The notes under the pieces: model-generated
What the model saw: only the letters and a program-made list of their open reading frames with translations
Databases searched by the model: none
What the model was told of the DNA's origin: nothing
Made by a program: the position numbers and the translations under genes
Shown here: positions 1-64,000 of the stretch, piece after piece
Position numbering within the stretch: position 1 is the first letter of the stretch
Layout of the letters: each line of letters begins with the position of its first letter
Origin: Crocinitomicaceae bacterium
GTDB taxonomy: Bacteria; Bacteroidota; Bacteroidia; Flavobacteriales_D; Crocinitomicaceae
NCBI GenBank assembly: GCA_002709305.1
Contig: PAQM01000027.1
Span: forward strand, 62,001 to 126,000
Length of the DNA: 64,000 bases
Reading direction: 5' to 3'

Positions 1-3000
1 TAGTATAAAAATTCAATTCTCTAAACAAAGCAAACCATTTTGATTTCTTCAAAATTTTCATCTTTTTCAATGGTGTAATTGGTTTGACATCAAATGAATA
101 ATTGTAGTTCAAGCCTCCTCCCCAGGTTTTTGTCCTATCATAATTTGTATTAAAATTTCTATGAAAATCTTCAGAATAGGCATAATTTGCAGACCAATTA
201 GATAGCCTCCAAAAATGTGGTTTTGCCCCAGCTTTTATTTCTTTACGAACATTTGTAAAATTATAAGATTTACGTTCAGTAAAATCTTGTCCCAACTTAG
301 CCCTCTCTTTCCGAGTTCCCTTATCATACTCTTCTAGTTTAATGTCTGGGTTAAATGGGTCAAACTCAGGGTTAATGATTCCTAACGAATAGCCATAGAA
401 AAATGGTAGTGATACTTTTGCTTGCTTTCCAAAAAATTGTCCTAACTGAACATTAGCATTAAAATCAAATCCTATTTGTTCATTTCTCTGACGATCTTGA
501 ACACGACTTTCTACTGAACCCCAATTAATACCTGAATAACTTCCTGACATGTTAACATTTGCAAAATCAGCAAATTGAACCTGCATTTGAGCAACTGCAG
601 CAGAACCTCCCTCACTTACGAAGTCTGTTAATCTTAATTCATTAACCCATACAATTGCACATTTAGCATCTCCATCATCATCCCAATTATCAATATTGTG
701 TGAGTCCTTATCTGGATTACGAATACCTACCATTATCATTTTTAATGCTTGTAAATTCGGACTCCCTTTTACTTTTATTATTCGTTCAGAATTAGCTGGA
801 TCTACCTTGGAGTATTCTACGACATAAGATGCTAAAGAAGAACCAGAATTAATCAAATCATTACGCTCTTTTTTTAAGTTTAATAAGTCTTGAAAAATAA
901 TTTCCATAAAATTATCTTCTGGCCATATATCAGTATCAATATTTGCCCCCCAAGGCGTAATCTTTAATGGGAATTCATATTCATAATAGTTTTCAGTATA
1001 ATCCGTACCTAAACGAAAAAACAAAGTAACATCATCATTATTTAAAGGTTTTAAAGGGTCTAATTCTTCTGCATGAACAAACATTTTCAATTTTTTATAT
1101 GCTCTAACATCAAACTGTACATTTCGATAAGCCGCCCTTGAATCTCCATCTTGAAGGTCACAAACCTCTAAACTTAAAGATTGTTCATTTAATAGCCTTT
1201 GAAAAGTTTGAGATGGATCAACTTCTTGAGTAATCCCTGGAGGTACTTTATATTCAATTGGAACACGTTTATCATTTTCTTGAATGTTTACTGCTCCAAC
1301 ATTAAACATAGTCAAATTAGGGTCTACAACGACACCTTCGCCAGGTTCCGCTAAATCATCAAAATATCGACGCCATTCACCTCTAATAAACTCCAAACGA
1401 GCAAATCGTAACACAACCTCTTCATCAAATCCTTTCAAGAACATTCTCATAAAACGTATAGATCTAAAGTCATTTATACCATTTACTTTTCTCTCAAAAT
1501 CACGAATTGGTATTTTTAACTGATACCATTTTTCAATATCCCCATTACCTTTATCATATGTTTGAATGTCTGTAATAAAATTTTGCCCCACTTTCATCTG
1601 GCTAGGTCGAAGACTTACCTTATACTGAAAATAACTTTCTGTTTCTGATAAATTATTATCTTGATTTACATCTTCAACGTCTGGAGAATTCGTTCCTAAC
1701 GTTGGATAACCATCAACATTAGCTGAACTAGACATTTCAGTGGTAGGTGAGTTACCTTCCATTCCATTAAACTTCTTATATCTCTCTAGAATATTTAATT
1801 GCTGTGAATCATAGTCATCATCTCTATAATAATTGTAATCATCATTTGAAGGGTCTGAGATAAGACTAGATTTAACCGATGGATCCAATACACTATTATT
1901 CTGAACCCAATTTACATAATCTGAAAAATGTATTTGTTCGTCTAAATTGTTCCAGCCATCTAAGCCAATATCTTGATTAACTCGTGTGCTAGGATCATTG
2001 TCAAATGCATTAACAACAACCTGTTGAGTTGAAACTCTAGCCCAAATAGTTGTATCTAAATTATCTTCAATTGAAGTTCCTTCTGCAGGAAGTCCATTTT
2101 CAAAGCTTTTACGTGAGTCTGGTAAAATATCTTCACTTATGTTTCCTAAATTAAAATACAAATCTCCTCCATTATGTGTTGAATTTGGATCCACATTTTC
2201 AGCATCAGTATTAAAAGGGTCCATAACCCACAATTGAATATACTCTACATTCGTTTGTTCAAAATCTGTTGTCGTTAATGCTCTCATAATACCCCCCCAA
2301 CGATCTTCTGGATTTATAAAAGTCCCATCGGAATTAAAAGTATTAGTCGTATCATAATTATACATTCCTCTTTCCTTTGGGTAATAAGCAACTTCTAACA
2401 TTTGAACATTTTGAATCGAACCATATTGAGGATCCCAATTTGGCCAAATATCCTTCTGATTCACTGCTCTCATCCTACTATCAGATAGTTGCGCTGGATC
2501 ATCAATAATATGCTGAGGTGTAAGATTATTGCTTTGATAAAACAAGGGGTCAATCGTATACCAAGATGTTTTAGACCTCTTATAACCCTCAGACAAATCA
2601 TTGTTTTCTGACTCAGGAAATAAATCAATTTGACCTTGAGGGACAGAAGCTAAATGCCAAGAAGCAATAGATTTCAAGTCAATTGTACTTTGAGCGCCCT
2701 CAAAGTCATCAATATAAGAAGTCCCATCTTTATTAATTGCCTTAGGTTGACCTGGTATTAAATGCGCAAATTCTCCCGTAAAAGAAACTGTTGATTTTTC
2801 TTTTGTAGAAATAATAGGTAAATAATCAACAAGCTTTGTTAAAAAAGGAACCTCTGTATTGTACTGTAAATCTATACCTATAATATTATTTTTAAATGGT
2901 TCACTTCCAATATCAACTTTTTGTGTTACCGGTCTCTCCATCATTCTCATCCAAGTTGCACCAAAATTCAATTTATCGCTAAATCGATGTGCAACACGTG

Positions 3001-5176
3001 CCCCAAATAAAGATTTAGATTGAAATCCAAAAACAGAATTACTCTCAATGGAAATTTTAATAGGTGTATTTGATTCTAAAATACCCGAGTTTAATATTTT
3101 AACACGTCCCAAATTATAATCAACAGTATAATCGACTCCCTCAGTCAATCTAAGACCTCCTGCAGTTACAGTAACAGCTCCCTCTGGCACATTTAAAGCA
3201 TTCAATGGAATGTCAGATGTAATAGAAGATTCATATTCTCCCTTAAAACTAAATCTATTTTTACTTGGTATTTGCTGTGCTGCTGTTTTTGTTGAATCAT
3301 ATAACTCGGTATATGCCACTCTATCAATTATTACGTCAGAAACGCCAGCTTCACTTAACTTATCTGCTAAAGTTTGACCAAATGGTTCTACAGTACTAAA
3401 ATAAACCCGACCATTTCTAGTATTAATAGTTCCCCCATTTTCTGCTCTATTACCATTAAATTGAATCGGTACAAAATCAAAAACACCATCAGAAAAAGGT
3501 TGGTTGTTTTGATTAATTCTATCCATCTCTAATAGAGTTACTAATTGCTTATCATCAATACCTACTATGTTTGTCCCTAAATTTTCTGAAGGAAAGAAAG
3601 GAACCATTAAAGAGGTTGCTGGATTATTGTATAATAAATCTAACCTAAATCCAACTTGACCCACTTGGTATGCTCCAATTGAATAAACATTCTTCATCAT
3701 CAAATCCCATAATTTGTTCTTTGGGTTCGTAATTGTTGGTTTAAGTAACTTCAGTATCAGTGCATCTTGACCATCAATCCCATCAGTAGAAAACTCCCCT
3801 ACTTGGTATGTTTCACCTCTATATGTATACTCATATGCAACAGCTAAAACCTGATCATTATTCAAAGGAAGGTTCAAAGAAATAAAACCTAACTGTGCGT
3901 TATAGGTAAATTCCTGTTCAGTTAACTTTCTTGCATTCTCTACTTTCTCATAATTAACAGCTTGTTCAAATGGACCTGGTTGAGATGCTTGACTACTTAA
4001 TGAAGCAACTGAATTAACAAATGTTCTAATATTAGGTTCATCAACTGAAGCCCACTGATAAATGCCATTAGCATTATTCGATGGAAGTTCTGTTACAGAA
4101 TAAGAGCCTGGGTTACCTTCACAATTAGATTCTTTTGCTTCCCCTAAATCAGTAAACCCAATGATATTTCTTGTATTATCAGTTTTGTTTGTTGTATTGG
4201 TTAACCAAACTTCAATTCGATTGATGTTTATAGTTGAATTTACTATTGGGACTGTTGACATGCCTTCATCATAATGATCTTTATAATAAAGATTTAAAAA
4301 ATAATGTCTATTTGCTTCATAATTATCAGCTGTCAATTCAAATTCTTGGACTTGTGCTTTGCCTGCTACATTTATCTCCTCACGTCTACCTTTTGAAGAT
4401 GCCGCAATCAGATCAACCGTGGTTTTCCCAAACTTTAATTGAGTACTAGCACCAAATAACGTTTGAGACCCTTGAATTAAAGAAGTCGGCAAATCCATTG
4501 CAACATTTCCTAGAGCAATCTTTTGGATAATCTGGTCTTCATTACCAGTGTATTCAAGAGTTGAAACGTTATCAAATTCAAATGCTGCCTGAGTGTTGTA
4601 ACTAACTCCTAATTTTAATTTTGTTCCAATTTGCCCAACCAAATTCAAATTAATCTGTTGATTAAAATCAAATCGAGTAACCTTTCTTTGCCTTACAGGG
4701 ATTAATGGGTTGTCATATCTAGACGAATTGACACCAAAAGACAATTCTACACTACCTTGAGGACGAATTGTAATTTGATCAGAACCAAAAAAATTTTCAA
4801 ATATTTTACTGCCTATTTTAATTGGGAATTCCAATGGCTGGTTCTCTGCTGTCTGTTCCTCAATTTTTTCTTTCCAATTATCTTGTAATGCTTTTTTTCT
4901 TTCAAATTCAATATATTCATCAAGAGTCATCATAGAAGGGTTTCTAAAATTTAAATTCCCTATGGTCTCCTGAAAAACATATGTCCCTGTTGAAGGGTCA
5001 TAAACAATAGATGGCTGAACTGAACTGGGATCCCCTAAATCAAAACTATGAATAGTAGTTTGAGTAGGATCATAATTATTAAAAATAGGATAAATTAATG
5101 TATCCTGTCCAAAACTTAGTGAGACAAAGAATAATAAAAAAATAAAAGTTATATGTAACTTTTTAATTATAAACAA
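1..5176 (-). CDS. sprA: SprA, type IX secretion system outer-membrane translocon / gliding motility cell-surface protein; 3' end lies outside the window
   Basis: Not in the ORF track, probably because it runs off the window edge. Reverse-strand translation is open in one frame where I read it (near 1-200 and about 2750-5176). Peptides such as GNLNFRNPSMMTLDEYIEFERKKALQDNWK, GSVELSFGVNSSRYDNPLIPVRQRK and KLGVSYNTQAAFEFDN are SprA-like. Signal-like start (TTG)FIIKKLHITFIFLLFFVSLSFGQDTL. Directly downstream of ruvA, as in other Flavobacteriia. Confidence 0.93.
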   Translation of the reverse strand, partial: MFIIKKLHITFIFLLFFVSLSFGQDTLIYPIFNNYDPTQTTIHSFDLGDPSSVQPSIVYDPSTGTYVFQETIGNLNFRNPSMMTLDEYIEFERKKALQDNWKEKIEEQTAENQPLEFPIKIGSKIFENFFGSDQITIRPQGSVELSFGVNSSRYDNPLIPVRQRKVTRFDFNQQINLNLVGQIGTKLKLGVSYNTQAAFEFDNVSTLEYTGNEDQIIQKIALGNVAMDLPTSLIQGSQTLFGASTQLKFGKTTVDLIAASSKGRREEINVAGKAQVQEFELTADNYEANRHYFLNLYYKDHYDEGMSTVPIVNSTININRIEVWLTNTTNKTDNTRNIIGFTDLGEAKESNCEGNPGSYSVTELPSNNANGIYQWASVDEPNIRTFVNSVASLSSQASQPGPFEQAVNYEKVENARKLTEQEFTYNAQLGFISLNLPLNNDQVLAVAYEYTYRGETYQVGEFSTDGIDGQDALILKLLKPTITNPKNKLWDLMMKNVYSIGAYQVGQVGFRLDLLYNNPATSLMVPFFPSENLGTNIVGIDDKQLVTLLEMDRINQNNQPFSDGVFDFVPIQFNGNRAENGGTINTRNGRVYFSTVEPFGQTLADKLSEAGVSDVIIDRVAYTELYDSTKTAAQQIPSKNRFSFKGEYESSITSDIPLNALNVPEGAVTVTAGGLRLTEGVDYTVDYNLGRVKILNSGILESNTPIKISIESNSVFGFQSKSLFGARVAHRFSDKLNFGATWMRMMERPVTQKVDIGSEPFKNNIIGIDLQYNTEVPFLTKLVDYLPIISTKEKSTVSFTGEFAHLIPGQPKAINKDGTSYIDDFEGAQSTIDLKSIASWHLASVPQGQIDLFPESENNDLSEGYKRSKTSWYTIDPLFYQSNNLTPQHIIDDPAQLSDSRMRAVNQKDIWPNWDPQYGSIQNVQMLEVAYYPKERGMYNYDTTNTFNSDGTFINPEDRWGGIMRALTTTDFEQTNVEYIQLWVMDPFNTDAENVDPNSTHNGGDLYFNLGNISEDILPDSRKSFENGLPAEGTSIEDNLDTTIWARVSTQQVVVNAFDNDPSTRVNQDIGLDGWNNLDEQIHFSDYVNWVQNNSVLDPSVKSSLISDPSNDDYNYYRDDDYDSQQLNILERYKKFNGMEGNSPTTEMSSSANVDGYPTLGTNSPDVEDVNQDNNLSETESYFQYKVSLRPSQMKVGQNFITDIQTYDKGNGDIEKWYQLKIPIRDFERKVNGINDFRSIRFMRMFLKGFDEEVVLRFARLEFIRGEWRRYFDDLAEPGEGVVVDPNLTMFNVGAVNIQENDKRVPIEYKVPPGITQEVDPSQTFQRLLNEQSLSLEVCDLQDGDSRAAYRNVQFDVRAYKKLKMFVHAEELDPLKPLNNDDVTLFFRLGTDYTENYYEYEFPLKITPWGANIDTDIWPEDNFMEIIFQDLLNLKKERNDLINSGSSLASYVVEYSKVDPANSERIIKVKGSPNLQALKMIMVGIRNPDKDSHNIDNWDDDGDAKCAIVWVNELRLTDFVSEGGSAAVAQMQVQFADFANVNMSGSYSGINWGSVESRVQDRQRNEQIGFDFNANVQLGQFFGKQAKVSLPFFYGYSLGIINPEFDPFNPDIKLEEYDKGTRKERAKLGQDFTERKSYNFTNVRKEIKAGAKPHFWRLSNWSANYAYSEDFHRNFNTNYDRTKTWGGGLNYNYSFDVKPITPLKKMKILKKSKWFALFRELNFYT

Positions 5177-5177
5177 A

Positions 5178-5753
5178 CTATAGTATTTTCAACGCTTTCT
5201 TAATCAACTGTTCAACTGAATCTTCTCCTGACCCAATCTTATTAATTGCTTTATCCGCAGATTTTTTATCAAAACCTAAAGAAACCAATGCATTTAACGC
5301 ATCAAATTGATTAGTATTGTTTGAATTGAAAATATTTTCATTTGAAAATGCCATTTTTGTCATTTTATCCTTTAAGTCTACAATAACACGTTGAGCTGTT
5401 TTCCCTCCTATACCTTTTATCCCTTGAATTGTAATAACATCTTCTGATTGAATAGCTAAAGCTATTTCTTCTGGCAATAACGATGACAGCATAAGCATTG
5501 CCGTGTTTGGACCAATGCCGGAAACTGAGACTAAATGATTAAACATTTCTCGCTCTACAATATCAGCAAAACCAAATAAAATTTGAGCATCTTCACGAAC
5601 AACTAATTTCGTGTATATACGAATATTCTCTTCGGAGCCTAAAGAAGTAAAAGTATTTAATGAGATTTTTACTTCATAACCTACTCCACCACAATCAATA
5701 ACTAAATCTGTTGGGTTCTTTTCTATTAATCTTCCTTTAAGTTGTCCTATCAT
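5178..5753 (-). CDS. ruvA: Holliday junction branch migration protein RuvA
   Basis: MIGQLKGRLIEKNPTDLVIDCGGVGYEVKIS...SGIGPNTAMLMLS...IKGIGGKTAQRVIVDLKDK: canonical RuvA OB and HhH motifs. Confidence 0.98.
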   Translation of the reverse strand: MIGQLKGRLIEKNPTDLVIDCGGVGYEVKISLNTFTSLGSEENIRIYTKLVVREDAQILFGFADIVEREMFNHLVSVSGIGPNTAMLMLSSLLPEEIALAIQSEDVITIQGIKGIGGKTAQRVIVDLKDKMTKMAFSNENIFNSNNTNQFDALNALVSLGFDKKSADKAINKIGSGEDSVEQLIKKALKIL

Positions 5754-5755
5754 TT

Positions 5756-8023
5756 TTATTTGTTTTGAGCATCTACAACTGCAACTTTAACCATATTAAT
5801 TATTTCACGAACAGAAGACCCCATCTGTAAAACATGAATAGATTTTTTCAAGCCGACAAGCACTGGTCCAACAGCATCTCCTTCAATCATTTCTTGTAAA
5901 AGTTTATATGCTATATTTCCCGAAGATAAATTTGGGAATATTAATGTGTTTACCTTCTTATTAGCCAAAGTAGAAAAAGAAAATTGTTCATTCATTAACG
6001 TATTATTTAATGCAAAGTTCGCTTGAACTTCTCCGTCAATAATTAAATTTGGATCTTTTGATTTAATAATAGTAACTGCTTCAGACATTTTTTTTGCATC
6101 ATCACCAATGGCTGAACCGAAATTAGAATAACTTAATAAAGCTACTCTTGGTGTAATTTTAAAACTACGAATTGTTTTTGCAACATTTGATGTTATCTCT
6201 GCAATATCTTTTGCAGTAGGATTTAGATTTATTGTTGTGTCGGCAAGAAATAATGGGCCACGTTTAGTATTTAAGATATACATACCCGCTACTTTTGTAA
6301 TTCCTTTTTGAAGTCCAACCGTATGAAGCGCTGGTCTAAGAATATCTCGATAATTACGAGTAATCCCTGATATCATTGCATCAGCGTCTCCTGTTTCAAC
6401 CATCATTACTCCAAAATGATTCCGTTCTCGCATTACTTGAATTGCTTCATACTCTGTAACACCTTTTCTCATCCTTTTTTTAAAAAACTCTAATCCAAAT
6501 TTCACACGACGTGATTTTTCTTCTTCTGATTTTGGATCAATTATTTCAATCTCTGAAAATTCAATACTATACTCTTCAATTAAGGACTCTATTTTTTTTC
6601 GGTTTCCTAATAAAATTGGAATTGCTACTCCCTCTTCAAAAGATGTTTGAGCTGCCTTTAAAATTTTAACATTATCTGCTTCAGCAAATACTAAACGCTT
6701 AGGAAAACGTTGGGCTTTTTCTGTAATATTTCGAATTAACTTATTATCTAGCCCCAATCGGTTTTTCAACTCCATTTCGTATGCCTCCCAATCTTTAATT
6801 GGATCTAAAGCAACTCCTGAATCAATAGCAGCCTTAGCAACAGCTGGTGCAACATAATAAATCAACCTTTGGTCTAGTGGTTTTGGAATAATTTGCTCTC
6901 TACCAAAAGAAATATTCTTCTCTCCATATGCCTCAACTACTTCTTCGGGTATTGATTCCTTCGCTAAAGCTGCAATTGCCTTTACTGCGGCCAACTTCAT
7001 CTCTTCATTGATCGTTTTGGCTCTTACATCTAAAGCTCCTCTAAAAATAAAAGGGAAACCTAACACGTTATTAACTTGATTAGGGTGATCTGATCTTCCT
7101 GTAGCCATTATAATATCTGTTCGAACTGAAGTTGCGTCTTTATATGAAATCTCTGGGTCAGGATTAGCTAAAGCAAAAACAATAGGATCTTTTGCCATTT
7201 TTTTTATCATCTCTTTGTCAACAAGTCCACCCTTAGAAAGACCAAGAAAAACATCTGCTTTTTTAAATGCATCAACAAATTTTATATCCTTAGTGTGATT
7301 TTGAGAGAATATTTGCTTTTGAGCATCTAGGTCTTTTCGGCCTCTATGTATTAGGCCTTTCGAGTCAAACATATAAATGTTATGAATTTTTGCCCCGAGA
7401 GAACAATATAACTTAGCACAAGAAAGTGCTGATGCACCCGCTCCAGAAATAACAATTTTAATTTTCTCTATTTTTTTTCTCGCTAATTCTAATGCATTTA
7501 ACAATGCTGCAGATGAAATTATAGCTGTACCATGTTGATCATCATGCATAATAGGTATATCCAGTTCCGCTTTTAACCTTTCTTCTATTTCAAAGGCCTC
7601 TGGTGCCTTAATGTCTTCTAAATTAATCCCTCCAAAAGTAGGTGCTATAGACTTTACGGTTTGAATAAAGGTTTCAGGGTCAGATGCATCTACCTCAATA
7701 TCAAAAACATCAATATCAGCAAAAATTTTAAAAAGAAGTCCTTTCCCTTCCATAACTGGCTTCGATGCTGTAGGACCTATATTGCCAAGACCAAGAACAG
7801 CAGTACCATTTGATATTACAGCAACAAGATTCCCTTTACTTGTATACTTATATACATTATCTGTATTTTTACTAATCTCTATACAGGGTTCTGCAACACC
7901 TGGAGAATAGGCTAAAGACAAATCTCTCTGAGAAGTATATGGCTTAGTTGGTATGACTTCTATCTTACCAGGCTTACCTGAAGAATGATAATCAAGTGCA
8001 TCTTTTTTTCTCATTTTTGACAT
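5756..8023 (-). CDS. maeB: NADP-dependent malic enzyme with C-terminal phosphate acetyltransferase-like domain
   Basis: 755 aa; malic enzyme N-term ([25 protein letters not shown]) fused to a PTA-like domain ([31 protein letters not shown]). Confidence 0.96.
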
Positions 8024-8131
8024 ATTAGATTTTTGGGGCCAATAAAAATAGTAAAACCATTTGTAACAGCTTAAAAAAAGGTTAATAAGATAGTGTTTGC
8101 GTTAGAAGATGTTAGCACTAGAAAATTCTTC

Positions 8132-8884
8132 TTACTTTGTTTTTTTTAAAATCTCTTTTACATAATTTTCTATTGCTCCAGTCATAGATGGTGCGTTAGG
8201 CTGTGGCGCATGTAAGTCTAGTCTTAATTTATTTTTAACAATAGCATTCGCAGTTGTCGGTCCAAAGGCTGCAATAATTGTTTTATTTTGTTTAAAATTA
8301 GGGAAGTTTTTTAACAAAGACTCTATACCTCCAGGACTGTAAAAAACAAGCATATCATAATAAACATTCTCTAAATCTGACAAATCAGAAGCGACCGTTT
8401 TATATATAACAGCCTTTGTGAAACTAAAATCATTCGCTTCTAAAGTTGACGGAATAGTATCCCTTAAGATATCTGTACAAGGTAATAAAAATTGATTATT
8501 TCTATGCTTCTTTAAAACATCTACTAGATCTACTATTGTTTGCTTACCAAAAAAAATCTTTCTTTTTCTATAAGCAACATATTTTTGTAAATAGTAAGCA
8601 ACAGCTTCAGATATACAAAAATATTTCATAGCATCTGGCACTTGAAATCTCATTTCTTGAGAAATTCTAAAATAATGGTCTACAGCGGTCTTTGAAGTCA
8701 AAATAACTGCAGTATGATTCTTTAGATCAATCTTCTGTTTCCTAAACTCTTGTGCTTTTATTCCTTCAACTTGAATAAAAGACCTAAAATCAATTTGAAG
8801 ATTATATTTTTTTGCCAAATCAAAATACGGAGATTTTTTACCCTCTGGTTTTGGTTGCGATACCAATATAGTTTTAAGTGCCAA
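8132..8884 (-). CDS. hemD: Uroporphyrinogen-III synthase
   Basis: TILVSQPKPEGKKSPYFDLAKKYNLQIDFRSFIQVEG...AVILTSKTAVDHYF...LVFYSPGGIESLLKNFP...AAFGPTTANAI: HemD pattern. Confidence 0.88.
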   Translation of the reverse strand: MALKTILVSQPKPEGKKSPYFDLAKKYNLQIDFRSFIQVEGIKAQEFRKQKIDLKNHTAVILTSKTAVDHYFRISQEMRFQVPDAMKYFCISEAVAYYLQKYVAYRKRKIFFGKQTIVDLVDVLKKHRNNQFLLPCTDILRDTIPSTLEANDFSFTKAVIYKTVASDLSDLENVYYDMLVFYSPGGIESLLKNFPNFKQNKTIIAAFGPTTANAIVKNKLRLDLHAPQPNAPSMTGAIENYVKEILKKTK

Positions 8885-8916
8885 TTTGTTTCGATTTTAA
8901 TTTAAACCTCTTATTC

Positions 8917-9609
8917 TCAGACGAAATAACCAGATATAAAATAATATCCAATAACGTATGGTAGAATTTCGAGGGTGCAAAAATACAAAATTATGTAATA
9001 AAATGAAACCCCCTGAGTATATACTATCACAAAACTTTTAAATAACCTGTATGTATTCTCTATAAAAAATGATATTAAAATTAATTTTAATAAAAACTCT
9101 TCGGGAAAAGAAATAAGGACAAAAAATAAAGTGAAAACAAAGTAAAAAAGGCCTAGAAACTGAGCTCCGACAACTTTCATTACAACTAATTCTAACAAAA
9201 AAAAATTTTCTCCAGAAAGAATACTAACAAGATACATAAACCCTATTGGAAGAAAAAATAAAATAAAAGGAATTAATATTAAATAATATATCCCATTTTG
9301 ATTACTCAAAGTATCAAAAAAAATTAATAATATAGTTATTGAAGAAACAATATAGTTAAATACTAAAAAGATTGAATCCCCTTTTTTCACTGGGTAAACA
9401 TCTCTAATGTGTAGTCTCAATCCCTTAATCTTTATAAATGATTTCAACATAAGAAAATAAACATCTGTTTTAACTAACCTAGCGATAGATAAGAATAAAA
9501 AAGATAGAAATAAACCAACCACTATAATTATATTTATAGGGGCCTCACGATAAATCAATTCACCAGGGGTTTTACTTATAAAAAATAATGCTATTTGAAA
9601 AAAACACAT
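8917..9609 (-). CDS. DUF4271 family membrane protein
   Basis: Polytopic hydrophobic protein directly upstream of hemD in the same orientation, a recurrent Bacteroidota arrangement. Confidence 0.7.
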   Translation of the reverse strand: MCFFQIALFFISKTPGELIYREAPINIIIVVGLFLSFLFLSIARLVKTDVYFLMLKSFIKIKGLRLHIRDVYPVKKGDSIFLVFNYIVSSITILLIFFDTLSNQNGIYYLILIPFILFFLPIGFMYLVSILSGENFFLLELVVMKVVGAQFLGLFYFVFTLFFVLISFPEEFLLKLILISFFIENTYRLFKSFVIVYTQGVSFYYIILYFCTLEILPYVIGYYFISGYFV

Positions 9610-9717
9610 TGATTCACACTTCTTATTTCGAATATAAGAAAGATATTATGGTAAATCTAAAACAGACAAAAAATATCACTAAATTTGTTCTTATTACACA
9701 TTATTATAACAACAAAT

Positions 9718-10902
9718 ATGAAAACCGATTTATACATACATCCTGATTATTATAATATGGATAGTATGCTTTCTGAAGAACATAAGTTAATTAGAGAAGC
9801 AACAAGATCTTGGGTAAAAAAAGAAGTCGTTCCAATTATTGATGAAAACTACGAAAATGCTACATTCCCAAATCATATAATCCCTGGATTAGGAGAAGTT
9901 GGTGCTTTTGGGCCCTATATCCCTGAAAAATATGGTGGCCCAGGATTAGATCAAATTTCTTATGGTTTAATAATGCAAGAACTTGAAAGATGTGATTCTG
10001 GATTAAGATCTACTGCCTCAGTTCAGAGCTCTTTAGTTATGTATCCCATATATAGTTGGGGTAGTGAAGAACAAAAGGAAAAATACTTACCAAAATTAGC
10101 TACTGGTGAAATGATTGGCTGTTTTGGCTTAACAGAACCTGATTTCGGATCGAATCCTGGTGGTATGTTGTCTAATTATAAAGATTCAGGAGATCATGTT
10201 GTTCTTAATGGTTCTAAAATGTGGATATCTAATGCTCCATTTGCAGATATCGCTGTAGTTTGGGCTAAAAATGAAGATGGAAGAATTCATGGATTAATTG
10301 TTGAGAGAGGAATGGAAGGATTCTCAACACCTGAGATGCATGGGAAACTTTCACTTAGAGCTTCTGCAACAGGAGAATTAATCTTTGACAATGTAAAAGT
10401 ACCAAAAACAAATATCCTTCCGGGTAAATCTGGATTAGGAGCTCCGTTGAAATGTTTAGATTCTGCTCGCTATGGTATTGCATGGGGTACGCTTGGAGCA
10501 GCTATGGATTGTTACGATCAGGCTCTAAGATATTCTAAAGAGAGAACACAGTTTGGGACCCCAATTGCTAGCTTTCAATTAATTCAGAAGAAATTAGCTG
10601 AAATGATAACAGAAATAACTAAAGCACAATTACTAACACTTAGACTAGGTCAATTAAGAAATGAAGGTAAAGCAACATCTGCTCAAATTTCTATGGCTAA
10701 ACGTAACAACTGTGAAATAGCATTAAACATTGCTCGAGAAGCTCGCCAGATTCATGGCGCAATGGGCATTACTGATGAATATTCTATAATGCGTCATATG
10801 GCAAACCTTGAATCTGTTATCACATATGAAGGCACACACGATATTCATCTATTAATAACAGGAATGGATGTGACTGGTATTCCTGCTTTTAAAAAAGAAT
10901 AA
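9718..10902 (+). CDS. Acyl-CoA dehydrogenase family protein (glutaryl-CoA dehydrogenase-like)
   Basis: GEVGAFGPYIPEKYGGPGLDQISYGLIMQELERCDSGLRSTASVQSSLVMYPI...GCFGLTEPDFGSNPGGM...RQIHGAMGITDEYSIMRHMANLESVITYEGTHDIH. The ORF starts at a TTG at 9685; ATG at 9718 (MKTDLYIHPDYY) is preferred. Confidence 0.92.
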   Translation: MKTDLYIHPDYYNMDSMLSEEHKLIREATRSWVKKEVVPIIDENYENATFPNHIIPGLGEVGAFGPYIPEKYGGPGLDQISYGLIMQELERCDSGLRSTASVQSSLVMYPIYSWGSEEQKEKYLPKLATGEMIGCFGLTEPDFGSNPGGMLSNYKDSGDHVVLNGSKMWISNAPFADIAVVWAKNEDGRIHGLIVERGMEGFSTPEMHGKLSLRASATGELIFDNVKVPKTNILPGKSGLGAPLKCLDSARYGIAWGTLGAAMDCYDQALRYSKERTQFGTPIASFQLIQKKLAEMITEITKAQLLTLRLGQLRNEGKATSAQISMAKRNNCEIALNIAREARQIHGAMGITDEYSIMRHMANLESVITYEGTHDIHLLITGMDVTGIPAFKKE

Positions 10903-10927
10903 ACAGAATAATATAAATTCTATTTAA

Positions 10928-12184
10928 ATGGACTATTCAAAAATGAAACCCGAAAGTTTAATGATGAGCTATGGTTATAAACCTAATTTATCAGAGGGTT
11001 CAATTAAATGTCCAATCTTTCAAACATCAACTTTTGTCTTTGAGAATGCTATGCAAGGAAAAAAATTCTTTGAAGTGGCATATGGTCTTAGAGAAAAAGA
11101 AGAAAACGAGGAACTCGGTTTAATTTATAGTAGATTAAATAATCCTGACCTAGAAATCTTGGAAAATAGACTATGTCTTTGGGACAATGCAGAAGACTGT
11201 GCTGTTTTTGAAAGTGGAATGTCTGCGATAACTACAGCAATGATGGAATTTATGAAACCTGGAGACCTACTTTTATATAGTAAGCCTCTTTATGGAGGAA
11301 CAGACCACTTTATAAACAATTTTTTAAAAAAATTAAACATTAAGGCCATTGGTTTTATGGCGAATGATTCAAAAGAAGATATTATAAGCAAAATAAATAA
11401 TAGTAGCAGAAGTAATAAGTTATCTATGATTCATATAGAGACTCCAGCAAACCCAACAAATTCTTTAATAGATATTGAGATGTGCAATGAAATTAAATCC
11501 CTTTTTTCTATCGAAGAAAATCAACCTGTTTTATCTGTTGATAATACATATATGGGTCCAATATGGCAACATCCTCTTAAACACGGTGCAGATATAGTAT
11601 TATATTCTGCGACTAAATACATAGGAGGACACTCCGATGTAATAGCAGGTGCTTGCCTAGGTTCAAAAGAGCTAATTAGAAGAGTTAAGGGTCTGAGAAC
11701 TTTTTTTGGAAATATGGCTGGACCATTAACTGGTTGGCTTTTAATGAGGAGTCTAGAGACTCTAAAAGTTAGAATGGATCAACAGGCAAAAAATGCTGTG
11801 TATGTAGCTGATTTTTTAAAGAAACACCCAAAAGTAGAAAAGATATACTACTTAGGTGAAAAGGCAAAAAATGGGACGAATGAGGAAAAAGAATTAATTA
11901 AAAAACAATACGCTTCTTATGGTGCAATGATATCATTTGACATCAAAGGTGGAGAAAAAGAAGCCTTTAAATTTCTAGATAACCTAAAGTTAATTAAGCT
12001 TGCTGTTTCCCTTGGTGGAACAGAAAGCTTAGCAGAACACCCTAAGACAATGACTCATGCTGATGTTCTTGCTTCTGAAAAAGAAATTATGTATATTACT
12101 GATAAATTAATTCGTATTTCTGTTGGAGTAGAAAATTACAATGATTTAATCTCTGATCTTTCACAAGCATTAAATTCAATATAA
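10928..12184 (+). CDS. Cystathionine gamma-synthase / methionine gamma-lyase family PLP-dependent enzyme
   Basis: IYSRLNNPDLEILENRL...FESGMSAITTAMMEF...SVDNTYMGPIWQHPLKHGADIVLYSATKYIGGHSDVIAGA (PLP lysine motif). Confidence 0.9.
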   Translation: MDYSKMKPESLMMSYGYKPNLSEGSIKCPIFQTSTFVFENAMQGKKFFEVAYGLREKEENEELGLIYSRLNNPDLEILENRLCLWDNAEDCAVFESGMSAITTAMMEFMKPGDLLLYSKPLYGGTDHFINNFLKKLNIKAIGFMANDSKEDIISKINNSSRSNKLSMIHIETPANPTNSLIDIEMCNEIKSLFSIEENQPVLSVDNTYMGPIWQHPLKHGADIVLYSATKYIGGHSDVIAGACLGSKELIRRVKGLRTFFGNMAGPLTGWLLMRSLETLKVRMDQQAKNAVYVADFLKKHPKVEKIYYLGEKAKNGTNEEKELIKKQYASYGAMISFDIKGGEKEAFKFLDNLKLIKLAVSLGGTESLAEHPKTMTHADVLASEKEIMYITDKLIRISVGVENYNDLISDLSQALNSI

Positions 12185-12235
12185 ACATCTATTTTTGAAC
12201 TTATAAAGTTAGGCTAATGTCCTTTCTTATTAAAT

Positions 12236-15200
12236 CTATTTATTCTTTAAGAGTATTAACCTCACGTCATCTTGTTCAACTATATTAGTTTTAAATGAAT
12301 TATTGTCCAATTTTTCAAACAATATGTCGTTAGCCAAAACTTCATTACAGACATATCGTTTATTCTGTTTAATTGCATTTTTTATAAACTCATTCGTATC
12401 TAATTTTAATGTTATTTTATCTGTTATTTCAAGACCCGAATCTTTTCTGAAATTTTGAATTCGATTCACAAGCTCACGAGCAATTCCTTCAGCTCTTAAT
12501 TCATCTGTAACCTTGACATCTAATGCTACAGTTAATCCATTCTCTGATTTTACTAACCAGCCAGGAATATCTCTAGCAGAGATTTCAAAATCAGAAATAT
12601 CTAGCTCTATTAACTCTCCATCAATCTCTTTTGACCAAAATTTATTAGATTCAATAAAACTAATATCCTCTTTTGTCATTTCCGCAATAATATTCGAAAT
12701 TGCTTTCATATGTTTGCCGTATTTTGGGCCAATTGTTTTAAAGTTAGGTTTGATACTTTTCACAAAAACACTATTATCTTCTTTCAATAATTCTATATCC
12801 TTTACATTAACCTCCGATAAAATCAAATCTTTAACATGCAAAACATTATTTTCAAATTCTGAGTCTAATACAGGAATCATTATCTTGTTTAGTGGTTGAC
12901 GAACTCTTATTTTTTCTTTTTTTCTTAGCCCTAGAACTAATGATGATATTTTCTGTGCAATATCCATTTGTGCCTCCAATTTTAAATCAATAAATGATTC
13001 TTGTATTTCTGGGAAGTTAAATAAATGAACAGAATTTAACTTTGATTTTTTAGACACAGTATTTAAATCTAAAAAAAGTTGATCCATAAAAAATGGAGCA
13101 ATTGGAGCAGCTATAATAGAAACTGTTTCAAGACATTTATATAATGTTTGATAAGCTGACAATTTATCTTTTTCAGCTAGTGATTCACCATTCGATTGTT
13201 TCCAGTATCTCCTTCTACACAATCTAACATACCAGTTTGATAAATGTTCTATAACAAAAGACTGTATTAATCGGCCAGATTTTGTCGCGTCATATAAAGA
13301 AAAAGCTTTATCAACCTCCTTAATTAAGGAATTTAATTTTGATAAAATCCACCTATCTATCTCAGGGCGCTCCTCATGTCTTATATCAGAAGAATTATAA
13401 TTAAAATTATCAATGTTCGCATATAATGCAAAGAAAGAATATGTGTTATATAAGGTCCCAAAAAACTTTCTTTGAACCTCTAGTATCCCATCTTCATCAA
13501 ACTTTAAATTATCCCACGGCTGAGCATTTGTAATCATATACCAACGAGTTGCATCAGGTCCATATTTATCAATCGTAATAAATGGGTCTACGGCATTGCC
13601 AAGACGCTTAGACATTTTTTGTCCATTCTTATCTAGAACTAAGCCATTAGAAAGAACATTCTTAAATGCTACATTATCAAAAACCATAGTAGAGATAGCA
13701 TGCAATGTATAAAACCAGCCTCTAGTTTGATCAACACCTTCAGCAATAAAATCTGCAGGATATCCTATCTTATTATTTATAAGCTCAGAGTTTTCAAATG
13801 GGTAATGCCACTGAGCATATGGCATTGCTCCTGAATCAAACCATACATCAATCAAATCTGATTCTCTTCTCATAGGCAGGCCTGAACTTGAAAGTAATAT
13901 GATTTGATCCATATGATTTTTATGTAAGTCTACTTTCAAATAATTCGATTCAGACATATCTCCGACTTTAAAATCAGCAAGAGGATTTACTTTCATCAAT
14001 CCTGCATCTACAGATCTTTCACACTCCTTTTTCAATTCTTCAATAGATGATATGCATATACGCTCTGATCCATCAAGTGTGGACCAGATTGGAATAGGAA
14101 TTCCCCAATAACGTGATCTTGATAAATTCCAATCATTTAAATTCTCTAGCCATTTGCCAAATCGACCAACTCCCGTTGCCTTTGGGGTCCAGTTTATTGT
14201 CTTATTCAATTCCATCATCCTAGTTTTATTTTGTTTTGCCTTAACAAACCAAGAGTCTAATGGGTAATAGAGAATAGGCTTATCTGTCCTCCAACAATGA
14301 GGATAACTATGAACATATTTCTCTACTTTAAACGCTTTATTTTCAGTTTTTAATTTAATAGCAATCTGAACATCAACAGATTTCTCTGGTGCAGAGCCAT
14401 CATCATAATACTCGTTTTTAACATAGAAACCAGCAAATTCTTTCATATGATGAGTGAATTTTCCTTGAAGGTCTACTAACGGTGTAGGATTTTCTTTGTC
14501 ATCTAAAACTAATAATCCTGGCACTCCTGCCGCTTCAGCAACTCTTGCATCGTCCGCACCAAATGTTGGAGCAGTATGAACTATGCCTGTTCCATCTTCA
14601 GTAGTCACGAAATCACCTGAAATTATTTTAAATGCTTTATCTACAGATTTATAAGGGAGTGCATATGGAAGAAGCTGATCGTATTTTAATCCAACTAGAT
14701 CTTTCCCCCGACAAACATCATATATGAAATAAGGAATCGTTTTATCACCATTTTTGTAATAAGATAATTCAGATTCATCATCTACCAACCTATAAAACTT
14801 AGAAAACTGACTGTTAACAAGGCTCTTTGCTAAAACAACATTTATTGACTTATATGTATACTGATTAAATGTTTTAACTAATACATAATCAATATTTGGG
14901 CCTACCGTTAATGCTGTATTAGAAGGAAGAGTCCAAGGTGTTGTTGTCCATGCTAAAAAATAAATTTCTTGTTTCAATCCAAAAGGATTTATTTGGCCAT
15001 CTTTCATCTTAAATTGAGCAACTACAGTTGTATCTGTAACATCTTTATAACAACCAGGTTGGTTAAGTTCATGAGTTGAAAGTCCTGTCCCTGCTTTTGG
15101 AGAATATGGTTGAACTGTATAACCCTTATATATCATATTCTTAGAATATAATTGAGCTATCAACCACCATACAGACTCGATATACTTAGATTCATATGTT

Positions 15201-15652
15201 ATATAAGGATTATCCATGTCAACCCAATATCCCATCTTCGATGTTAGACTATTCCATATGTCGGTATAGCGCATTACATCTTCTTTACAAGCTTTATTGT
15301 AATTTTCAATTGATATCTTTTTACCAATATCTTCTTTTGTAATATTTAATGATTTCTCAACACCTAATTCAACAGGTAATCCATGTGTATCCCAGCCCGC
15401 TCTTCGTTTAACTTGAAACCCCTTTAAAGTTTTATAACGACAAAAAATATCTTTAATAGAGCGTCCCATAACATGATGAATCCCCGGAAGTCCATTTGCT
15501 GATGGTGGGCCTTCAAAAAAAACAAATTGTTCTCTCCCTTCTCTATTAGAAACTGATTTATCAAATACTTTGTTTTCACCCCACATTTCACCTATACGAG
15601 AGGCAATGTTAGGTAAGTTTAATCCCTTATATGTTGGATATTTTTTATTCAT
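12236..15652 (-). CDS. ileS: Isoleucine--tRNA ligase
   Basis: 1138 aa; FFEGPPSANGLPGIHHVMGR (HIGH-type motif), RYWGIPIPIW, GQKMSKRLGNAVDP (KMSKR). Confidence 0.98.
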   Translation of the reverse strand: MNKKYPTYKGLNLPNIASRIGEMWGENKVFDKSVSNREGREQFVFFEGPPSANGLPGIHHVMGRSIKDIFCRYKTLKGFQVKRRAGWDTHGLPVELGVEKSLNITKEDIGKKISIENYNKACKEDVMRYTDIWNSLTSKMGYWVDMDNPYITYESKYIESVWWLIAQLYSKNMIYKGYTVQPYSPKAGTGLSTHELNQPGCYKDVTDTTVVAQFKMKDGQINPFGLKQEIYFLAWTTTPWTLPSNTALTVGPNIDYVLVKTFNQYTYKSINVVLAKSLVNSQFSKFYRLVDDESELSYYKNGDKTIPYFIYDVCRGKDLVGLKYDQLLPYALPYKSVDKAFKIISGDFVTTEDGTGIVHTAPTFGADDARVAEAAGVPGLLVLDDKENPTPLVDLQGKFTHHMKEFAGFYVKNEYYDDGSAPEKSVDVQIAIKLKTENKAFKVEKYVHSYPHCWRTDKPILYYPLDSWFVKAKQNKTRMMELNKTINWTPKATGVGRFGKWLENLNDWNLSRSRYWGIPIPIWSTLDGSERICISSIEELKKECERSVDAGLMKVNPLADFKVGDMSESNYLKVDLHKNHMDQIILLSSSGLPMRRESDLIDVWFDSGAMPYAQWHYPFENSELINNKIGYPADFIAEGVDQTRGWFYTLHAISTMVFDNVAFKNVLSNGLVLDKNGQKMSKRLGNAVDPFITIDKYGPDATRWYMITNAQPWDNLKFDEDGILEVQRKFFGTLYNTYSFFALYANIDNFNYNSSDIRHEERPEIDRWILSKLNSLIKEVDKAFSLYDATKSGRLIQSFVIEHLSNWYVRLCRRRYWKQSNGESLAEKDKLSAYQTLYKCLETVSIIAAPIAPFFMDQLFLDLNTVSKKSKLNSVHLFNFPEIQESFIDLKLEAQMDIAQKISSLVLGLRKKEKIRVRQPLNKIMIPVLDSEFENNVLHVKDLILSEVNVKDIELLKEDNSVFVKSIKPNFKTIGPKYGKHMKAISNIIAEMTKEDISFIESNKFWSKEIDGELIELDISDFEISARDIPGWLVKSENGLTVALDVKVTDELRAEGIARELVNRIQNFRKDSGLEITDKITLKLDTNEFIKNAIKQNKRYVCNEVLANDILFEKLDNNSFKTNIVEQDDVRLILLKNK

Positions 15653-15872
15653 TATATTAAATAATTAATCAGTAAAGTTAATGATTAACGATGAAATTTT
15701 AGCAATTAATCTTTTGTTAAAAACAAATAACATAAGGACTTTAATTAAACCTTATTTTAAATCAAATTATTCTATTTAAAAACATCATTATACCTTATCC
15801 TTGTAAATTATTTTATAAGAAATACTTGTTGTCATTAATGATAACTTTTAAATTTGTTTTTTGGTAAAATAT

Positions 15873-17825
15873 ATGGGAATATACAAAGTAGGACCTTTTT
15901 TAGAAAAAATAACTTTTCCAGAAGACCTTAGAGAAAAGTTTAACATTGAGGATTTGCCTCAAATTTCTGAAGAACTTCGTCAGTATATAATTGATGTTAT
16001 ATCGGAGATAGGTAATAGCCATTTTGGAGCTAGTTTGGGTGTTATTGAACTAACTGTTGCTCTACATTATATTTTTAAAACACCATATGACCAACTAGTT
16101 TGGGATGTAGGACATCAAGCATACGGGCATAAAATCCTCACGGGAAGAAAAAATATATTCCCAACAAATAGAATTAGAGGAGGAATATCAGGATTCCCAA
16201 AACGTTCAGAAAGTGAATACGATACATTTGGAGTAGGTCATTCCTCAACATCTATTTCCGCAGCTTTAGGAATGGCTGTAGCTAATAGTTATAAAGGAGA
16301 TAAAAAACGTCAGCATATAGCTGTTATAGGTGATGGCGCCATGACAGCAGGACTAGCTTTTGAAGGGATGAACCACTCAGGATTTGAAACAGACACTAAC
16401 CTTTTAGTAATACTTAATGATAATTGTATGTCCATAGATCCTAATGTTGGTGCTCTAAAAGAATATCTTACAGATATAACAACATCGCATACATATAACA
16501 AAGTCAAAGACGAAGTTTGGAATCTTCTTGGTAAAATATCAAAGTTTGGCCCTGATGCCCAATCAATAGTTTCAAAAATATCTTCAGCTCTGAAAGGCTC
16601 ACTGATTAAACAAAGTAATCTTTTTGAATCTTTAAATTTTCGTTACTTTGGTCCTGTTGATGGGCACGATGTAATTGGACTAACTAAAGTGTTAAAAGAT
16701 CTTAAAGATATTCCAGGACCAAAAATATTACATTGTATTACCCGAAAAGGTGCAGGTTACAAATTTTCTGAAGAAGGAAATGCCACACAGTGGCACGCCC
16801 CAGGAATATTTAATAAGGATACTGGTGAAATTGTAAAAGTTCTTCCTAAATCTCCTCAACCACCAAAATATCAAGAAGTTTTTGGACATACAATTGTTGA
16901 GTTAGCTGAAAAGAATAAAAAAATAATGGGTATTACCCCAGCAATGCCAACAGGCTCTTCATTAAATATTATGATGGAGGCAATGCCAGAAAGAACTTTT
17001 GACGTTGGTATCGCGGAACAACATGCCGTAACCTTTTCTGCTGGGCTAGCTACTCAAGGTTTAATCCCATTTTGTAATATTTATTCATCTTTTATGCAAC
17101 GTGCTTTTGATCAAGTAATACATGATGTTGCATTACAAAACTTAAATGTTGTATTTTGTCTAGACCGTGGTGGATTAGTTGGTGCAGACGGCGCCACACA
17201 TCATGGAGCATATGATATTGCTTACATGCGTTGTATCCCTAATATGACTGTATCCGCCCCAATGAATGAATCGGAATTGCGAAATTTAATGTATACAGCA
17301 CAACTTGAAAATGTAGGGCCATTCTCTATTAGATATCCAAGGGGCAAAGGTGTTATGAAAGAATGGAAAACCAGAATGAAATCTATAAAAATTGGTAGTG
17401 GTCGTAAAATAACTTCTGGTAAAGACCTTGCAATATTGACTTTTGGTCATCCAGGAAATTTCGCTCAAGATGCTATTAAAGATTTAGATTCATACGGTTT
17501 GTCTATAGCACATTATGATATGCGATTTGCTAAACCAATAGACGAAATGATTCTTCATGAAGTATTCACAAAATTTGATAAAATAATAACAGTTGAAGAT
17601 GGTTGTTTAATGGGTGGTTTTGGATCAGCTATTCTAGAATTTATGGTAGACCAAAAATACTCTGCTGAAATTGTCCGTTTAGGAATACCTGATAAATATA
17701 TACACCATGGCACTCAACCAGAATTATGGCAAGAATGTGGATTCGATACAGAAGCAATTACAAAAACAATTAAATCTATGTTATCTATTAAAAATAACAG
17801 AGAAAAAGAGAGTATTAATGCATAA
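15873..17825 (+). CDS. dxs: 1-deoxy-D-xylulose-5-phosphate synthase
   Basis: VWDVGHQAYGHKILTGR, GDGAMTAGLAFEGMNHSG, DVGIAEQHAVTFSAGLA, FDQVIHDVALQNLNVVFCLDRGGLVGADGATHHGAYD. The track start (TTG 15861) is probably 4 codons upstream of the true ATG. Confidence 0.98.
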   Translation: MGIYKVGPFLEKITFPEDLREKFNIEDLPQISEELRQYIIDVISEIGNSHFGASLGVIELTVALHYIFKTPYDQLVWDVGHQAYGHKILTGRKNIFPTNRIRGGISGFPKRSESEYDTFGVGHSSTSISAALGMAVANSYKGDKKRQHIAVIGDGAMTAGLAFEGMNHSGFETDTNLLVILNDNCMSIDPNVGALKEYLTDITTSHTYNKVKDEVWNLLGKISKFGPDAQSIVSKISSALKGSLIKQSNLFESLNFRYFGPVDGHDVIGLTKVLKDLKDIPGPKILHCITRKGAGYKFSEEGNATQWHAPGIFNKDTGEIVKVLPKSPQPPKYQEVFGHTIVELAEKNKKIMGITPAMPTGSSLNIMMEAMPERTFDVGIAEQHAVTFSAGLATQGLIPFCNIYSSFMQRAFDQVIHDVALQNLNVVFCLDRGGLVGADGATHHGAYDIAYMRCIPNMTVSAPMNESELRNLMYTAQLENVGPFSIRYPRGKGVMKEWKTRMKSIKIGSGRKITSGKDLAILTFGHPGNFAQDAIKDLDSYGLSIAHYDMRFAKPIDEMILHEVFTKFDKIITVEDGCLMGGFGSAILEFMVDQKYSAEIVRLGIPDKYIHHGTQPELWQECGFDTEAITKTIKSMLSIKNNREKESINA

Positions 17826-17860
17826 TAAATAATATCTTACAAATAAAAAACTAAAAACCT

Positions 17861-18535
17861 ATGAGAACAAAAATTATAACTTCAATATTTATCCTTTTTT
17901 CAATAACAACATTACTATCTCAACTTAATGAAGGGCATATTAAATTTGAGATAGATGCAAGCGCAAATACCCCAGAGATGGAAATGGCAGTTGGAATGAT
18001 GCAAGGCAGTACTATGGATATCTATTTCTCAAAAAACAACTCTCATTCTGAACTTAATATGGGAACGATGATGAAAGTGAATACAATTGTACTAGGGGAA
18101 TCAGGGGATGTTTTAGTCTTAATGAGTGGAATGATGGGTAATATTGCAACTCCAACAAGTTTAGATGCTTTAAAAGAAAAAGCTGACTCAAAAGAAGCAC
18201 CTAATTTTGATATTGAATTAACAAAAAAAACAAAAACTATTGCTGGATATAAATGTAGCAAAGCTATTATGATTAATGAAAATGGGGATGAGATGAATAT
18301 TTGGTACACATCTGATATTGTTGTGAACACAAAAGGTCAAAGTTTTGACTATGAGAAAATTCCTGGATTCCCTTTAGCATTTGAAGCTAATGCAAATGGA
18401 TTATTACTTACTTTCTCAGCTGTAGAAGTAATAGAAGGATTAGATAAAGAGAAGAAAAAAGAAGTTTTTTCTATAAATATTCCAGAAGGGTATAAAGAAA
18501 TGAGCCCAGATGAGTTAAATAAAATGGGAATGTAA
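17861..18535 (+). CDS. DUF4412 domain-containing secreted protein
   Basis: Signal peptide MRTKIITSIFILFSITTLLSQ; pattern G.IKFEIDAS..PEMEMAVGMMQGSTMDIYFSKN...TIAGYKCSKA...EMNIWYT. Confidence 0.7.
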   Translation: MRTKIITSIFILFSITTLLSQLNEGHIKFEIDASANTPEMEMAVGMMQGSTMDIYFSKNNSHSELNMGTMMKVNTIVLGESGDVLVLMSGMMGNIATPTSLDALKEKADSKEAPNFDIELTKKTKTIAGYKCSKAIMINENGDEMNIWYTSDIVVNTKGQSFDYEKIPGFPLAFEANANGLLLTFSAVEVIEGLDKEKKKEVFSINIPEGYKEMSPDELNKMGM

Positions 18536-18551
18536 AAAACCCTATTATTTT

Positions 18552-20270
18552 TTAAACACTTAATTTATTTCGCGCTGCTTTCTGCTCTGCAGGAGTTGGT
18601 TTAGAAATCCAGTTATTTGAGTAAGGGAATATAAACTTAGAATCATTAAGTTTTTTTACGCTGATTTTGCCATCTATATATTTTGCTAAGGCTTTATATG
18701 CCTTATTATTTTCCTTTTGAAGTACAAGTAATGTTGAATTCATAGCTGCTCTTACAGCAATGGGGACTCCCCCTCCTAATTCAGCCCAATGGCCACTTAA
18801 ATATAAATTCTCAACAGGTGTTTTGTAATGAGCAACCTTAGCCTTCATATTAGCTTTCCCTGGTCTCGCTCCCATCATTGTTCCACCACGATTGCCCGTG
18901 TAACGCTCATGAGTTATTGGAGTAGCTATATCTAAATATGCTATATTTTCCTCTAATTTTATGTTTAATTCGTCTTCAATTCGCTTAATTAATTGATCGG
19001 CTATTTCATGCTTCAATTTACGATATTCATCTCCTCTTACTACCTTTCCGTCTTCGTCAAATTCTGTCTTCCACCTATCATAATGATCAATAAAACCAGG
19101 AATAAATATCGTTAAAGTCCCCTTACCTTCAGGCGCTAAAGTCTTATCTCTTGTTGTAGGAGCAAGCATGTGTATTCCACTAGTTAATGGATTACCATTA
19201 CCATGATCTTCTCTAGATAAAGTAGGATCTTGATTTGCTAAATAAATCATTTCTTCATCAAAACCTAAGCTCTCCGCAGTACAATTTAAACCAATATTTA
19301 ATGTGACAGCTGATGCATATAATTCAGCATTTCGCAAATTATCAATCCTTTTTTGAGAAATTATTCCTTTAGGCAACATCTTCTCATATAAAGTCTCTAC
19401 GTCGCACGCAGCAATAACATATTTTGATTTAATCTCATACTCTTCACCGCGATAATCACATTTAACACCTATTGTTTTTTTATCTTTCACAAGGATTTTT
19501 ATAACACGACATTTAAAAAAAACATCATTATTGAATTCTTGAACTACATGATTTAGCCACTCTGCAAACCTCTGGCTTCCTCCTTCTGGAGGAGTCTGAA
19601 AATCTTCAATATAGGCCCAAGCTATTGGTATTAAACAAGATAATAAATCTGGCTCTGCAGCAAAAAGTTGAATCAATTTCTCTTCTGAAAAATACTTCGC
19701 AAGTCCTTTCTTTAGCCCTTCATCTCCATGATAACTAATATGTGGTATAAAAGGAATAGCAAAATTTAACATCTTCAAACCACGAATAGCTTTCTCAAAC
19801 AAATTCATAGTATCCATTGTTCGACTTATATTACTATAATTTTTAAATGATTTTGAAATACGTTTTGCATGTTTAAAGAACCTACGGATACCTTTTTCAT
19901 CTTTCGGGAAATCTTTAATCAAATCATTCATAAAGTCATCCGGAGTATTTGTGATCAAGTAATTTACATCTCCACCACGATATCTCCTGATTTTTTTCTG
20001 AACTACAGCCCTAGGATAATCATTTCCTATTGATTTAAAAACTTTTGTTACATATCCATTTGGGCCACATTGATTTAGCCAATGTATTGCAGAATCAAAA
20101 CGAAAATCTTTTCGTCTAAAACCAGCAAGATAGCCACCTGGTCTAGCATCCATTTCTAATAAACAAACGCTCATACCAAAACGACTATATAGAGCTGCAG
20201 ATGTTAGGCCACTTATACCGGCCCCAATAATTAATACATCATAGTTGTCTTTTAACTGCAGCTTCTGCAT
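18552..20270 (-). CDS. CrtI/carotenoid isomerase-like FAD-dependent oxidoreductase (phytoene desaturase / retinol saturase superfamily)
   Basis: YDVLIIGAGISGLTSAALYSRFGMSVCLLEMDARPGGYLAGF (dinucleotide-binding motif) and C-terminal LYLSGHWAELGGGVPIAVRAAMNS. Confidence 0.8.
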   Translation of the reverse strand: MQKLQLKDNYDVLIIGAGISGLTSAALYSRFGMSVCLLEMDARPGGYLAGFRRKDFRFDSAIHWLNQCGPNGYVTKVFKSIGNDYPRAVVQKKIRRYRGGDVNYLITNTPDDFMNDLIKDFPKDEKGIRRFFKHAKRISKSFKNYSNISRTMDTMNLFEKAIRGLKMLNFAIPFIPHISYHGDEGLKKGLAKYFSEEKLIQLFAAEPDLLSCLIPIAWAYIEDFQTPPEGGSQRFAEWLNHVVQEFNNDVFFKCRVIKILVKDKKTIGVKCDYRGEEYEIKSKYVIAACDVETLYEKMLPKGIISQKRIDNLRNAELYASAVTLNIGLNCTAESLGFDEEMIYLANQDPTLSREDHGNGNPLTSGIHMLAPTTRDKTLAPEGKGTLTIFIPGFIDHYDRWKTEFDEDGKVVRGDEYRKLKHEIADQLIKRIEDELNIKLEENIAYLDIATPITHERYTGNRGGTMMGARPGKANMKAKVAHYKTPVENLYLSGHWAELGGGVPIAVRAAMNSTLLVLQKENNKAYKALAKYIDGKISVKKLNDSKFIFPYSNNWISKPTPAEQKAARNKLSV

Positions 20271-20375
20271 TTTTGAAATTTATTGGAAAGATAACAAAAG
20301 GAATTGCTAAATAAAAAATGATTTTTTGCAAAAAAATTGTACTTTTCTATTTAGACTAACTCAATTCACAAAAAA

Positions 20376-20840
20376 ATGAAAAAATTATACAACATTAAAT
20401 TATTAATAAATTGTTTTTTGTTCTTATTCATTACAGCACTAGCAAGTTGTGATTCAAATAATCATTCAAGATCACACAATGATGATTATGAATATGATGA
20501 TGAATATGATGATGAATATGATGATGAATATGATGATGAATATGATGATGAATATAATCCTTATGAACATATTCTTTATTACGGTGAAGTATACAACACC
20601 TATTTAGATAAAAATGCGCCTTGGTTAAATATGCGAACAGAACCTAGCGGTGAATCAGAGCTGATAGATAGCTTTAAGGATGGAACAAGATTAGCGATAA
20701 TTGATAAAGGATATGGCAGTAACGGTTTATGGCTTAAAGTTTTTCCAATTTACTATGATGATAGGGGTTATGGTGAGATAGGCTTTGTTCATTCCAAATG
20801 GGTGAGGTTTAAAGAATATGCTGAAGATTTTGCTGATTAA
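20376..20840 (+). CDS. SH3b-like domain lipoprotein with acidic (DDEY)n repeat linker
   Basis: Lipobox ALASC; DYEYDDEYDDEYDDEYDDEYDDEYNPYEH linker; SH3b-like YLDKNAPWLNMRTEPSGESELIDSFKDGTRLAIIDKG...GEIGFVHSKWVRF. Confidence 0.7.
   Translation: MKKLYNIKLLINCFLFLFITALASCDSNNHSRSHNDDYEYDDEYDDEYDDEYDDEYDDEYNPYEHILYYGEVYNTYLDKNAPWLNMRTEPSGESELIDSFKDGTRLAIIDKGYGSNGLWLKVFPIYYDDRGYGEIGFVHSKWVRFKEYAEDFAD
20496..20555 (+). repeat. Five perfect tandem copies of 12-bp unit GATGATGAATAT, encoding Asp-Asp-Glu-Tyr
   Basis: Counted directly in the sequence; preceded by the related gatgattatgaatat (20481-20495). Confidence 0.95.
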
Positions 20841-21531
20841 TAAATATACATTGCTCTTTTTTGTTGTTGCTATAACAATAGGATATATTTTCTTTTTTAA
20901 AGATAAAATACCTACTGAACCAACGTTATTAAATAACAAACTATCTATTATTAGTAAAAAGTCCATCAATAGTGATGTAATAGAAAAAGAATCGATTATT
21001 ATAGATTCTGATGATTTAGAGATTTTATTAGACAGTATAATGGTGCCTGAACCAATAAAAAAACAACTAACTTTAGTTAATGTAAAATACTATGGCTTTG
21101 ACTCTCTAATTCATAGAGGTCAAATAATTGTAAATAAATCTGTTGAGGAAGATGTTGTAGGAATTTTTGAGGAATTATTTAAGGAAAAGTTCCCAATTGA
21201 AAAAGTTATACCCATTAAACATTACAACTGGAATGATGATCTGTCGATGCAAGATAATAACACTTCATCATTCAACTACAGAACAATAGCTAACAGCAAT
21301 CGCATGTCAGCTCACTCATTAGGGTTAGCAATAGACATAAATCCTAGGATTAATCCATACATCAAAGGTGAAAAGATATCACCATCTAATGGTTCATACA
21401 ATCGATCTAAATTAGGTACAATTACAGACACTACAACCTGTTTTAAAATCTTTAAGAAATACGGATGGAAATGGGGTGGAAATTGGCGTTATTCTAAAGA
21501 TTATCAACATTTTTCTAAGTCAGGAAGATAA
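20818..21531 (+). CDS. M15-family (D-Ala-D-Ala carboxypeptidase / endopeptidase-like) peptidase with N-terminal TM anchor
   Basis: MSAHSLGLAIDINPRINPY ... WGGNWRYSKDYQHFS: M15 zinc-ligand motifs SxHxxGxAxD and HF. Overlaps the preceding lipoprotein ORF by 23 bp. Confidence 0.85.
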   Translation: MLKILLINKYTLLFFVVAITIGYIFFFKDKIPTEPTLLNNKLSIISKKSINSDVIEKESIIIDSDDLEILLDSIMVPEPIKKQLTLVNVKYYGFDSLIHRGQIIVNKSVEEDVVGIFEELFKEKFPIEKVIPIKHYNWNDDLSMQDNNTSSFNYRTIANSNRMSAHSLGLAIDINPRINPYIKGEKISPSNGSYNRSKLGTITDTTTCFKIFKKYGWKWGGNWRYSKDYQHFSKSGR

Positions 21532-21544
21532 ATGCAAATAACAA

Positions 21545-22582
21545 TTAATTTTCTTCCATTACTGGAACTTCTTTCTCCGAATTTAATCCTAATTTTATTT
21601 TCTGTTCAAGCTCTTCCATTAATTCAGGGTTATCTTTGATAATAAGCTTTACTGAATCTCTACCTTGCCCTAATTTCGTCTCACCATATGAAAACCAAGA
21701 TCCACTCTTATTAACAATATTCATCTCAACAGCTAAATCTAAGATTTCACCCTCTTTAGATATACCTGCACCATACATAATGTCAAATTCAGCCTTTCTA
21801 AACGGTGGAGCAACTTTATTCTTTACAACTTTTATCCTTGTTCTATTACCTAGTATCTCATCACCTTCTTTAATTTGACTTGACCTACGTATATCAATAC
21901 GAACAGATGAATAAAATTTTAAAGCATTACCACCTGTTGTTGTCTCAGGATTACCAAACATAACACCAATTTTATCCCTTAATTGATTGATGAATATACA
22001 ACAGCAATTTGCCTTATTAATTGAACCCGTTAATTTACGAAGTGCCTTTGACATCAATCTTGCTTGAAGACCCATTTGAGAATCGCCCATTTCACCTTCA
22101 ATTTCTGCCTTTGGAGTTAATGCTGCAACAGAATCAACAACCAACAAATCAACAGCACCAGAACGAATTAAATTATCCGCAATCTCTAATGCTTGTTCTC
22201 CATTATCGGGTTGTGAAATCAATAAATTTTCAATATCAACACCTAGTTTTTGAGCATAAAACTGATCAAATGCATGCTCAGCATCAATAAATGCAGCGAT
22301 ACCTCCCTGTTTTTGAACCTCTGCAATAGCATGTATCGCAAGAGTTGTTTTACCAGAAGATTCGGGGCCATAAATTTCAACTACTCGTCCTTTAGGGTAT
22401 CCGTTTACACCCAAAGCTAAATCTAATGTTAAAGAGCCTGAGGGAATGACATCAATTTCGATAGTTGGTTCATCACCTAATTTCATGACCGTACCTTTAC
22501 CATATACTTTATCTAACTTATCCATAGTAACCTGTAAAGCTTTTAACTTATCCGAACTAACTGCTTTTGTTTTATCTGACAT
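21545..22582 (-). CDS. recA: Recombinase RecA
   Basis: [42 protein letters not shown]...[27 protein letters not shown]. Confidence 0.99.
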
Positions 22583-22643
22583 ATCTTTTAATTTTTTTAT
22601 TTATACAAACATAAAGTAAGAAGAACATAAACTATTTACGTCC

Positions 22644-23114
22644 TTATTTTAAGGGTTCATATGCTTCTAATATTTCCCTTGAATGTTCTTTCGTTTTAGG
22701 TTTATCTATAATTGATATTATTTTGTGTTGTTCATCTAAAATAAAAGTAGTACGATGAATTCCATCATAAATTTTACCCATAAATTTTTTCTCCCCCCAT
22801 ACTCCATAAAGATTCAATAACTTTTTCTCAGTATCTGCTAATAGTATAAATGGTAAATCATACTTCTTAATAAAACTCTTGTGCTTATCAACTGAATCTG
22901 CGCTTACACCAATAATAACTATCCCTTTACTTTGAATCAACTCATAATTATCTCTTATGTTACACGCTTGAGCCGTGCAACCTGGTGTGTTATCTTTTGG
23001 ATAAAAATATATTACCACTTTTTTTCCTTTAAACTGACCTAGACTAACTTTTGAGTCTTTATGATCTGTAGAAGTAAATTCTGGTGCTTGATCCCCAACT
23101 TTTAAGTGTTTCAT
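22644..23114 (-). CDS. bcp: Thioredoxin-dependent thiol peroxidase (Bcp/PrxQ)
   Basis: LKVGDQAPEFTSTDHKDSKVSLGQFKGKKVVIYFYPKDNTPGCTAQACNIRDNY. Confidence 0.96.
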   Translation of the reverse strand: MKHLKVGDQAPEFTSTDHKDSKVSLGQFKGKKVVIYFYPKDNTPGCTAQACNIRDNYELIQSKGIVIIGVSADSVDKHKSFIKKYDLPFILLADTEKKLLNLYGVWGEKKFMGKIYDGIHRTTFILDEQHKIISIIDKPKTKEHSREILEAYEPLK

Positions 23115-23253
23115 TTTGACGGTTTTTTAATCAATTAAACGACGAATATTTAATCAAATATAACTTGATTTTATTAATCAACAAATATTTTTTTAATAAA
23201 ATTGCTTTTTTCTAAAAATATACGACTGAGAAATTTAACAAAATATTTGTCGG

Positions 23254-25833
23254 TTAACTTGATGTTAAAGCTAAATATCTTCTCTTCAAATCATTGTATT
23301 TATTAAACTCTTCACCCGAATTATCTATATTAGTATCACCAAATTTTTCTTTAATCAAAGAATCTAATGAACGAACTAAATATTTAACATTTTGAGGTAG
23401 GAACATTTTGGTATACCCTGTTGCTTTTTTTGTAAGATTTGAATAAAAGGAGTATGCTTTATCAAGGGCTTCAAAGTCTTGTCTTGATAAATACATGGTC
23501 ATTGAATTTAGAACACCTAACTTATCAAACCCTTGAAGAGTGTTTCCATTTAAAGCTTCCAAAAAGAAATCAAGCTTGTCTGAAATTGCATATGTAGAGT
23601 AGATTTGTGCAATCCCCAAAATCATTTTAGAAGATTTTTCTTTTTCTAAAAACTTAGCGGATTCCATTGCGAGCAATGGGTCTAACTTTGCTATATTTCT
23701 TAAAGCAGTAGAGACTACCAGATAAGAGGAATCATTAATAATGTTATCATATAAATTAGTTATCTCTGAACCTTCTAAATGTTTAAAAATAACACCAACA
23801 GCGGCCGCTCTGACAGAAGAATTAACATCATTCAATGCCATTTCCTTAATTTTCCTCAAACCCTCACCCCTCTTTTCTCCTTCTAGCTTACTGAATTTTT
23901 CAATTGCAAGTGCTCGAATCTTCCAAAAACTATCTTCAAGAGCATCTATAATTAATTGTTGACCTTGTAGTGTTTTTTTTCTGGCACCTTTTAAAATTGA
24001 TTCTTTGCGAGCATTATAATGTGACCCCTGGTAATATTGATAAATATATTGATCCACTGATTTTTCTTTTTTAATGTCGGCTAGAAGCATATTCTGATTG
24101 TCATATAATACGCCTTTAAGCTCTCCATTATATTTTAAATCAAAAGTTTCTGTCAACTCATCAATGACAACCTTGTTTATGTGTTTACCTTCGGAATCAA
24201 ATATTGCTATCTGAATCGGTAGTTTAAAGATAGGGTACTTTGTAATGTCATGATTTTGTTCTACAGAAATTGACAATACTTTTGAAATGGTGTCATTGTA
24301 TTGGCTAAAATTTAAACTCGGATGGCCTGAAGCTAAATACCACTGGTTAAAAAACCAATTTAAATCTTCTCCAGAAACCTCTTCAAAAGCTAAACGTAAC
24401 TGATGAAATTCTGCAGCCTTAAAACTATTCTGTTTTAAATATTTTTGTATCGCTAAAAAAAATGCTTCATCTCCTAAATAAGACCTAAGCATATGCAATA
24501 TACGCCCCCCTTTATTATATGAATGGCCATCAAACATTTGTTCCTTATCATCATAATCAAACCAAACTAAATCATGATGCCCTTGAGCTTCTGCAGATTG
24601 GTAGTAACCATCAGCTTCAATTTCGGCATTATAATCAGCCTCATCAATGCCATATCTATATTCATCCCATAAGTACTGCGAGTAGTTTGCAAATGACTCA
24701 TTTAAAGTCAAATTAGACCATGACTCAGCAGTAACAAGGTCTCCAAACCAATGATGAAAAAGTTCATGAGCTATAATAGACTGAGAGTTTTCATCTAGAA
24801 GTTCTCTTTTATTCTTGTAAGCAAAATCACCGAACACTACTGCACCTGTGTTTTCCATCGCTCCAGAGACATAATCTCGAACAACTATTTGGTTATATTT
24901 ATCCCAAGGGTATTCTACTCCTAACTTTTCAGAGAAAAACTTTATCATATTAGGTGTTTCACCAAATATATCTTTTGCATAAGGCTCCCACTCAGGCTCT
25001 ACATAATAGTTTACTTCCATTTTAGATCCATCTGGTCTAACATAAAAATCATTAACTACTTTAAACTCACCAATTCCCATCATAAACAAATAAGGTGCGT
25101 GAGGTAAATCTTGTTTCCAATGATCTACGCGATAACCATCTTTTAAGGTCTCGCTAGAAACTAATCTGCCATTTGAAAGTGTCTTATATTTATCCTTTAC
25201 AGTAATAAAAATTTCTTGCGATGTTTTAGCATTTGGAGAATCAATTGTAGGAAACCATACTGAACTAGATTCTGTCTCGCCTTGCGTCCAAATTTGAGGC
25301 ATTTTATTTTCGTCTTCCCCTTTTGGGTTTATAAAATAAAGACCCTTGTCTGACATTATAGCAGCAGAGCCTGAAGTTTCACGTTCTTCAGGACAAGAAA
25401 TGTAATCAATTTTCACCGTGAATTTTTCTTCACGACTATACTCTCGATCTAAAAAAACTCGTAATATATCATTCTTATAAATAAATTCAAGTGTTTTTTC
25501 CCCCAATTTAACATGGTTTATAATCATACCTTTTGCATCTAAAATGATTTCATTGGATGGATAAAAATGAGGCTTTGCAGTAATAAAAGCTATCCCATTC
25601 ATTCGAGATTTAGGCCAGTCAAAATTAACTTCTAATTTTGTATGAATTAAATCTGTCAATATTGTCTCTGCTTCGCGATATACATCTCTTTTCTTTTGAG
25701 GAACGGAGAGAAGTGAGTCAGCATTTGTCTCTTCCACGATGCTAGGACTTGAATCAATTGTAATTATATCTTCTTTTGTTGTCGCGCAGGAAACAAGAAA
25801 CAAAATAAAAACTCCTAAAAATATATTTTTCAT
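23254..25833 (-). CDS. M1-family metallopeptidase lipoprotein with C-terminal HEAT-like repeats
   Basis: IAHELFHHWFGDLVTAESWSNLTLNESFANY (HExxH-18-E), GAMENTGAVVF; lipobox FLVSC when started at the internal Met (track start 25857); HEAT-like DSFWKIRALAIEKFSKL...DVNSSVRAAAVGVI. Confidence 0.93.
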   Translation of the reverse strand: MKNIFLGVFILFLVSCATTKEDIITIDSSPSIVEETNADSLLSVPQKKRDVYREAETILTDLIHTKLEVNFDWPKSRMNGIAFITAKPHFYPSNEIILDAKGMIINHVKLGEKTLEFIYKNDILRVFLDREYSREEKFTVKIDYISCPEERETSGSAAIMSDKGLYFINPKGEDENKMPQIWTQGETESSSVWFPTIDSPNAKTSQEIFITVKDKYKTLSNGRLVSSETLKDGYRVDHWKQDLPHAPYLFMMGIGEFKVVNDFYVRPDGSKMEVNYYVEPEWEPYAKDIFGETPNMIKFFSEKLGVEYPWDKYNQIVVRDYVSGAMENTGAVVFGDFAYKNKRELLDENSQSIIAHELFHHWFGDLVTAESWSNLTLNESFANYSQYLWDEYRYGIDEADYNAEIEADGYYQSAEAQGHHDLVWFDYDDKEQMFDGHSYNKGGRILHMLRSYLGDEAFFLAIQKYLKQNSFKAAEFHQLRLAFEEVSGEDLNWFFNQWYLASGHPSLNFSQYNDTISKVLSISVEQNHDITKYPIFKLPIQIAIFDSEGKHINKVVIDELTETFDLKYNGELKGVLYDNQNMLLADIKKEKSVDQYIYQYYQGSHYNARKESILKGARKKTLQGQQLIIDALEDSFWKIRALAIEKFSKLEGEKRGEGLRKIKEMALNDVNSSVRAAAVGVIFKHLEGSEITNLYDNIINDSSYLVVSTALRNIAKLDPLLAMESAKFLEKEKSSKMILGIAQIYSTYAISDKLDFFLEALNGNTLQGFDKLGVLNSMTMYLSRQDFEALDKAYSFYSNLTKKATGYTKMFLPQNVKYLVRSLDSLIKEKFGDTNIDNSGEEFNKYNDLKRRYLALTSS

Positions 25834-25943
25834 AAGTAAATTGAATTTATTAAACACAAAACTGCTAAAATAAATCGAAATGTATTCATTTTTATATTAC
25901 ATCAGAGAACTATTCTATTATTTTTGTAATATAAATTTGTCAA

Positions 25944-26414
25944 ATGAATTTTCAAACTTGGACTATTGATGGTGTTGACACAGAGATAAAAAGCTCAGAT
26001 ACATCCATAAAATGGGAAGATGATACTTTCTTTACTTTAAAATATAAAGGGGAATCATTTAATGGAGAGATTATAGAAGAAGATACAGAGAACAATTTTT
26101 TAAAACTAAAGATTAATCATCGCGTTTTTAATATTCGTAAAAAGGGGAAACTAGATGCATTAATTTCAGAAATGGGGCTAGACAAACCTAAAGTAAAAAA
26201 ATTAAAAGAACTGGTAGCTCCAATGCCTGGCAGGATAGTCAACATAGAAGTGAAAATTGGACAACAACTTAATGTTGGTGACAACTTATTGTCATTAGAA
26301 GCGATGAAGATGGAAAATGTGCTAAAAGCTGAGGGGACAGGTAAAGTAAAATCGATAAATTACTCTAATAATGATGTTGTAGAAAAAGGAGCCATAATAA
26401 TTGAGTTTGAGTAA
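25944..26414 (+). CDS. Biotin carboxyl carrier domain protein (acyl-CoA carboxylase biotin subunit)
   Basis: LVAPMPGRIVNIEVKIGQQLNVGDNLLSLEAMKMENVLKAEGTGKVKSI: biotinylation motif EAMKMEN. Confidence 0.93.
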   Translation: MNFQTWTIDGVDTEIKSSDTSIKWEDDTFFTLKYKGESFNGEIIEEDTENNFLKLKINHRVFNIRKKGKLDALISEMGLDKPKVKKLKELVAPMPGRIVNIEVKIGQQLNVGDNLLSLEAMKMENVLKAEGTGKVKSINYSNNDVVEKGAIIIEFE

Positions 26415-26436
26415 ACTAAAGGCTAAAAGAAAACGA

Positions 26437-27357
26437 TTATTCTATTTTTTTCTTAATTACTTGATACACTTCTTCAGTAATGGCATCTCTAACATAAATC
26501 AACAAATGAACATTAGAATAATCATATTGAGATGGTAGTGCATAACTATAATTAAAATAATATTTTCCATTATTAAATTGATTTATAGTAAGTTGATTGC
26601 CTTGCCAAAAACTTCCTATAGAACCTCTCATTATATCTCTATGAATATAATTTGGGTCTGTAGAATTATCCGGCATTTTCTGCTTACCTATTACTGAATC
26701 CTCTATTAATATTACAACAGTATATAGATCATTAACATTAACCGATTGGTCTAAAATATCAATTTCAGAGTGTATAAAAACTCCTCTTGTAGATGGGTAA
26801 TAGTTAATCTCTGCTTGTAGATTTACTTTTAAATTTGTCGCCATAGCAGCTTGAGTATAATTTCTCCAATCATTAACCCCTGCTGTATGTTGCCCCCCGT
26901 TTAAAATCCTATTTATTGTCCCCCTTGGATTACCAATGAAAGCAGAACCAGGCATTGAACCAAAATGCTCACCTATAGCAAGTCCAGATATATTAGTCCA
27001 ATCAATCGGATAAGAAGAAGAAACAGATTGGAAGGAGCCTAATCCTTCAGGACCTGCATGAATAGTTGAAACAAAAACTCTCTGTGGATAATCTCCATAA
27101 ATTGAATGAGCCGTATCTGCGGCAATTGGACAGAAAGTACACCGATGCCCTGTAAAATCCTCTAACATTACATTTCTAAGAGAATTATTATTAACAGAAA
27201 ACACTGGCCATTCTGAGTTAGCATAAGCAATAGAGTCTCCACCAGGATAAAGTGTATAATCTAATTGTGTACTAATAGATGTTGGATAGGGGTTTTCAAT
27301 TTTATCACAAGACAAAAGACACAAACCTATCAAAAAAATAAAGACTTTATTTTTCAT
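26437..27357 (-). CDS. Omp28-related outer membrane lipoprotein with CTFC thioredoxin-like motif
   Basis: Lipobox CLLSC; NVMLEDFTGHRCTFCPIAADTAHSIYGDYPQRVFVSTIHAGPEG: Omp28/thioredoxin-like signature. Confidence 0.85.
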   Translation of the reverse strand: MKNKVFIFLIGLCLLSCDKIENPYPTSISTQLDYTLYPGGDSIAYANSEWPVFSVNNNSLRNVMLEDFTGHRCTFCPIAADTAHSIYGDYPQRVFVSTIHAGPEGLGSFQSVSSSYPIDWTNISGLAIGEHFGSMPGSAFIGNPRGTINRILNGGQHTAGVNDWRNYTQAAMATNLKVNLQAEINYYPSTRGVFIHSEIDILDQSVNVNDLYTVVILIEDSVIGKQKMPDNSTDPNYIHRDIMRGSIGSFWQGNQLTINQFNNGKYYFNYSYALPSQYDYSNVHLLIYVRDAITEEVYQVIKKKIE

Positions 27358-27367
27358 GTTTTAAATT

Positions 27368-29041
27368 TTAAAAACTGTGTGTGAATGATAATGTTAATCC
27401 ATTTGATGCAGGCACAAATCGGCAGACTCCACCAACACAAAACAACCCTTCTCTTTGCTTTCCATAGCCTATAGTTATACGAGTAGCATCTTTAATATAA
27501 CCAAAAGATCCATAAATGTAATGTACTCTTAAATCATCTTGTGGATTACCATAATTGTATTGATCCATAACACTAAAGAACCAATGAGGAGAAACATTAT
27601 ACTCTAATAATAAAGTAGCCCAATTGCCTTTATCATTTATATTTCCAACTTTGTCCTTATTAACAAATAAACCTTGAAGTTCTAGCCTCAAGGAATGCTT
27701 CTTGTTTATTTTATACCCTAATTCAACTACTCCTATATGAGATTGTATTATCCCAGTAGCATCTCCTGTAACTTTAGCAACATCATTATTTAAACAAATA
27801 TTAAAATAACTTAAACGTGCATTAAAATTTTTAGTAAACTTTCTATAAATATTTACATTAATATCTCTCCATAATAAACTATCACTTTGATCAAACAAGC
27901 GACTCTCATAAGCAACACCAGTTGAATCATTTAAATCAATATTTTCCGTTCTTTGCAAAGGCTTATATGCTGTAGAGAAATTAGCATTAATTGATGTGCC
28001 ATATTTACCTCCTAATTTTGAGCCTCGCTTAATTGTATAAAGAATTTCTGCTTGATATGCAATCTCCCCTACAGGCTGAGTTACATATGGATAAATTGAT
28101 GAGACAAGATTATATGTATGAGTCTTATTCATTGCAGGTAGGAAATTAATAAACAGATCCGTCAACTCTTTAGTTCTATCAGATCTATAGCTCATATTAT
28201 CTACTGATTTTGCAGATAAAACTATTCCTAATCCTTTTTGCGAATAACCAAAATTAAACAAGGCGGCATGACCATAATTATATATATATCCATTGTCAGT
28301 TGAAGGGTCTTGTCCCTTAATGATATACTCCCCATCTAAATTAAATCTACCATAGCGTAAACTAGCTCTTCCACCATAAGCACCTGTGTTTTCTGGTAAA
28401 ACATATGTCTGATTCTCATCTGATTGATACTTACTCACAAAAGAACCACCGATAGTAACGTCTAATTTCTTACCCTCAAGTTTTTTGAAAATCGAATTTA
28501 AATTAAATTCACTATCTATTCCTCGAACAATTCCATCACCATGAATAATACGAGACTCAAATGAATATCTTTGAAGTCCATAAACACCTTTCAAGATAAC
28601 GCCTCTAAAAGGTCTTAATACTAAACGCACCCCATCTAAAAGGTTATCATAACCTAAAGCCCTATCCTCATATGCCCTAAGAGACATCCCTGAACCAAAT
28701 TGTTCATAAAATGAACCTAAAGTAACATCAACAAAATTATTTTGATATCCAATATATCGCATACCAAGGCCTGTTCCATCAAATCTATTTGGATAACCTT
28801 GAATCCTTGGTAAATAAGACTCGATTCTAAAGCCAGCTTTAAAACCTTTGTTGGTATAAAAAACATTCATATATGTATTGATTAGAGACTTAGAATCAGG
28901 TTGATTAGCCTCAATCAAACTATCTTGATTTAAATACTGAAAGATACTCTCTACATTTCCTGTCAAACTACCTAATTCATTTTGACCATGCAAAGAAATT
29001 GAAGAAATAATAAAAAAAATATAAAATAGTGGCTTTTTCAT
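27368..29041 (-). CDS. DUF6029 family predicted outer-membrane beta-barrel protein
   Basis: Signal peptide (IFFIISSISLHGQ), alternating beta-barrel-like sequence, C-terminal ...NGLTLSFTHSF; located between TlpA and Omp28. Confidence 0.75.
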   Translation of the reverse strand: MKKPLFYIFFIISSISLHGQNELGSLTGNVESIFQYLNQDSLIEANQPDSKSLINTYMNVFYTNKGFKAGFRIESYLPRIQGYPNRFDGTGLGMRYIGYQNNFVDVTLGSFYEQFGSGMSLRAYEDRALGYDNLLDGVRLVLRPFRGVILKGVYGLQRYSFESRIIHGDGIVRGIDSEFNLNSIFKKLEGKKLDVTIGGSFVSKYQSDENQTYVLPENTGAYGGRASLRYGRFNLDGEYIIKGQDPSTDNGYIYNYGHAALFNFGYSQKGLGIVLSAKSVDNMSYRSDRTKELTDLFINFLPAMNKTHTYNLVSSIYPYVTQPVGEIAYQAEILYTIKRGSKLGGKYGTSINANFSTAYKPLQRTENIDLNDSTGVAYESRLFDQSDSLLWRDINVNIYRKFTKNFNARLSYFNICLNNDVAKVTGDATGIIQSHIGVVELGYKINKKHSLRLELQGLFVNKDKVGNINDKGNWATLLLEYNVSPHWFFSVMDQYNYGNPQDDLRVHYIYGSFGYIKDATRITIGYGKQREGLFCVGGVCRFVPASNGLTLSFTHSF

Positions 29042-29049
29042 TTTTAATA

Positions 29050-29556
29050 TTACTTCGCTGTTAATTTTAATATCTCCTCATATAATTTATCCTCATCACC
29101 AGGAGCATAATTATTATGAGAATAAACTATTTTACCATCACTATCTAAAAGGAAAGTATGGGGCACATTATTTACACCCATTGATCTTTTAAAGTCTCCA
29201 TTTGGATCCATTAAGACTAAATAATCCCATCCCTTACCATTCACATACATAGGAACAGAATTTTTTGTTTTCTCATCATCAATTGAAACAGCAACTAATT
29301 CAACACCTGTTTCATCCTGCCAATCAGGATAAAGATCATGAATAGTGTTTAACTCTCTCTTGCAAGGTGAGCACCAAGTTGCCCAAAAGCTTATAACTAC
29401 AGGACCATCAAACCCTAATTCAGAAGTGTTGAAAGTTTTCCCATTCATACTCTTTAATTGAACAGAGGCAACCTTTTTATCTAATGTTTTTTCTTTTTGT
29501 GCATTTAAGTTAAACAAGACCAATAGTGCAACACAAAACAATAATATTTTTTTCAT
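29050..29556 (-). CDS. TlpA-family thiol:disulfide redoxin, exported
   Basis: Signal peptide then FNTSELGFDGPVVISFWATWCSPCKRELNTIHDLYPDW...GVNNVPHTFLLDSDGKIVYSH. Confidence 0.95.
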   Translation of the reverse strand: MKKILLFCVALLVLFNLNAQKEKTLDKKVASVQLKSMNGKTFNTSELGFDGPVVISFWATWCSPCKRELNTIHDLYPDWQDETGVELVAVSIDDEKTKNSVPMYVNGKGWDYLVLMDPNGDFKRSMGVNNVPHTFLLDSDGKIVYSHNNYAPGDEDKLYEEILKLTAK

Positions 29557-29609
29557 AATCTTTTTTTAAACATTTATTAAACTTAACTATTTCAAAAATC
29601 ATGCAAAAC

Positions 29610-29642
29610 CAAATTTAAGGGAATTTTATTGTTTTTTACAAA
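29610..29642 (-). promoter_or_regulatory. Putative Bacteroidota-type promoter for the TlpA-DUF6029-Omp28 operon
   Basis: On the minus strand: TTTG (29642-29639), 21-nt spacer, TAAATTTG (29617-29610), matching the known -33 TTTG / -7 TAnnTTTG layout; 53 nt upstream of the tlpA-like ATG. Confidence 0.5.
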
Positions 29643-29753
29643 GCGTAGAAATTAATTTTTGTGTTTAAAGAAAACTGTACTGATTTAAACTAATTATGTT
29701 TAAACTCTTTTATTTCATATATTTGGTTAAAGTTTATTCAAAAAATTAGAATT

Positions 29754-30476
29754 ATGAAGAATTTACTACTCACTACAATTTCAATAATAACCTTGACATT
29801 TTCATTTGCTCAAGATTTAACTATTAATATAGAAGGTTCAACAACAGACGTCTCTGGAACTACTCTACAGGCCATGCCAATAAACGGCTCAACGGATGAT
29901 CATAAACTATATGATTTAATTATTAATAATAATGATACTTCTGATCAAAACTGGTTGATTACAAGGTCTATCATTAACGAGACAACAGGATGGTCTAATT
30001 ACTTATGTTGGGGAGTAAATCCTGGTTTAGGTCTTTGCTATCCTACTAGTACTGATTTAGTTTGGTCAACAGCCGCAGAAACAATACCTGCTGGAGGGTC
30101 TGGTAAACTCTCTGCATATGTAAATGTGACAAGTACAGGTTCTGCAACATATAGATACTATGTTTCAACAGATGGAATTAATTTCCTTGATTCAGTGGAT
30201 GTATTAATCGAATCTGTTTTAGGTATAGAAAATCTACCTAATATTTCAGCTTACATTTCACCAAACCCTGCAAAAGATTTTGTTAACATTAAATCAAGTT
30301 CCTCTAACATATCCAAAATAACTTTATTAGATGTTTTGGGTAACGTTGTTTTAAAAGAAAATATGGGTTCTTCAAAAAGATTAAATATATCTGAATTAAA
30401 GAATGGTGTTTACTTTCTAAACATTGATTCTAAAAATTTTAAATCTACAACAAAAAAACTTGTCGTTAGACATTAA
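29754..30476 (+). CDS. Small secreted protein with T9SS type A C-terminal sorting domain
   Basis: Signal peptide MKNLLLTTISIITLTFSFAQ; CTD ISAYISPNPAKDFVNIKSSSSNISKITLLDVLGNVV...LNISELKNGVYFLNIDSKNFKSTTKKLVVRH; one Cys pair (LCWGVNPGLGLC). Confidence 0.88.
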   Translation: MKNLLLTTISIITLTFSFAQDLTINIEGSTTDVSGTTLQAMPINGSTDDHKLYDLIINNNDTSDQNWLITRSIINETTGWSNYLCWGVNPGLGLCYPTSTDLVWSTAAETIPAGGSGKLSAYVNVTSTGSATYRYYVSTDGINFLDSVDVLIESVLGIENLPNISAYISPNPAKDFVNIKSSSSNISKITLLDVLGNVVLKENMGSSKRLNISELKNGVYFLNIDSKNFKSTTKKLVVRH

Positions 30477-30497
30477 GTTTAAGTTCATAAATCTTGT

Positions 30498-30522
30498 AAG
30501 CCACCATCTTGGTGGCTTTTTT
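30498..30522 (+). terminator. Rho-independent terminator hairpin
   Basis: AAGCCACC-ATCTT-GGTGGCTT, 8-bp stem followed by a T tract, 22 bp after the stop of 29754..30476. Confidence 0.85.
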
Positions 30523-30524
30523 AT

Positions 30525-32963
30525 TTATCTAAACATTAAAACTGAACCAAAATTTTCTTTTCTCTCATCCGAAGCAGTGACTTTGAATTCTACTTTCCAA
30601 CTATAAACACCATCTTGAACATAGGCCCCATTAAAAGTACCATCCCAACCAATATTTACATCATGACTTTCAAATATTAATTGACCCCAACGATTGAAGA
30701 TCAATAATGTATAATCAAAAGGGTCATAACCAGAGGAGAATACAGGCTGAAAAGTATTATTAAAAGGGTCCCCATCTGGAGTAAATGCATTAGGGATGTA
30801 GTAAATAAGTGGCTCTTCAATCTGTATGGGCTGAACTAGAGTATCAGAACATCCAAAAGAATTATATGCTATTAGAGTGATGTCATCAATTATATCAGAA
30901 GATGAAAAAGAATAAATCGGAGAATCTTCAGAAGAAAACTCGCCACTATCTCCAAAAATCCACATATAAGAATCTGCACCTTCAGAGGTGTTTATAAAGG
31001 TAACTTCAACATTATTTAAGGAAGAAAAATCGGTTTGATTTTGAAAAAAAGAAGCGATTACAGGAAGATATTCTGTGACATTTATATTTACTATACTGTC
31101 ACACCCGGAAAGGGATGTAAAAATTTCACTATATGATCCAGGGCTATATGTATTCCCTATTTCTGAAGTATAGATTTCACCAAAACAAACGGATTCATCA
31201 ATTGACGAAGTTATTAAAGGGAGCTCTGTAATCATATAAGTTACTATACTATCACAACCATTTGAAGAAACAAATGTTTCGTTAAAAGAACCTGGGCCAT
31301 ACAAATTACCCTGAGCAGAAGTATATTGTTCTCCAAAACAAACTGTGTCTATAACATTAGCAGAGTTAGAAAACAAAGCTGTAACGTGACTTACGATAAT
31401 AGAATCACAACCATTAACAGAAAATAAATTAGATGTGTGAGATGTGTTTCCAGTAATAACTTCATTTGTGCCATCCGGATAAGTCACGGTTGAACTCTCA
31501 CAAGCAAAGATACTATCTGTAACATTATACAAAGGTTGCATAGTTACATTTGTAACTATAATAGAATCACAACCATTAACAGAAAATAAATTAGATGTGT
31601 GTGTTGTATTTCCAGTAATAACTTCATTTGTGCCATCCGGATAAGTCACGGTTGAACTCTCGCAAGCAAAGATGCTATCAGTAACATTATACAAAGATTG
31701 CATAGTTACATTCGTAACTATAATAGAATCACAACCACCTGTCGTTAGTAAATTAGATGTATGTGATGTGTTTCCAGTAACAACTTCATTTGTGCCATCT
31801 GGATATGTAACTGTTGAATTTTCACAAACAGATATGCTATCTGTAACATTAATTGTTGTGATAGTGACTAAAATAGAATCAATAGAAAAGCAAGAAGCAT
31901 CTAATGTATCCTCATAACCAACATAATATGTTCCTGGAGAAGATACTAGGTTTGATATTGGATTAATAGAAGCATTTGCATCTGCTAAGGTTGAATAAAA
32001 TTGAGCATTACCTATACCCGAAGAAACATTGATACCATTGTTCAAATCAACATTGTTTGGAGCACAATTAGTCAAATCATCCGTTATTAGTAAGGGTGGA
32101 ATACATGGGGCAACACTGCATGCAAGATTAAAGCCTGTTAACACATCAAACCCAAACCATGTTCTTGTTGCAACATCATATAAAAATGCCATACTATTAG
32201 CCCAAGAAGCTCTAAAAGCATTGTTTACTACAGTCGATGCAGGAAGCTGAGACATCCCCGCATAAACCCCAGTAACTTTATCAACAAAATATATCCGCTT
32301 TAATTGATAGTCTACTAAACCAATTTCATGTCCTAAACAATCTGTATAAAAAACAGAATTATTATTTAAATTACCAAAAGCTACAGGAAGCCCCGTAATA
32401 GGAAGAGTAGAAATTAATGTATTGGTAGCTCTATCACGCTTTTGTATAGATCCTGCATCATAATACCAAATTTCATTGTCAACACAATTATAATCTCCAA
32501 CAGATTGAGCTGTAGGCTGATTATTGCCGACAAAAATATTAGACCCTGTGTTTAACGCAAAACCTGTACCATTTAAATTAAAAGTCCATATTCCAAAAGC
32601 ATTATATCCATTAGCTTCTAACTGGTCTTCATTAAAATTCCACCATAAGCCACGAATATCAAAACCTGTATTGGTTTGAAACAAAGGATTGCCGAGCTCA
32701 TCAAAAGTTTCAAGAGGAAACCCAGAATTTCCAGCAATACCAGCATAATAGACATTAAAGTTTGGATTAAATGCAACACCAGAAGCGTTTGTGCCACCAG
32801 ACTGAACAAAACCTAATGAAACAGTTGGTATTGCGTTGGGTATCACGGCACACTGAGCAAGAATATTTAATGATTGTGAGGTAAATAAAAAAACAGTAAG
32901 TATAAAAAATAAACTACTAGTTAAATTTATATTTTTTTTTACCCCTAACATAATCTTAATCAA
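30525..32963 (-). CDS. Large cell-surface protein with T9SS type B (gliding motility-associated CTD) sorting domain and repeated 'GCDSIIVTNVT' modules
   Basis: C-terminus YYIPNAFTPDGDPFNNTFQPVF...LLIFNRWGQLIFESHDVNIGWDGTFNG...DGVYSWKVEFK is the type B CTD; PKD-like VEVTFINTSEGADSYMWIFGDSG. Confidence 0.92.
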   Translation of the reverse strand: MIKIMLGVKKNINLTSSLFFILTVFLFTSQSLNILAQCAVIPNAIPTVSLGFVQSGGTNASGVAFNPNFNVYYAGIAGNSGFPLETFDELGNPLFQTNTGFDIRGLWWNFNEDQLEANGYNAFGIWTFNLNGTGFALNTGSNIFVGNNQPTAQSVGDYNCVDNEIWYYDAGSIQKRDRATNTLISTLPITGLPVAFGNLNNNSVFYTDCLGHEIGLVDYQLKRIYFVDKVTGVYAGMSQLPASTVVNNAFRASWANSMAFLYDVATRTWFGFDVLTGFNLACSVAPCIPPLLITDDLTNCAPNNVDLNNGINVSSGIGNAQFYSTLADANASINPISNLVSSPGTYYVGYEDTLDASCFSIDSILVTITTINVTDSISVCENSTVTYPDGTNEVVTGNTSHTSNLLTTGGCDSIIVTNVTMQSLYNVTDSIFACESSTVTYPDGTNEVITGNTTHTSNLFSVNGCDSIIVTNVTMQPLYNVTDSIFACESSTVTYPDGTNEVITGNTSHTSNLFSVNGCDSIIVSHVTALFSNSANVIDTVCFGEQYTSAQGNLYGPGSFNETFVSSNGCDSIVTYMITELPLITSSIDESVCFGEIYTSEIGNTYSPGSYSEIFTSLSGCDSIVNINVTEYLPVIASFFQNQTDFSSLNNVEVTFINTSEGADSYMWIFGDSGEFSSEDSPIYSFSSSDIIDDITLIAYNSFGCSDTLVQPIQIEEPLIYYIPNAFTPDGDPFNNTFQPVFSSGYDPFDYTLLIFNRWGQLIFESHDVNIGWDGTFNGAYVQDGVYSWKVEFKVTASDERKENFGSVLMFR
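31390..31875 (-). repeat. Three tandem 162-bp (54-aa) repeat units within the T9SS type B protein gene
   Basis: Identical seed ATAATAGAATCACAACC at 31396 and 31558 (offset 162) and about 31720. My hand alignment of the first two shows 8 differences in 162 bp; the third is more diverged. Confidence 0.9.
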
Positions 32964-33141
32964 ATTTAGGCATTTTATCTTGTATCAACTAAATACTTTT
33001 AATAATTGAGAACTTAACAAAGTTGAATAAACTTACTTTCATTTATAGATATCTTGAATTAAAGTAAATCGATAGAAAATTCTAATAACTATAAATCATC
33101 AAAATAAAAATTAAATGATTTAACTTTAGATTATAAAAGTG

Positions 33142-33873
33142 ATGAAACTAAAACGATTAAATAAAGCTATTTCGGAAACAGGATTTTGTTCGCGAAGAGA
33201 TGCTGATAGACTAATAGAAAAAGGTAAAGTTAGAGTAAATGGAGAGATTGCAACACTAGGTGAAAGGGTGAGGCCTGAAGATAGCATTAAAATAAATAAT
33301 AAATTAATAACTAAAAAAAGTAATAAAATTTATCTCGCTTTTAATAAACCAAAAGGTATAACATGTACAACAGACACTCTAATTAAAAGTAATATTGTCT
33401 CTTACATTAACTATCCTGATAGAATCTTCCCAATTGGACGCCTAGACAAGCCGAGCGAAGGATTGATTTTTTTGACAAACGATGGTGACATAGTAAATAA
33501 GATTCTTCGAGCTAAAAATAACCACGAGAAAGAATACATTGTCAATGTAGATAAAATGATAAACTCTTCATTTATTAAAAAAATGGAAGATGGTGTTGAA
33601 ATATTAAACACAAAAACACTTCCATGCAGAATCAAAAAAATTGACAATAATACGTTCAAAATCATCCTAACTCAGGGTCTAAACCGTCAAATCAGAAGGA
33701 TGTGCCATGCTTTAGGATACGAAGTTTTAAAATTAAAACGTATTCGCATTATGAATATAAAATTAGGGGATTTAAAACTAGGGGAATATCGCCATTTTAC
33801 AAATGGAGAATTAGAACGCATCTTAATGTTAATCAAAAATTCTTGTAAAACTGAAGAGGCTTCAAATATATAG
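33142..33873 (+). CDS. rluF: 23S rRNA pseudouridine synthase, RluF-like
   Basis: S4 domain MKLKRLNKAISETGFCSRRDADRLIEKGKVRVNGE; synthase motif FPIGRLDKPSEGLIFLTNDGD; GLNRQIRRMCHALGYEVLKLKRIRI. An in-frame GTG start lies at 33139. Confidence 0.93.
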   Translation: MKLKRLNKAISETGFCSRRDADRLIEKGKVRVNGEIATLGERVRPEDSIKINNKLITKKSNKIYLAFNKPKGITCTTDTLIKSNIVSYINYPDRIFPIGRLDKPSEGLIFLTNDGDIVNKILRAKNNHEKEYIVNVDKMINSSFIKKMEDGVEILNTKTLPCRIKKIDNNTFKIILTQGLNRQIRRMCHALGYEVLKLKRIRIMNIKLGDLKLGEYRHFTNGELERILMLIKNSCKTEEASNI

Positions 33874-33946
33874 TCTATAAAACCCTCCTACTTATTTAGA
33901 TAATAACATGAAGCAAATAAATTCTTTATCTTTATTTCTTTTTGTT

Positions 33947-36196
33947 ATGAAAAAAAATAGTAAAATAAGAATAACTAATAGGCCTAGTTATGCCGCTGGT
34001 GGTAAAGCTGTAATCATTGCTTTAAAAAATATTTTTACTCGTATGCCTATTGGTAAAAGTCTTAAAGTACTTAATAAGCTTAACAAAAAAAATGGGATTG
34101 ATTGTCCAGGATGTGCTTGGCCTGACCCCGATAAAAGATCGAAACTTGGTGAGTATTGTGAAAATGGTGTTAAAGCTATTGCTGAAGAAGCAATGGAAGC
34201 TAGAGCTAACCCAGAGTTCTTTGCTAAACACTCTGTTTCAGAGCTTGAGAGAAAAAGTGATTATTGGTTAGGTCAACAAGGAAGGCTTACTCATCCAATG
34301 ATTATTCGAGAAGGGCAATCTCATTATCAAAAAATATCATGGGATGAAGCTAATAAAGTTATCGCTGAAAACTTAAATAGTTTAAAAGACCCAAATGAAG
34401 CTGCTTTTTATACTTCGGGTAGGACAAGTAACGAAGCGGCATTTCTATATCAATTGTTTGTTCGTATGTATGGAACAAATAACCTCCCCGATTGTTCAAA
34501 TATGTGTCATGAATCAAGCGGTGTTGCTCTTTCCAAAACAGTAGGTATTGGAAAAGGTTCTGTAACACTAGATGATTTTTACAAATCTGATTTAATCCTT
34601 ATTTTTGGTCAAAACCCCGCTACAAATCACCCAAGGATGCTTTCTTGTTTAGAGAAAGCAAAAGCAAATGGTGCAAAGGTTGTCTCAATTAACCCATTAA
34701 AAGAGGTTGGTTTAGTTAGATTTAAAAATCCACAAAAAATAAATGGAGTCATGGGGAATGGTTCGATTATTTCAGACTTATATCTTCAAGTTAGAATTAA
34801 TGAAGATGTTGCTCTTCTCAAAGCAGTGATGATTAAATTATTTGAAAAAGCTAAAACTAATCCAGCTATTTTAGACAAATTTTTCATAGAAAATAAAACT
34901 GCAGGATTTAAAGAATTTAAGGAAGAATTAAACAATCATGATTTAGGCGCCTTAATTAATCGAACTGGTATTAAGGAAAAAGAAATTGATAGCCTTGTTA
35001 ATTTAATTGCAGAGAGAAAAAATATTATAACCTGTTGGGGTATGGGTCTTACACAACATGTGAATGGAGTTGATAATATTCAAGAATTAGTAAACCTATT
35101 ATTGATTAAAGGAAGTATTGGAAGACCTGGTGCAGGGACTTGCCCTGTTAGAGGGCACAGTAATGTTCAAGGTGATAGAACAATGGGTATTGCGGAGCGG
35201 CCATCCAAAGAATTGCTAAATAAGATTAGTGAGAATTTTGGTTTTACACCTCCACAGGAAGAAGGCTATAGTGTTACAGGTGCTATAAAAGCTATGTATG
35301 AAGAAAAAGTGAAAGTTTTTATCGGTATGGGAGGAAACTTCTTATCTGCCTCTCCAGATACAAACTACACATCAGTAGCACTAAAAAATTGTAATTTAAC
35401 TACTCATATCTCTACGAAATTAAATCGATCTCATTTAACTCATGGAAAAACAGGTTTAATCCTACCATCTATGGGAAGAACAGACAAATACTTTAAAAAT
35501 GGGAAATCGCAATTCTTGTCTGTTGAAAACTCTATGGGAGTTGTACATACAACACAAGGAATATTAAAACCACCCTCCGAGTTTGTAGAAAGTGAACCTG
35601 TTATAATAGCGAACATAGCAAAAGAAACGATAAAACAAGATAAAGTAGATTGGGACTTCTTAGTGGAAGACTATAAAAATATAAGAGATCTTATTGAAAA
35701 AACAATCTCGGGTTTTGAAGATTATAACGATCGATTAAAAAACCCACAAGGATTTGAATTACCAAATGGACCAAGAAAAGGAGATTTCACAACACCGAAT
35801 AAAAAAGCAAATTTTACAATTAATAAACTTTCCGAAAATATCTGCAAAGAAGAAGAATATATAATGATGACAACACGAAGTCACGATCAATTCAACACAA
35901 CAATTTATGGACTTGATGATAGGTATAGAGGAGTCTATAATGATAGAATGGTTGTATTTATGAATGAATATGACATTAAAAAGGAAGGACTTAAACAGGG
36001 AGATCAAATAACTCTTTACAATAATTATGATAACACAGAGCGTTTAGTAGAAGGATTCTCTGTCATATCATATAATATCCCCAAGGGATGTCTCGCCACA
36101 TATTTTCCTGAAGCAAACCCATTAGTTCCGTTAAGTCTTCAGGCAAGATTAAGTCATACACCATCATCTAAATCAGTAAAAGTGAAAATAAAATGA
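33947..36196 (+). CDS. FdhF/YdeP-family molybdopterin oxidoreductase
   Basis: NGIDCPGCAWPDPDKRSKLGEYCENGVKAIAEEA...GRTSNEAAFLYQLFVRMYGTNNLPDCSNMCHESSGVAL...GMGLTQHVNGVDNIQELVNLLLIKGSIGRPGAGTCPVRGHSNVQGDRTMGI. In-frame ATG also at 33908. Confidence 0.92.
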   Translation: MKKNSKIRITNRPSYAAGGKAVIIALKNIFTRMPIGKSLKVLNKLNKKNGIDCPGCAWPDPDKRSKLGEYCENGVKAIAEEAMEARANPEFFAKHSVSELERKSDYWLGQQGRLTHPMIIREGQSHYQKISWDEANKVIAENLNSLKDPNEAAFYTSGRTSNEAAFLYQLFVRMYGTNNLPDCSNMCHESSGVALSKTVGIGKGSVTLDDFYKSDLILIFGQNPATNHPRMLSCLEKAKANGAKVVSINPLKEVGLVRFKNPQKINGVMGNGSIISDLYLQVRINEDVALLKAVMIKLFEKAKTNPAILDKFFIENKTAGFKEFKEELNNHDLGALINRTGIKEKEIDSLVNLIAERKNIITCWGMGLTQHVNGVDNIQELVNLLLIKGSIGRPGAGTCPVRGHSNVQGDRTMGIAERPSKELLNKISENFGFTPPQEEGYSVTGAIKAMYEEKVKVFIGMGGNFLSASPDTNYTSVALKNCNLTTHISTKLNRSHLTHGKTGLILPSMGRTDKYFKNGKSQFLSVENSMGVVHTTQGILKPPSEFVESEPVIIANIAKETIKQDKVDWDFLVEDYKNIRDLIEKTISGFEDYNDRLKNPQGFELPNGPRKGDFTTPNKKANFTINKLSENICKEEEYIMMTTRSHDQFNTTIYGLDDRYRGVYNDRMVVFMNEYDIKKEGLKQGDQITLYNNYDNTERLVEGFSVISYNIPKGCLATYFPEANPLVPLSLQARLSHTPSSKSVKVKIK

Positions 36197-36582
36197 GAAT
36201 ATTCTTGGGTACATTTCTTGGTTTAATTGCTGCATTCTTTTCAATTGCTTTATTGGAGCCACTTGGACATTTATTATTCCCTGTTCCATTTAAAATAGAT
36301 TTTAATAATATAGATGAACTTGAATCGAAGTTACACCTTATACCATTTGGAACACATATATTTGTAGCTATAGTTCATGGTATCGGTTTAGCAATAGGTC
36401 TTGGTGTATCTAGATTAATTGAGAAAAACACTATATATCCAATTTTAATAATTGGAGGGTTCGTCGTTTTTGCAACAATAATAAACGTATTTATAATCCC
36501 CCATCCGTTATGGTTTAGTATCTTAGACTTATTGATTGTTTCTTCAATTTTAATCATTACAATTATATTTTTAAAAAAATAA
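36193..36582 (+). CDS. Small polytopic membrane protein, unknown function
   Basis: Four predicted hydrophobic segments; ATGA start/stop overlap with the YdeP-like gene. Confidence 0.7.
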   Translation: MRIFLGTFLGLIAAFFSIALLEPLGHLLFPVPFKIDFNNIDELESKLHLIPFGTHIFVAIVHGIGLAIGLGVSRLIEKNTIYPILIIGGFVVFATIINVFIIPHPLWFSILDLLIVSSILIITIIFLKK

Positions 36583-36588
36583 ACTAAA

Positions 36589-37176
36589 ATGTTTACAGGA
36601 ATAGTAGAAAAAATAGGCGTAGTTAAGAACATAAATTATGAAAAAGAAAATGTCCATTTCACTATAGCCTCATCATTTACTAATGAACTTAAAATTGACC
36701 AAAGTATATCACATGATGGTTGCTGCTTAACAGTTATTGACATTGAAAATGATGAATATACCGTAACTGCAATTAAAGAAACAATAAATAAAACTAACTT
36801 AAGTGATTGGAAGGTTGGAACAAAAGTCAACTTAGAACGATGCACTAAAATGAATGGGAGATTAGATGGTCATATTGTCCAAGGACATGTTGACACAACT
36901 GGAACATGTTTGAATATTGAGGATGAAAATGGAAGTTGGAAATATACATTCAAATATAACTCAAAAGATGTAACGGTTGAAAAGGGGTCCATTACAATAA
37001 ACGGAATAAGCCTAACTGTCTTAGACTCTAAAGAAAACTCTTTTTCTGTATGTATTATACCTTATACATATGAAAACACTAATCTACATGAAATAAAAGC
37101 TGGAGATTTAGTAAATTTAGAATTCGATATTATTGGAAAATATATCGCTAAATTAATCGATAAAAGAAACAACTAA
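36589..37176 (+). CDS. ribE: Riboflavin synthase (alpha subunit type)
   Basis: MFTGIVEKIGVVKNI...SISHDGCCLTVIDIE...GRLDGHIVQGHVDTTG...ITINGISLTVLD: two lumazine-binding repeats. Confidence 0.96.
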   Translation: MFTGIVEKIGVVKNINYEKENVHFTIASSFTNELKIDQSISHDGCCLTVIDIENDEYTVTAIKETINKTNLSDWKVGTKVNLERCTKMNGRLDGHIVQGHVDTTGTCLNIEDENGSWKYTFKYNSKDVTVEKGSITINGISLTVLDSKENSFSVCIIPYTYENTNLHEIKAGDLVNLEFDIIGKYIAKLIDKRNN

Positions 37177-37182
37177 GAGACA

Positions 37183-37719
37183 ATGCCATTTTTATTTTTA
37201 GCCCTTTCCTTTTCACTCAGCGTAAATAATAAATTGATTTTTGATTTCAACAAAAATTGTGCTTTAAACAAATGGATTGTAGTTAACGATGATGTAATGG
37301 GCGGTAAATCAAATGGAAAATTAATTCTTAATAAGGCCGGTAATGCTGTGTTTAAAGGAGAGGTTTCTCTTGAGAATAATGGTGGCTTCTCTTCCATAAG
37401 ATATAAGATGAAGAAAACTACGACTCCAAAGAAATCATACATTTCAATGAAGATTCGGGGAGATGGAAAACGATATCAACTCAGAATAAAAGAAAAATCT
37501 AACGATTATTACAGTTACGTTAAGTACTTTCAAACATCTAATGTTTGGGAAGAAATCAAAATTCCAATTAATTCTATGTATCCTTCATTCAGAGGCAGAA
37601 AAATAGATAAAGAAAACTTTAACAAAACATCTATTGAAGAGATTGGATTTTTAATAGGTAATAAAAAACAAGAGAAATTCAATCTAGAAATAGACAAAAT
37701 AGAACTTTCCACTAAATAA
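37183..37719 (+). CDS. CIA30 (complex I intermediate-associated protein 30)-family protein
   Basis: IFDFNKNCALNKWIVVNDDVMGGKSNGKLILNKAGNAVFKGEVSLENNGGFSSIRYKM. Confidence 0.88.
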   Translation: MPFLFLALSFSLSVNNKLIFDFNKNCALNKWIVVNDDVMGGKSNGKLILNKAGNAVFKGEVSLENNGGFSSIRYKMKKTTTPKKSYISMKIRGDGKRYQLRIKEKSNDYYSYVKYFQTSNVWEEIKIPINSMYPSFRGRKIDKENFNKTSIEEIGFLIGNKKQEKFNLEIDKIELSTK

Positions 37720-37727
37720 ACATAAAT

Positions 37728-38495
37728 ATGGACAAAACGAAACAAAACAAATTTGCAAAACTATCTCAAATATTAGGAATCATTTCTATACCAACTTCCT
37801 TTATTTATGGTTTAGGCTTTTTTATTGGTATAGCTGCTATTATTCTGTCAATTGTTGCTAACAATAAAATTAAATCTGATCCTAGTCTTTCTAACTCAAG
37901 AGGAAAGTGTATTACTGGTATTATAACTGGATGTATTGGCCTTTTAATTGGTCTTTTTGCTATCGCTATTAATACAGGCGAAAACTCACATAAAGAGTAT
38001 TTAAAAAATAATGAATACTATCAAAAACTTTTAGAAGAACAATCTAAAAAACTTAGTAAAGAGGAAAGAGATAGTATAGCATTAGTAAAAGACAGTTTGT
38101 CATTAGTAAAAAAAATAAAGGATAGTTTAGAAATTGTAAATAAAACAAAAACAGCTTTTGAATTATGTTCAACCTATAATAACAATAAAATTCGAGCTGA
38201 TAGAACTTTTAAAAATAAATGGATATATGTTAAAGGTAATCTTTCCAAGATAGATGGTGGTGATGATGGAGTAACACTTTGGATTGATTCTAACAAAGAT
38301 GAATTCCTTTCCTGTAATGTTTATTGCCGTTTAAGAACTTTTGAGAATTCTGGAATTAAAGAACATCGAAAAAGAGCTCAGCTAAATGAAGTAGCAGAAC
38401 TTAATGTAGGAGATGAAATAACTATATACGGAAAGTGTGACGGTATAGACCCTCTATTCAGTGAGCCGGTATTAATCGATTGTCATATCAAATAA
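37728..38495 (+). CDS. DUF4190-like membrane protein with C-terminal OB-fold-like domain
   Basis: LSQILGIISIPTSFIYGLGFFIGIAAIILSIVANNKIK...GKCITGIITGCIGLLIGLFAIAI; C-term KWIYVKGNLSKIDGGDDGVTLWID...VGDEITIYGKCDG. Confidence 0.65.
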   Translation: MDKTKQNKFAKLSQILGIISIPTSFIYGLGFFIGIAAIILSIVANNKIKSDPSLSNSRGKCITGIITGCIGLLIGLFAIAINTGENSHKEYLKNNEYYQKLLEEQSKKLSKEERDSIALVKDSLSLVKKIKDSLEIVNKTKTAFELCSTYNNNKIRADRTFKNKWIYVKGNLSKIDGGDDGVTLWIDSNKDEFLSCNVYCRLRTFENSGIKEHRKRAQLNEVAELNVGDEITIYGKCDGIDPLFSEPVLIDCHIK

Positions 38496-38500
38496 GAAAA

Positions 38501-40906
38501 ATGCAAAAAATTTTCATCCTCATTTTATTACTCCCATTTCTATCATTCGCACAAGAGATTGAATATATAGATGGAGAAGTAAATGAGAGTAAAACTAAAA
38601 ACAAACTCTACGGTGTTAAAGTTAGCACTTCAGAGGGCAAAGCGACCAGAACAGATCCTGATGGTAAATTTGCAATTAAAATAGAGAGTTTACCTACTTG
38701 GCTATACTTCTCTTTAGCAGATTACAAGACAGATTCTATACTTGTTGAAAAGAAAAAAAAGAATATTAAAATCGTTCTTTCCCCTATAGCTCAAGAGATA
38801 AAAACTTTAGTTGTTTCTGCAAGTAGAAGGTCTCAGGAGATTGAAGATGTCCCTATTTCCATGGAAGTTATAAAATCTGATTTCATTGAAAAAAAAGGAC
38901 TAGTGAATTTAGAACAAGTAGCTGATCAAAGTCCTGGTGTATACGTAATGGATGGCCAGGTTAGCATTCGAGGTGGGGGTGGATATGCATACGGTGTAGG
39001 TAGTCGTGTACTGGTGTTAACAAACGGTATGCCGCTAACCTCACCTGATTTAGGAGATGTGAAGTGGAATTCTATACCATTAGAATCAATGTCGCAAATT
39101 GAAATTATTAAAGGAGCATCTTCTGTTCTATACGGAAGTGGTGCTTTAAATGGGATGATTTCTTTGACACCAAGAGAACCTAGTAGAGATGGAGAACTTA
39201 AAGTCAAATTTCAATCTGGATTTTATGACAACCCTAAAAGAGGAACATTAAGATGGTGGGACGATGATACAACAAAATTTAATTTTTCTTCTAACCCAAA
39301 AATTAACCTACTAAATATCTACTATGGTAAGATGTTTAATGAATTTGGATATACCATTTCTAGCAATGGGTACTTCACCAAAGGATATAAAGATGGTGAA
39401 TACGAAAATAGAGTTAGACTAAGCGGAAATTTGTTTTATAGACCATCCAAAGCTCAAAATTTAAAAATGGGTGTTGCTTTCAATAGTCAATACGAAAATG
39501 TAGGTAGATTTATAATATGGGAAAGTGCTACTATGGCATACACTCCAACAGGAGGAGGGAGCCCAGACACAAACCCGAATTCATCAATTACTCAAGAAAG
39601 CTCTATTCGTGTCTGTGTAGATCCTTATATTAAATATCTAGGCAAAAAAAATTCTAAGCATGAGCTAAAAGGAAGATACTACCTTGTCTCTACCGGAAAC
39701 CCTTTTGATGGTCTTTATTCTGCAACTAAAGCTGACATGTATTATGGAGACTATCAATTCTCTAAAAAATGGAATCAAATCCATAATCTTACATCAGGTG
39801 TTACTGCGAGTTCAAATATAATCAATAGCCGTGAAGATGTTTTTGGAGACCATACATCTATCAATTTAGCAGGTTATGCTCAATACGACTTAAACATGGA
39901 ACGTCTTGATATAACTGCAGGAGTTCGACTAGAATACTTCAAACAAGATGATAGAACCCCTGATTCACAATTTGATTTATGGGAAACCAAGAATGTCATA
40001 CCTATCTATCCTGTATTTAGAGCTGCGGTACATTATGCACTAGCAAAAAACACCCATCTAAGATCTTCTTTTGGTCAAGGTATTCGTTTTCCATCAGTTG
40101 GAGAAAGATTCCTTACTGCAGAGAGCGGTGGTGCTAGAATTTTTCCTAACCCAGATATAGAACCAGAGAGAGGCTGGGCGACAGAAATAGGTATTAAACA
40201 AGTTTTTCACATTGGTAAATGGAGGTCATCTATAGATATTGCAGGATTTGTTAATCAATATGATAACATGATTGAATTCGCATTCGATAATGTTATGCCA
40301 GATAGTATCACTTCAGTATCTCTTGTTCCTGGCACACCAAATTATGTGGAGAATTTTTTCGGATTCCAAGCACAAAATACTGAACAAGCAAGAATCTCAG
40401 GAATAGAAGTTTCATTTAATAGTCAAGGAAAAATAAAAAATGTAGAGTTAAGAACACTAATTGGGTATACATATATGAAACCTGTTAGTTTAAACACAGA
40501 TCCAACATATATCTCTACTTTTTCTGATCCTAGTTCGGATATGCTTAAGTATCGATTTAACCATTTAGCAAAAGCTGATGTTTCCATTACTTGGAAAGGG
40601 ATCAGTATAGGATATTGCACAAGATATAATAGCTTTATGTCAAATATTGACCGACTATTCATTGATGGAGTGCCTCTTATAACTGGCTCTACTATTGATG
40701 TATTGCCTGGGCTTGGAGAGTATAGAGAGAATGAAGCAAAAAATAACGGGAGTATTGTTATGGACGCAAGAATAGGATATGAATTCATGGAAAAATATAG
40801 TATAAACATACTTGTCAACAACTTCCTTAACAATGAATATTCAAGCAGACCAGCTGACATTCAACCACCAAGACAATTCCTTGTCCAATTAATGTATAAT
40901 ATTTAA
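38501..40906 (+). CDS. TonB-dependent receptor with N-terminal carboxypeptidase-regulatory-like domain
   Basis: Signal MQKIFILILLLPFLSFAQ; plug GLVNLEQVADQSPGVYVMDGQVSIRGGGGYAYGVGSRVLVLTNGMPL...IEIIKGASSVLYGSGALNGMI; C-term NILVNNFLNNEYSSRPADIQPPRQFLVQLMYNI. The track start 38480 is an upstream TTG. Confidence 0.92.
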   Translation: MQKIFILILLLPFLSFAQEIEYIDGEVNESKTKNKLYGVKVSTSEGKATRTDPDGKFAIKIESLPTWLYFSLADYKTDSILVEKKKKNIKIVLSPIAQEIKTLVVSASRRSQEIEDVPISMEVIKSDFIEKKGLVNLEQVADQSPGVYVMDGQVSIRGGGGYAYGVGSRVLVLTNGMPLTSPDLGDVKWNSIPLESMSQIEIIKGASSVLYGSGALNGMISLTPREPSRDGELKVKFQSGFYDNPKRGTLRWWDDDTTKFNFSSNPKINLLNIYYGKMFNEFGYTISSNGYFTKGYKDGEYENRVRLSGNLFYRPSKAQNLKMGVAFNSQYENVGRFIIWESATMAYTPTGGGSPDTNPNSSITQESSIRVCVDPYIKYLGKKNSKHELKGRYYLVSTGNPFDGLYSATKADMYYGDYQFSKKWNQIHNLTSGVTASSNIINSREDVFGDHTSINLAGYAQYDLNMERLDITAGVRLEYFKQDDRTPDSQFDLWETKNVIPIYPVFRAAVHYALAKNTHLRSSFGQGIRFPSVGERFLTAESGGARIFPNPDIEPERGWATEIGIKQVFHIGKWRSSIDIAGFVNQYDNMIEFAFDNVMPDSITSVSLVPGTPNYVENFFGFQAQNTEQARISGIEVSFNSQGKIKNVELRTLIGYTYMKPVSLNTDPTYISTFSDPSSDMLKYRFNHLAKADVSITWKGISIGYCTRYNSFMSNIDRLFIDGVPLITGSTIDVLPGLGEYRENEAKNNGSIVMDARIGYEFMEKYSINILVNNFLNNEYSSRPADIQPPRQFLVQLMYNI

Positions 40907-40916
40907 ACAAAATAAT

Positions 40917-41495
40917 ATGAGATTAATTCTAATCATAATTGCTCTTCCATTAATTTGTAGTAGTCAAATTGATGACTTCAATACTAAAAGACATAACAAA
41001 GATAAAACCCTAATGATTGGACTTGGAAGTTGGGCAAGTGCCAACTTAATTGGAAGTGGTGCAGGATGGATATTATCAAAGAATGATCAATCAAAACATT
41101 TTCATCAAATGAATGTGATGTGGAATATTGTAAATTTAGGTATTGCTATACCCGGTTATTTAAAAGCTAAAAAAAGTGCGTCAAACTTAAGTTTTTATGA
41201 AACTTTTAATGAACAAAGAAGAACAGAAAAAACATTTCTTATTAATGCAGGTATCGACATTGCGTATATTTCTAGTGGATTAATTTTAAACAGTGAATCA
41301 AAATATCATAAAGATAAGTCTGATCTTCTTAAAGGTTTTGGTCATAGCTTAATTCTTCAAGGAAGTTTTTTATTAATCTTTGATTGGGTATCATATAGTA
41401 TACACAACAAAAATTATAAAAAGAACCTTGCTCCAATTCTAAAAAAAATAGATTTAAGTGACAATGGTATTGGTGTCAAATTTAAAATCGACTAA
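40917..41495 (+). CDS. Hypothetical membrane/secreted protein downstream of the TonB-dependent receptor
   Basis: N-terminal signal-like sequence MRLILIIIALPLICSS and hydrophobic segments; same strand, 10-bp gap from the receptor gene. Confidence 0.6.
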   Translation: MRLILIIIALPLICSSQIDDFNTKRHNKDKTLMIGLGSWASANLIGSGAGWILSKNDQSKHFHQMNVMWNIVNLGIAIPGYLKAKKSASNLSFYETFNEQRRTEKTFLINAGIDIAYISSGLILNSESKYHKDKSDLLKGFGHSLILQGSFLLIFDWVSYSIHNKNYKKNLAPILKKIDLSDNGIGVKFKID

Positions 41496-42208
41496 AGGCC
41501 TAATTTTTTTGCGTAAAAGAGAACTTGATTGAGTGTCTCTTTATCGTCTTTCATAGAAAACTTGGCTTTCATAATAATTTGTTCACATTTATTCTTCCAA
41601 ACCAAGGCAAATTGATTATGAAGTTTATTCTCATTTGTGTTTTTAGTGAAAAAATTTCCAACTGTCTTTGCTTTAGGGTAAGCTAAAGTCAAGAACTCTA
41701 GAATGTCTTGTTTAGTTGTTGGAATAGGGAAACTAGAAATAATTTCCATTTTTTTTCTATCTACCCTATTAGGTCCTGTAATATGAGAGAAAGACTCAGA
41801 AAACACTTTACCAAAAGAGGAGAATATTGAATTAGGATCACTTTGTCTGTCTTCTTCTGCTTCATTTAATAGTTTAAATAAACTTTGAATTGAAGAATTT
41901 GATTTTCTATCAAGAACATTATACCCACAGTATTCACATGAAGTAACGTAGGGATCAATATTAGCTTGACAATTTGGACATTTTATGTTCTTTGTTTCTT
42001 TTTGGATACTTGATTGATTTGGTTCTGAAGATTTTGATTCATTTTGATTGTTTTTCTCGTAAATCCTCGCATCTAATACCATTTCAAACTCTTCTTGGTC
42101 AATGCCTAACTTGAGAGCCTTATTAATTAAAATTTCCCGCTCTTTTTTGGAAATCTGCCCATCGACAAGAGCATATTTAATTAACTTTTCAATCTCTTCT
42201 TGATACAT
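41492..42208 (-). CDS. TerB-like N-terminal region plus zinc-ribbon protein
   Basis: EIEKLIKYALVDGQISKKEREILINKALKLGIDQEEFEMVL (TerB-like acidic helical pattern) and IKCPNCQANIDPYVTSCEYCGYNVLD (CxxC...CxxC). Confidence 0.65.
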   Translation of the reverse strand: MYQEEIEKLIKYALVDGQISKKEREILINKALKLGIDQEEFEMVLDARIYEKNNQNESKSSEPNQSSIQKETKNIKCPNCQANIDPYVTSCEYCGYNVLDRKSNSSIQSLFKLLNEAEEDRQSDPNSIFSSFGKVFSESFSHITGPNRVDRKKMEIISSFPIPTTKQDILEFLTLAYPKAKTVGNFFTKNTNENKLHNQFALVWKNKCEQIIMKAKFSMKDDKETLNQVLFYAKKLGL

Positions 42209-42547
42209 TTATTTTTTTCTTAAGACAAGACCTAATACAAAAACCAAAATTTCAAAGAAGAACAAAAATGTAACGATAAGTATTATCCAATTATTTTCTA
42301 TGTGAGATGATGCAAAAAGACAAAGTATATACCTAATGAATCCTGAAGCTAAAAATAAAAATGTAAAAACCGCTTTAAAAGCATTATCTAGAAAGCGATT
42401 ATAAAGGGCAAAAATTATCCCTGTAGAAGTTAAGATGCTTATATCAGCTAGAATCCAATTAAAAAATGAATAATTACTGATTATCATTCCAGTTAAAGAA
42501 TTTAGTATTATAGCTAGAAACCCTCCTATGAGAAAAATATTTTTCAT
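42209..42547 (-). CDS. Small polytopic membrane protein, unknown function
   Basis: Several hydrophobic segments; directly abuts both neighbours. Confidence 0.65.
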   Translation of the reverse strand: MKNIFLIGGFLAIILNSLTGMIISNYSFFNWILADISILTSTGIIFALYNRFLDNAFKAVFTFLFLASGFIRYILCLFASSHIENNWIILIVTFLFFFEILVFVLGLVLRKK

Positions 42548-42554
42548 ATAACTA

Positions 42555-43631
42555 CTATTTAAGTTTTTCTAACAGCTCTTTCTTTTTTAATTCAAACTCT
42601 TCGTCAGATATTATTCCTTCTTCTTTGAGACTACCCAATTGCTTGAGCAATTTTATTGTCTCTTCATTTGAATCTTTAGGCTTGTTATCATCTTTCGCGG
42701 TATTTTTGGACATCATATTTCCCATTTGTTCAGCAATAGGATTAACCATACCTAAACCAACCATTGTACCTAAAATCCCCCCTGCATCACCATCTCCACC
42801 ACCTATATTTTCAGCAGCCTTTTCAGTCGTGTCAAAGCTTCTCTCAACTTTATACACCTCTAGATTCTCTGCTCTACGTTTTAGGCGCATTCGTTCATCT
42901 AAATCTTCAGACATTATTTTTTGAAACTGTTCAACGACATCTTTTACACGCTTATCATCATCAATAACAGGAATTGATTCAATATTAAATAATTTTAATT
43001 CTATGCCATATTCATTTAAATGATTATTTACTATTGACTTAACTGCTAATCCAACCTCTAAAACAATACTTTCTAATTCTAATGGACTTAACTTTTGTTC
43101 AGCACTAATTTTTGTAATAGTACTTTTAACGTTCTCTATGATAACTCCTTGAAAAAAATTCGATAATGATTCCGTATCAAAATCCTTTAAGGTACCTATG
43201 ATTTTCGTAAGGAATTTTTTGGAGTCTTGAACAACTATAGCAAATGACCCTCTACACGAAACTGGAATTGGCACTTTAAATGTCGGCTCTAACATGTTAA
43301 ATGGGACAAGACCAAACTTTGCATCCATAGAAACTGCTTTATTTACAAAATAAACTTCCGCAGAAAAGGGACTATTGCCTCCATAAACTAATCCAACAAG
43401 AGAAGAAAGTAGAGGTAAGTTCTTTGAGCTTAATGTATGAGTGCCGGGGTTAAAAATATCTAAAAGCTTTCCTCCTTTATAAAAACAAGCTTCTTGTGAT
43501 TCATTTACTATAAGTTGTGAGCCCATCCTTAATTGATTCTCACGAGAAGAGCTTGAATCTGACCTCCATTTCCAAACAAGAACATCATTTGGACCTTCAT
43601 ATTTAAGAACATCTAATATTGCCATAAACAC
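42555..43631 (-). CDS. SPFH-domain protein with C-terminal SHOCT domain
   Basis: DVLKYEGPNDVLVWKWRSDSSSSRENQLRMGSQLIVNESQEACFYKGGKLLDIFNPGTHTLSSKNLPLLSSLVGLVYGGNSPFSAEVYFVNK (YdjI-like SPFH); C-term TIKLLKQLGSLKEEGIISDEEFELKKKELLEKLK (SHOCT). Confidence 0.88.
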   Translation of the reverse strand: MFMAILDVLKYEGPNDVLVWKWRSDSSSSRENQLRMGSQLIVNESQEACFYKGGKLLDIFNPGTHTLSSKNLPLLSSLVGLVYGGNSPFSAEVYFVNKAVSMDAKFGLVPFNMLEPTFKVPIPVSCRGSFAIVVQDSKKFLTKIIGTLKDFDTESLSNFFQGVIIENVKSTITKISAEQKLSPLELESIVLEVGLAVKSIVNNHLNEYGIELKLFNIESIPVIDDDKRVKDVVEQFQKIMSEDLDERMRLKRRAENLEVYKVERSFDTTEKAAENIGGGDGDAGGILGTMVGLGMVNPIAEQMGNMMSKNTAKDDNKPKDSNEETIKLLKQLGSLKEEGIISDEEFELKKKELLEKLK

Positions 43632-43877
43632 TAAAGTTAGAAAAATAGTTTAATTGTATACTATTAACCATATAACATTAAGTTTTAAATCTTAAAAAAA
43701 TGTAATTTATTCCCTTGCTAAACACATATTAACATACATTTGTTTACAATGAAAAGTAGATTAAAACTTAACTTAATTGTGTGTTTATCAACACTTTTGT
43801 GTTTAAAATATAAACCTCTTGAAATAAGTCTAGAGTAAATTGTTATTATTTTGGTTTAAATTTTAAAACAAATTAAA

Positions 43878-44684
43878 ATGGAAACAAACGAAAAAGTCAA
43901 TGAAATGACTAATCAATTACTTGACGCACCAAAAATGGTTAGCGACAAACTTCCTTGGAATAATTGGACTGCTTGCATAGAAGATTCTGAAAACAAAATT
44001 GCAGGTTGGATCGGAAAAATATTTCAAGTTTTAGCACTTGCTACTTGTTTAATGATTATTTGGGGCACATTAGAGCCAATGTGGGCAGATTCTGGAGCTA
44101 TGTGGAAAGGTGAAGGGGCTGAAATAGATCAAATGATCAGCAACATTTTATCTATTTTATTATGGGTATGTATTGCTTTTCCTATAGCTCAAATTATAAG
44201 AAATGTTGGTGATGGACTTGGTGGTTCTAAAAGCAACACTATTAATCTAGTGTTTTTAGACATACCAGTTGCTCTAATAAAAATGGCTGGTTATATTTTA
44301 GCTATGGTTGGTCTTTTTGCCGCCGTTTCAGCTCTAATTAGCTTTATTACAACCCTTGATGTTGGTAATGCTATGGGTATGGATATGTCAGAATTAACTG
44401 AAATGGGTTCTATAGGAACTGCTATTTTATTTGGCATATTAAGTGACTTAGGAATGGGTCAATTTGGTGATATGATGACTGAAATGATGGCTGGACCAAG
44501 TATGGGTAATGGAGACGCTTGGACAGTAGCTGGAGCTATGGGAGTGTTTGGATCATTTGTATCAATCGTAGTTATCTTAGTTAACTTATATATAAATGTA
44601 ATGGTATATCAATTCCTATATGGATTAGCCTCTACATTGGTGAAATGGATAAAAGCTCCATATTTACCTTTTAAGTCTTTATAA
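43878..44684 (+). CDS. Polytopic membrane protein, unknown function
   Basis: 268 aa with several long hydrophobic stretches; no family recognised. Confidence 0.7.
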   Translation: METNEKVNEMTNQLLDAPKMVSDKLPWNNWTACIEDSENKIAGWIGKIFQVLALATCLMIIWGTLEPMWADSGAMWKGEGAEIDQMISNILSILLWVCIAFPIAQIIRNVGDGLGGSKSNTINLVFLDIPVALIKMAGYILAMVGLFAAVSALISFITTLDVGNAMGMDMSELTEMGSIGTAILFGILSDLGMGQFGDMMTEMMAGPSMGNGDAWTVAGAMGVFGSFVSIVVILVNLYINVMVYQFLYGLASTLVKWIKAPYLPFKSL

Positions 44685-44700
44685 TAAATTATTATAATGT

Positions 44701-44733
44701 AAAAAAGACCTCTAAATAAGAGGTCTTTTTTTT
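44701..44733. terminator. Bidirectional Rho-independent terminator between convergent genes
   Basis: AAAAAAGACCTCT-AAATA-AGAGGTCTTTTTT: 13-bp perfect stem with A and T tracts on both sides. Confidence 0.92.
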
Positions 44734-44751
44734 TATATGATAAATAAAAAA

Positions 44752-45351
44752 TTACTTTATCCATTTCTTTATAATGCGCTTTCTCAACTTCTTCCTGAAA
44801 CGTTTAATAACAGATTCACGATCACCAATATTCCCACATTTAATAATTTCAGAATAAATCAGTCTACTATCTCTAAAAAATTTAACCTCAAAGCTAATAG
44901 AAACAATATCTTCCCTATAAAGGCCGAATAACCCACTTAGTCCAAGTGCTGTTTGTAAATCGTCATTGATTCCTGAAACCTTAAATCTTCGATCAAATCC
45001 ACGAACACTTAATAATAAATATGTATCAATATCATTTTGATTTATCAATTTTACTATAGAATCTGAAATTAATACCAGTGGTGACTGTCCAAGCTTCATA
45101 ATATTTAAAGAAGGAACTGCTTTAATATTAAAAGAATTTAATAACTCAGTTGTATTTATTTCTAAAGAATAACGATCTTCCATCTTGTCTGTTTGAGCTA
45201 TTACTATAGCATTTTTCAAATTAAGTCTTATATTTTTCTTATTCTGAGCAGATGCCGATATCGTTATCAACGCTAATAATAATGTTAATCTTTTCATATT
45301 TAAAAAACTTAAAACAAATATACTATTATTGGGCTTGAGAAAACATTTCAA
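44752..45351 (-). CDS. Hypothetical secreted protein
   Basis: Signal-like MKRLTLLLALITISASAQ from an internal Met; lies immediately downstream of ispD. Confidence 0.6.
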   Translation of the reverse strand: MKCFLKPNNSIFVLSFLNMKRLTLLLALITISASAQNKKNIRLNLKNAIVIAQTDKMEDRYSLEINTTELLNSFNIKAVPSLNIMKLGQSPLVLISDSIVKLINQNDIDTYLLLSVRGFDRRFKVSGINDDLQTALGLSGLFGLYREDIVSISFEVKFFRDSRLIYSEIIKCGNIGDRESVIKRFRKKLRKRIIKKWIK

Positions 45352-45354
45352 AAA

Positions 45355-46017
45355 CTATTTAAGAAACAACCCAGCGAGTTGTAAATCAATTTTCCTAGTA
45401 ATTTTAATGTTTTCTTCATTCCCTTGTACCATCTTAATTTCAAATCCAGCTTCTTCTACTAAAGTAGAATCATCTGTTATACCTTCATGAAAAGGCAAAT
45501 TATATGCCTGTTGAAGAATCTCTTTTTTGAAACATTGTGGTGTTTGAACAATATTATAAAGTGAACGATCTACTGACTTTGAAGTATCATTATTCTGTAT
45601 ACGAAGAGACTCTTTTAACCCAATAACAGGTATAACAGACTCATAATCTTTTAATGCCTCTATGCAAGTTTCTATAGTTTTAAATGAAACTAAAGGGCGT
45701 ACCCCATCATGAACAAGTATATAATCCCCAAAACAATAATCTAAAGTATTTTTAATAGAATGATACCTTTCCGTACCTCCTTCAACTATCCGGTGAGGAA
45801 TTTTAAAGTCATGAGAAACTATTAACTCTTCCCAATACAATCTCCAATCTCTAGGTAGAGTAAGAATGAGCTGGAATTTTGGGTTAAAATGATAAAATTT
45901 TTCTAAAGTATGCATAAGTATTGGCTTATCATTAACTTCAATGAATTGCTTAGGCAAATCAGAGTTCATTCTCTTTCCTATACCTCCAGCTGTAATGATT
46001 ACTGTATAAAAAGACAT
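45355..46017 (-). CDS. ispD: 2-C-methyl-D-erythritol 4-phosphate cytidylyltransferase
   Basis: VIITAGGIGKRMNSDLPKQFIEVNDKPILMHTLEKF...ILVHDGVRPLVS...NIVQTPQCFKKEIL...ITDDSTLVEEAG. Confidence 0.96.
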   Translation of the reverse strand: MSFYTVIITAGGIGKRMNSDLPKQFIEVNDKPILMHTLEKFYHFNPKFQLILTLPRDWRLYWEELIVSHDFKIPHRIVEGGTERYHSIKNTLDYCFGDYILVHDGVRPLVSFKTIETCIEALKDYESVIPVIGLKESLRIQNNDTSKSVDRSLYNIVQTPQCFKKEILQQAYNLPFHEGITDDSTLVEEAGFEIKMVQGNEENIKITRKIDLQLAGLFLK

Positions 46018-46085
46018 AAATTAAAAATACTTTTTCAGCTTAGAAATGAAACTTTTTTCGAAAAAAACAAAAAGTGTTGAAACAA

Positions 46086-46280
46086 TCACTTTAATTGATC
46101 GGCATCTTTATCAGCGGCCATATTATATTGTCTCTGCTTGTACAGCCAAAAAAACATGCCAAAAAAGCCTAAGAAAACGCAAAAGTAATTAAATAGGTTC
46201 CCTATCATATCTGCCTCTAACAATAAAAATGTCATTTGCATAAAATCACCTATTGCATAAAAAAAATCGGATAATGTCAT
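46086..46280 (-). CDS. Small single-pass membrane protein (possibly DUF6341-like), unknown function
   Basis: 64 aa with one TM segment; short but isolated reading frame between ispD and rsmA. Confidence 0.5.
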   Translation of the reverse strand: MTLSDFFYAIGDFMQMTFLLLEADMIGNLFNYFCVFLGFFGMFFWLYKQRQYNMAADKDADQLK

Positions 46281-46353
46281 AATATCACTTTTTTATTAAA
46301 TACAAAATAAAGCATATTTTTTAAATATTTAATTAAATCAATTAATATTTAAT

Positions 46354-47130
46354 TTAATTTGATTCAATCAAGATGGTTAGGTCAATAAATTGGTTAACTG
46401 ATAGTGCTTCTGGTCTTAGAGATAATAACTCACTATCTATACTTTTATCCTTCAAAAACTTTTTTATTGAATTTCTAAGAGTTTTTCGCCTTTGATTAAA
46501 GCTTGTTTTAACTAAATTTTTAAATAATTTTTCATCACATGGAAGTTGTTGGTTTTTATTCCTTGTTAGACGAATAACACCGGATTTAACATTCGGAGGA
46601 GGGTGAAAAACATTTTCATTAACTGTAAAACAATATTCAACATCATAATATGCCTGCATTAAAACTGATAGAATACCTCGTTGTTTTGATCCTGGAGGTT
46701 CAGCAATCCTTAAACCAACCTCGCGTTGAAACATCCCCATTATTTCAGGTATCTGATTCCTCATCTCTAAGCACTTAAAAAGAATTTGTGTTGAAATATT
46801 GTACGGGAAATTCCCTACTACAGAAAACGGATCTTTACCCATAACCTTTATCAGGTCAATACTTAAAAAATCTCCTTCTATAATTTTACCCTCAAGCTCT
46901 CGATATTTATCCTTCATATACTTAATGCTTTCTGGATCGACATCGATTATCTTAAGATCTATATTCTTCTCTTTATCTAATAAAAATTTCGTTAATGCAC
47001 CAGTTCCTGCTCCTAATTCCAATATCCTATGGCAGCCATTATGAAAACCATAAGTATCTGCAATACGCTTAGAAATATTCATGTCTTTAAGGAAATGCTG
47101 TCCAAGATGTTTCTTTGCTTTAATTATCAT
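46354..47130 (-). CDS. rsmA: 16S rRNA (adenine1518/1519-N6)-dimethyltransferase
   Basis: KKHLGQHFLKDMNISKRIAD...ILELGAGTGALTKFL...VVGNFPYNISTQILFKCL...FHPPPNVKSGVIRL. Confidence 0.97.
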   Translation of the reverse strand: MIIKAKKHLGQHFLKDMNISKRIADTYGFHNGCHRILELGAGTGALTKFLLDKEKNIDLKIIDVDPESIKYMKDKYRELEGKIIEGDFLSIDLIKVMGKDPFSVVGNFPYNISTQILFKCLEMRNQIPEIMGMFQREVGLRIAEPPGSKQRGILSVLMQAYYDVEYCFTVNENVFHPPPNVKSGVIRLTRNKNQQLPCDEKLFKNLVKTSFNQRRKTLRNSIKKFLKDKSIDSELLSLRPEALSVNQFIDLTILIESN

Positions 47131-47441
47131 TTTTTAAACTCTTGTAAAACAGTTAACATTGTTCTAAATGCCGCAAAACTTCCATTGTATTTTTGAGAAT
47201 GTTCTTTTTGTAAGTCAAAAGAATATTCTTGTAAATATCTATCATAATCTTCTTGATTTTCACAGAGATATGTAATAGCAAAAGTTAGTCCACCCTCTTC
47301 CTCACCGTGAACACGTGCGATTCTTGCTTCAAGGAAACAACCTGTGTCCATAACATCAGGAATATGCTTGTTTTTCATCCAAGATAACCAATCCTCTTTG
47401 ATCGATTTATCAATACTAACGGTAACATTATATAATAACAT
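47127..47441 (-). CDS. DUF4286 family protein
   Basis: MLLYNVTVSIDKSIKEDWLSWMKNKHIPDVMDTGCFLEARIARV...; ATGA overlap with rsmA. Confidence 0.75.
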   Translation of the reverse strand: MLLYNVTVSIDKSIKEDWLSWMKNKHIPDVMDTGCFLEARIARVHGEEEGGLTFAITYLCENQEDYDRYLQEYSFDLQKEHSQKYNGSFAAFRTMLTVLQEFKK

Positions 47442-47560
47442 ATTTAGAAATTAATGTTTGGCAAAAAAGAATTTCTTTTTGCTATCTTACTCTTTTTACA
47501 AATTAAAGTTATGTTTTTTAGTCAAATTGTTATATTTTGGTTAAACGATACAGATTCATT

Positions 47561-49129
47561 GTGATTAATAAAATATTTACTTTTATATTCTTGTTTATAA
47601 CTCAAGCTTCATTTAGCCAAACATGGAGTGATGATATTGCTGAAATATTTTACGACAAATGTTCTAAGTGTCACCATAATGGTGGAGTCGCTCCTTTCCC
47701 CTTAATTACTTATGCCGAGACTAGTCCTTTAGCTACTGCTATATATGATGTAGTTAATAATAATGAAATGCCTCCTTGGCCTCCAAATAATGACTTTCAA
47801 AATTATTCTCATGACAGATCACTAACACCAAATGAGAAAACTAAAGTTTTAGATTGGTTAGTTTCTGGTCACCCAGAAGGTAACTCATCTAGTACACCTC
47901 CTCCTCCTGTATATAATAATGGTTCAATCTTAGGTGATGGGGATTTAGAGGTTCAAATTCCTACTTATATGAGTAAAGCTACCTCTAATGGAGATGACTA
48001 TGTTTGTTTTGCCTTACCATCAGGTTTAAGCCAAGATAGAATCATCAAAGCAATTGAAATCATTCCTGGAAACTATGAAATTGTTCACCATGTATTGGTA
48101 TATATTGACCCATCTAATTCGTCTGTAACAGATACTATCGGGGGTGATTGCGCAAGCCCTGCTTCTTCTGGTGCATCATTACTAGGCGGCTATACCCCAG
48201 GAAGCTCACCGTTAACATTACCTAGCTCTTCCAGCCTAAAACTAGGAATGACTATCCCTGCTAATTCTCAAATTGTCCTTGGTATGCACTATCCTGAAGG
48301 TAGTTACGGCGAGATGGATAGTACTAAAGTTATTTTTCATTTCTATCCCCCAGGAGAGACAGGAGTTAGAGAAGTCTATACGGAAAGACTTTTAGAAAAC
48401 TGGAACTTTTATTTACCCGCTAATCAATTCACAACTGTAAATGCTCAATATGGTCCAACTTCTCAAGATTATTCTCTTTTAAGTGTCTTCCCTCATATGC
48501 ATTTATTAGGCCAAACAATTCAAGTATATGGAATAAGTCCAAACAACGACACTTTAAAACTAATTGATATCCCTCACTGGGATTTTGAATGGCAAGACTT
48601 TTACTTTTATAAATACATTCAAAAAGCAGAAATAGGGTCAACATTCTACTGTGAAGGGACCTATGATAACACCTCAGGAAACCTACATAATCCTAATTCT
48701 CCTCCAATTACAGTATACCCGGGATTAAATACGTCCGACGAAATGATGGTGACTTTTATGCACGTTATGGACTATTATCCTGGAGATGAGACATACAATT
48801 TGGATAGCTTAATGAATCAGAGTATAAACAATATAGCTGAAGAAGATTTTAATCCTATAAAATTCAATGTTTATCCAAATCCATTTAGCGATTACTTAAA
48901 CTTATACTCTAATAAAATATCAATAGGCGATCAAGTTTCTATCTCTATCTTTGATAAAACAGGGAAACATATTAGAAAACTACTTTCAAACAAAATAGTT
49001 CAAGAAAATGAACTTCATATAATTTGGGACGGAAAGACCAATAAAGAAGAAATAGTAAGCTCTGGTCTTTATTTTATATCTATAAACATAAATGGATTAC
49101 TTTCACACCAGCGTTTAATAAAACGTTAA
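47561..49129 (+). CDS. PHM-like copper type II monooxygenase-related protein with CxxCH motif and T9SS type A sorting domain
   Basis: FYDKCSKCHHNGGVAPFPLITYAE; HH in YEIVHHVLVYID; GMHYPEG; FPHMHLLG (HxH); EMMVTFMHVMDYYPG; CTD FNVYPNPFSDYLNLYSNKIS...SSGLYFISININGLLSHQRLIKR. Track start is TTG 47537; GTG 47561 gives the clean signal peptide MINKIFTFIFLFITQASFSQ. Confidence 0.85.
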   Translation: MINKIFTFIFLFITQASFSQTWSDDIAEIFYDKCSKCHHNGGVAPFPLITYAETSPLATAIYDVVNNNEMPPWPPNNDFQNYSHDRSLTPNEKTKVLDWLVSGHPEGNSSSTPPPPVYNNGSILGDGDLEVQIPTYMSKATSNGDDYVCFALPSGLSQDRIIKAIEIIPGNYEIVHHVLVYIDPSNSSVTDTIGGDCASPASSGASLLGGYTPGSSPLTLPSSSSLKLGMTIPANSQIVLGMHYPEGSYGEMDSTKVIFHFYPPGETGVREVYTERLLENWNFYLPANQFTTVNAQYGPTSQDYSLLSVFPHMHLLGQTIQVYGISPNNDTLKLIDIPHWDFEWQDFYFYKYIQKAEIGSTFYCEGTYDNTSGNLHNPNSPPITVYPGLNTSDEMMVTFMHVMDYYPGDETYNLDSLMNQSINNIAEEDFNPIKFNVYPNPFSDYLNLYSNKISIGDQVSISIFDKTGKHIRKLLSNKIVQENELHIIWDGKTNKEEIVSSGLYFISININGLLSHQRLIKR

Positions 49130-50679
49130 TTAAAAGCCTTCATGGCTTCCTTTATATCCTCATTTTCTGTATTTATCACTTGATAAAAGCCCTGTTCTCC
49201 CCATATTTGACTTGCAATTTCGGCCTTCATTCTCTGAGCAATTAAATCCCTACTAGCCTGATTTTTTTTTATTTGTTTTTCAAGTTTGTAATTTAATTTT
49301 ATAAAGTTTAAAAACGTATTTAGGAGGGAACTAGTGACATTAAACTCTTCATTAAATTGTTGAGGAGATGACCACTTATTACGTTTATCTTTAACATAAT
49401 TAAAAACGAATGTTCTAAAAGCATTTAAACTCCTTAACTCTGAATAAAAGGAACTTACTCCCAAAGTCTCATATGGCACAAAAATATCGGGCATAATACC
49501 TCCTCCTCCATAAACTACTCTGCCTTTTGGTGTTATAAATTTTAAAGAATCAATAAATTGAGAGGAATCTATTAAATACATTTCTCCATTCTCATACCTG
49601 TTTATAATATCTTGATTATAGGAGTCATAGTCTCCTGAATAAGGCTTTTGGATACAACGACCTGTTGGAGTATAATAACGCGCAATAGTAAGCCTCAAAT
49701 TACTACCATCATTTAATTGCTTATCCTCTTGAACTAAACCTTTGCCAAAGGATCTCCTTCCTATAACAAGGCCGCGATCATTATCTTGAATTGCTCCTGC
49801 TAAAATTTCAGATGCAGAAGCGGTTTCCAAATTAATTAATAACACTAAGTCGACATCTATTAGAGGACTCTTTTCGGTAGCATAATAGGTTTGTAGTGGT
49901 GAGTTCTCTCCTTTTGTTTCAACAATAGGCTTACCTGCACTCAAAAATAAATCAGCAATTTCAGTAGCACCGGTTAGAACGCCTCCACCATTATCTCTAA
50001 GATCTAATATTAATTTTTTTAGTCCTTGTTGTTTTAATTTAGATGCTTGAATTGAAAATTCTAATGATGTAGAAACTGTAAACTGATTAATTTTTATATA
50101 ACCAACCTCCTTTGTTATCATATAAGAAGCAACAACTGATTCTATAGGTATGGAGCCCCGCTTGAATGTTTTCTTAATTTTTTCATTTTCTCTAACAAGA
50201 GTCAAACTTACCTCTGTACCTTCAATGCCCTTCAATAAATTCATCACTTTTTCATTTGTGATGTTTAACTCAAATTTTTTATTGTTTACTGATATAATTT
50301 TATCTCCGGCTTTTAAACCATTACGCATCGCAGGGCTGCCTGGTATTACATTAATAATACAAACAGTATCTCTAAAAAGAAAAAAACTAATTCCTATCCC
50401 TCCAAATCTGCCTTGAGTCATCTCATTCATTAACTTAACTGATCGTGCTGGTATATAATGACTATGAGGGTCTAATTTATGAAGCATATCATTAATTGTA
50501 ACTTCAAAAAGATTATTAGAATTTACAGTATCAACATAACTGTTTTCTATTAAATCGATTATTTCATTAAACTTATGATCATTTGATTCACACCCCAAAT
50601 CTGGATTAGATATCAATAAGATAACAATAGAACAATATAACAAAGGAATCAAATATGACGTAATCTTATTAATCTTCAT
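49126..50679 (-). CDS. S41 family C-terminal processing peptidase (PDZ plus tail-specific protease)
   Basis: PDZ GGIGISFFLFRDTVCIINVIPGSPAMRNGLKAGDKIISVN; catalytic LRDNGGGVLTGATEIADLF...ETASASEILAGAIQDNDRGLVIGRRSFGKGLVQ. Confidence 0.95.
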   Translation of the reverse strand: MKINKITSYLIPLLYCSIVILLISNPDLGCESNDHKFNEIIDLIENSYVDTVNSNNLFEVTINDMLHKLDPHSHYIPARSVKLMNEMTQGRFGGIGISFFLFRDTVCIINVIPGSPAMRNGLKAGDKIISVNNKKFELNITNEKVMNLLKGIEGTEVSLTLVRENEKIKKTFKRGSIPIESVVASYMITKEVGYIKINQFTVSTSLEFSIQASKLKQQGLKKLILDLRDNGGGVLTGATEIADLFLSAGKPIVETKGENSPLQTYYATEKSPLIDVDLVLLINLETASASEILAGAIQDNDRGLVIGRRSFGKGLVQEDKQLNDGSNLRLTIARYYTPTGRCIQKPYSGDYDSYNQDIINRYENGEMYLIDSSQFIDSLKFITPKGRVVYGGGGIMPDIFVPYETLGVSSFYSELRSLNAFRTFVFNYVKDKRNKWSSPQQFNEEFNVTSSLLNTFLNFIKLNYKLEKQIKKNQASRDLIAQRMKAEIASQIWGEQGFYQVINTENEDIKEAMKAFN

Positions 50680-51127
50680 CGAAAGGATTTTCTATTTGCT
50701 CAACTTCAATGCCTGCGTCTCTTAAAAAATTAATCCCACTAGTATCCTTATATGAATTAATAAATACAACTCGTTTTATACCAGATTGAACGACAAGTTT
50801 ACTGCACTCTTTACAGGGTGACAATGTTAAATATAATGTCGCATCTTGACAATTATGAGTAGACTTAGCAACTTTCAAAATCGCATTTGCCTCAGCATGC
50901 AAAACATACCAAAGTGTTTCACCTTCTGACGATTCACAAGAGTTATTAAAACCACTTGGAGTCCCATTGTATCCATCAGAAATTATCATACCATCTTTGA
51001 CAATTATAGCTCCAACTTTTTTTCGTGTGCAATGAGATAATTCAGACCACGTCTTAGCCATCCTTAAGTATGCCTTATCATACCTTAGTTGTTTTAAATC
51101 TCTCATTTTTTTATAATTATACCTCAA
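50669..51127 (-). CDS. dCMP deaminase family protein (ComEB-like)
   Basis: HAEANAILKVAKSTHNCQDATLYLTLSPCKECSKLVVQSGIKRVVF: zinc deaminase HAE...PCxxC. Confidence 0.94.
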   Translation of the reverse strand: MRYNYKKMRDLKQLRYDKAYLRMAKTWSELSHCTRKKVGAIIVKDGMIISDGYNGTPSGFNNSCESSEGETLWYVLHAEANAILKVAKSTHNCQDATLYLTLSPCKECSKLVVQSGIKRVVFINSYKDTSGINFLRDAGIEVEQIENPFDED

Positions 51128-51177
51128 AAATAAAAAACTCTATTCTCTATAAAAAACTTAACTAAAAGAATTAAAGA

Positions 51178-51861
51178 TTACATAGTAAACTTATATCCTA
51201 CTCCTCTAATAGAATGAAAATATTTTGGGTTTTTTTGATCTTCCTCAAAAATTTTACGGAACTTCAATATGAAATTATCTATAGTTCTAGTTGTTGGGAA
51301 ATGATTCTTTCCCCAAACATTATCTAATATTTCTGCTCTAGGAATAACTTGCCCTTCCTTTTTAATAAACAGCTGAATTAACGCAACTTCCTTCTTTGAC
51401 AAACTATATTTTTCTTTTGTTGATTTTTTAACAACTTCAAAAGTTTTAAAATCAACAATTAAATCACCAATGTTAATCTCATTGGATTTATGTTTCTCGC
51501 TTTTTTTGGTTATTAAAACTGATACACGTAGCAACAACTCTTCTAGATCAAATGGTTTAGATATATAATCATTTGCTCCAAATTTCAAACCCTTTATACG
51601 ATCTGAAGTTGTTCCTTTTGCAGACAAAAACAATATGGGCACATTTGATTTTTGGCGTATCTTTTCACACAGATCAAAGCCACTGCAACCAGGTAACATA
51701 ACATCTAAAATAATTAAATCAAAAAAGATAGGTTTTAGAAAGCACTCTTTAGCACTTTCTCCTGTGTTAAAAACAGTAACCTCATAACCCTCAAGTTGAA
51801 GGTTTAATCGAATAATTTCAGATAAACTTGACTCATCTTCTACAAGGCAAATTTTATACAT
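51178..51861 (-). CDS. OmpR/PhoB-family response regulator
   Basis: Receiver ICLVEDESSLSEIIRLNLQLEGYEV...LIILDVMLPGCSGFDLCEKIR...LFLSAKGTTSDRIKGLKFGANDYISKPF; winged helix LSKKEVALIQLFIKKEGQVIPRAEILDNVWG...TRTIDNFILKFRKIFE. Confidence 0.96.
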   Translation of the reverse strand: MYKICLVEDESSLSEIIRLNLQLEGYEVTVFNTGESAKECFLKPIFFDLIILDVMLPGCSGFDLCEKIRQKSNVPILFLSAKGTTSDRIKGLKFGANDYISKPFDLEELLLRVSVLITKKSEKHKSNEINIGDLIVDFKTFEVVKKSTKEKYSLSKKEVALIQLFIKKEGQVIPRAEILDNVWGKNHFPTTRTIDNFILKFRKIFEEDQKNPKYFHSIRGVGYKFTM

Positions 51862-51938
51862 TTTTTATGTTTTTAGAATAAAAATACGTATTCAAAAAGC
51901 TTTTTTAATTAAATAAAAGATAAAATAAACATTTAGTT

Positions 51939-51982
51939 GATAAATAAATTACTTTTTGTAGATAAATAAATTTCTTTTTTTA
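51939..51982. repeat. Two adjacent 22-bp direct repeats (GATAAATAAATTACTTTTTGTA / GATAAATAAATTTCTTTTTTTA)
   Basis: Read directly; 20 of 22 positions identical, no gap between copies; in the divergent intergenic region of the response regulator and purH. Confidence 0.85.
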
Positions 51983-52036
51983 AAAAATCAAGTAGCTTTA
52001 CTCTTCATTTATTTTTGAACAAAAAAACAACCGCAA

Positions 52037-53563
52037 ATGAGTGAGAAAAAAATAAAATCAGCCCTAATATCAGTATTTGATAAGACTGGTCTAGAGCCCA
52101 TTATAAAAGAACTAAATAAAAATAATGTTACTATTTATTCAACAGGTGGTACACAAAAGTTTATAGAAGAATTAAAAGTCCCTGTTCTTCGAGTTGAAGA
52201 CCTAACATCTTATCCTTCTATATTAGGTGGACGAGTAAAAACATTACACCCCAAAATTTTTGGTGGCATTCTAAATAGAAGAGGATTAGATAATGACAAA
52301 AAAGATTTGCAAAAATTTGACATCCCTCAATTAGACTTAATTATTGTGGATTTATATCCTTTTAAACAAACTGTTGCTTCTGGAGAAAGCCACGACGCGA
52401 TTATAGAGAAGATAGATATTGGGGGCATTTCATTAATTAGAGCAGCAGCAAAAAACTACAAAGATGTATTTGTTGTATCTTCAAAAAAACAATACTCACA
52501 TTTCTTAGAGATGATTTCCTCTAATAATTGTATCACGAATATTGATGAAAGGAAAATTTATTCAAGAGATGCTTTTGAAATATCATCAGAATATGACACC
52601 CATATCTTCAATTATTTAAATCAAGGGGAAAAAGAGGTTTTCAAACATAGCATTGTCGAAAATCAAAATTTACGCTATGGAGAAAACCCACATCAAAAAG
52701 GCGTTTTCTTTGGTAAACTAGATACACTATTTGATAAATTAAATGGGAAAGAAATATCATATAATAATTTATTAGATATTGATTCTGCTGTTAACTTAAT
52801 GGAAGAATTTAAGTCTGAAGACCCAACATTTGCAATATTAAAACATAATAATGCGTGTGGTTTAGCTACTCGAAAAACATTAGCTCAAGCATACGAAGAT
52901 GCACTTGCTGCGGATCCAGTTAGCGCTTTTGGTGGTATTCTAATTAGCAACTGTACAATCGATTTTAAAACTGCCAATGAGATTAACTCTCTTTTTTGTG
53001 AAGTCGTTATTGCACCTCAGTACGAATCGGAAGCACTAAAAATCCTAAAGAGTAAAAAGAATCGGATTATATTAATCCAAAAGAATCTAAAATTGCCAAA
53101 AAAACAATTTAGAACTGTTTTAAATGGTGTTCTCGAACAAGATAAAGACTTAATTACAGAGACTGAATCAAACTTAAATATGATTACTAATTTAAAGCCA
53201 AATCAAAGAGAAATTACAGATTTAATCTTTGCAAATAAATTAGTGAAGCACACTAAATCAAATACTATTATTCTTGCAAAAAACAGACAACTTCTAGCTA
53301 GCGGCACTGGCCAAACTTCACGTGTTGACGCCCTCCGTCAGGCAATAAATAAAGCAAAGTCATTCAATTTCGATTTAAATGGATCTGTAATGGCTTCTGA
53401 TGCTTTCTTTCCTTTCCCTGATTGTGTTGAAATCGCAGGAGAAGAAGGAATAAGTAGTGTCATTCAACCAGGGGGTTCAATAAAAGACAATTTATCGATT
53501 AATTATTGTAATGAAAATAAGATTTCAATGGTATTTACCGGTAATCGTCACTTTAAGCATTAA
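52037..53563 (+). CDS. purH: Bifunctional AICAR formyltransferase / IMP cyclohydrolase
   Basis: ALISVFDKTGLEPIIKELNKNNVTIYSTGGTQKFIEE...GGRVKTLHPKIFGGIL...LRYGENPHQKG...MASDAFFPFPDCVEIAGEEGISSVIQPGGSIKD. Confidence 0.98.
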   Translation: MSEKKIKSALISVFDKTGLEPIIKELNKNNVTIYSTGGTQKFIEELKVPVLRVEDLTSYPSILGGRVKTLHPKIFGGILNRRGLDNDKKDLQKFDIPQLDLIIVDLYPFKQTVASGESHDAIIEKIDIGGISLIRAAAKNYKDVFVVSSKKQYSHFLEMISSNNCITNIDERKIYSRDAFEISSEYDTHIFNYLNQGEKEVFKHSIVENQNLRYGENPHQKGVFFGKLDTLFDKLNGKEISYNNLLDIDSAVNLMEEFKSEDPTFAILKHNNACGLATRKTLAQAYEDALAADPVSAFGGILISNCTIDFKTANEINSLFCEVVIAPQYESEALKILKSKKNRIILIQKNLKLPKKQFRTVLNGVLEQDKDLITETESNLNMITNLKPNQREITDLIFANKLVKHTKSNTIILAKNRQLLASGTGQTSRVDALRQAINKAKSFNFDLNGSVMASDAFFPFPDCVEIAGEEGISSVIQPGGSIKDNLSINYCNENKISMVFTGNRHFKH

Positions 53564-53596
53564 AATACTTTTTTTTAGTTAAAAAAATAGTATTTT
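53562..53596. other. A/T-only imperfect inverted repeat between purH and mreB
   Basis: AAAATACTTTTTTT-AGTT-AAAAAAATAGTATTTT; arms complementary except for a 2-nt bulge; low GC, so possible terminator/attenuator only. Confidence 0.35.
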
Positions 53597-53632
53597 CACT
53601 AGAAATAGAAATTTACTTATCAGGCAAAAAAA

Positions 53633-54658
53633 ATGGGACTATTTAGCTTTTTAACTCAAGAAATTGCAATAGATTTAGGAACTGCGAACACTCTAATAAT
53701 AATGAATGACAAGGTCGTTGTAGACGAACCTTCTATTGTGGCAAAAGACATTAAATCAGATAAAGTAGTAGAAGTTGGTAAACGTGCACAACAAATGCAT
53801 GGAAAAACACATGAGCTTATTAAAACTGTTAGGCCATTAAGAGACGGTGTGATCGCAGATTTTCAAGCGGCTGAAAAGATGATCCGTGAAATGATTAAAA
53901 TGATTGGACTAAAGAAAAGCTTATTTAATCCTTCATTAAGAATGGTCATCTGTATTCCATCTGGGATAACAGAGGTAGAGAAACGTGCAGTTAAAGATTC
54001 GGCAGAACATGCTGGAGCTAAAGAAGTCTATTTAATTCATGAACCTATGGCAGCAGCAATTGGAATTGGTATTGATGTTGTTGAGCCTATGGGTAATATG
54101 ATTATTGATATTGGTGGAGGGACTTCAGAAATTGCTGTAATTGCATTAGGAGGAATTGTAACTGATAAGTCCATCCGTGTTGCTGGTGATGATTTTACAA
54201 AAGATATTGAAGAATATATGCGTCGACAACATAACATATTAGTTGGTGAACGAACTGCAGAGTCAATCAAAATAAATGTAGGTGCTGCATTACCAGAATT
54301 AGAAAACCCTCCTGAAGATTTTGCTGTTCAAGGAAGAGACTTGATGACAGGAATACCTAAAGAGATTGTAATTTCTTACTCAGAAGTTGCTCACGCTTTA
54401 GATAAAACTATATCAAAAATAGAAGAAGCAATATTAAGTGCATTAAATGATACACCGCCTGAACTTTCTGCTGACATATTTAAAACTGGAATTTATTTAG
54501 CAGGCGGGGGGTCAATGTTAAGAGGTCTTGATAAAAGAATTCAAATAAAGACAAAGCTTCCTGTCCATATTGCTGAAGATCCCCTAAGAGCAGTTGCAAG
54601 AGGGACTAGTATAGCATTAAAAAATATTAATAAATTTCAATTCTTAATACGGGACTAA
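53633..54658 (+). CDS. mreB: Rod shape-determining protein MreB
   Basis: EIAIDLGTANTLIIMNDKVVVDEPSIVA...RPLRDGVIADFQAAEKMI...GNMIIDIGGGTSEIAVIALGGIV. Confidence 0.99.
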   Translation: MGLFSFLTQEIAIDLGTANTLIIMNDKVVVDEPSIVAKDIKSDKVVEVGKRAQQMHGKTHELIKTVRPLRDGVIADFQAAEKMIREMIKMIGLKKSLFNPSLRMVICIPSGITEVEKRAVKDSAEHAGAKEVYLIHEPMAAAIGIGIDVVEPMGNMIIDIGGGTSEIAVIALGGIVTDKSIRVAGDDFTKDIEEYMRRQHNILVGERTAESIKINVGAALPELENPPEDFAVQGRDLMTGIPKEIVISYSEVAHALDKTISKIEEAILSALNDTPPELSADIFKTGIYLAGGGSMLRGLDKRIQIKTKLPVHIAEDPLRAVARGTSIALKNINKFQFLIRD

Positions 54659-54702
54659 TATAATGTAATACTCTTATTAATAGAAATACTGAAAATTGAA
54701 AT

Positions 54703-55542
54703 ATGCGTAATTTTATTGCATTTATTAAACGTTTTCGAGTTTTTTTATTCTTTGCATTATTGCAAGGGATAACATTCTCTATCTATTTTTCCTATCTCCA
54801 GTTCCCAAAATACCAATACCTCACTTCAGCATCTCTTTTTTCTGGTAATATTTTAAAGCTAAGAAATAATTTAACAAAGCATTTCTACTTAAACTATAAT
54901 AATTCTATTTTACAAAAAGAAAACATTGCTCTAATGGATAGTATTCCGTCTAGCTTCATTAAACTAGATAATGGTCTTGTTAAAATCAATGACACCATTT
55001 TTAATTATCAATACGAATACACTCCTGCAATAATTATTAACTCCACACATAATAAACGAAATAATTATTTCACTCTAAATGTTGGTTCAAAACAAAACAT
55101 AGAGCCCGGTATGGGTGTCTTTTCAAGCAATGGTGTAGTTGGAGTGATCCATAACTGTAGTGAACACTTCTCTGTAGTTAAATCTTGTCTTACGAAAGAT
55201 ATAAATATTGATGTTATGATTGAAGAGACTGGAGATTTTGGTTTGCTAAAATGGGATGGGGAAGACTCTAAATATGGCACATTGTGGGGCATTTCTAATG
55301 ATAGTAAAGTTAAAAAAGGGTCAAAAATTATTACACGCGGAGGAGGAAAAATATTCCCTCGAGGAATAATTGTAGGCAGAGTATCTAAAACACAATTAGT
55401 TGAAGGAAAACCTCTTTGGGATATTAGTGTAAAATTTTCTGAAAATTATAAATCTCTTCAAAGGGTTTATATTATAAAAAATCTTCTGAAAAAAGAGCAA
55501 GAAAAATTAGAAAGTGATACCCCTGTAAATAACCCTAAATGA
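54703..55542 (+). CDS. mreC: Rod shape-determining protein MreC
   Basis: N-terminal TM, NYFTLNVGSKQNIEPGMGVFSSNGVVGVIHNCSEHFSVVKSCLTKD; position after mreB. Confidence 0.95.
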   Translation: MRNFIAFIKRFRVFLFFALLQGITFSIYFSYLQFPKYQYLTSASLFSGNILKLRNNLTKHFYLNYNNSILQKENIALMDSIPSSFIKLDNGLVKINDTIFNYQYEYTPAIIINSTHNKRNNYFTLNVGSKQNIEPGMGVFSSNGVVGVIHNCSEHFSVVKSCLTKDINIDVMIEETGDFGLLKWDGEDSKYGTLWGISNDSKVKKGSKIITRGGGKIFPRGIIVGRVSKTQLVEGKPLWDISVKFSENYKSLQRVYIIKNLLKKEQEKLESDTPVNNPK

Positions 55543-56054
55543 ACTTATTAATTATACATAGCATTCGTTTTTTCGCCATTTTAATTATCCAAGCACTAAT
55601 TTTAAATCAAATCGAAATCGGCAGTGGAATACAGCTAATGGTATATCCTCTTTTTATTTTTCTTCTGCCTGTTGAATTAAGTATTATTTATTTGCTTTCA
55701 ATATCCTTTATTCTAGGGCTTTCGATAGATTCTATTTGCAATACATATGGAATTCATACATCAGCACTTTTATCTTTTGCATACTTAAGGCCAATAATAT
55801 TTAAACTTTTCATCCCTAGAGATGGTTATGACCCTATAGTGGAAACAAACATTTTTACATTAGGATTTAGATGGTTCATTAAATGTTTTGGCACCCTTCT
55901 TTTTATACATCATCTATGGTTCTTCTTGGTTGAAATATTCAAAATAAATGAACTTTTTTTTGTTCTCCAAAAGGTTTTTCTCAGTATTCCAATATCCTTT
56001 CTTCTTTGTATCTTATTACAATTTCTTTTTATAAAAAAATCAAATGAAATTTGA
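55539..56054 (+). CDS. mreD: Rod shape-determining protein MreD
   Basis: Polytopic membrane protein, ATGA overlap with mreC, syntenic mreBCD position. Confidence 0.9.
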   Translation: MNLLIIHSIRFFAILIIQALILNQIEIGSGIQLMVYPLFIFLLPVELSIIYLLSISFILGLSIDSICNTYGIHTSALLSFAYLRPIIFKLFIPRDGYDPIVETNIFTLGFRWFIKCFGTLLFIHHLWFFLVEIFKINELFFVLQKVFLSIPISFLLCILLQFLFIKKSNEI

Positions 56055-57921
56055 AAATCGAAAATATGTTCTAATTTCTATTTTGATTCTTATTGGGGTC
56101 ATATATATTCTGAAGTTGTTTTATATGCAAGTTATAGATGAAAGATGGAAGTTAAGGGCTCAACAAATTGCAGAAAAAAAGAGAGAGATTATTCCTCCAA
56201 GAGCAGTAGTCTATGATCGAAATGGCAACAAAGTTATCTCTAACAAAACATATTATAACTTAATGATGGTAGAAAATAATATTAAAAGTTTAGACACCAA
56301 TGCTTTTGCTAAATTAATCGGGCGATCTGTTCAAGAAGTAAAAGAACGTTTTATATCTATTGTTAAGGGAGAAGGAAAATATACTAACAAACACACTGGT
56401 AAGACAACCTCTAACTATCAAAAAATAAGAGCCTATCCATTCCTAAAAGAACTAACTTCAGAGGAAATATCTAAAATTGCTCCTCACCTATGGAAGTATC
56501 CTGGTTTCTATGAAGAAGTTTCTAGCATGAGGCACTACCCTTATTCAAACGGTGCAAATATCTTAGGTTATTTATCAGAGGTTAATCAAAAAGAAATTGA
56601 TGCTGACCATTTTTACAAGCCAGGGAGCAGAATAGGTAGATCGGGTATTGAAAAATATTATGAGAAGGTATTTAGGGGAAGAAAAGGCATAAAATACATT
56701 GTCACATCAGCATTAAATAATACCGTTGGATCATTTGAAAATGGTAAATATGATACTATTGCCGAACAAGCTGACCCTATATATTTAGGGCTTGATGCTG
56801 ACCTTCAAGCTTATGGGGAGATGATCCTCAAAAATAAGAAAGGTTGTATTGTCGCTATTGAACCTAGCACTGGTGAGATTTTAGCTCTAGTTTCTTCACC
56901 AAGTTATGATCCAAACCTTCTTATAGGTAATCGTAAAATAGTTGAAAATTATCCCGCTCTAATAAAAAATAAAGACAAACCATTATTCCCAAGACCATTA
57001 GCTTCAGAGTATATGCCTGGATCAATACTAAAACTGATTCAGTCATTAATTGGCATGCAAGAAGGTGTAATCTCAAAAAACTCAAGTTTTAAGTGTACAA
57101 AAATTATTGGTTGCCATAAGCATCCAACAGCAAGGAATATTGCAGAAGCAATACAGGTATCTTGTAACCCCTATTATATTGCCGCTGTAAAAAGAATCAT
57201 TCAACAAGGGAAGGAAAGAAATCATTTTAAAGACTCAGAAATTGGGCTAAATATATGGGCTAAATATATGAATAGCTTTGGCTTAGGAGTTCGTCTTGAT
57301 ACTGATCTTATTGGAATCAGGCCTGGAGTAATTCCTAATTCTAAATACTATGACAAGTGGTATGGTCACAATAGATGGAAATTTTCAACAATACGATCTA
57401 TCTCCATTGGTCAAGGTGAGACACAACTTACACCTTTGCAACTAGCCAATATAGCGGTAATTATTGCTAATCAAGGATGGTACTACACCCCTCATATTGT
57501 AAAGTCTATTGGAGACGAAGGTCCCTTAAAAAAGTTCCTCAAAAAAAAGAACACAATGGTAGATGAAATTCATTTTGAACCCGTGATTGAGGGTATGAGA
57601 CGTTGTGTAAATGAGCCAGGAGGGACTGCACGACTAGCAAAAATTGATGGTATTACAGTCTGCGGAAAAACAGGTACTATCGAAAACTATAAAGGTAAGA
57701 TAAAACAACCAAATCACTCTGCATTTATTGCCTTTGCCCCACAAAAAGAACCAAAAATTGCTGTCTCAGTTTTTGTTGAAAATGCAGGAGCGAGTGGAGG
57801 TGTATGGGCTGCTCCAATAGCTAGCTTAGTGATTGAGAGATATTTATTAAAAAAAATAATAAGTTTAGATAAAGAAGAAAAGATTTTAACTGCTAAATTC
57901 CCCACACCAAAAAAACAATGA
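56044..57921 (+). CDS. mrdA: Penicillin-binding protein 2 (class B transpeptidase)
   Basis: Active site EYMPGSILKLIQ (SxxK), VSCNPYY (SxN), VCGKTGTIEN (KTG). Confidence 0.97.
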   Translation: MKFENRKYVLISILILIGVIYILKLFYMQVIDERWKLRAQQIAEKKREIIPPRAVVYDRNGNKVISNKTYYNLMMVENNIKSLDTNAFAKLIGRSVQEVKERFISIVKGEGKYTNKHTGKTTSNYQKIRAYPFLKELTSEEISKIAPHLWKYPGFYEEVSSMRHYPYSNGANILGYLSEVNQKEIDADHFYKPGSRIGRSGIEKYYEKVFRGRKGIKYIVTSALNNTVGSFENGKYDTIAEQADPIYLGLDADLQAYGEMILKNKKGCIVAIEPSTGEILALVSSPSYDPNLLIGNRKIVENYPALIKNKDKPLFPRPLASEYMPGSILKLIQSLIGMQEGVISKNSSFKCTKIIGCHKHPTARNIAEAIQVSCNPYYIAAVKRIIQQGKERNHFKDSEIGLNIWAKYMNSFGLGVRLDTDLIGIRPGVIPNSKYYDKWYGHNRWKFSTIRSISIGQGETQLTPLQLANIAVIIANQGWYYTPHIVKSIGDEGPLKKFLKKKNTMVDEIHFEPVIEGMRRCVNEPGGTARLAKIDGITVCGKTGTIENYKGKIKQPNHSAFIAFAPQKEPKIAVSVFVENAGASGGVWAAPIASLVIERYLLKKIISLDKEEKILTAKFPTPKKQ

Positions 57922-59321
57922 GAAAAAATCAACCTTTAGCAGCTAATTTTGATTGGATATTACTATTTATGTATGTAGCAATTTTATTTATTGGGATTTC
58001 TACTATATATTCTGTCGCATATAACCCTAATCACCCTAATATTTTTGATTTTTCACAAAAGTATGGTAAACAAATATTATGGATTGGCATCTCCCTTTTC
58101 TTAGGTCTCTGTGTTTTTCTTATTGATTCTGATATCTATAGAAAATTTGCTTTACCTATTTATTCTTTTGTCATTTTTCTATTAATTATTGTTCTTTTAA
58201 TGCCTCCTATAAATGGAGCTAGAGCATGGTTAAGCATTGGCTCTATGGGTATACAGCCTGCTGAATTTGCGAAAATTGGCACAGCTATTATTCTTGCTAA
58301 ATATTTAAGTCTTGTTAACCTAAATCAACAAAATAAAAAAATCATTTTAATTTCAAATGCCATTATTTTATTTCCAATGGCTTTAATAATTCTACAACCA
58401 GATGCTGGTACTTTTATTGTTTTTACATCATTCTTATTTGTATTGTATAGAGAGGGGGTCTCTTATGACCCTATAATACTATCTATATTAAAAATATTAC
58501 CGTTTAGATCGCTTCATTATAAGCGAACATGGTTAGGCACACATTTTATTCCAATATTATTTATTGTAATTTTCTTAAGCATAACAACCCTTCTTGTAAG
58601 CAACGAAAATATCGTATTAAATTTTAACAAAAAAAAAGAAATCTCTGGATATTGGGGTATGTTTTTTTTTCTTACCGTTTTTTGTTTAATCGCTTATTTC
58701 TTTCTCCGTTACTTGTTCCCAAAACGTGAAAGAAAAAGAGCACTCTCAATTTCAATAATAGGTTTTTTTCTAGCTCTAAGTATATCTTCAACTGTTAATT
58801 ATACTTTTCAAAAGTTGCCTGACCACCAAAAAGAAAGAATAGAACTAGTGCTAGGCTTACGTGAAGATCCAGACGGCGATGATTATAATCGCAATCGAGC
58901 AATGGCCGCAGTTGGATCTGGAGGTTTCTTTGGTAGAGGATATAAAAACGCTATTGTATCTAGTGTAAAAACAAATCATGTTCCTGAAAGTGAAACTGAT
59001 TTTATCTTCTGTCCATTTGCAGAAGAATGGGGGTTTATAGGTTCTTTTTTCCTTGTTAGTCTATATATATTAATGATATTAAGGATTATATTTATTGCCG
59101 AGAGACAGAAGGCTGCTTTCAATAGAATATATGCGTATTCTGTTGCTATGATTCTATTCTATCACTTTACTATTAATATTGGTATGAATATTGAGTTCTC
59201 CCCTGTTATTGGGATCCCGCTTCCTTTTTTCAGCTACGGTGGGTCATCTATAATGTCATTCTCCATTATGATTTTTATTTTATTAAAACTTGATAGCCAA
59301 AGAAAAGATGTGCTTAATTAA
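57918..59321 (+). CDS. rodA: Rod shape-determining protein RodA (SEDS glycosyltransferase)
   Basis: INGARAWLSIGSMGIQPAEFAKIGTAIILAKYL...QPDAGTFIVF...GSGGFFGRGYKN...PVIGIPLPFFSYGGSSIMS. Confidence 0.97.
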   Translation: MRKNQPLAANFDWILLFMYVAILFIGISTIYSVAYNPNHPNIFDFSQKYGKQILWIGISLFLGLCVFLIDSDIYRKFALPIYSFVIFLLIIVLLMPPINGARAWLSIGSMGIQPAEFAKIGTAIILAKYLSLVNLNQQNKKIILISNAIILFPMALIILQPDAGTFIVFTSFLFVLYREGVSYDPIILSILKILPFRSLHYKRTWLGTHFIPILFIVIFLSITTLLVSNENIVLNFNKKKEISGYWGMFFFLTVFCLIAYFFLRYLFPKRERKRALSISIIGFFLALSISSTVNYTFQKLPDHQKERIELVLGLREDPDGDDYNRNRAMAAVGSGGFFGRGYKNAIVSSVKTNHVPESETDFIFCPFAEEWGFIGSFFLVSLYILMILRIIFIAERQKAAFNRIYAYSVAMILFYHFTINIGMNIEFSPVIGIPLPFFSYGGSSIMSFSIMIFILLKLDSQRKDVLN

Positions 59322-59396
59322 ACAACTTTACACTAATGGTTTTTATTTGTCTAGAGCGGAAATGGTTGCTTTTTTTTATTTTTACATTATCATTAA

Positions 59397-61889
59397 ATGA
59401 TTATGACAAAAAAAAATCATACAAAAACCCACTTTAGTAAAAAAATATCAAAAATACTTACTATTTCAATTTGGTGTTTTTCATTATCTCCTATTTTTCT
59501 TTTAGCGTTTCTTTTCTTAAAACAACCAGAAGATGAATTGCCATCTATAGAGATGTTAGAAAATCCTCCAGAAATGCTAGCATCAGTTGTTTTAGCTGAT
59601 GATGGAAATAGTGAGTTGGGGCGATACTGGCATATAAATCGTACTAATATAAAGTACAAAGATATTTCCCCATATATTTTTGATGCCTTAATATCAACAG
59701 AAGATGAGCGATATTTAGAACATCCCGGAATAGACTTAAAAGCAGTAGCTAGAGCTGCTATAAATGCTGGTGGAGCTGGTGGGGCATCAACAATATCACA
59801 ACAATTAGCTAAATTAATTTTTACTCTACAAGAAAGGTCTCTTAAAAAAAAGTTAAGAGCAGAAGGGAAGACAGAGTCCACACCGCAGAATAAAATGAGT
59901 ATAATACAAAAAAGAATTAACGAAAAAATAAAGGAGAATATAATAGCCATTAGACTTGAGTCAAAATATACGAAAGAAGAGATTATGACAATGTATTTGA
60001 ACCAATTTGATTTCTTGTATAATGCCGTTGGTATCGAAAATGCATCAAAAGTATATTTTAATAAAAAACCTATTAATCTATCGAAAAGTGAAGCAGCAAT
60101 GCTTGTTGGTATGTGTAAAAATCCTAGCTTATACAACCCCTATACATATCAAATTAAAGATTATCGTTCTAGGGCAGCAAAAAGACACAACATTCCTTTA
60201 TCAGAAGTAAAAAAAACTCAAATACAAGAACTAAAAACTGAAGATAGCATTCGCGCAATTCAAAGAAGAAATCAAGTTTTATTCCAATGGAAAAGAAATA
60301 CTTTAAACTCTAACCAGGCATTAAAGCATCTTCTTTCTCAAAAAGAATATGATTCATTAAAAATTCTACCTATTCATACTAATTACCAAGTAGTGGATCA
60401 CAAAGAAGGATTAGCACCTCACTTTAGAGAGTCTTTAAGAGCAGAACTCAAAATTCTTTTTAATAAAAAGGACGAGAATGGTTCGTTAATTTATAAAAAT
60501 GAAAACGGAGAAGCTTATAATTTATACAAAGATGGACTGAAAATATACACAACAATCAATGTAGAAATGCAAAAATATGCTGAAGAAGCATTAAAAAAAC
60601 ATTTAAAAGAAGATCTACAACCTGAGTTTGATAAAAACAATCGCAATCTTAGGAACTTTCCTTTTACAAATCAAATTTCTAATAATGTCGCTGAAAAGCT
60701 TATGAATTCTGGCAGGAAGAATTCTGAACGTTACCGATCTTTAAAACTTCAAGGATTATCAGAAAATAGTATTAGAAAAAACTTTGATTTAAAAGTCCCT
60801 ATGAAAATCTTTTCATGGAATGGTGATATTGATACAATCATGACACCGAATGATTCTATCAAATATTATAAAAGTATTTTAAGAGCTGGTCTTATTTCTA
60901 TTGAACCAACGACGGGTTTTGTAAAGGCATGGGTAGGTGGAACAGACTTTAAACACTTTGCTTATGATCATGTAAGGCAAGGAACTAGACAAGTAGGGTC
61001 AACTATAAAACCATTTGTATATGCTACTGCTATAACTATGGGAGTAGTTAATCCTTGTACAACATTCCCTTATGGTTCTTCAGCTTGCATTGACGTATTT
61101 GAAGGTGACAGGATAACCAAACAGTGGTGCCCAAAAGGAACACTTACACCTAAATCTAAGATAGACCCTTCCGTATCTTGGTGTTTGTCAAATTCAAATA
61201 ATCCTGGAACAGTATTGGTGATGTCTAAAATGGGCGGGCAAGCTGGACCAAAAAACATTTCTAAACTTTTAAAAAATTTAGAAATAAATTTAAGACCTGA
61301 AGACGAAGTGCCTTCCATGTGTCTAGGAGTTATGGACCTTTCTCTTTTTAAAATGACAGGAGCACAAGCAATGTTTGTAAATAATGGCATTTATGTTCGC
61401 CCTTCAACAATTTTAAGAATTGAAGACAGAAATGGAAATGTAATATACAACTCTAAACCATACACAAAAGAAGTATTAAACTCCAATGACGCATACGTAA
61501 CATTAAATATGATGAAAGGTGTTGTTCAGGCAGGGACAGCTTCTAGCCTTAGAGGAGGAAAGAAATGGGGAGGTATTACAAACCCTACAGCAGGAAAGAC
61601 TGGAACGACACAAAACAACTCTGATGGATGGTTTTTTGGACTTACCCCCGACCTTGTAACTGGTGTTTGGGTCGGTGCTGAAGATAGAGCTGTTAGATTT
61701 AAATCTATGGTTTGGGGTCAAGGGGCTAGAATGGCTTTACCTATTTATGGATACTATATGCAAAAAATATATAATAACCCTAAAATCAAGATTTCTACAC
61801 AAGATTTTAAACCCCCGATTGACTTTGATCAAAGCAAGTATTATTGTGATGATCTTGACAATAATACTAATGAACAAATAACTTTTTAA
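59397..61889 (+). CDS. Class A penicillin-binding protein 1A (transglycosylase/transpeptidase)
   Basis: ALISTEDERYLEHPGIDLKAVARAAINAGGAGGASTISQQLAK (GT51); RQVGSTIKPFVYATA, SWCLSNSNN, GKTGTTQNNSDGWFFG. Confidence 0.97.
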   Translation: MIMTKKNHTKTHFSKKISKILTISIWCFSLSPIFLLAFLFLKQPEDELPSIEMLENPPEMLASVVLADDGNSELGRYWHINRTNIKYKDISPYIFDALISTEDERYLEHPGIDLKAVARAAINAGGAGGASTISQQLAKLIFTLQERSLKKKLRAEGKTESTPQNKMSIIQKRINEKIKENIIAIRLESKYTKEEIMTMYLNQFDFLYNAVGIENASKVYFNKKPINLSKSEAAMLVGMCKNPSLYNPYTYQIKDYRSRAAKRHNIPLSEVKKTQIQELKTEDSIRAIQRRNQVLFQWKRNTLNSNQALKHLLSQKEYDSLKILPIHTNYQVVDHKEGLAPHFRESLRAELKILFNKKDENGSLIYKNENGEAYNLYKDGLKIYTTINVEMQKYAEEALKKHLKEDLQPEFDKNNRNLRNFPFTNQISNNVAEKLMNSGRKNSERYRSLKLQGLSENSIRKNFDLKVPMKIFSWNGDIDTIMTPNDSIKYYKSILRAGLISIEPTTGFVKAWVGGTDFKHFAYDHVRQGTRQVGSTIKPFVYATAITMGVVNPCTTFPYGSSACIDVFEGDRITKQWCPKGTLTPKSKIDPSVSWCLSNSNNPGTVLVMSKMGGQAGPKNISKLLKNLEINLRPEDEVPSMCLGVMDLSLFKMTGAQAMFVNNGIYVRPSTILRIEDRNGNVIYNSKPYTKEVLNSNDAYVTLNMMKGVVQAGTASSLRGGKKWGGITNPTAGKTGTTQNNSDGWFFGLTPDLVTGVWVGAEDRAVRFKSMVWGQGARMALPIYGYYMQKIYNNPKIKISTQDFKPPIDFDQSKYYCDDLDNNTNEQITF

Positions 61890-61896
61890 GTAAAAA

Positions 61897-62592
61897 ATGA
61901 ATAAAGTAATAAAAAACAAAGAGGAAGCTTTAATTGGTATCCAAGATAATATGACTATTATGCTTGGTGGTTTTGGTTTATGTGGAATACCTGAAAATTC
62001 GATTTCACAACTAGCTAAAATGGGTGTTACTGGCTTAACATGTATATCAAATAATGCTGGTGTCGATGATTTTGGTCTAGGGCTACTTCTACAAAGAAAA
62101 CAAATAAAAAAAATGATTTCTTCATATGTGGGAGAGAATGATGAGTTTGAACGACAAATGCTTTCTGGAGAACTTGAAGTTGACTTAATTCCTCAAGGTT
62201 CATTAGCAGAGAGATGTAGAGCCGGTGGAGCTGGGATACCTGCATTTTATACGCCAGCAGGATATGGTACTGAAATTTCAAGAAATAAAGAGGTCCGTGA
62301 ATATAATGGTAAACCACATATACTAGAAACAGCATTAACTGCTGACTTTGCAATTGTTAAAGCTTGGAAAGGTGACTCTTCTGGGAACTTAATATACAAG
62401 GCAACTGCTAGAAATTTCAATCCTATGATGGCAATGGCTGGAAAAATAACAATTGCAGAAGTAGAAGAACTCGTCCCTGCAGGAGAATTAAATCCAAATG
62501 AAATTCACACTCCAGGTATTTTTGTCCAGCGTATTTTTCAAGGAGAAAAATTCGAAAAGCGAATTGAACAACTCACAACAAGATCAAAATAA
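61897..62592 (+). CDS. scoA: CoA transferase subunit A (succinyl-CoA:3-ketoacid CoA-transferase-like)
   Basis: [107 protein letters not shown]. Confidence 0.96.
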
Positions 62593-62614
62593 TTTTAAAA
62601 TAGAAAAATAAAAA

Positions 62615-63271
62615 ATGAGTCTAGACAAAATAGGTATAGCAAAAAGAATAGCACAAGAACTACGTGATGGATGGTATGTGAATCTTGGGATTGGCATTCC
62701 AACATTAGTTGCAAATTACATCCCTCCTGGAATAGAGGTTGAATTTCAATCAGAGAATGGAATTCTCGGGATGGGCCCCTTTCCATTTGAAGGAGAAGAA
62801 GATGCTGATTTAATTAACGCTGGGAAGCAAACAATTACAGCTAGAGAAGGTGCTGTATATTTTGATTCTGCAACATCTTTTGCGATGATTCGTGGACAAC
62901 ATGTTCAGTTAACTGTCCTTGGAGCAATGGAAGTATCGCAAGACGGAGATATCGCTAATTGGAAGATTCCTGGTAAAATGGTGAAAGGTATGGGAGGGGC
63001 AATGGATTTAGTCGCCTCAGCTGATAATATTATCGTTGCGATGATGCACACTAATAAGGCTGGTATATCAAAACTCTTAAAAAAGTGTACGCTTCCGCTA
63101 ACTGGTGTTAATTGTGTTAAAAAAATTGTCACAAACCTAGCAGTAATTGACATAAAGGAAAATAAATTTCATCTTAAAGAAAGAGCTCCTGGGATCTCTG
63201 TTCAAGAAATTAAAAATGCAACTGCTGGTGAATTAATTATTCCTGAAACTGTCCCTGAAATGAACATCTAA
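62615..63271 (+). CDS. scoB: CoA transferase subunit B
   Basis: IAKRIAQELRDGWYVNLGIGIPTLVANYIPPGIEVEFQSENGILGMGPFP (catalytic SENG). Confidence 0.97.
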   Translation: MSLDKIGIAKRIAQELRDGWYVNLGIGIPTLVANYIPPGIEVEFQSENGILGMGPFPFEGEEDADLINAGKQTITAREGAVYFDSATSFAMIRGQHVQLTVLGAMEVSQDGDIANWKIPGKMVKGMGGAMDLVASADNIIVAMMHTNKAGISKLLKKCTLPLTGVNCVKKIVTNLAVIDIKENKFHLKERAPGISVQEIKNATAGELIIPETVPEMNI

Positions 63272-63307
63272 TTTGAGCGTAATAAAATTATTTTTTAACT
63301 ACTCATT

Positions 63308-63997
63308 TTACTCCTTTAAATGCATCCGTATCATCGCATCTTTTTTCCCTTTTATATATACTTCCATTAAAAAAACTTTTTCTTGAACCTCTAGGATACG
63401 CGTCACCTTAAATTGATGTGCTCTTACACCGCCTATATCCTTCATGTCTGCAATAGTATGACGGCTAACCTCTCCATCACTATCAGTTAATTGGAATGCA
63501 GAGATAAATCCTCCCATACCATTTTTATGAGCTACTGGAACCTTATTTTCAGCTAAATTTTCATTCTTAGGATTATCTACAAATAAAATGTAGTGTGAAT
63601 CATCCCCCTTCATATAAGCAACTGACATTTGCCCTTCAAAAATTGGATTGATTTGAAACCCTGAAGCAACACCGGCTTGATTTTTTGGCAATTTTTTTGT
63701 CCAAACTTCCTCTCCTTCTTTATTCAATTTAGTTACAACAACATTACTGTAATGATAGACGGTTTGTTGAGATGTCATCCACATTTCATCTCTAACATAT
63801 TGTTGTTCACCTATGAAAATAATAGAACCATCTTCTTGAGAAAATACTTTTATCAACTTAAGATCTGATATTCCTGCTTTACCCCCCGACTCTCTTTTTT
63901 CCATTTTTTTAGCCTCACGATCTGTTAAATATTTCTTAATTATATCTATAGAGAAAGGTATATCACTTTTGCTAAGAATTTTTCCAGAATTATTCAT
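63308..63997 (-). CDS. Hypothetical protein, possibly the C-terminal part of a longer gene extending past the window end
   Basis: Open frame reaches within 3 nt of the window end, so the called Met may be internal; no family recognised. Confidence 0.5.
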   Translation of the reverse strand: MNNSGKILSKSDIPFSIDIIKKYLTDREAKKMEKRESGGKAGISDLKLIKVFSQEDGSIIFIGEQQYVRDEMWMTSQQTVYHYSNVVVTKLNKEGEEVWTKKLPKNQAGVASGFQINPIFEGQMSVAYMKGDDSHYILFVDNPKNENLAENKVPVAHKNGMGGFISAFQLTDSDGEVSRHTIADMKDIGGVRAHQFKVTRILEVQEKVFLMEVYIKGKKDAMIRMHLKE

Positions 63998-64000
63998 TTT

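Follow-up and report, generated by a model that had tools for sequence, protein, structure and literature searches.

A TlpA-like redoxin, a DUF6029 barrel and Omp28 form a conserved gene module beside a PorA homologue in Bacteroidota

The 64,000-nucleotide stretch of a Crocinitomicaceae genome analysed here (contig PAQM01000027.1; the window) carries a four-gene module in which an operon for a TlpA-like redoxin, a DUF6029 outer-membrane barrel and an Omp28 lipoprotein stands opposite a gene for a homologue of PorA, a surface protein through which Porphyromonas gingivalis controls its T9SS, being a core partner of the translocon and acting upstream of PorXY-SigP (PMC7712824, PMC8754138). That the module as such is real and has been kept across the Bacteroidota is close to certain, and a shared redox role of its four proteins is likely. 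We favour the reading, at a probability of about 0.5, that these genes encode an envelope thiol-disulfide module which services PorA and its barrel, with redox transfer as its putative activity.

The locus and its gene products

The sequence-only reading had described a minus-strand operon for TlpA, DUF6029 and Omp28 and, transcribed away from it, a small T9SS protein; all four open reading frames were found in the window where it had placed them, with matching Pfam assignments:

26437..27357, minus strand: Omp28-family lipoprotein, 306 aa, N-terminal half thioredoxin-like (Pfam PF11551, 1.1e-19)
27130..27141, minus strand: CTFC of Omp28 (C73, C76), 79/79 in the family
27307..27309, minus strand: lipobox Cys of Omp28 (C17), Cys in 77/79, family motif CDK[VI]xNP directly after
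27368..29041, minus strand: outer-membrane beta-barrel of the DUF6029 family, 557 aa, with some 24 strands predicted (Pfam PF19494, 9.9e-183)
27422..27439, minus strand: CVGGVC hairpin of the barrel (C535-C540, within FCVGGVC), then invariant R541; 79/79 covered
29050..29556, minus strand: periplasmic thiol-disulfide oxidoreductase of TlpA type, 168 aa, with Sec signal peptide and WCSPC (Pfam AhpC-TSA 1.9e-21, Redoxin 1.1e-20)
29362..29376, minus strand: WCSPC codons of TlpA (C62, C65), Cys in 75/75 covered family members
29557..29753, no strand: divergent spacer between TlpA and the PorA homologue, 197 bp
29754..30476, plus strand: PorA homologue of 240 aa, made up of a signal peptide, an Ig-like domain carrying a single Cys pair and a T9SS type A sorting domain (Por_Secre_tail, 1.2e-15)
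30006..30038, plus strand: Cys pair C85...C95 of the PorA homologue (LCWG...LC), both Cys in 63/63
30255..30467, plus strand: T9SS type A C-terminal sorting domain (CTD) of the PorA homologue, residues 168-238 (PF18962 and TIGR04183, both above cut-off)

The operon is tightly packed, with intergenic gaps of 8 and 10 bp. A pattern search of the spacer returned TAnnTTTG-type -7-like octamers at 29610-29617 (minus) and 29718-29725 (plus), which are weak promoter evidence because the motif occurs at chance frequency across the window. The module is flanked by genes for an M1 peptidase, a biotinyl-lipoyl protein and a T9SS type B protein (Pfam), and the same genome encodes DsbD and a PglZ-domain protein of the size of PorX.

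The TlpA protein belongs to a dedicated subfamily of TlpA-like redoxins: its scores did not reach the curated thresholds of the ResA, TlpA and DsbE equivalog models (87.8 vs 170, the others lower), and its best PDB relative was 2m72 (2.1e-41), which we take to be PG_2175 of P. gingivalis; the nearest TlpA relatives found are 77% identical to 2m72. The lipoprotein is homologous to the Omp28 family (P. gingivalis Omp28, PDB 2r2c), scoring 71.4 against a curated cut-off of 34.9 for PF11551 and 106.7 against the cut-off of 150 for the NCBIfam Omp28 lipoprotein model (NF033782). Its profile matched the TlpA alignment with a probability of 82% (E 1e-5), CxxC lying over CxxC.

Very little has been published on the DUF6029 family of barrels. 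The protein here matched PF19494 over its full length (residues 1-557; 609 bits, cut-off 27), and its AlphaFold2 model (pLDDT 92.4) retrieved from the PDB only general large outer-membrane barrels (Foldseek, TM <= 0.49). From the order of strands in the model, the Cys hairpin is predicted to lie between the two final strands, facing the outside of the cell and away from TlpA, so that TlpA could not reach it in the assembled barrel unless it entered the pore.

The small divergent T9SS protein is a PorA homologue, a new identification made by fold model and family profile. The model of its N-domain (pLDDT 91.7) had the PorA structure 6KJK as top match (Foldseek, E 4.4e-4, TM 0.56/0.62) and as the only match at E <= 0.001 among 350,542 PDB chains. 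Family profile A5 reached 6kjk at E 0.0018 (next match 0.29), a weak relation in which the C-x4-C column, with the conserved Cys pair, lay over LCFGQC of P. gingivalis PorA. Sequence searches of the PDB missed PorA when they started from the protein of the window, from its close relatives or from a Bacteroidales-only profile retaining signal peptides; mixed profiles and the fold recovered it. Apparent extra copies of PorA in the same genome were weak matches at the starts of proteins, probably to signal peptides, and were set aside.

Linkage and cysteine pairs across the Bacteroidota

Linkage of the four genes, which the first reading had proposed to look for beyond this genome, was found both in the family of the window, comprising 80 related loci, and in a wider sample of 53 loci from 22 other families. 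Counting only loci with sufficient flank in the former, TlpA adjoins DUF6029 in 73/74, Omp28 is linked in 77/77 and the divergent T9SS protein in 60/70. In the wider sample TlpA lies beside DUF6029 in 43 loci, Omp28 near it in 45, and a PorA-like protein was present in at least 24; in about half of these distant loci the PorA-like gene was undetected. One family (f32) had neither TlpA nor PorA at the locus in 5/5 loci, its barrel and Omp28 still having their Cys pairs. The Bacteroidales carry TlpA, DUF6029, Omp28 and the small CTD protein in that order, all on one strand. A genome-wide search with the PorA domain found DUF6029 in 23 of the 24 positive genomes (Fisher p 1e-13, uncorrected for phylogeny), and in 20 the best match lay within 7 kb of DUF6029. 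SprA was found in 79/80 genomes carrying DUF6029.

That each of these four exported proteins has a close pair of cysteines also held, and the pairs proved to be conserved in orthologues: the eight pair columns are Cys in every covering sequence of the 80-locus alignment, where the remaining cysteines of TlpA, Omp28 and the barrel, the lipobox excepted, are unconserved; C85 and C95 are the sole cysteines of the T9SS protein. Both TlpA and Omp28 have an invariant CxxC, the barrel and PorA invariant pairs of other spacing. Among 28 diverse TlpA sequences W61, C62, P64 and C65 are invariant, and among 28 diverse Omp28 sequences the CTFC cysteines together with P144, a candidate cis-Pro. The CxxGxC motif of the barrel is invariant across some 20 other families; in 57 diverse sequences no residue apart from glycines is invariant except C535, C540 and R541. 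The Bacteroidales homologues of the T9SS protein retain its Cys pair.

Natural fusions offer a further view of the module. In L148 TlpA is fused, as the N-terminal part, to DUF6029, which places the two proteins in the periplasm and outer membrane; in L164 Omp28 is joined to a PorA domain and a CTD, which places Omp28 and PorA on the surface, and in L173 and L169 Omp28 is joined to a CTD. By its lipobox, or by a T9SS tail in L173, L169 and L164, a redox-type protein thus appears to be sent to the surface. The earlier hypothesis of an envelope relay serving a surface-exported protein is supported in part: the fusions speak for a common task of these genes at the outer membrane, but the identity of PorA had been missed, and as a PorA homologue the T9SS protein is part of a system already known in P. 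gingivalis. Literature searches on TlpA, Omp28 and T9SS jointly, and on Omp28 with selenoproteins, returned nothing.

A putative thiol-disulfide module and its alternatives

In the mechanism we propose, DsbD of the inner membrane would keep the periplasmic TlpA reduced, and TlpA would dock on the periplasmic face of the DUF6029 barrel and govern whether its CxxGxCR hairpin is oxidised or reduced, either during assembly or via the pore. Outside, the thioredoxin-like Omp28 would set or shuffle the disulfide of PorA. The barrel may be where PorA docks or is exported, and the redox state of one or the other could form part of the signal reaching the PorXY-SigP pathway. The bolder version, in which thiol-disulfide exchange crosses the outer membrane by way of DUF6029, the reducing equivalents of TlpA passing via the barrel to surface Omp28 and PorA and the latter's redox state being read back into T9SS control, we regard as distinctly doubtful; if redox control does reach the outer surface via the barrel, it would represent a novel type of electron path in the envelope.

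The cysteine pairs could also be plain structural disulfides, which counts against the module reading, as do the composition of the f32 loci, the distant loci in which PorA was undetected and the extracellular hairpin. Possible, if on the unlikely side, is that TlpA acts as a biogenesis helper and there is no relay, setting disulfides in the barrel, in Omp28 and in PorA during their passage, as Dsb proteins do for LptD in Escherichia coli, the pairs being structural afterwards and no redox traffic crossing the outer membrane. A periplasmic TlpA with the barrel hairpin predicted on the far side would agree with this, as would the L148 fusion, whose TlpA would sit near the barrel during assembly, and the single pairs of the barrel and PorA, each allowing one possible disulfide; however, the passage of a thioredoxin-like CxxC protein, Omp28, to the surface speaks for more than this, and invariant R541 and the glycines around the barrel cysteines exceed a plain disulfide staple.

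Two other explanations were considered. In a published survey, Wzi-type barrels resembled DUF6029 by HHpred and a polysaccharide role was proposed (PMC9603273), so the barrel might be an OPX/Wzi-type secretion porin which the redox genes merely keep folded; this is highly improbable, as the conserved partners are TlpA, Omp28 and PorA, the fold search gave general barrels only, and no OPX or polysaccharide genes were among the window neighbours scanned (those in other genomes were scanned for module families only). The least probable is metal or haem handling, in which surface Cys pairs would bind a ligand, the barrel import it and TlpA keep the ligating thiols reduced. Although porA mutants of P. 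gingivalis lose pigmentation (PMC7712824) and its T9SS thioredoxin HBP35 binds haem (PMC2907840), the pigmentation defect accompanies loss of gingipain activity (PMC7712824), the conserved gene set is without a TonB-dependent receptor, and neither a His-rich nor any other metal motif was observed next to the Cys pairs.

Comparison with PorA of P. gingivalis and other known systems

The putative thiol-disulfide module resembles the reductive relays from DsbD/CcdA to TlpA/ResA/CcmG in its TlpA fold with WCxPC and in the presence of DsbD in the same genome, but here TlpA is partnered with an outer-membrane barrel, in place of a cytochrome c assembly factor. LptD of E. coli is likewise a large outer-membrane barrel with functional cysteines, the disulfides of which are matured by Dsb proteins; DUF6029 differs in having neither sequence nor specific fold relation to it and only one conserved pair, in a C-terminal hairpin. 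HBP35, a T9SS-exported protein with thioredoxin activity, shows that T9SS bacteria put thioredoxins on the surface (PMC2907840), although it is a different gene located elsewhere.

A further comparison is with PorA itself (PGN_0123/PG2172, 6KJK). Sequence identity is very low and the gene is divergent here, whereas it is co-directional in the Bacteroidales, and the PorA studies consulted name no TlpA, DUF6029 or Omp28 partner (PMC7712824, PMC8754138). As candidates for the counterpart in P. gingivalis, TapC and the PG0611-PG0616 cluster were weighed and discarded. In that species PG2173 is Omp28 and PG2172 PorA, with consecutive numbers (PMC9722745), which parallels the Bacteroidales gene order described above; PG2174, which by gene order would be the DUF6029 protein, appears in the literature only as an uncharacterised protein of outer-membrane vesicles (PMC4335976). 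The authors of the PorA studies left unexplained how PorA arrives at the surface without the translocon and how it is linked to PorY (PMC7712824, PMC8754138), and both puzzles become testable with the module, which supplies candidate genes together with a chemical theme, the cysteine pairs, and offers a likely role for DUF6029 and for Omp28. As its genes are kept beside porA across the Bacteroidota, TlpA, DUF6029 and Omp28 are candidates for the missing parts of the PorA pathway. The protein of the window shares with PorA its signal peptide, a FimH-like Ig domain with the fold of PorA-N, a single Cys pair and a type A CTD, is of similar length (240 aa vs 246 aa) and is encoded in one cluster with Omp28, the neighbour of PorA by gene number in P. 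gingivalis.

Gene set, linkage and conserved cysteines

The four genes which the sequence-only reading had grouped together (TlpA, a DUF6029 barrel, Omp28 and a divergent T9SS protein) were all confirmed by Pfam, in a source genome of 2.3 Mb that is Crocinitomicaceae-type. The gaps among the three minus-strand genes are 8 and 10 bp.

Genes of the module in the window (ORF and Pfam in each case)
26437-27357, minus: Omp28, lipobox present
27368-29041, minus: DUF6029 barrel
29050-29556, minus: TlpA, plain signal peptide
29754-30476, plus, divergent from the operon: T9SS protein, 240 aa

Across the GTDB genomes scanned, 80 loci of this family encode a DUF6029 relative. Linkage outside this genome, on which the earlier reading depended, was found among the loci with sufficient flank, the barrel being adjoined by TlpA in 73/74 and by Omp28 in 77/77, with the divergent T9SS protein at 60/70. 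The proposed cysteine pairs are likewise conserved, as both cysteines occur in all covering sequences in the alignments of TlpA (75), the barrel (79), Omp28 (79) and the T9SS protein (63), and additional single cysteines of the first three, the lipobox excepted, are freely variable. Behind the lipid-bearing lipobox cysteine, the Omp28 family strongly conserves CDK[VI]xNP (window 27292-27309), which may be a signal for lipoprotein surface export.

Elsewhere in the window, the N-terminal part of the T9SS translocon SprA (PF14349, 2.2e-156) lies at 329-1921 (minus), some 25 kb from the porA cluster, and a gene beside that cluster, at 30525-32963 (minus), encodes an 812-aa T9SS type B protein with several near-identical cysteine-bearing repeats (ACESSTVTYPDGTNEV) and MiiA motifs.

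Distribution across the phylum

DUF6029 is present in 51/60 genomes of the family and in 80/297 genomes sampled phylum-wide. In a distant set of 53 loci out of 22 other families, TlpA adjoins the barrel in 43, Omp28 is close by in 45 and a small protein with a T9SS sorting domain (CTD) and a cysteine pair is close to the barrel in at least 24; this count is probably an underestimate, given the rapid divergence of the T9SS domain and two loci in which Omp28 sits between TlpA and the barrel. Besides glycine, the only residues invariant among 57 diverse barrels are C535, C540 and R541 (motif CxxGxCR); at L179, the most remote of the loci read, the sequence is CTSGICY. SprA, the T9SS channel, occurs in 79/80 DUF6029 genomes versus 149/217 others (Fisher p 7e-10, shared ancestry ignored).

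Loci of family f32 (L144, L149, L150, L153 and L213) keep the barrel and Omp28 but contain neither TlpA nor PorA; directly upstream of the barrel gene, L213 and L150 encode an exported protein of 216-246 aa, its family unassigned. At L158 (6028-7146, minus), in a single-contig genome, the DUF6029 gene ends before the cysteine hairpin and is possibly a pseudogene. SprA_N had no match in the genome of L154, where DUF6029 is present; this locus encodes a 689-aa protein (3390-5459, minus) of two tandem Omp28 with two CxxC motifs. Directly upstream of TlpA at L140 (3885-5351, plus) is a 488-aa protein with a redoxin domain and a T9SS tail, a predicted second redox protein destined for the cell surface.

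The T9SS protein as a PorA homologue

A fold match of its model and a profile match identify the T9SS protein of the window as a homologue of PorA. The sole PDB match of its N-domain model (pLDDT 91.7) at E <= 0.001, among 350,542 chains, was the PorA N-domain from P. gingivalis, 6KJK (TM 0.56/0.62). A multi-family profile of the mature domains matched 6KJK at E 0.0018 (runner-up 0.29) and places LCFGQC of PorA on the cysteine pair of the family. Bacteroidales-type genomes (f11) carry TlpA, DUF6029, Omp28 and a small CTD protein with a cysteine pair in that order on one strand, their TlpA being up to 77% identical to 2m72, which we take to be PG_2175. PorA and Omp28 of P. gingivalis are PG2172 (PMC7712824) and PG2173 (PMC9722745).

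Genome-wide, a PorA-domain profile matched 24/297 genomes, 23 of them with DUF6029, and in 20 the best match lay within 7 kb of DUF6029; the profile was built partly from 4 of the matched genomes, and 16 of the remaining 20 have the match adjacent to DUF6029. A further case is a genome (G274) in which, at the end of a contig, PorA adjoins both TlpA and Omp28. One T9SS protein (L164, 6863-8350, minus) has three tandem PorA-type domains, each with one cysteine pair.

A putative thiol-disulfide module

The confident barrel model (pLDDT 92.4, about 24 strands) has its cysteine pair flanking the tight turn which joins the last two strands. Barrels of the outer membrane finish their final strand on the periplasmic side, so by topology the turn lies on the outer side. 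Foldseek returned only a general likeness to large barrels (usher FimD, MtrB, TonB-dependent receptors; TM <= 0.49), and the sole mention of DUF6029 among open-licence papers suggests a polysaccharide role (PMC9603273). With hhalign, Omp28 aligns to the TlpA profile such that the two CxxC motifs coincide (probability 82%, E 1e-5), which supports a thioredoxin-like fold.

Natural fusions bear on location. In a 667-aa protein (L148), TlpA (1-159) runs straight into the barrel (from about 160), which lacks its own signal peptide; this places TlpA at the periplasmic N-terminus of the barrel. Omp28 shares one protein with a T9SS tail and a PorA domain at L164, and is joined to a T9SS tail at L173 and L169, so that in these lineages at least, both Omp28 and PorA act beyond the outer membrane.

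The whole set is proposed to be a thiol-disulfide module. DsbD, present in the source genome, and TlpA would act inside, the barrel and its cysteine hairpin would sit in the outer membrane, and Omp28 would act with PorA on its outer face. That TlpA merely matures the barrel has a somewhat higher chance than exchange across the membrane.

In P. gingivalis, PorA is surface-located in sov, porV, porK, porM and porT mutants and acts upstream of PorXY-SigP, reaching PorY through a still unidentified mediator (PMC7712824); PorV and Sov are its partners in a complex, and its secretion by an alternative path has been suspected (PMC8754138). The conserved neighbours of porA, namely TlpA, DUF6029 and Omp28, are natural candidates for the missing parts of this pathway.
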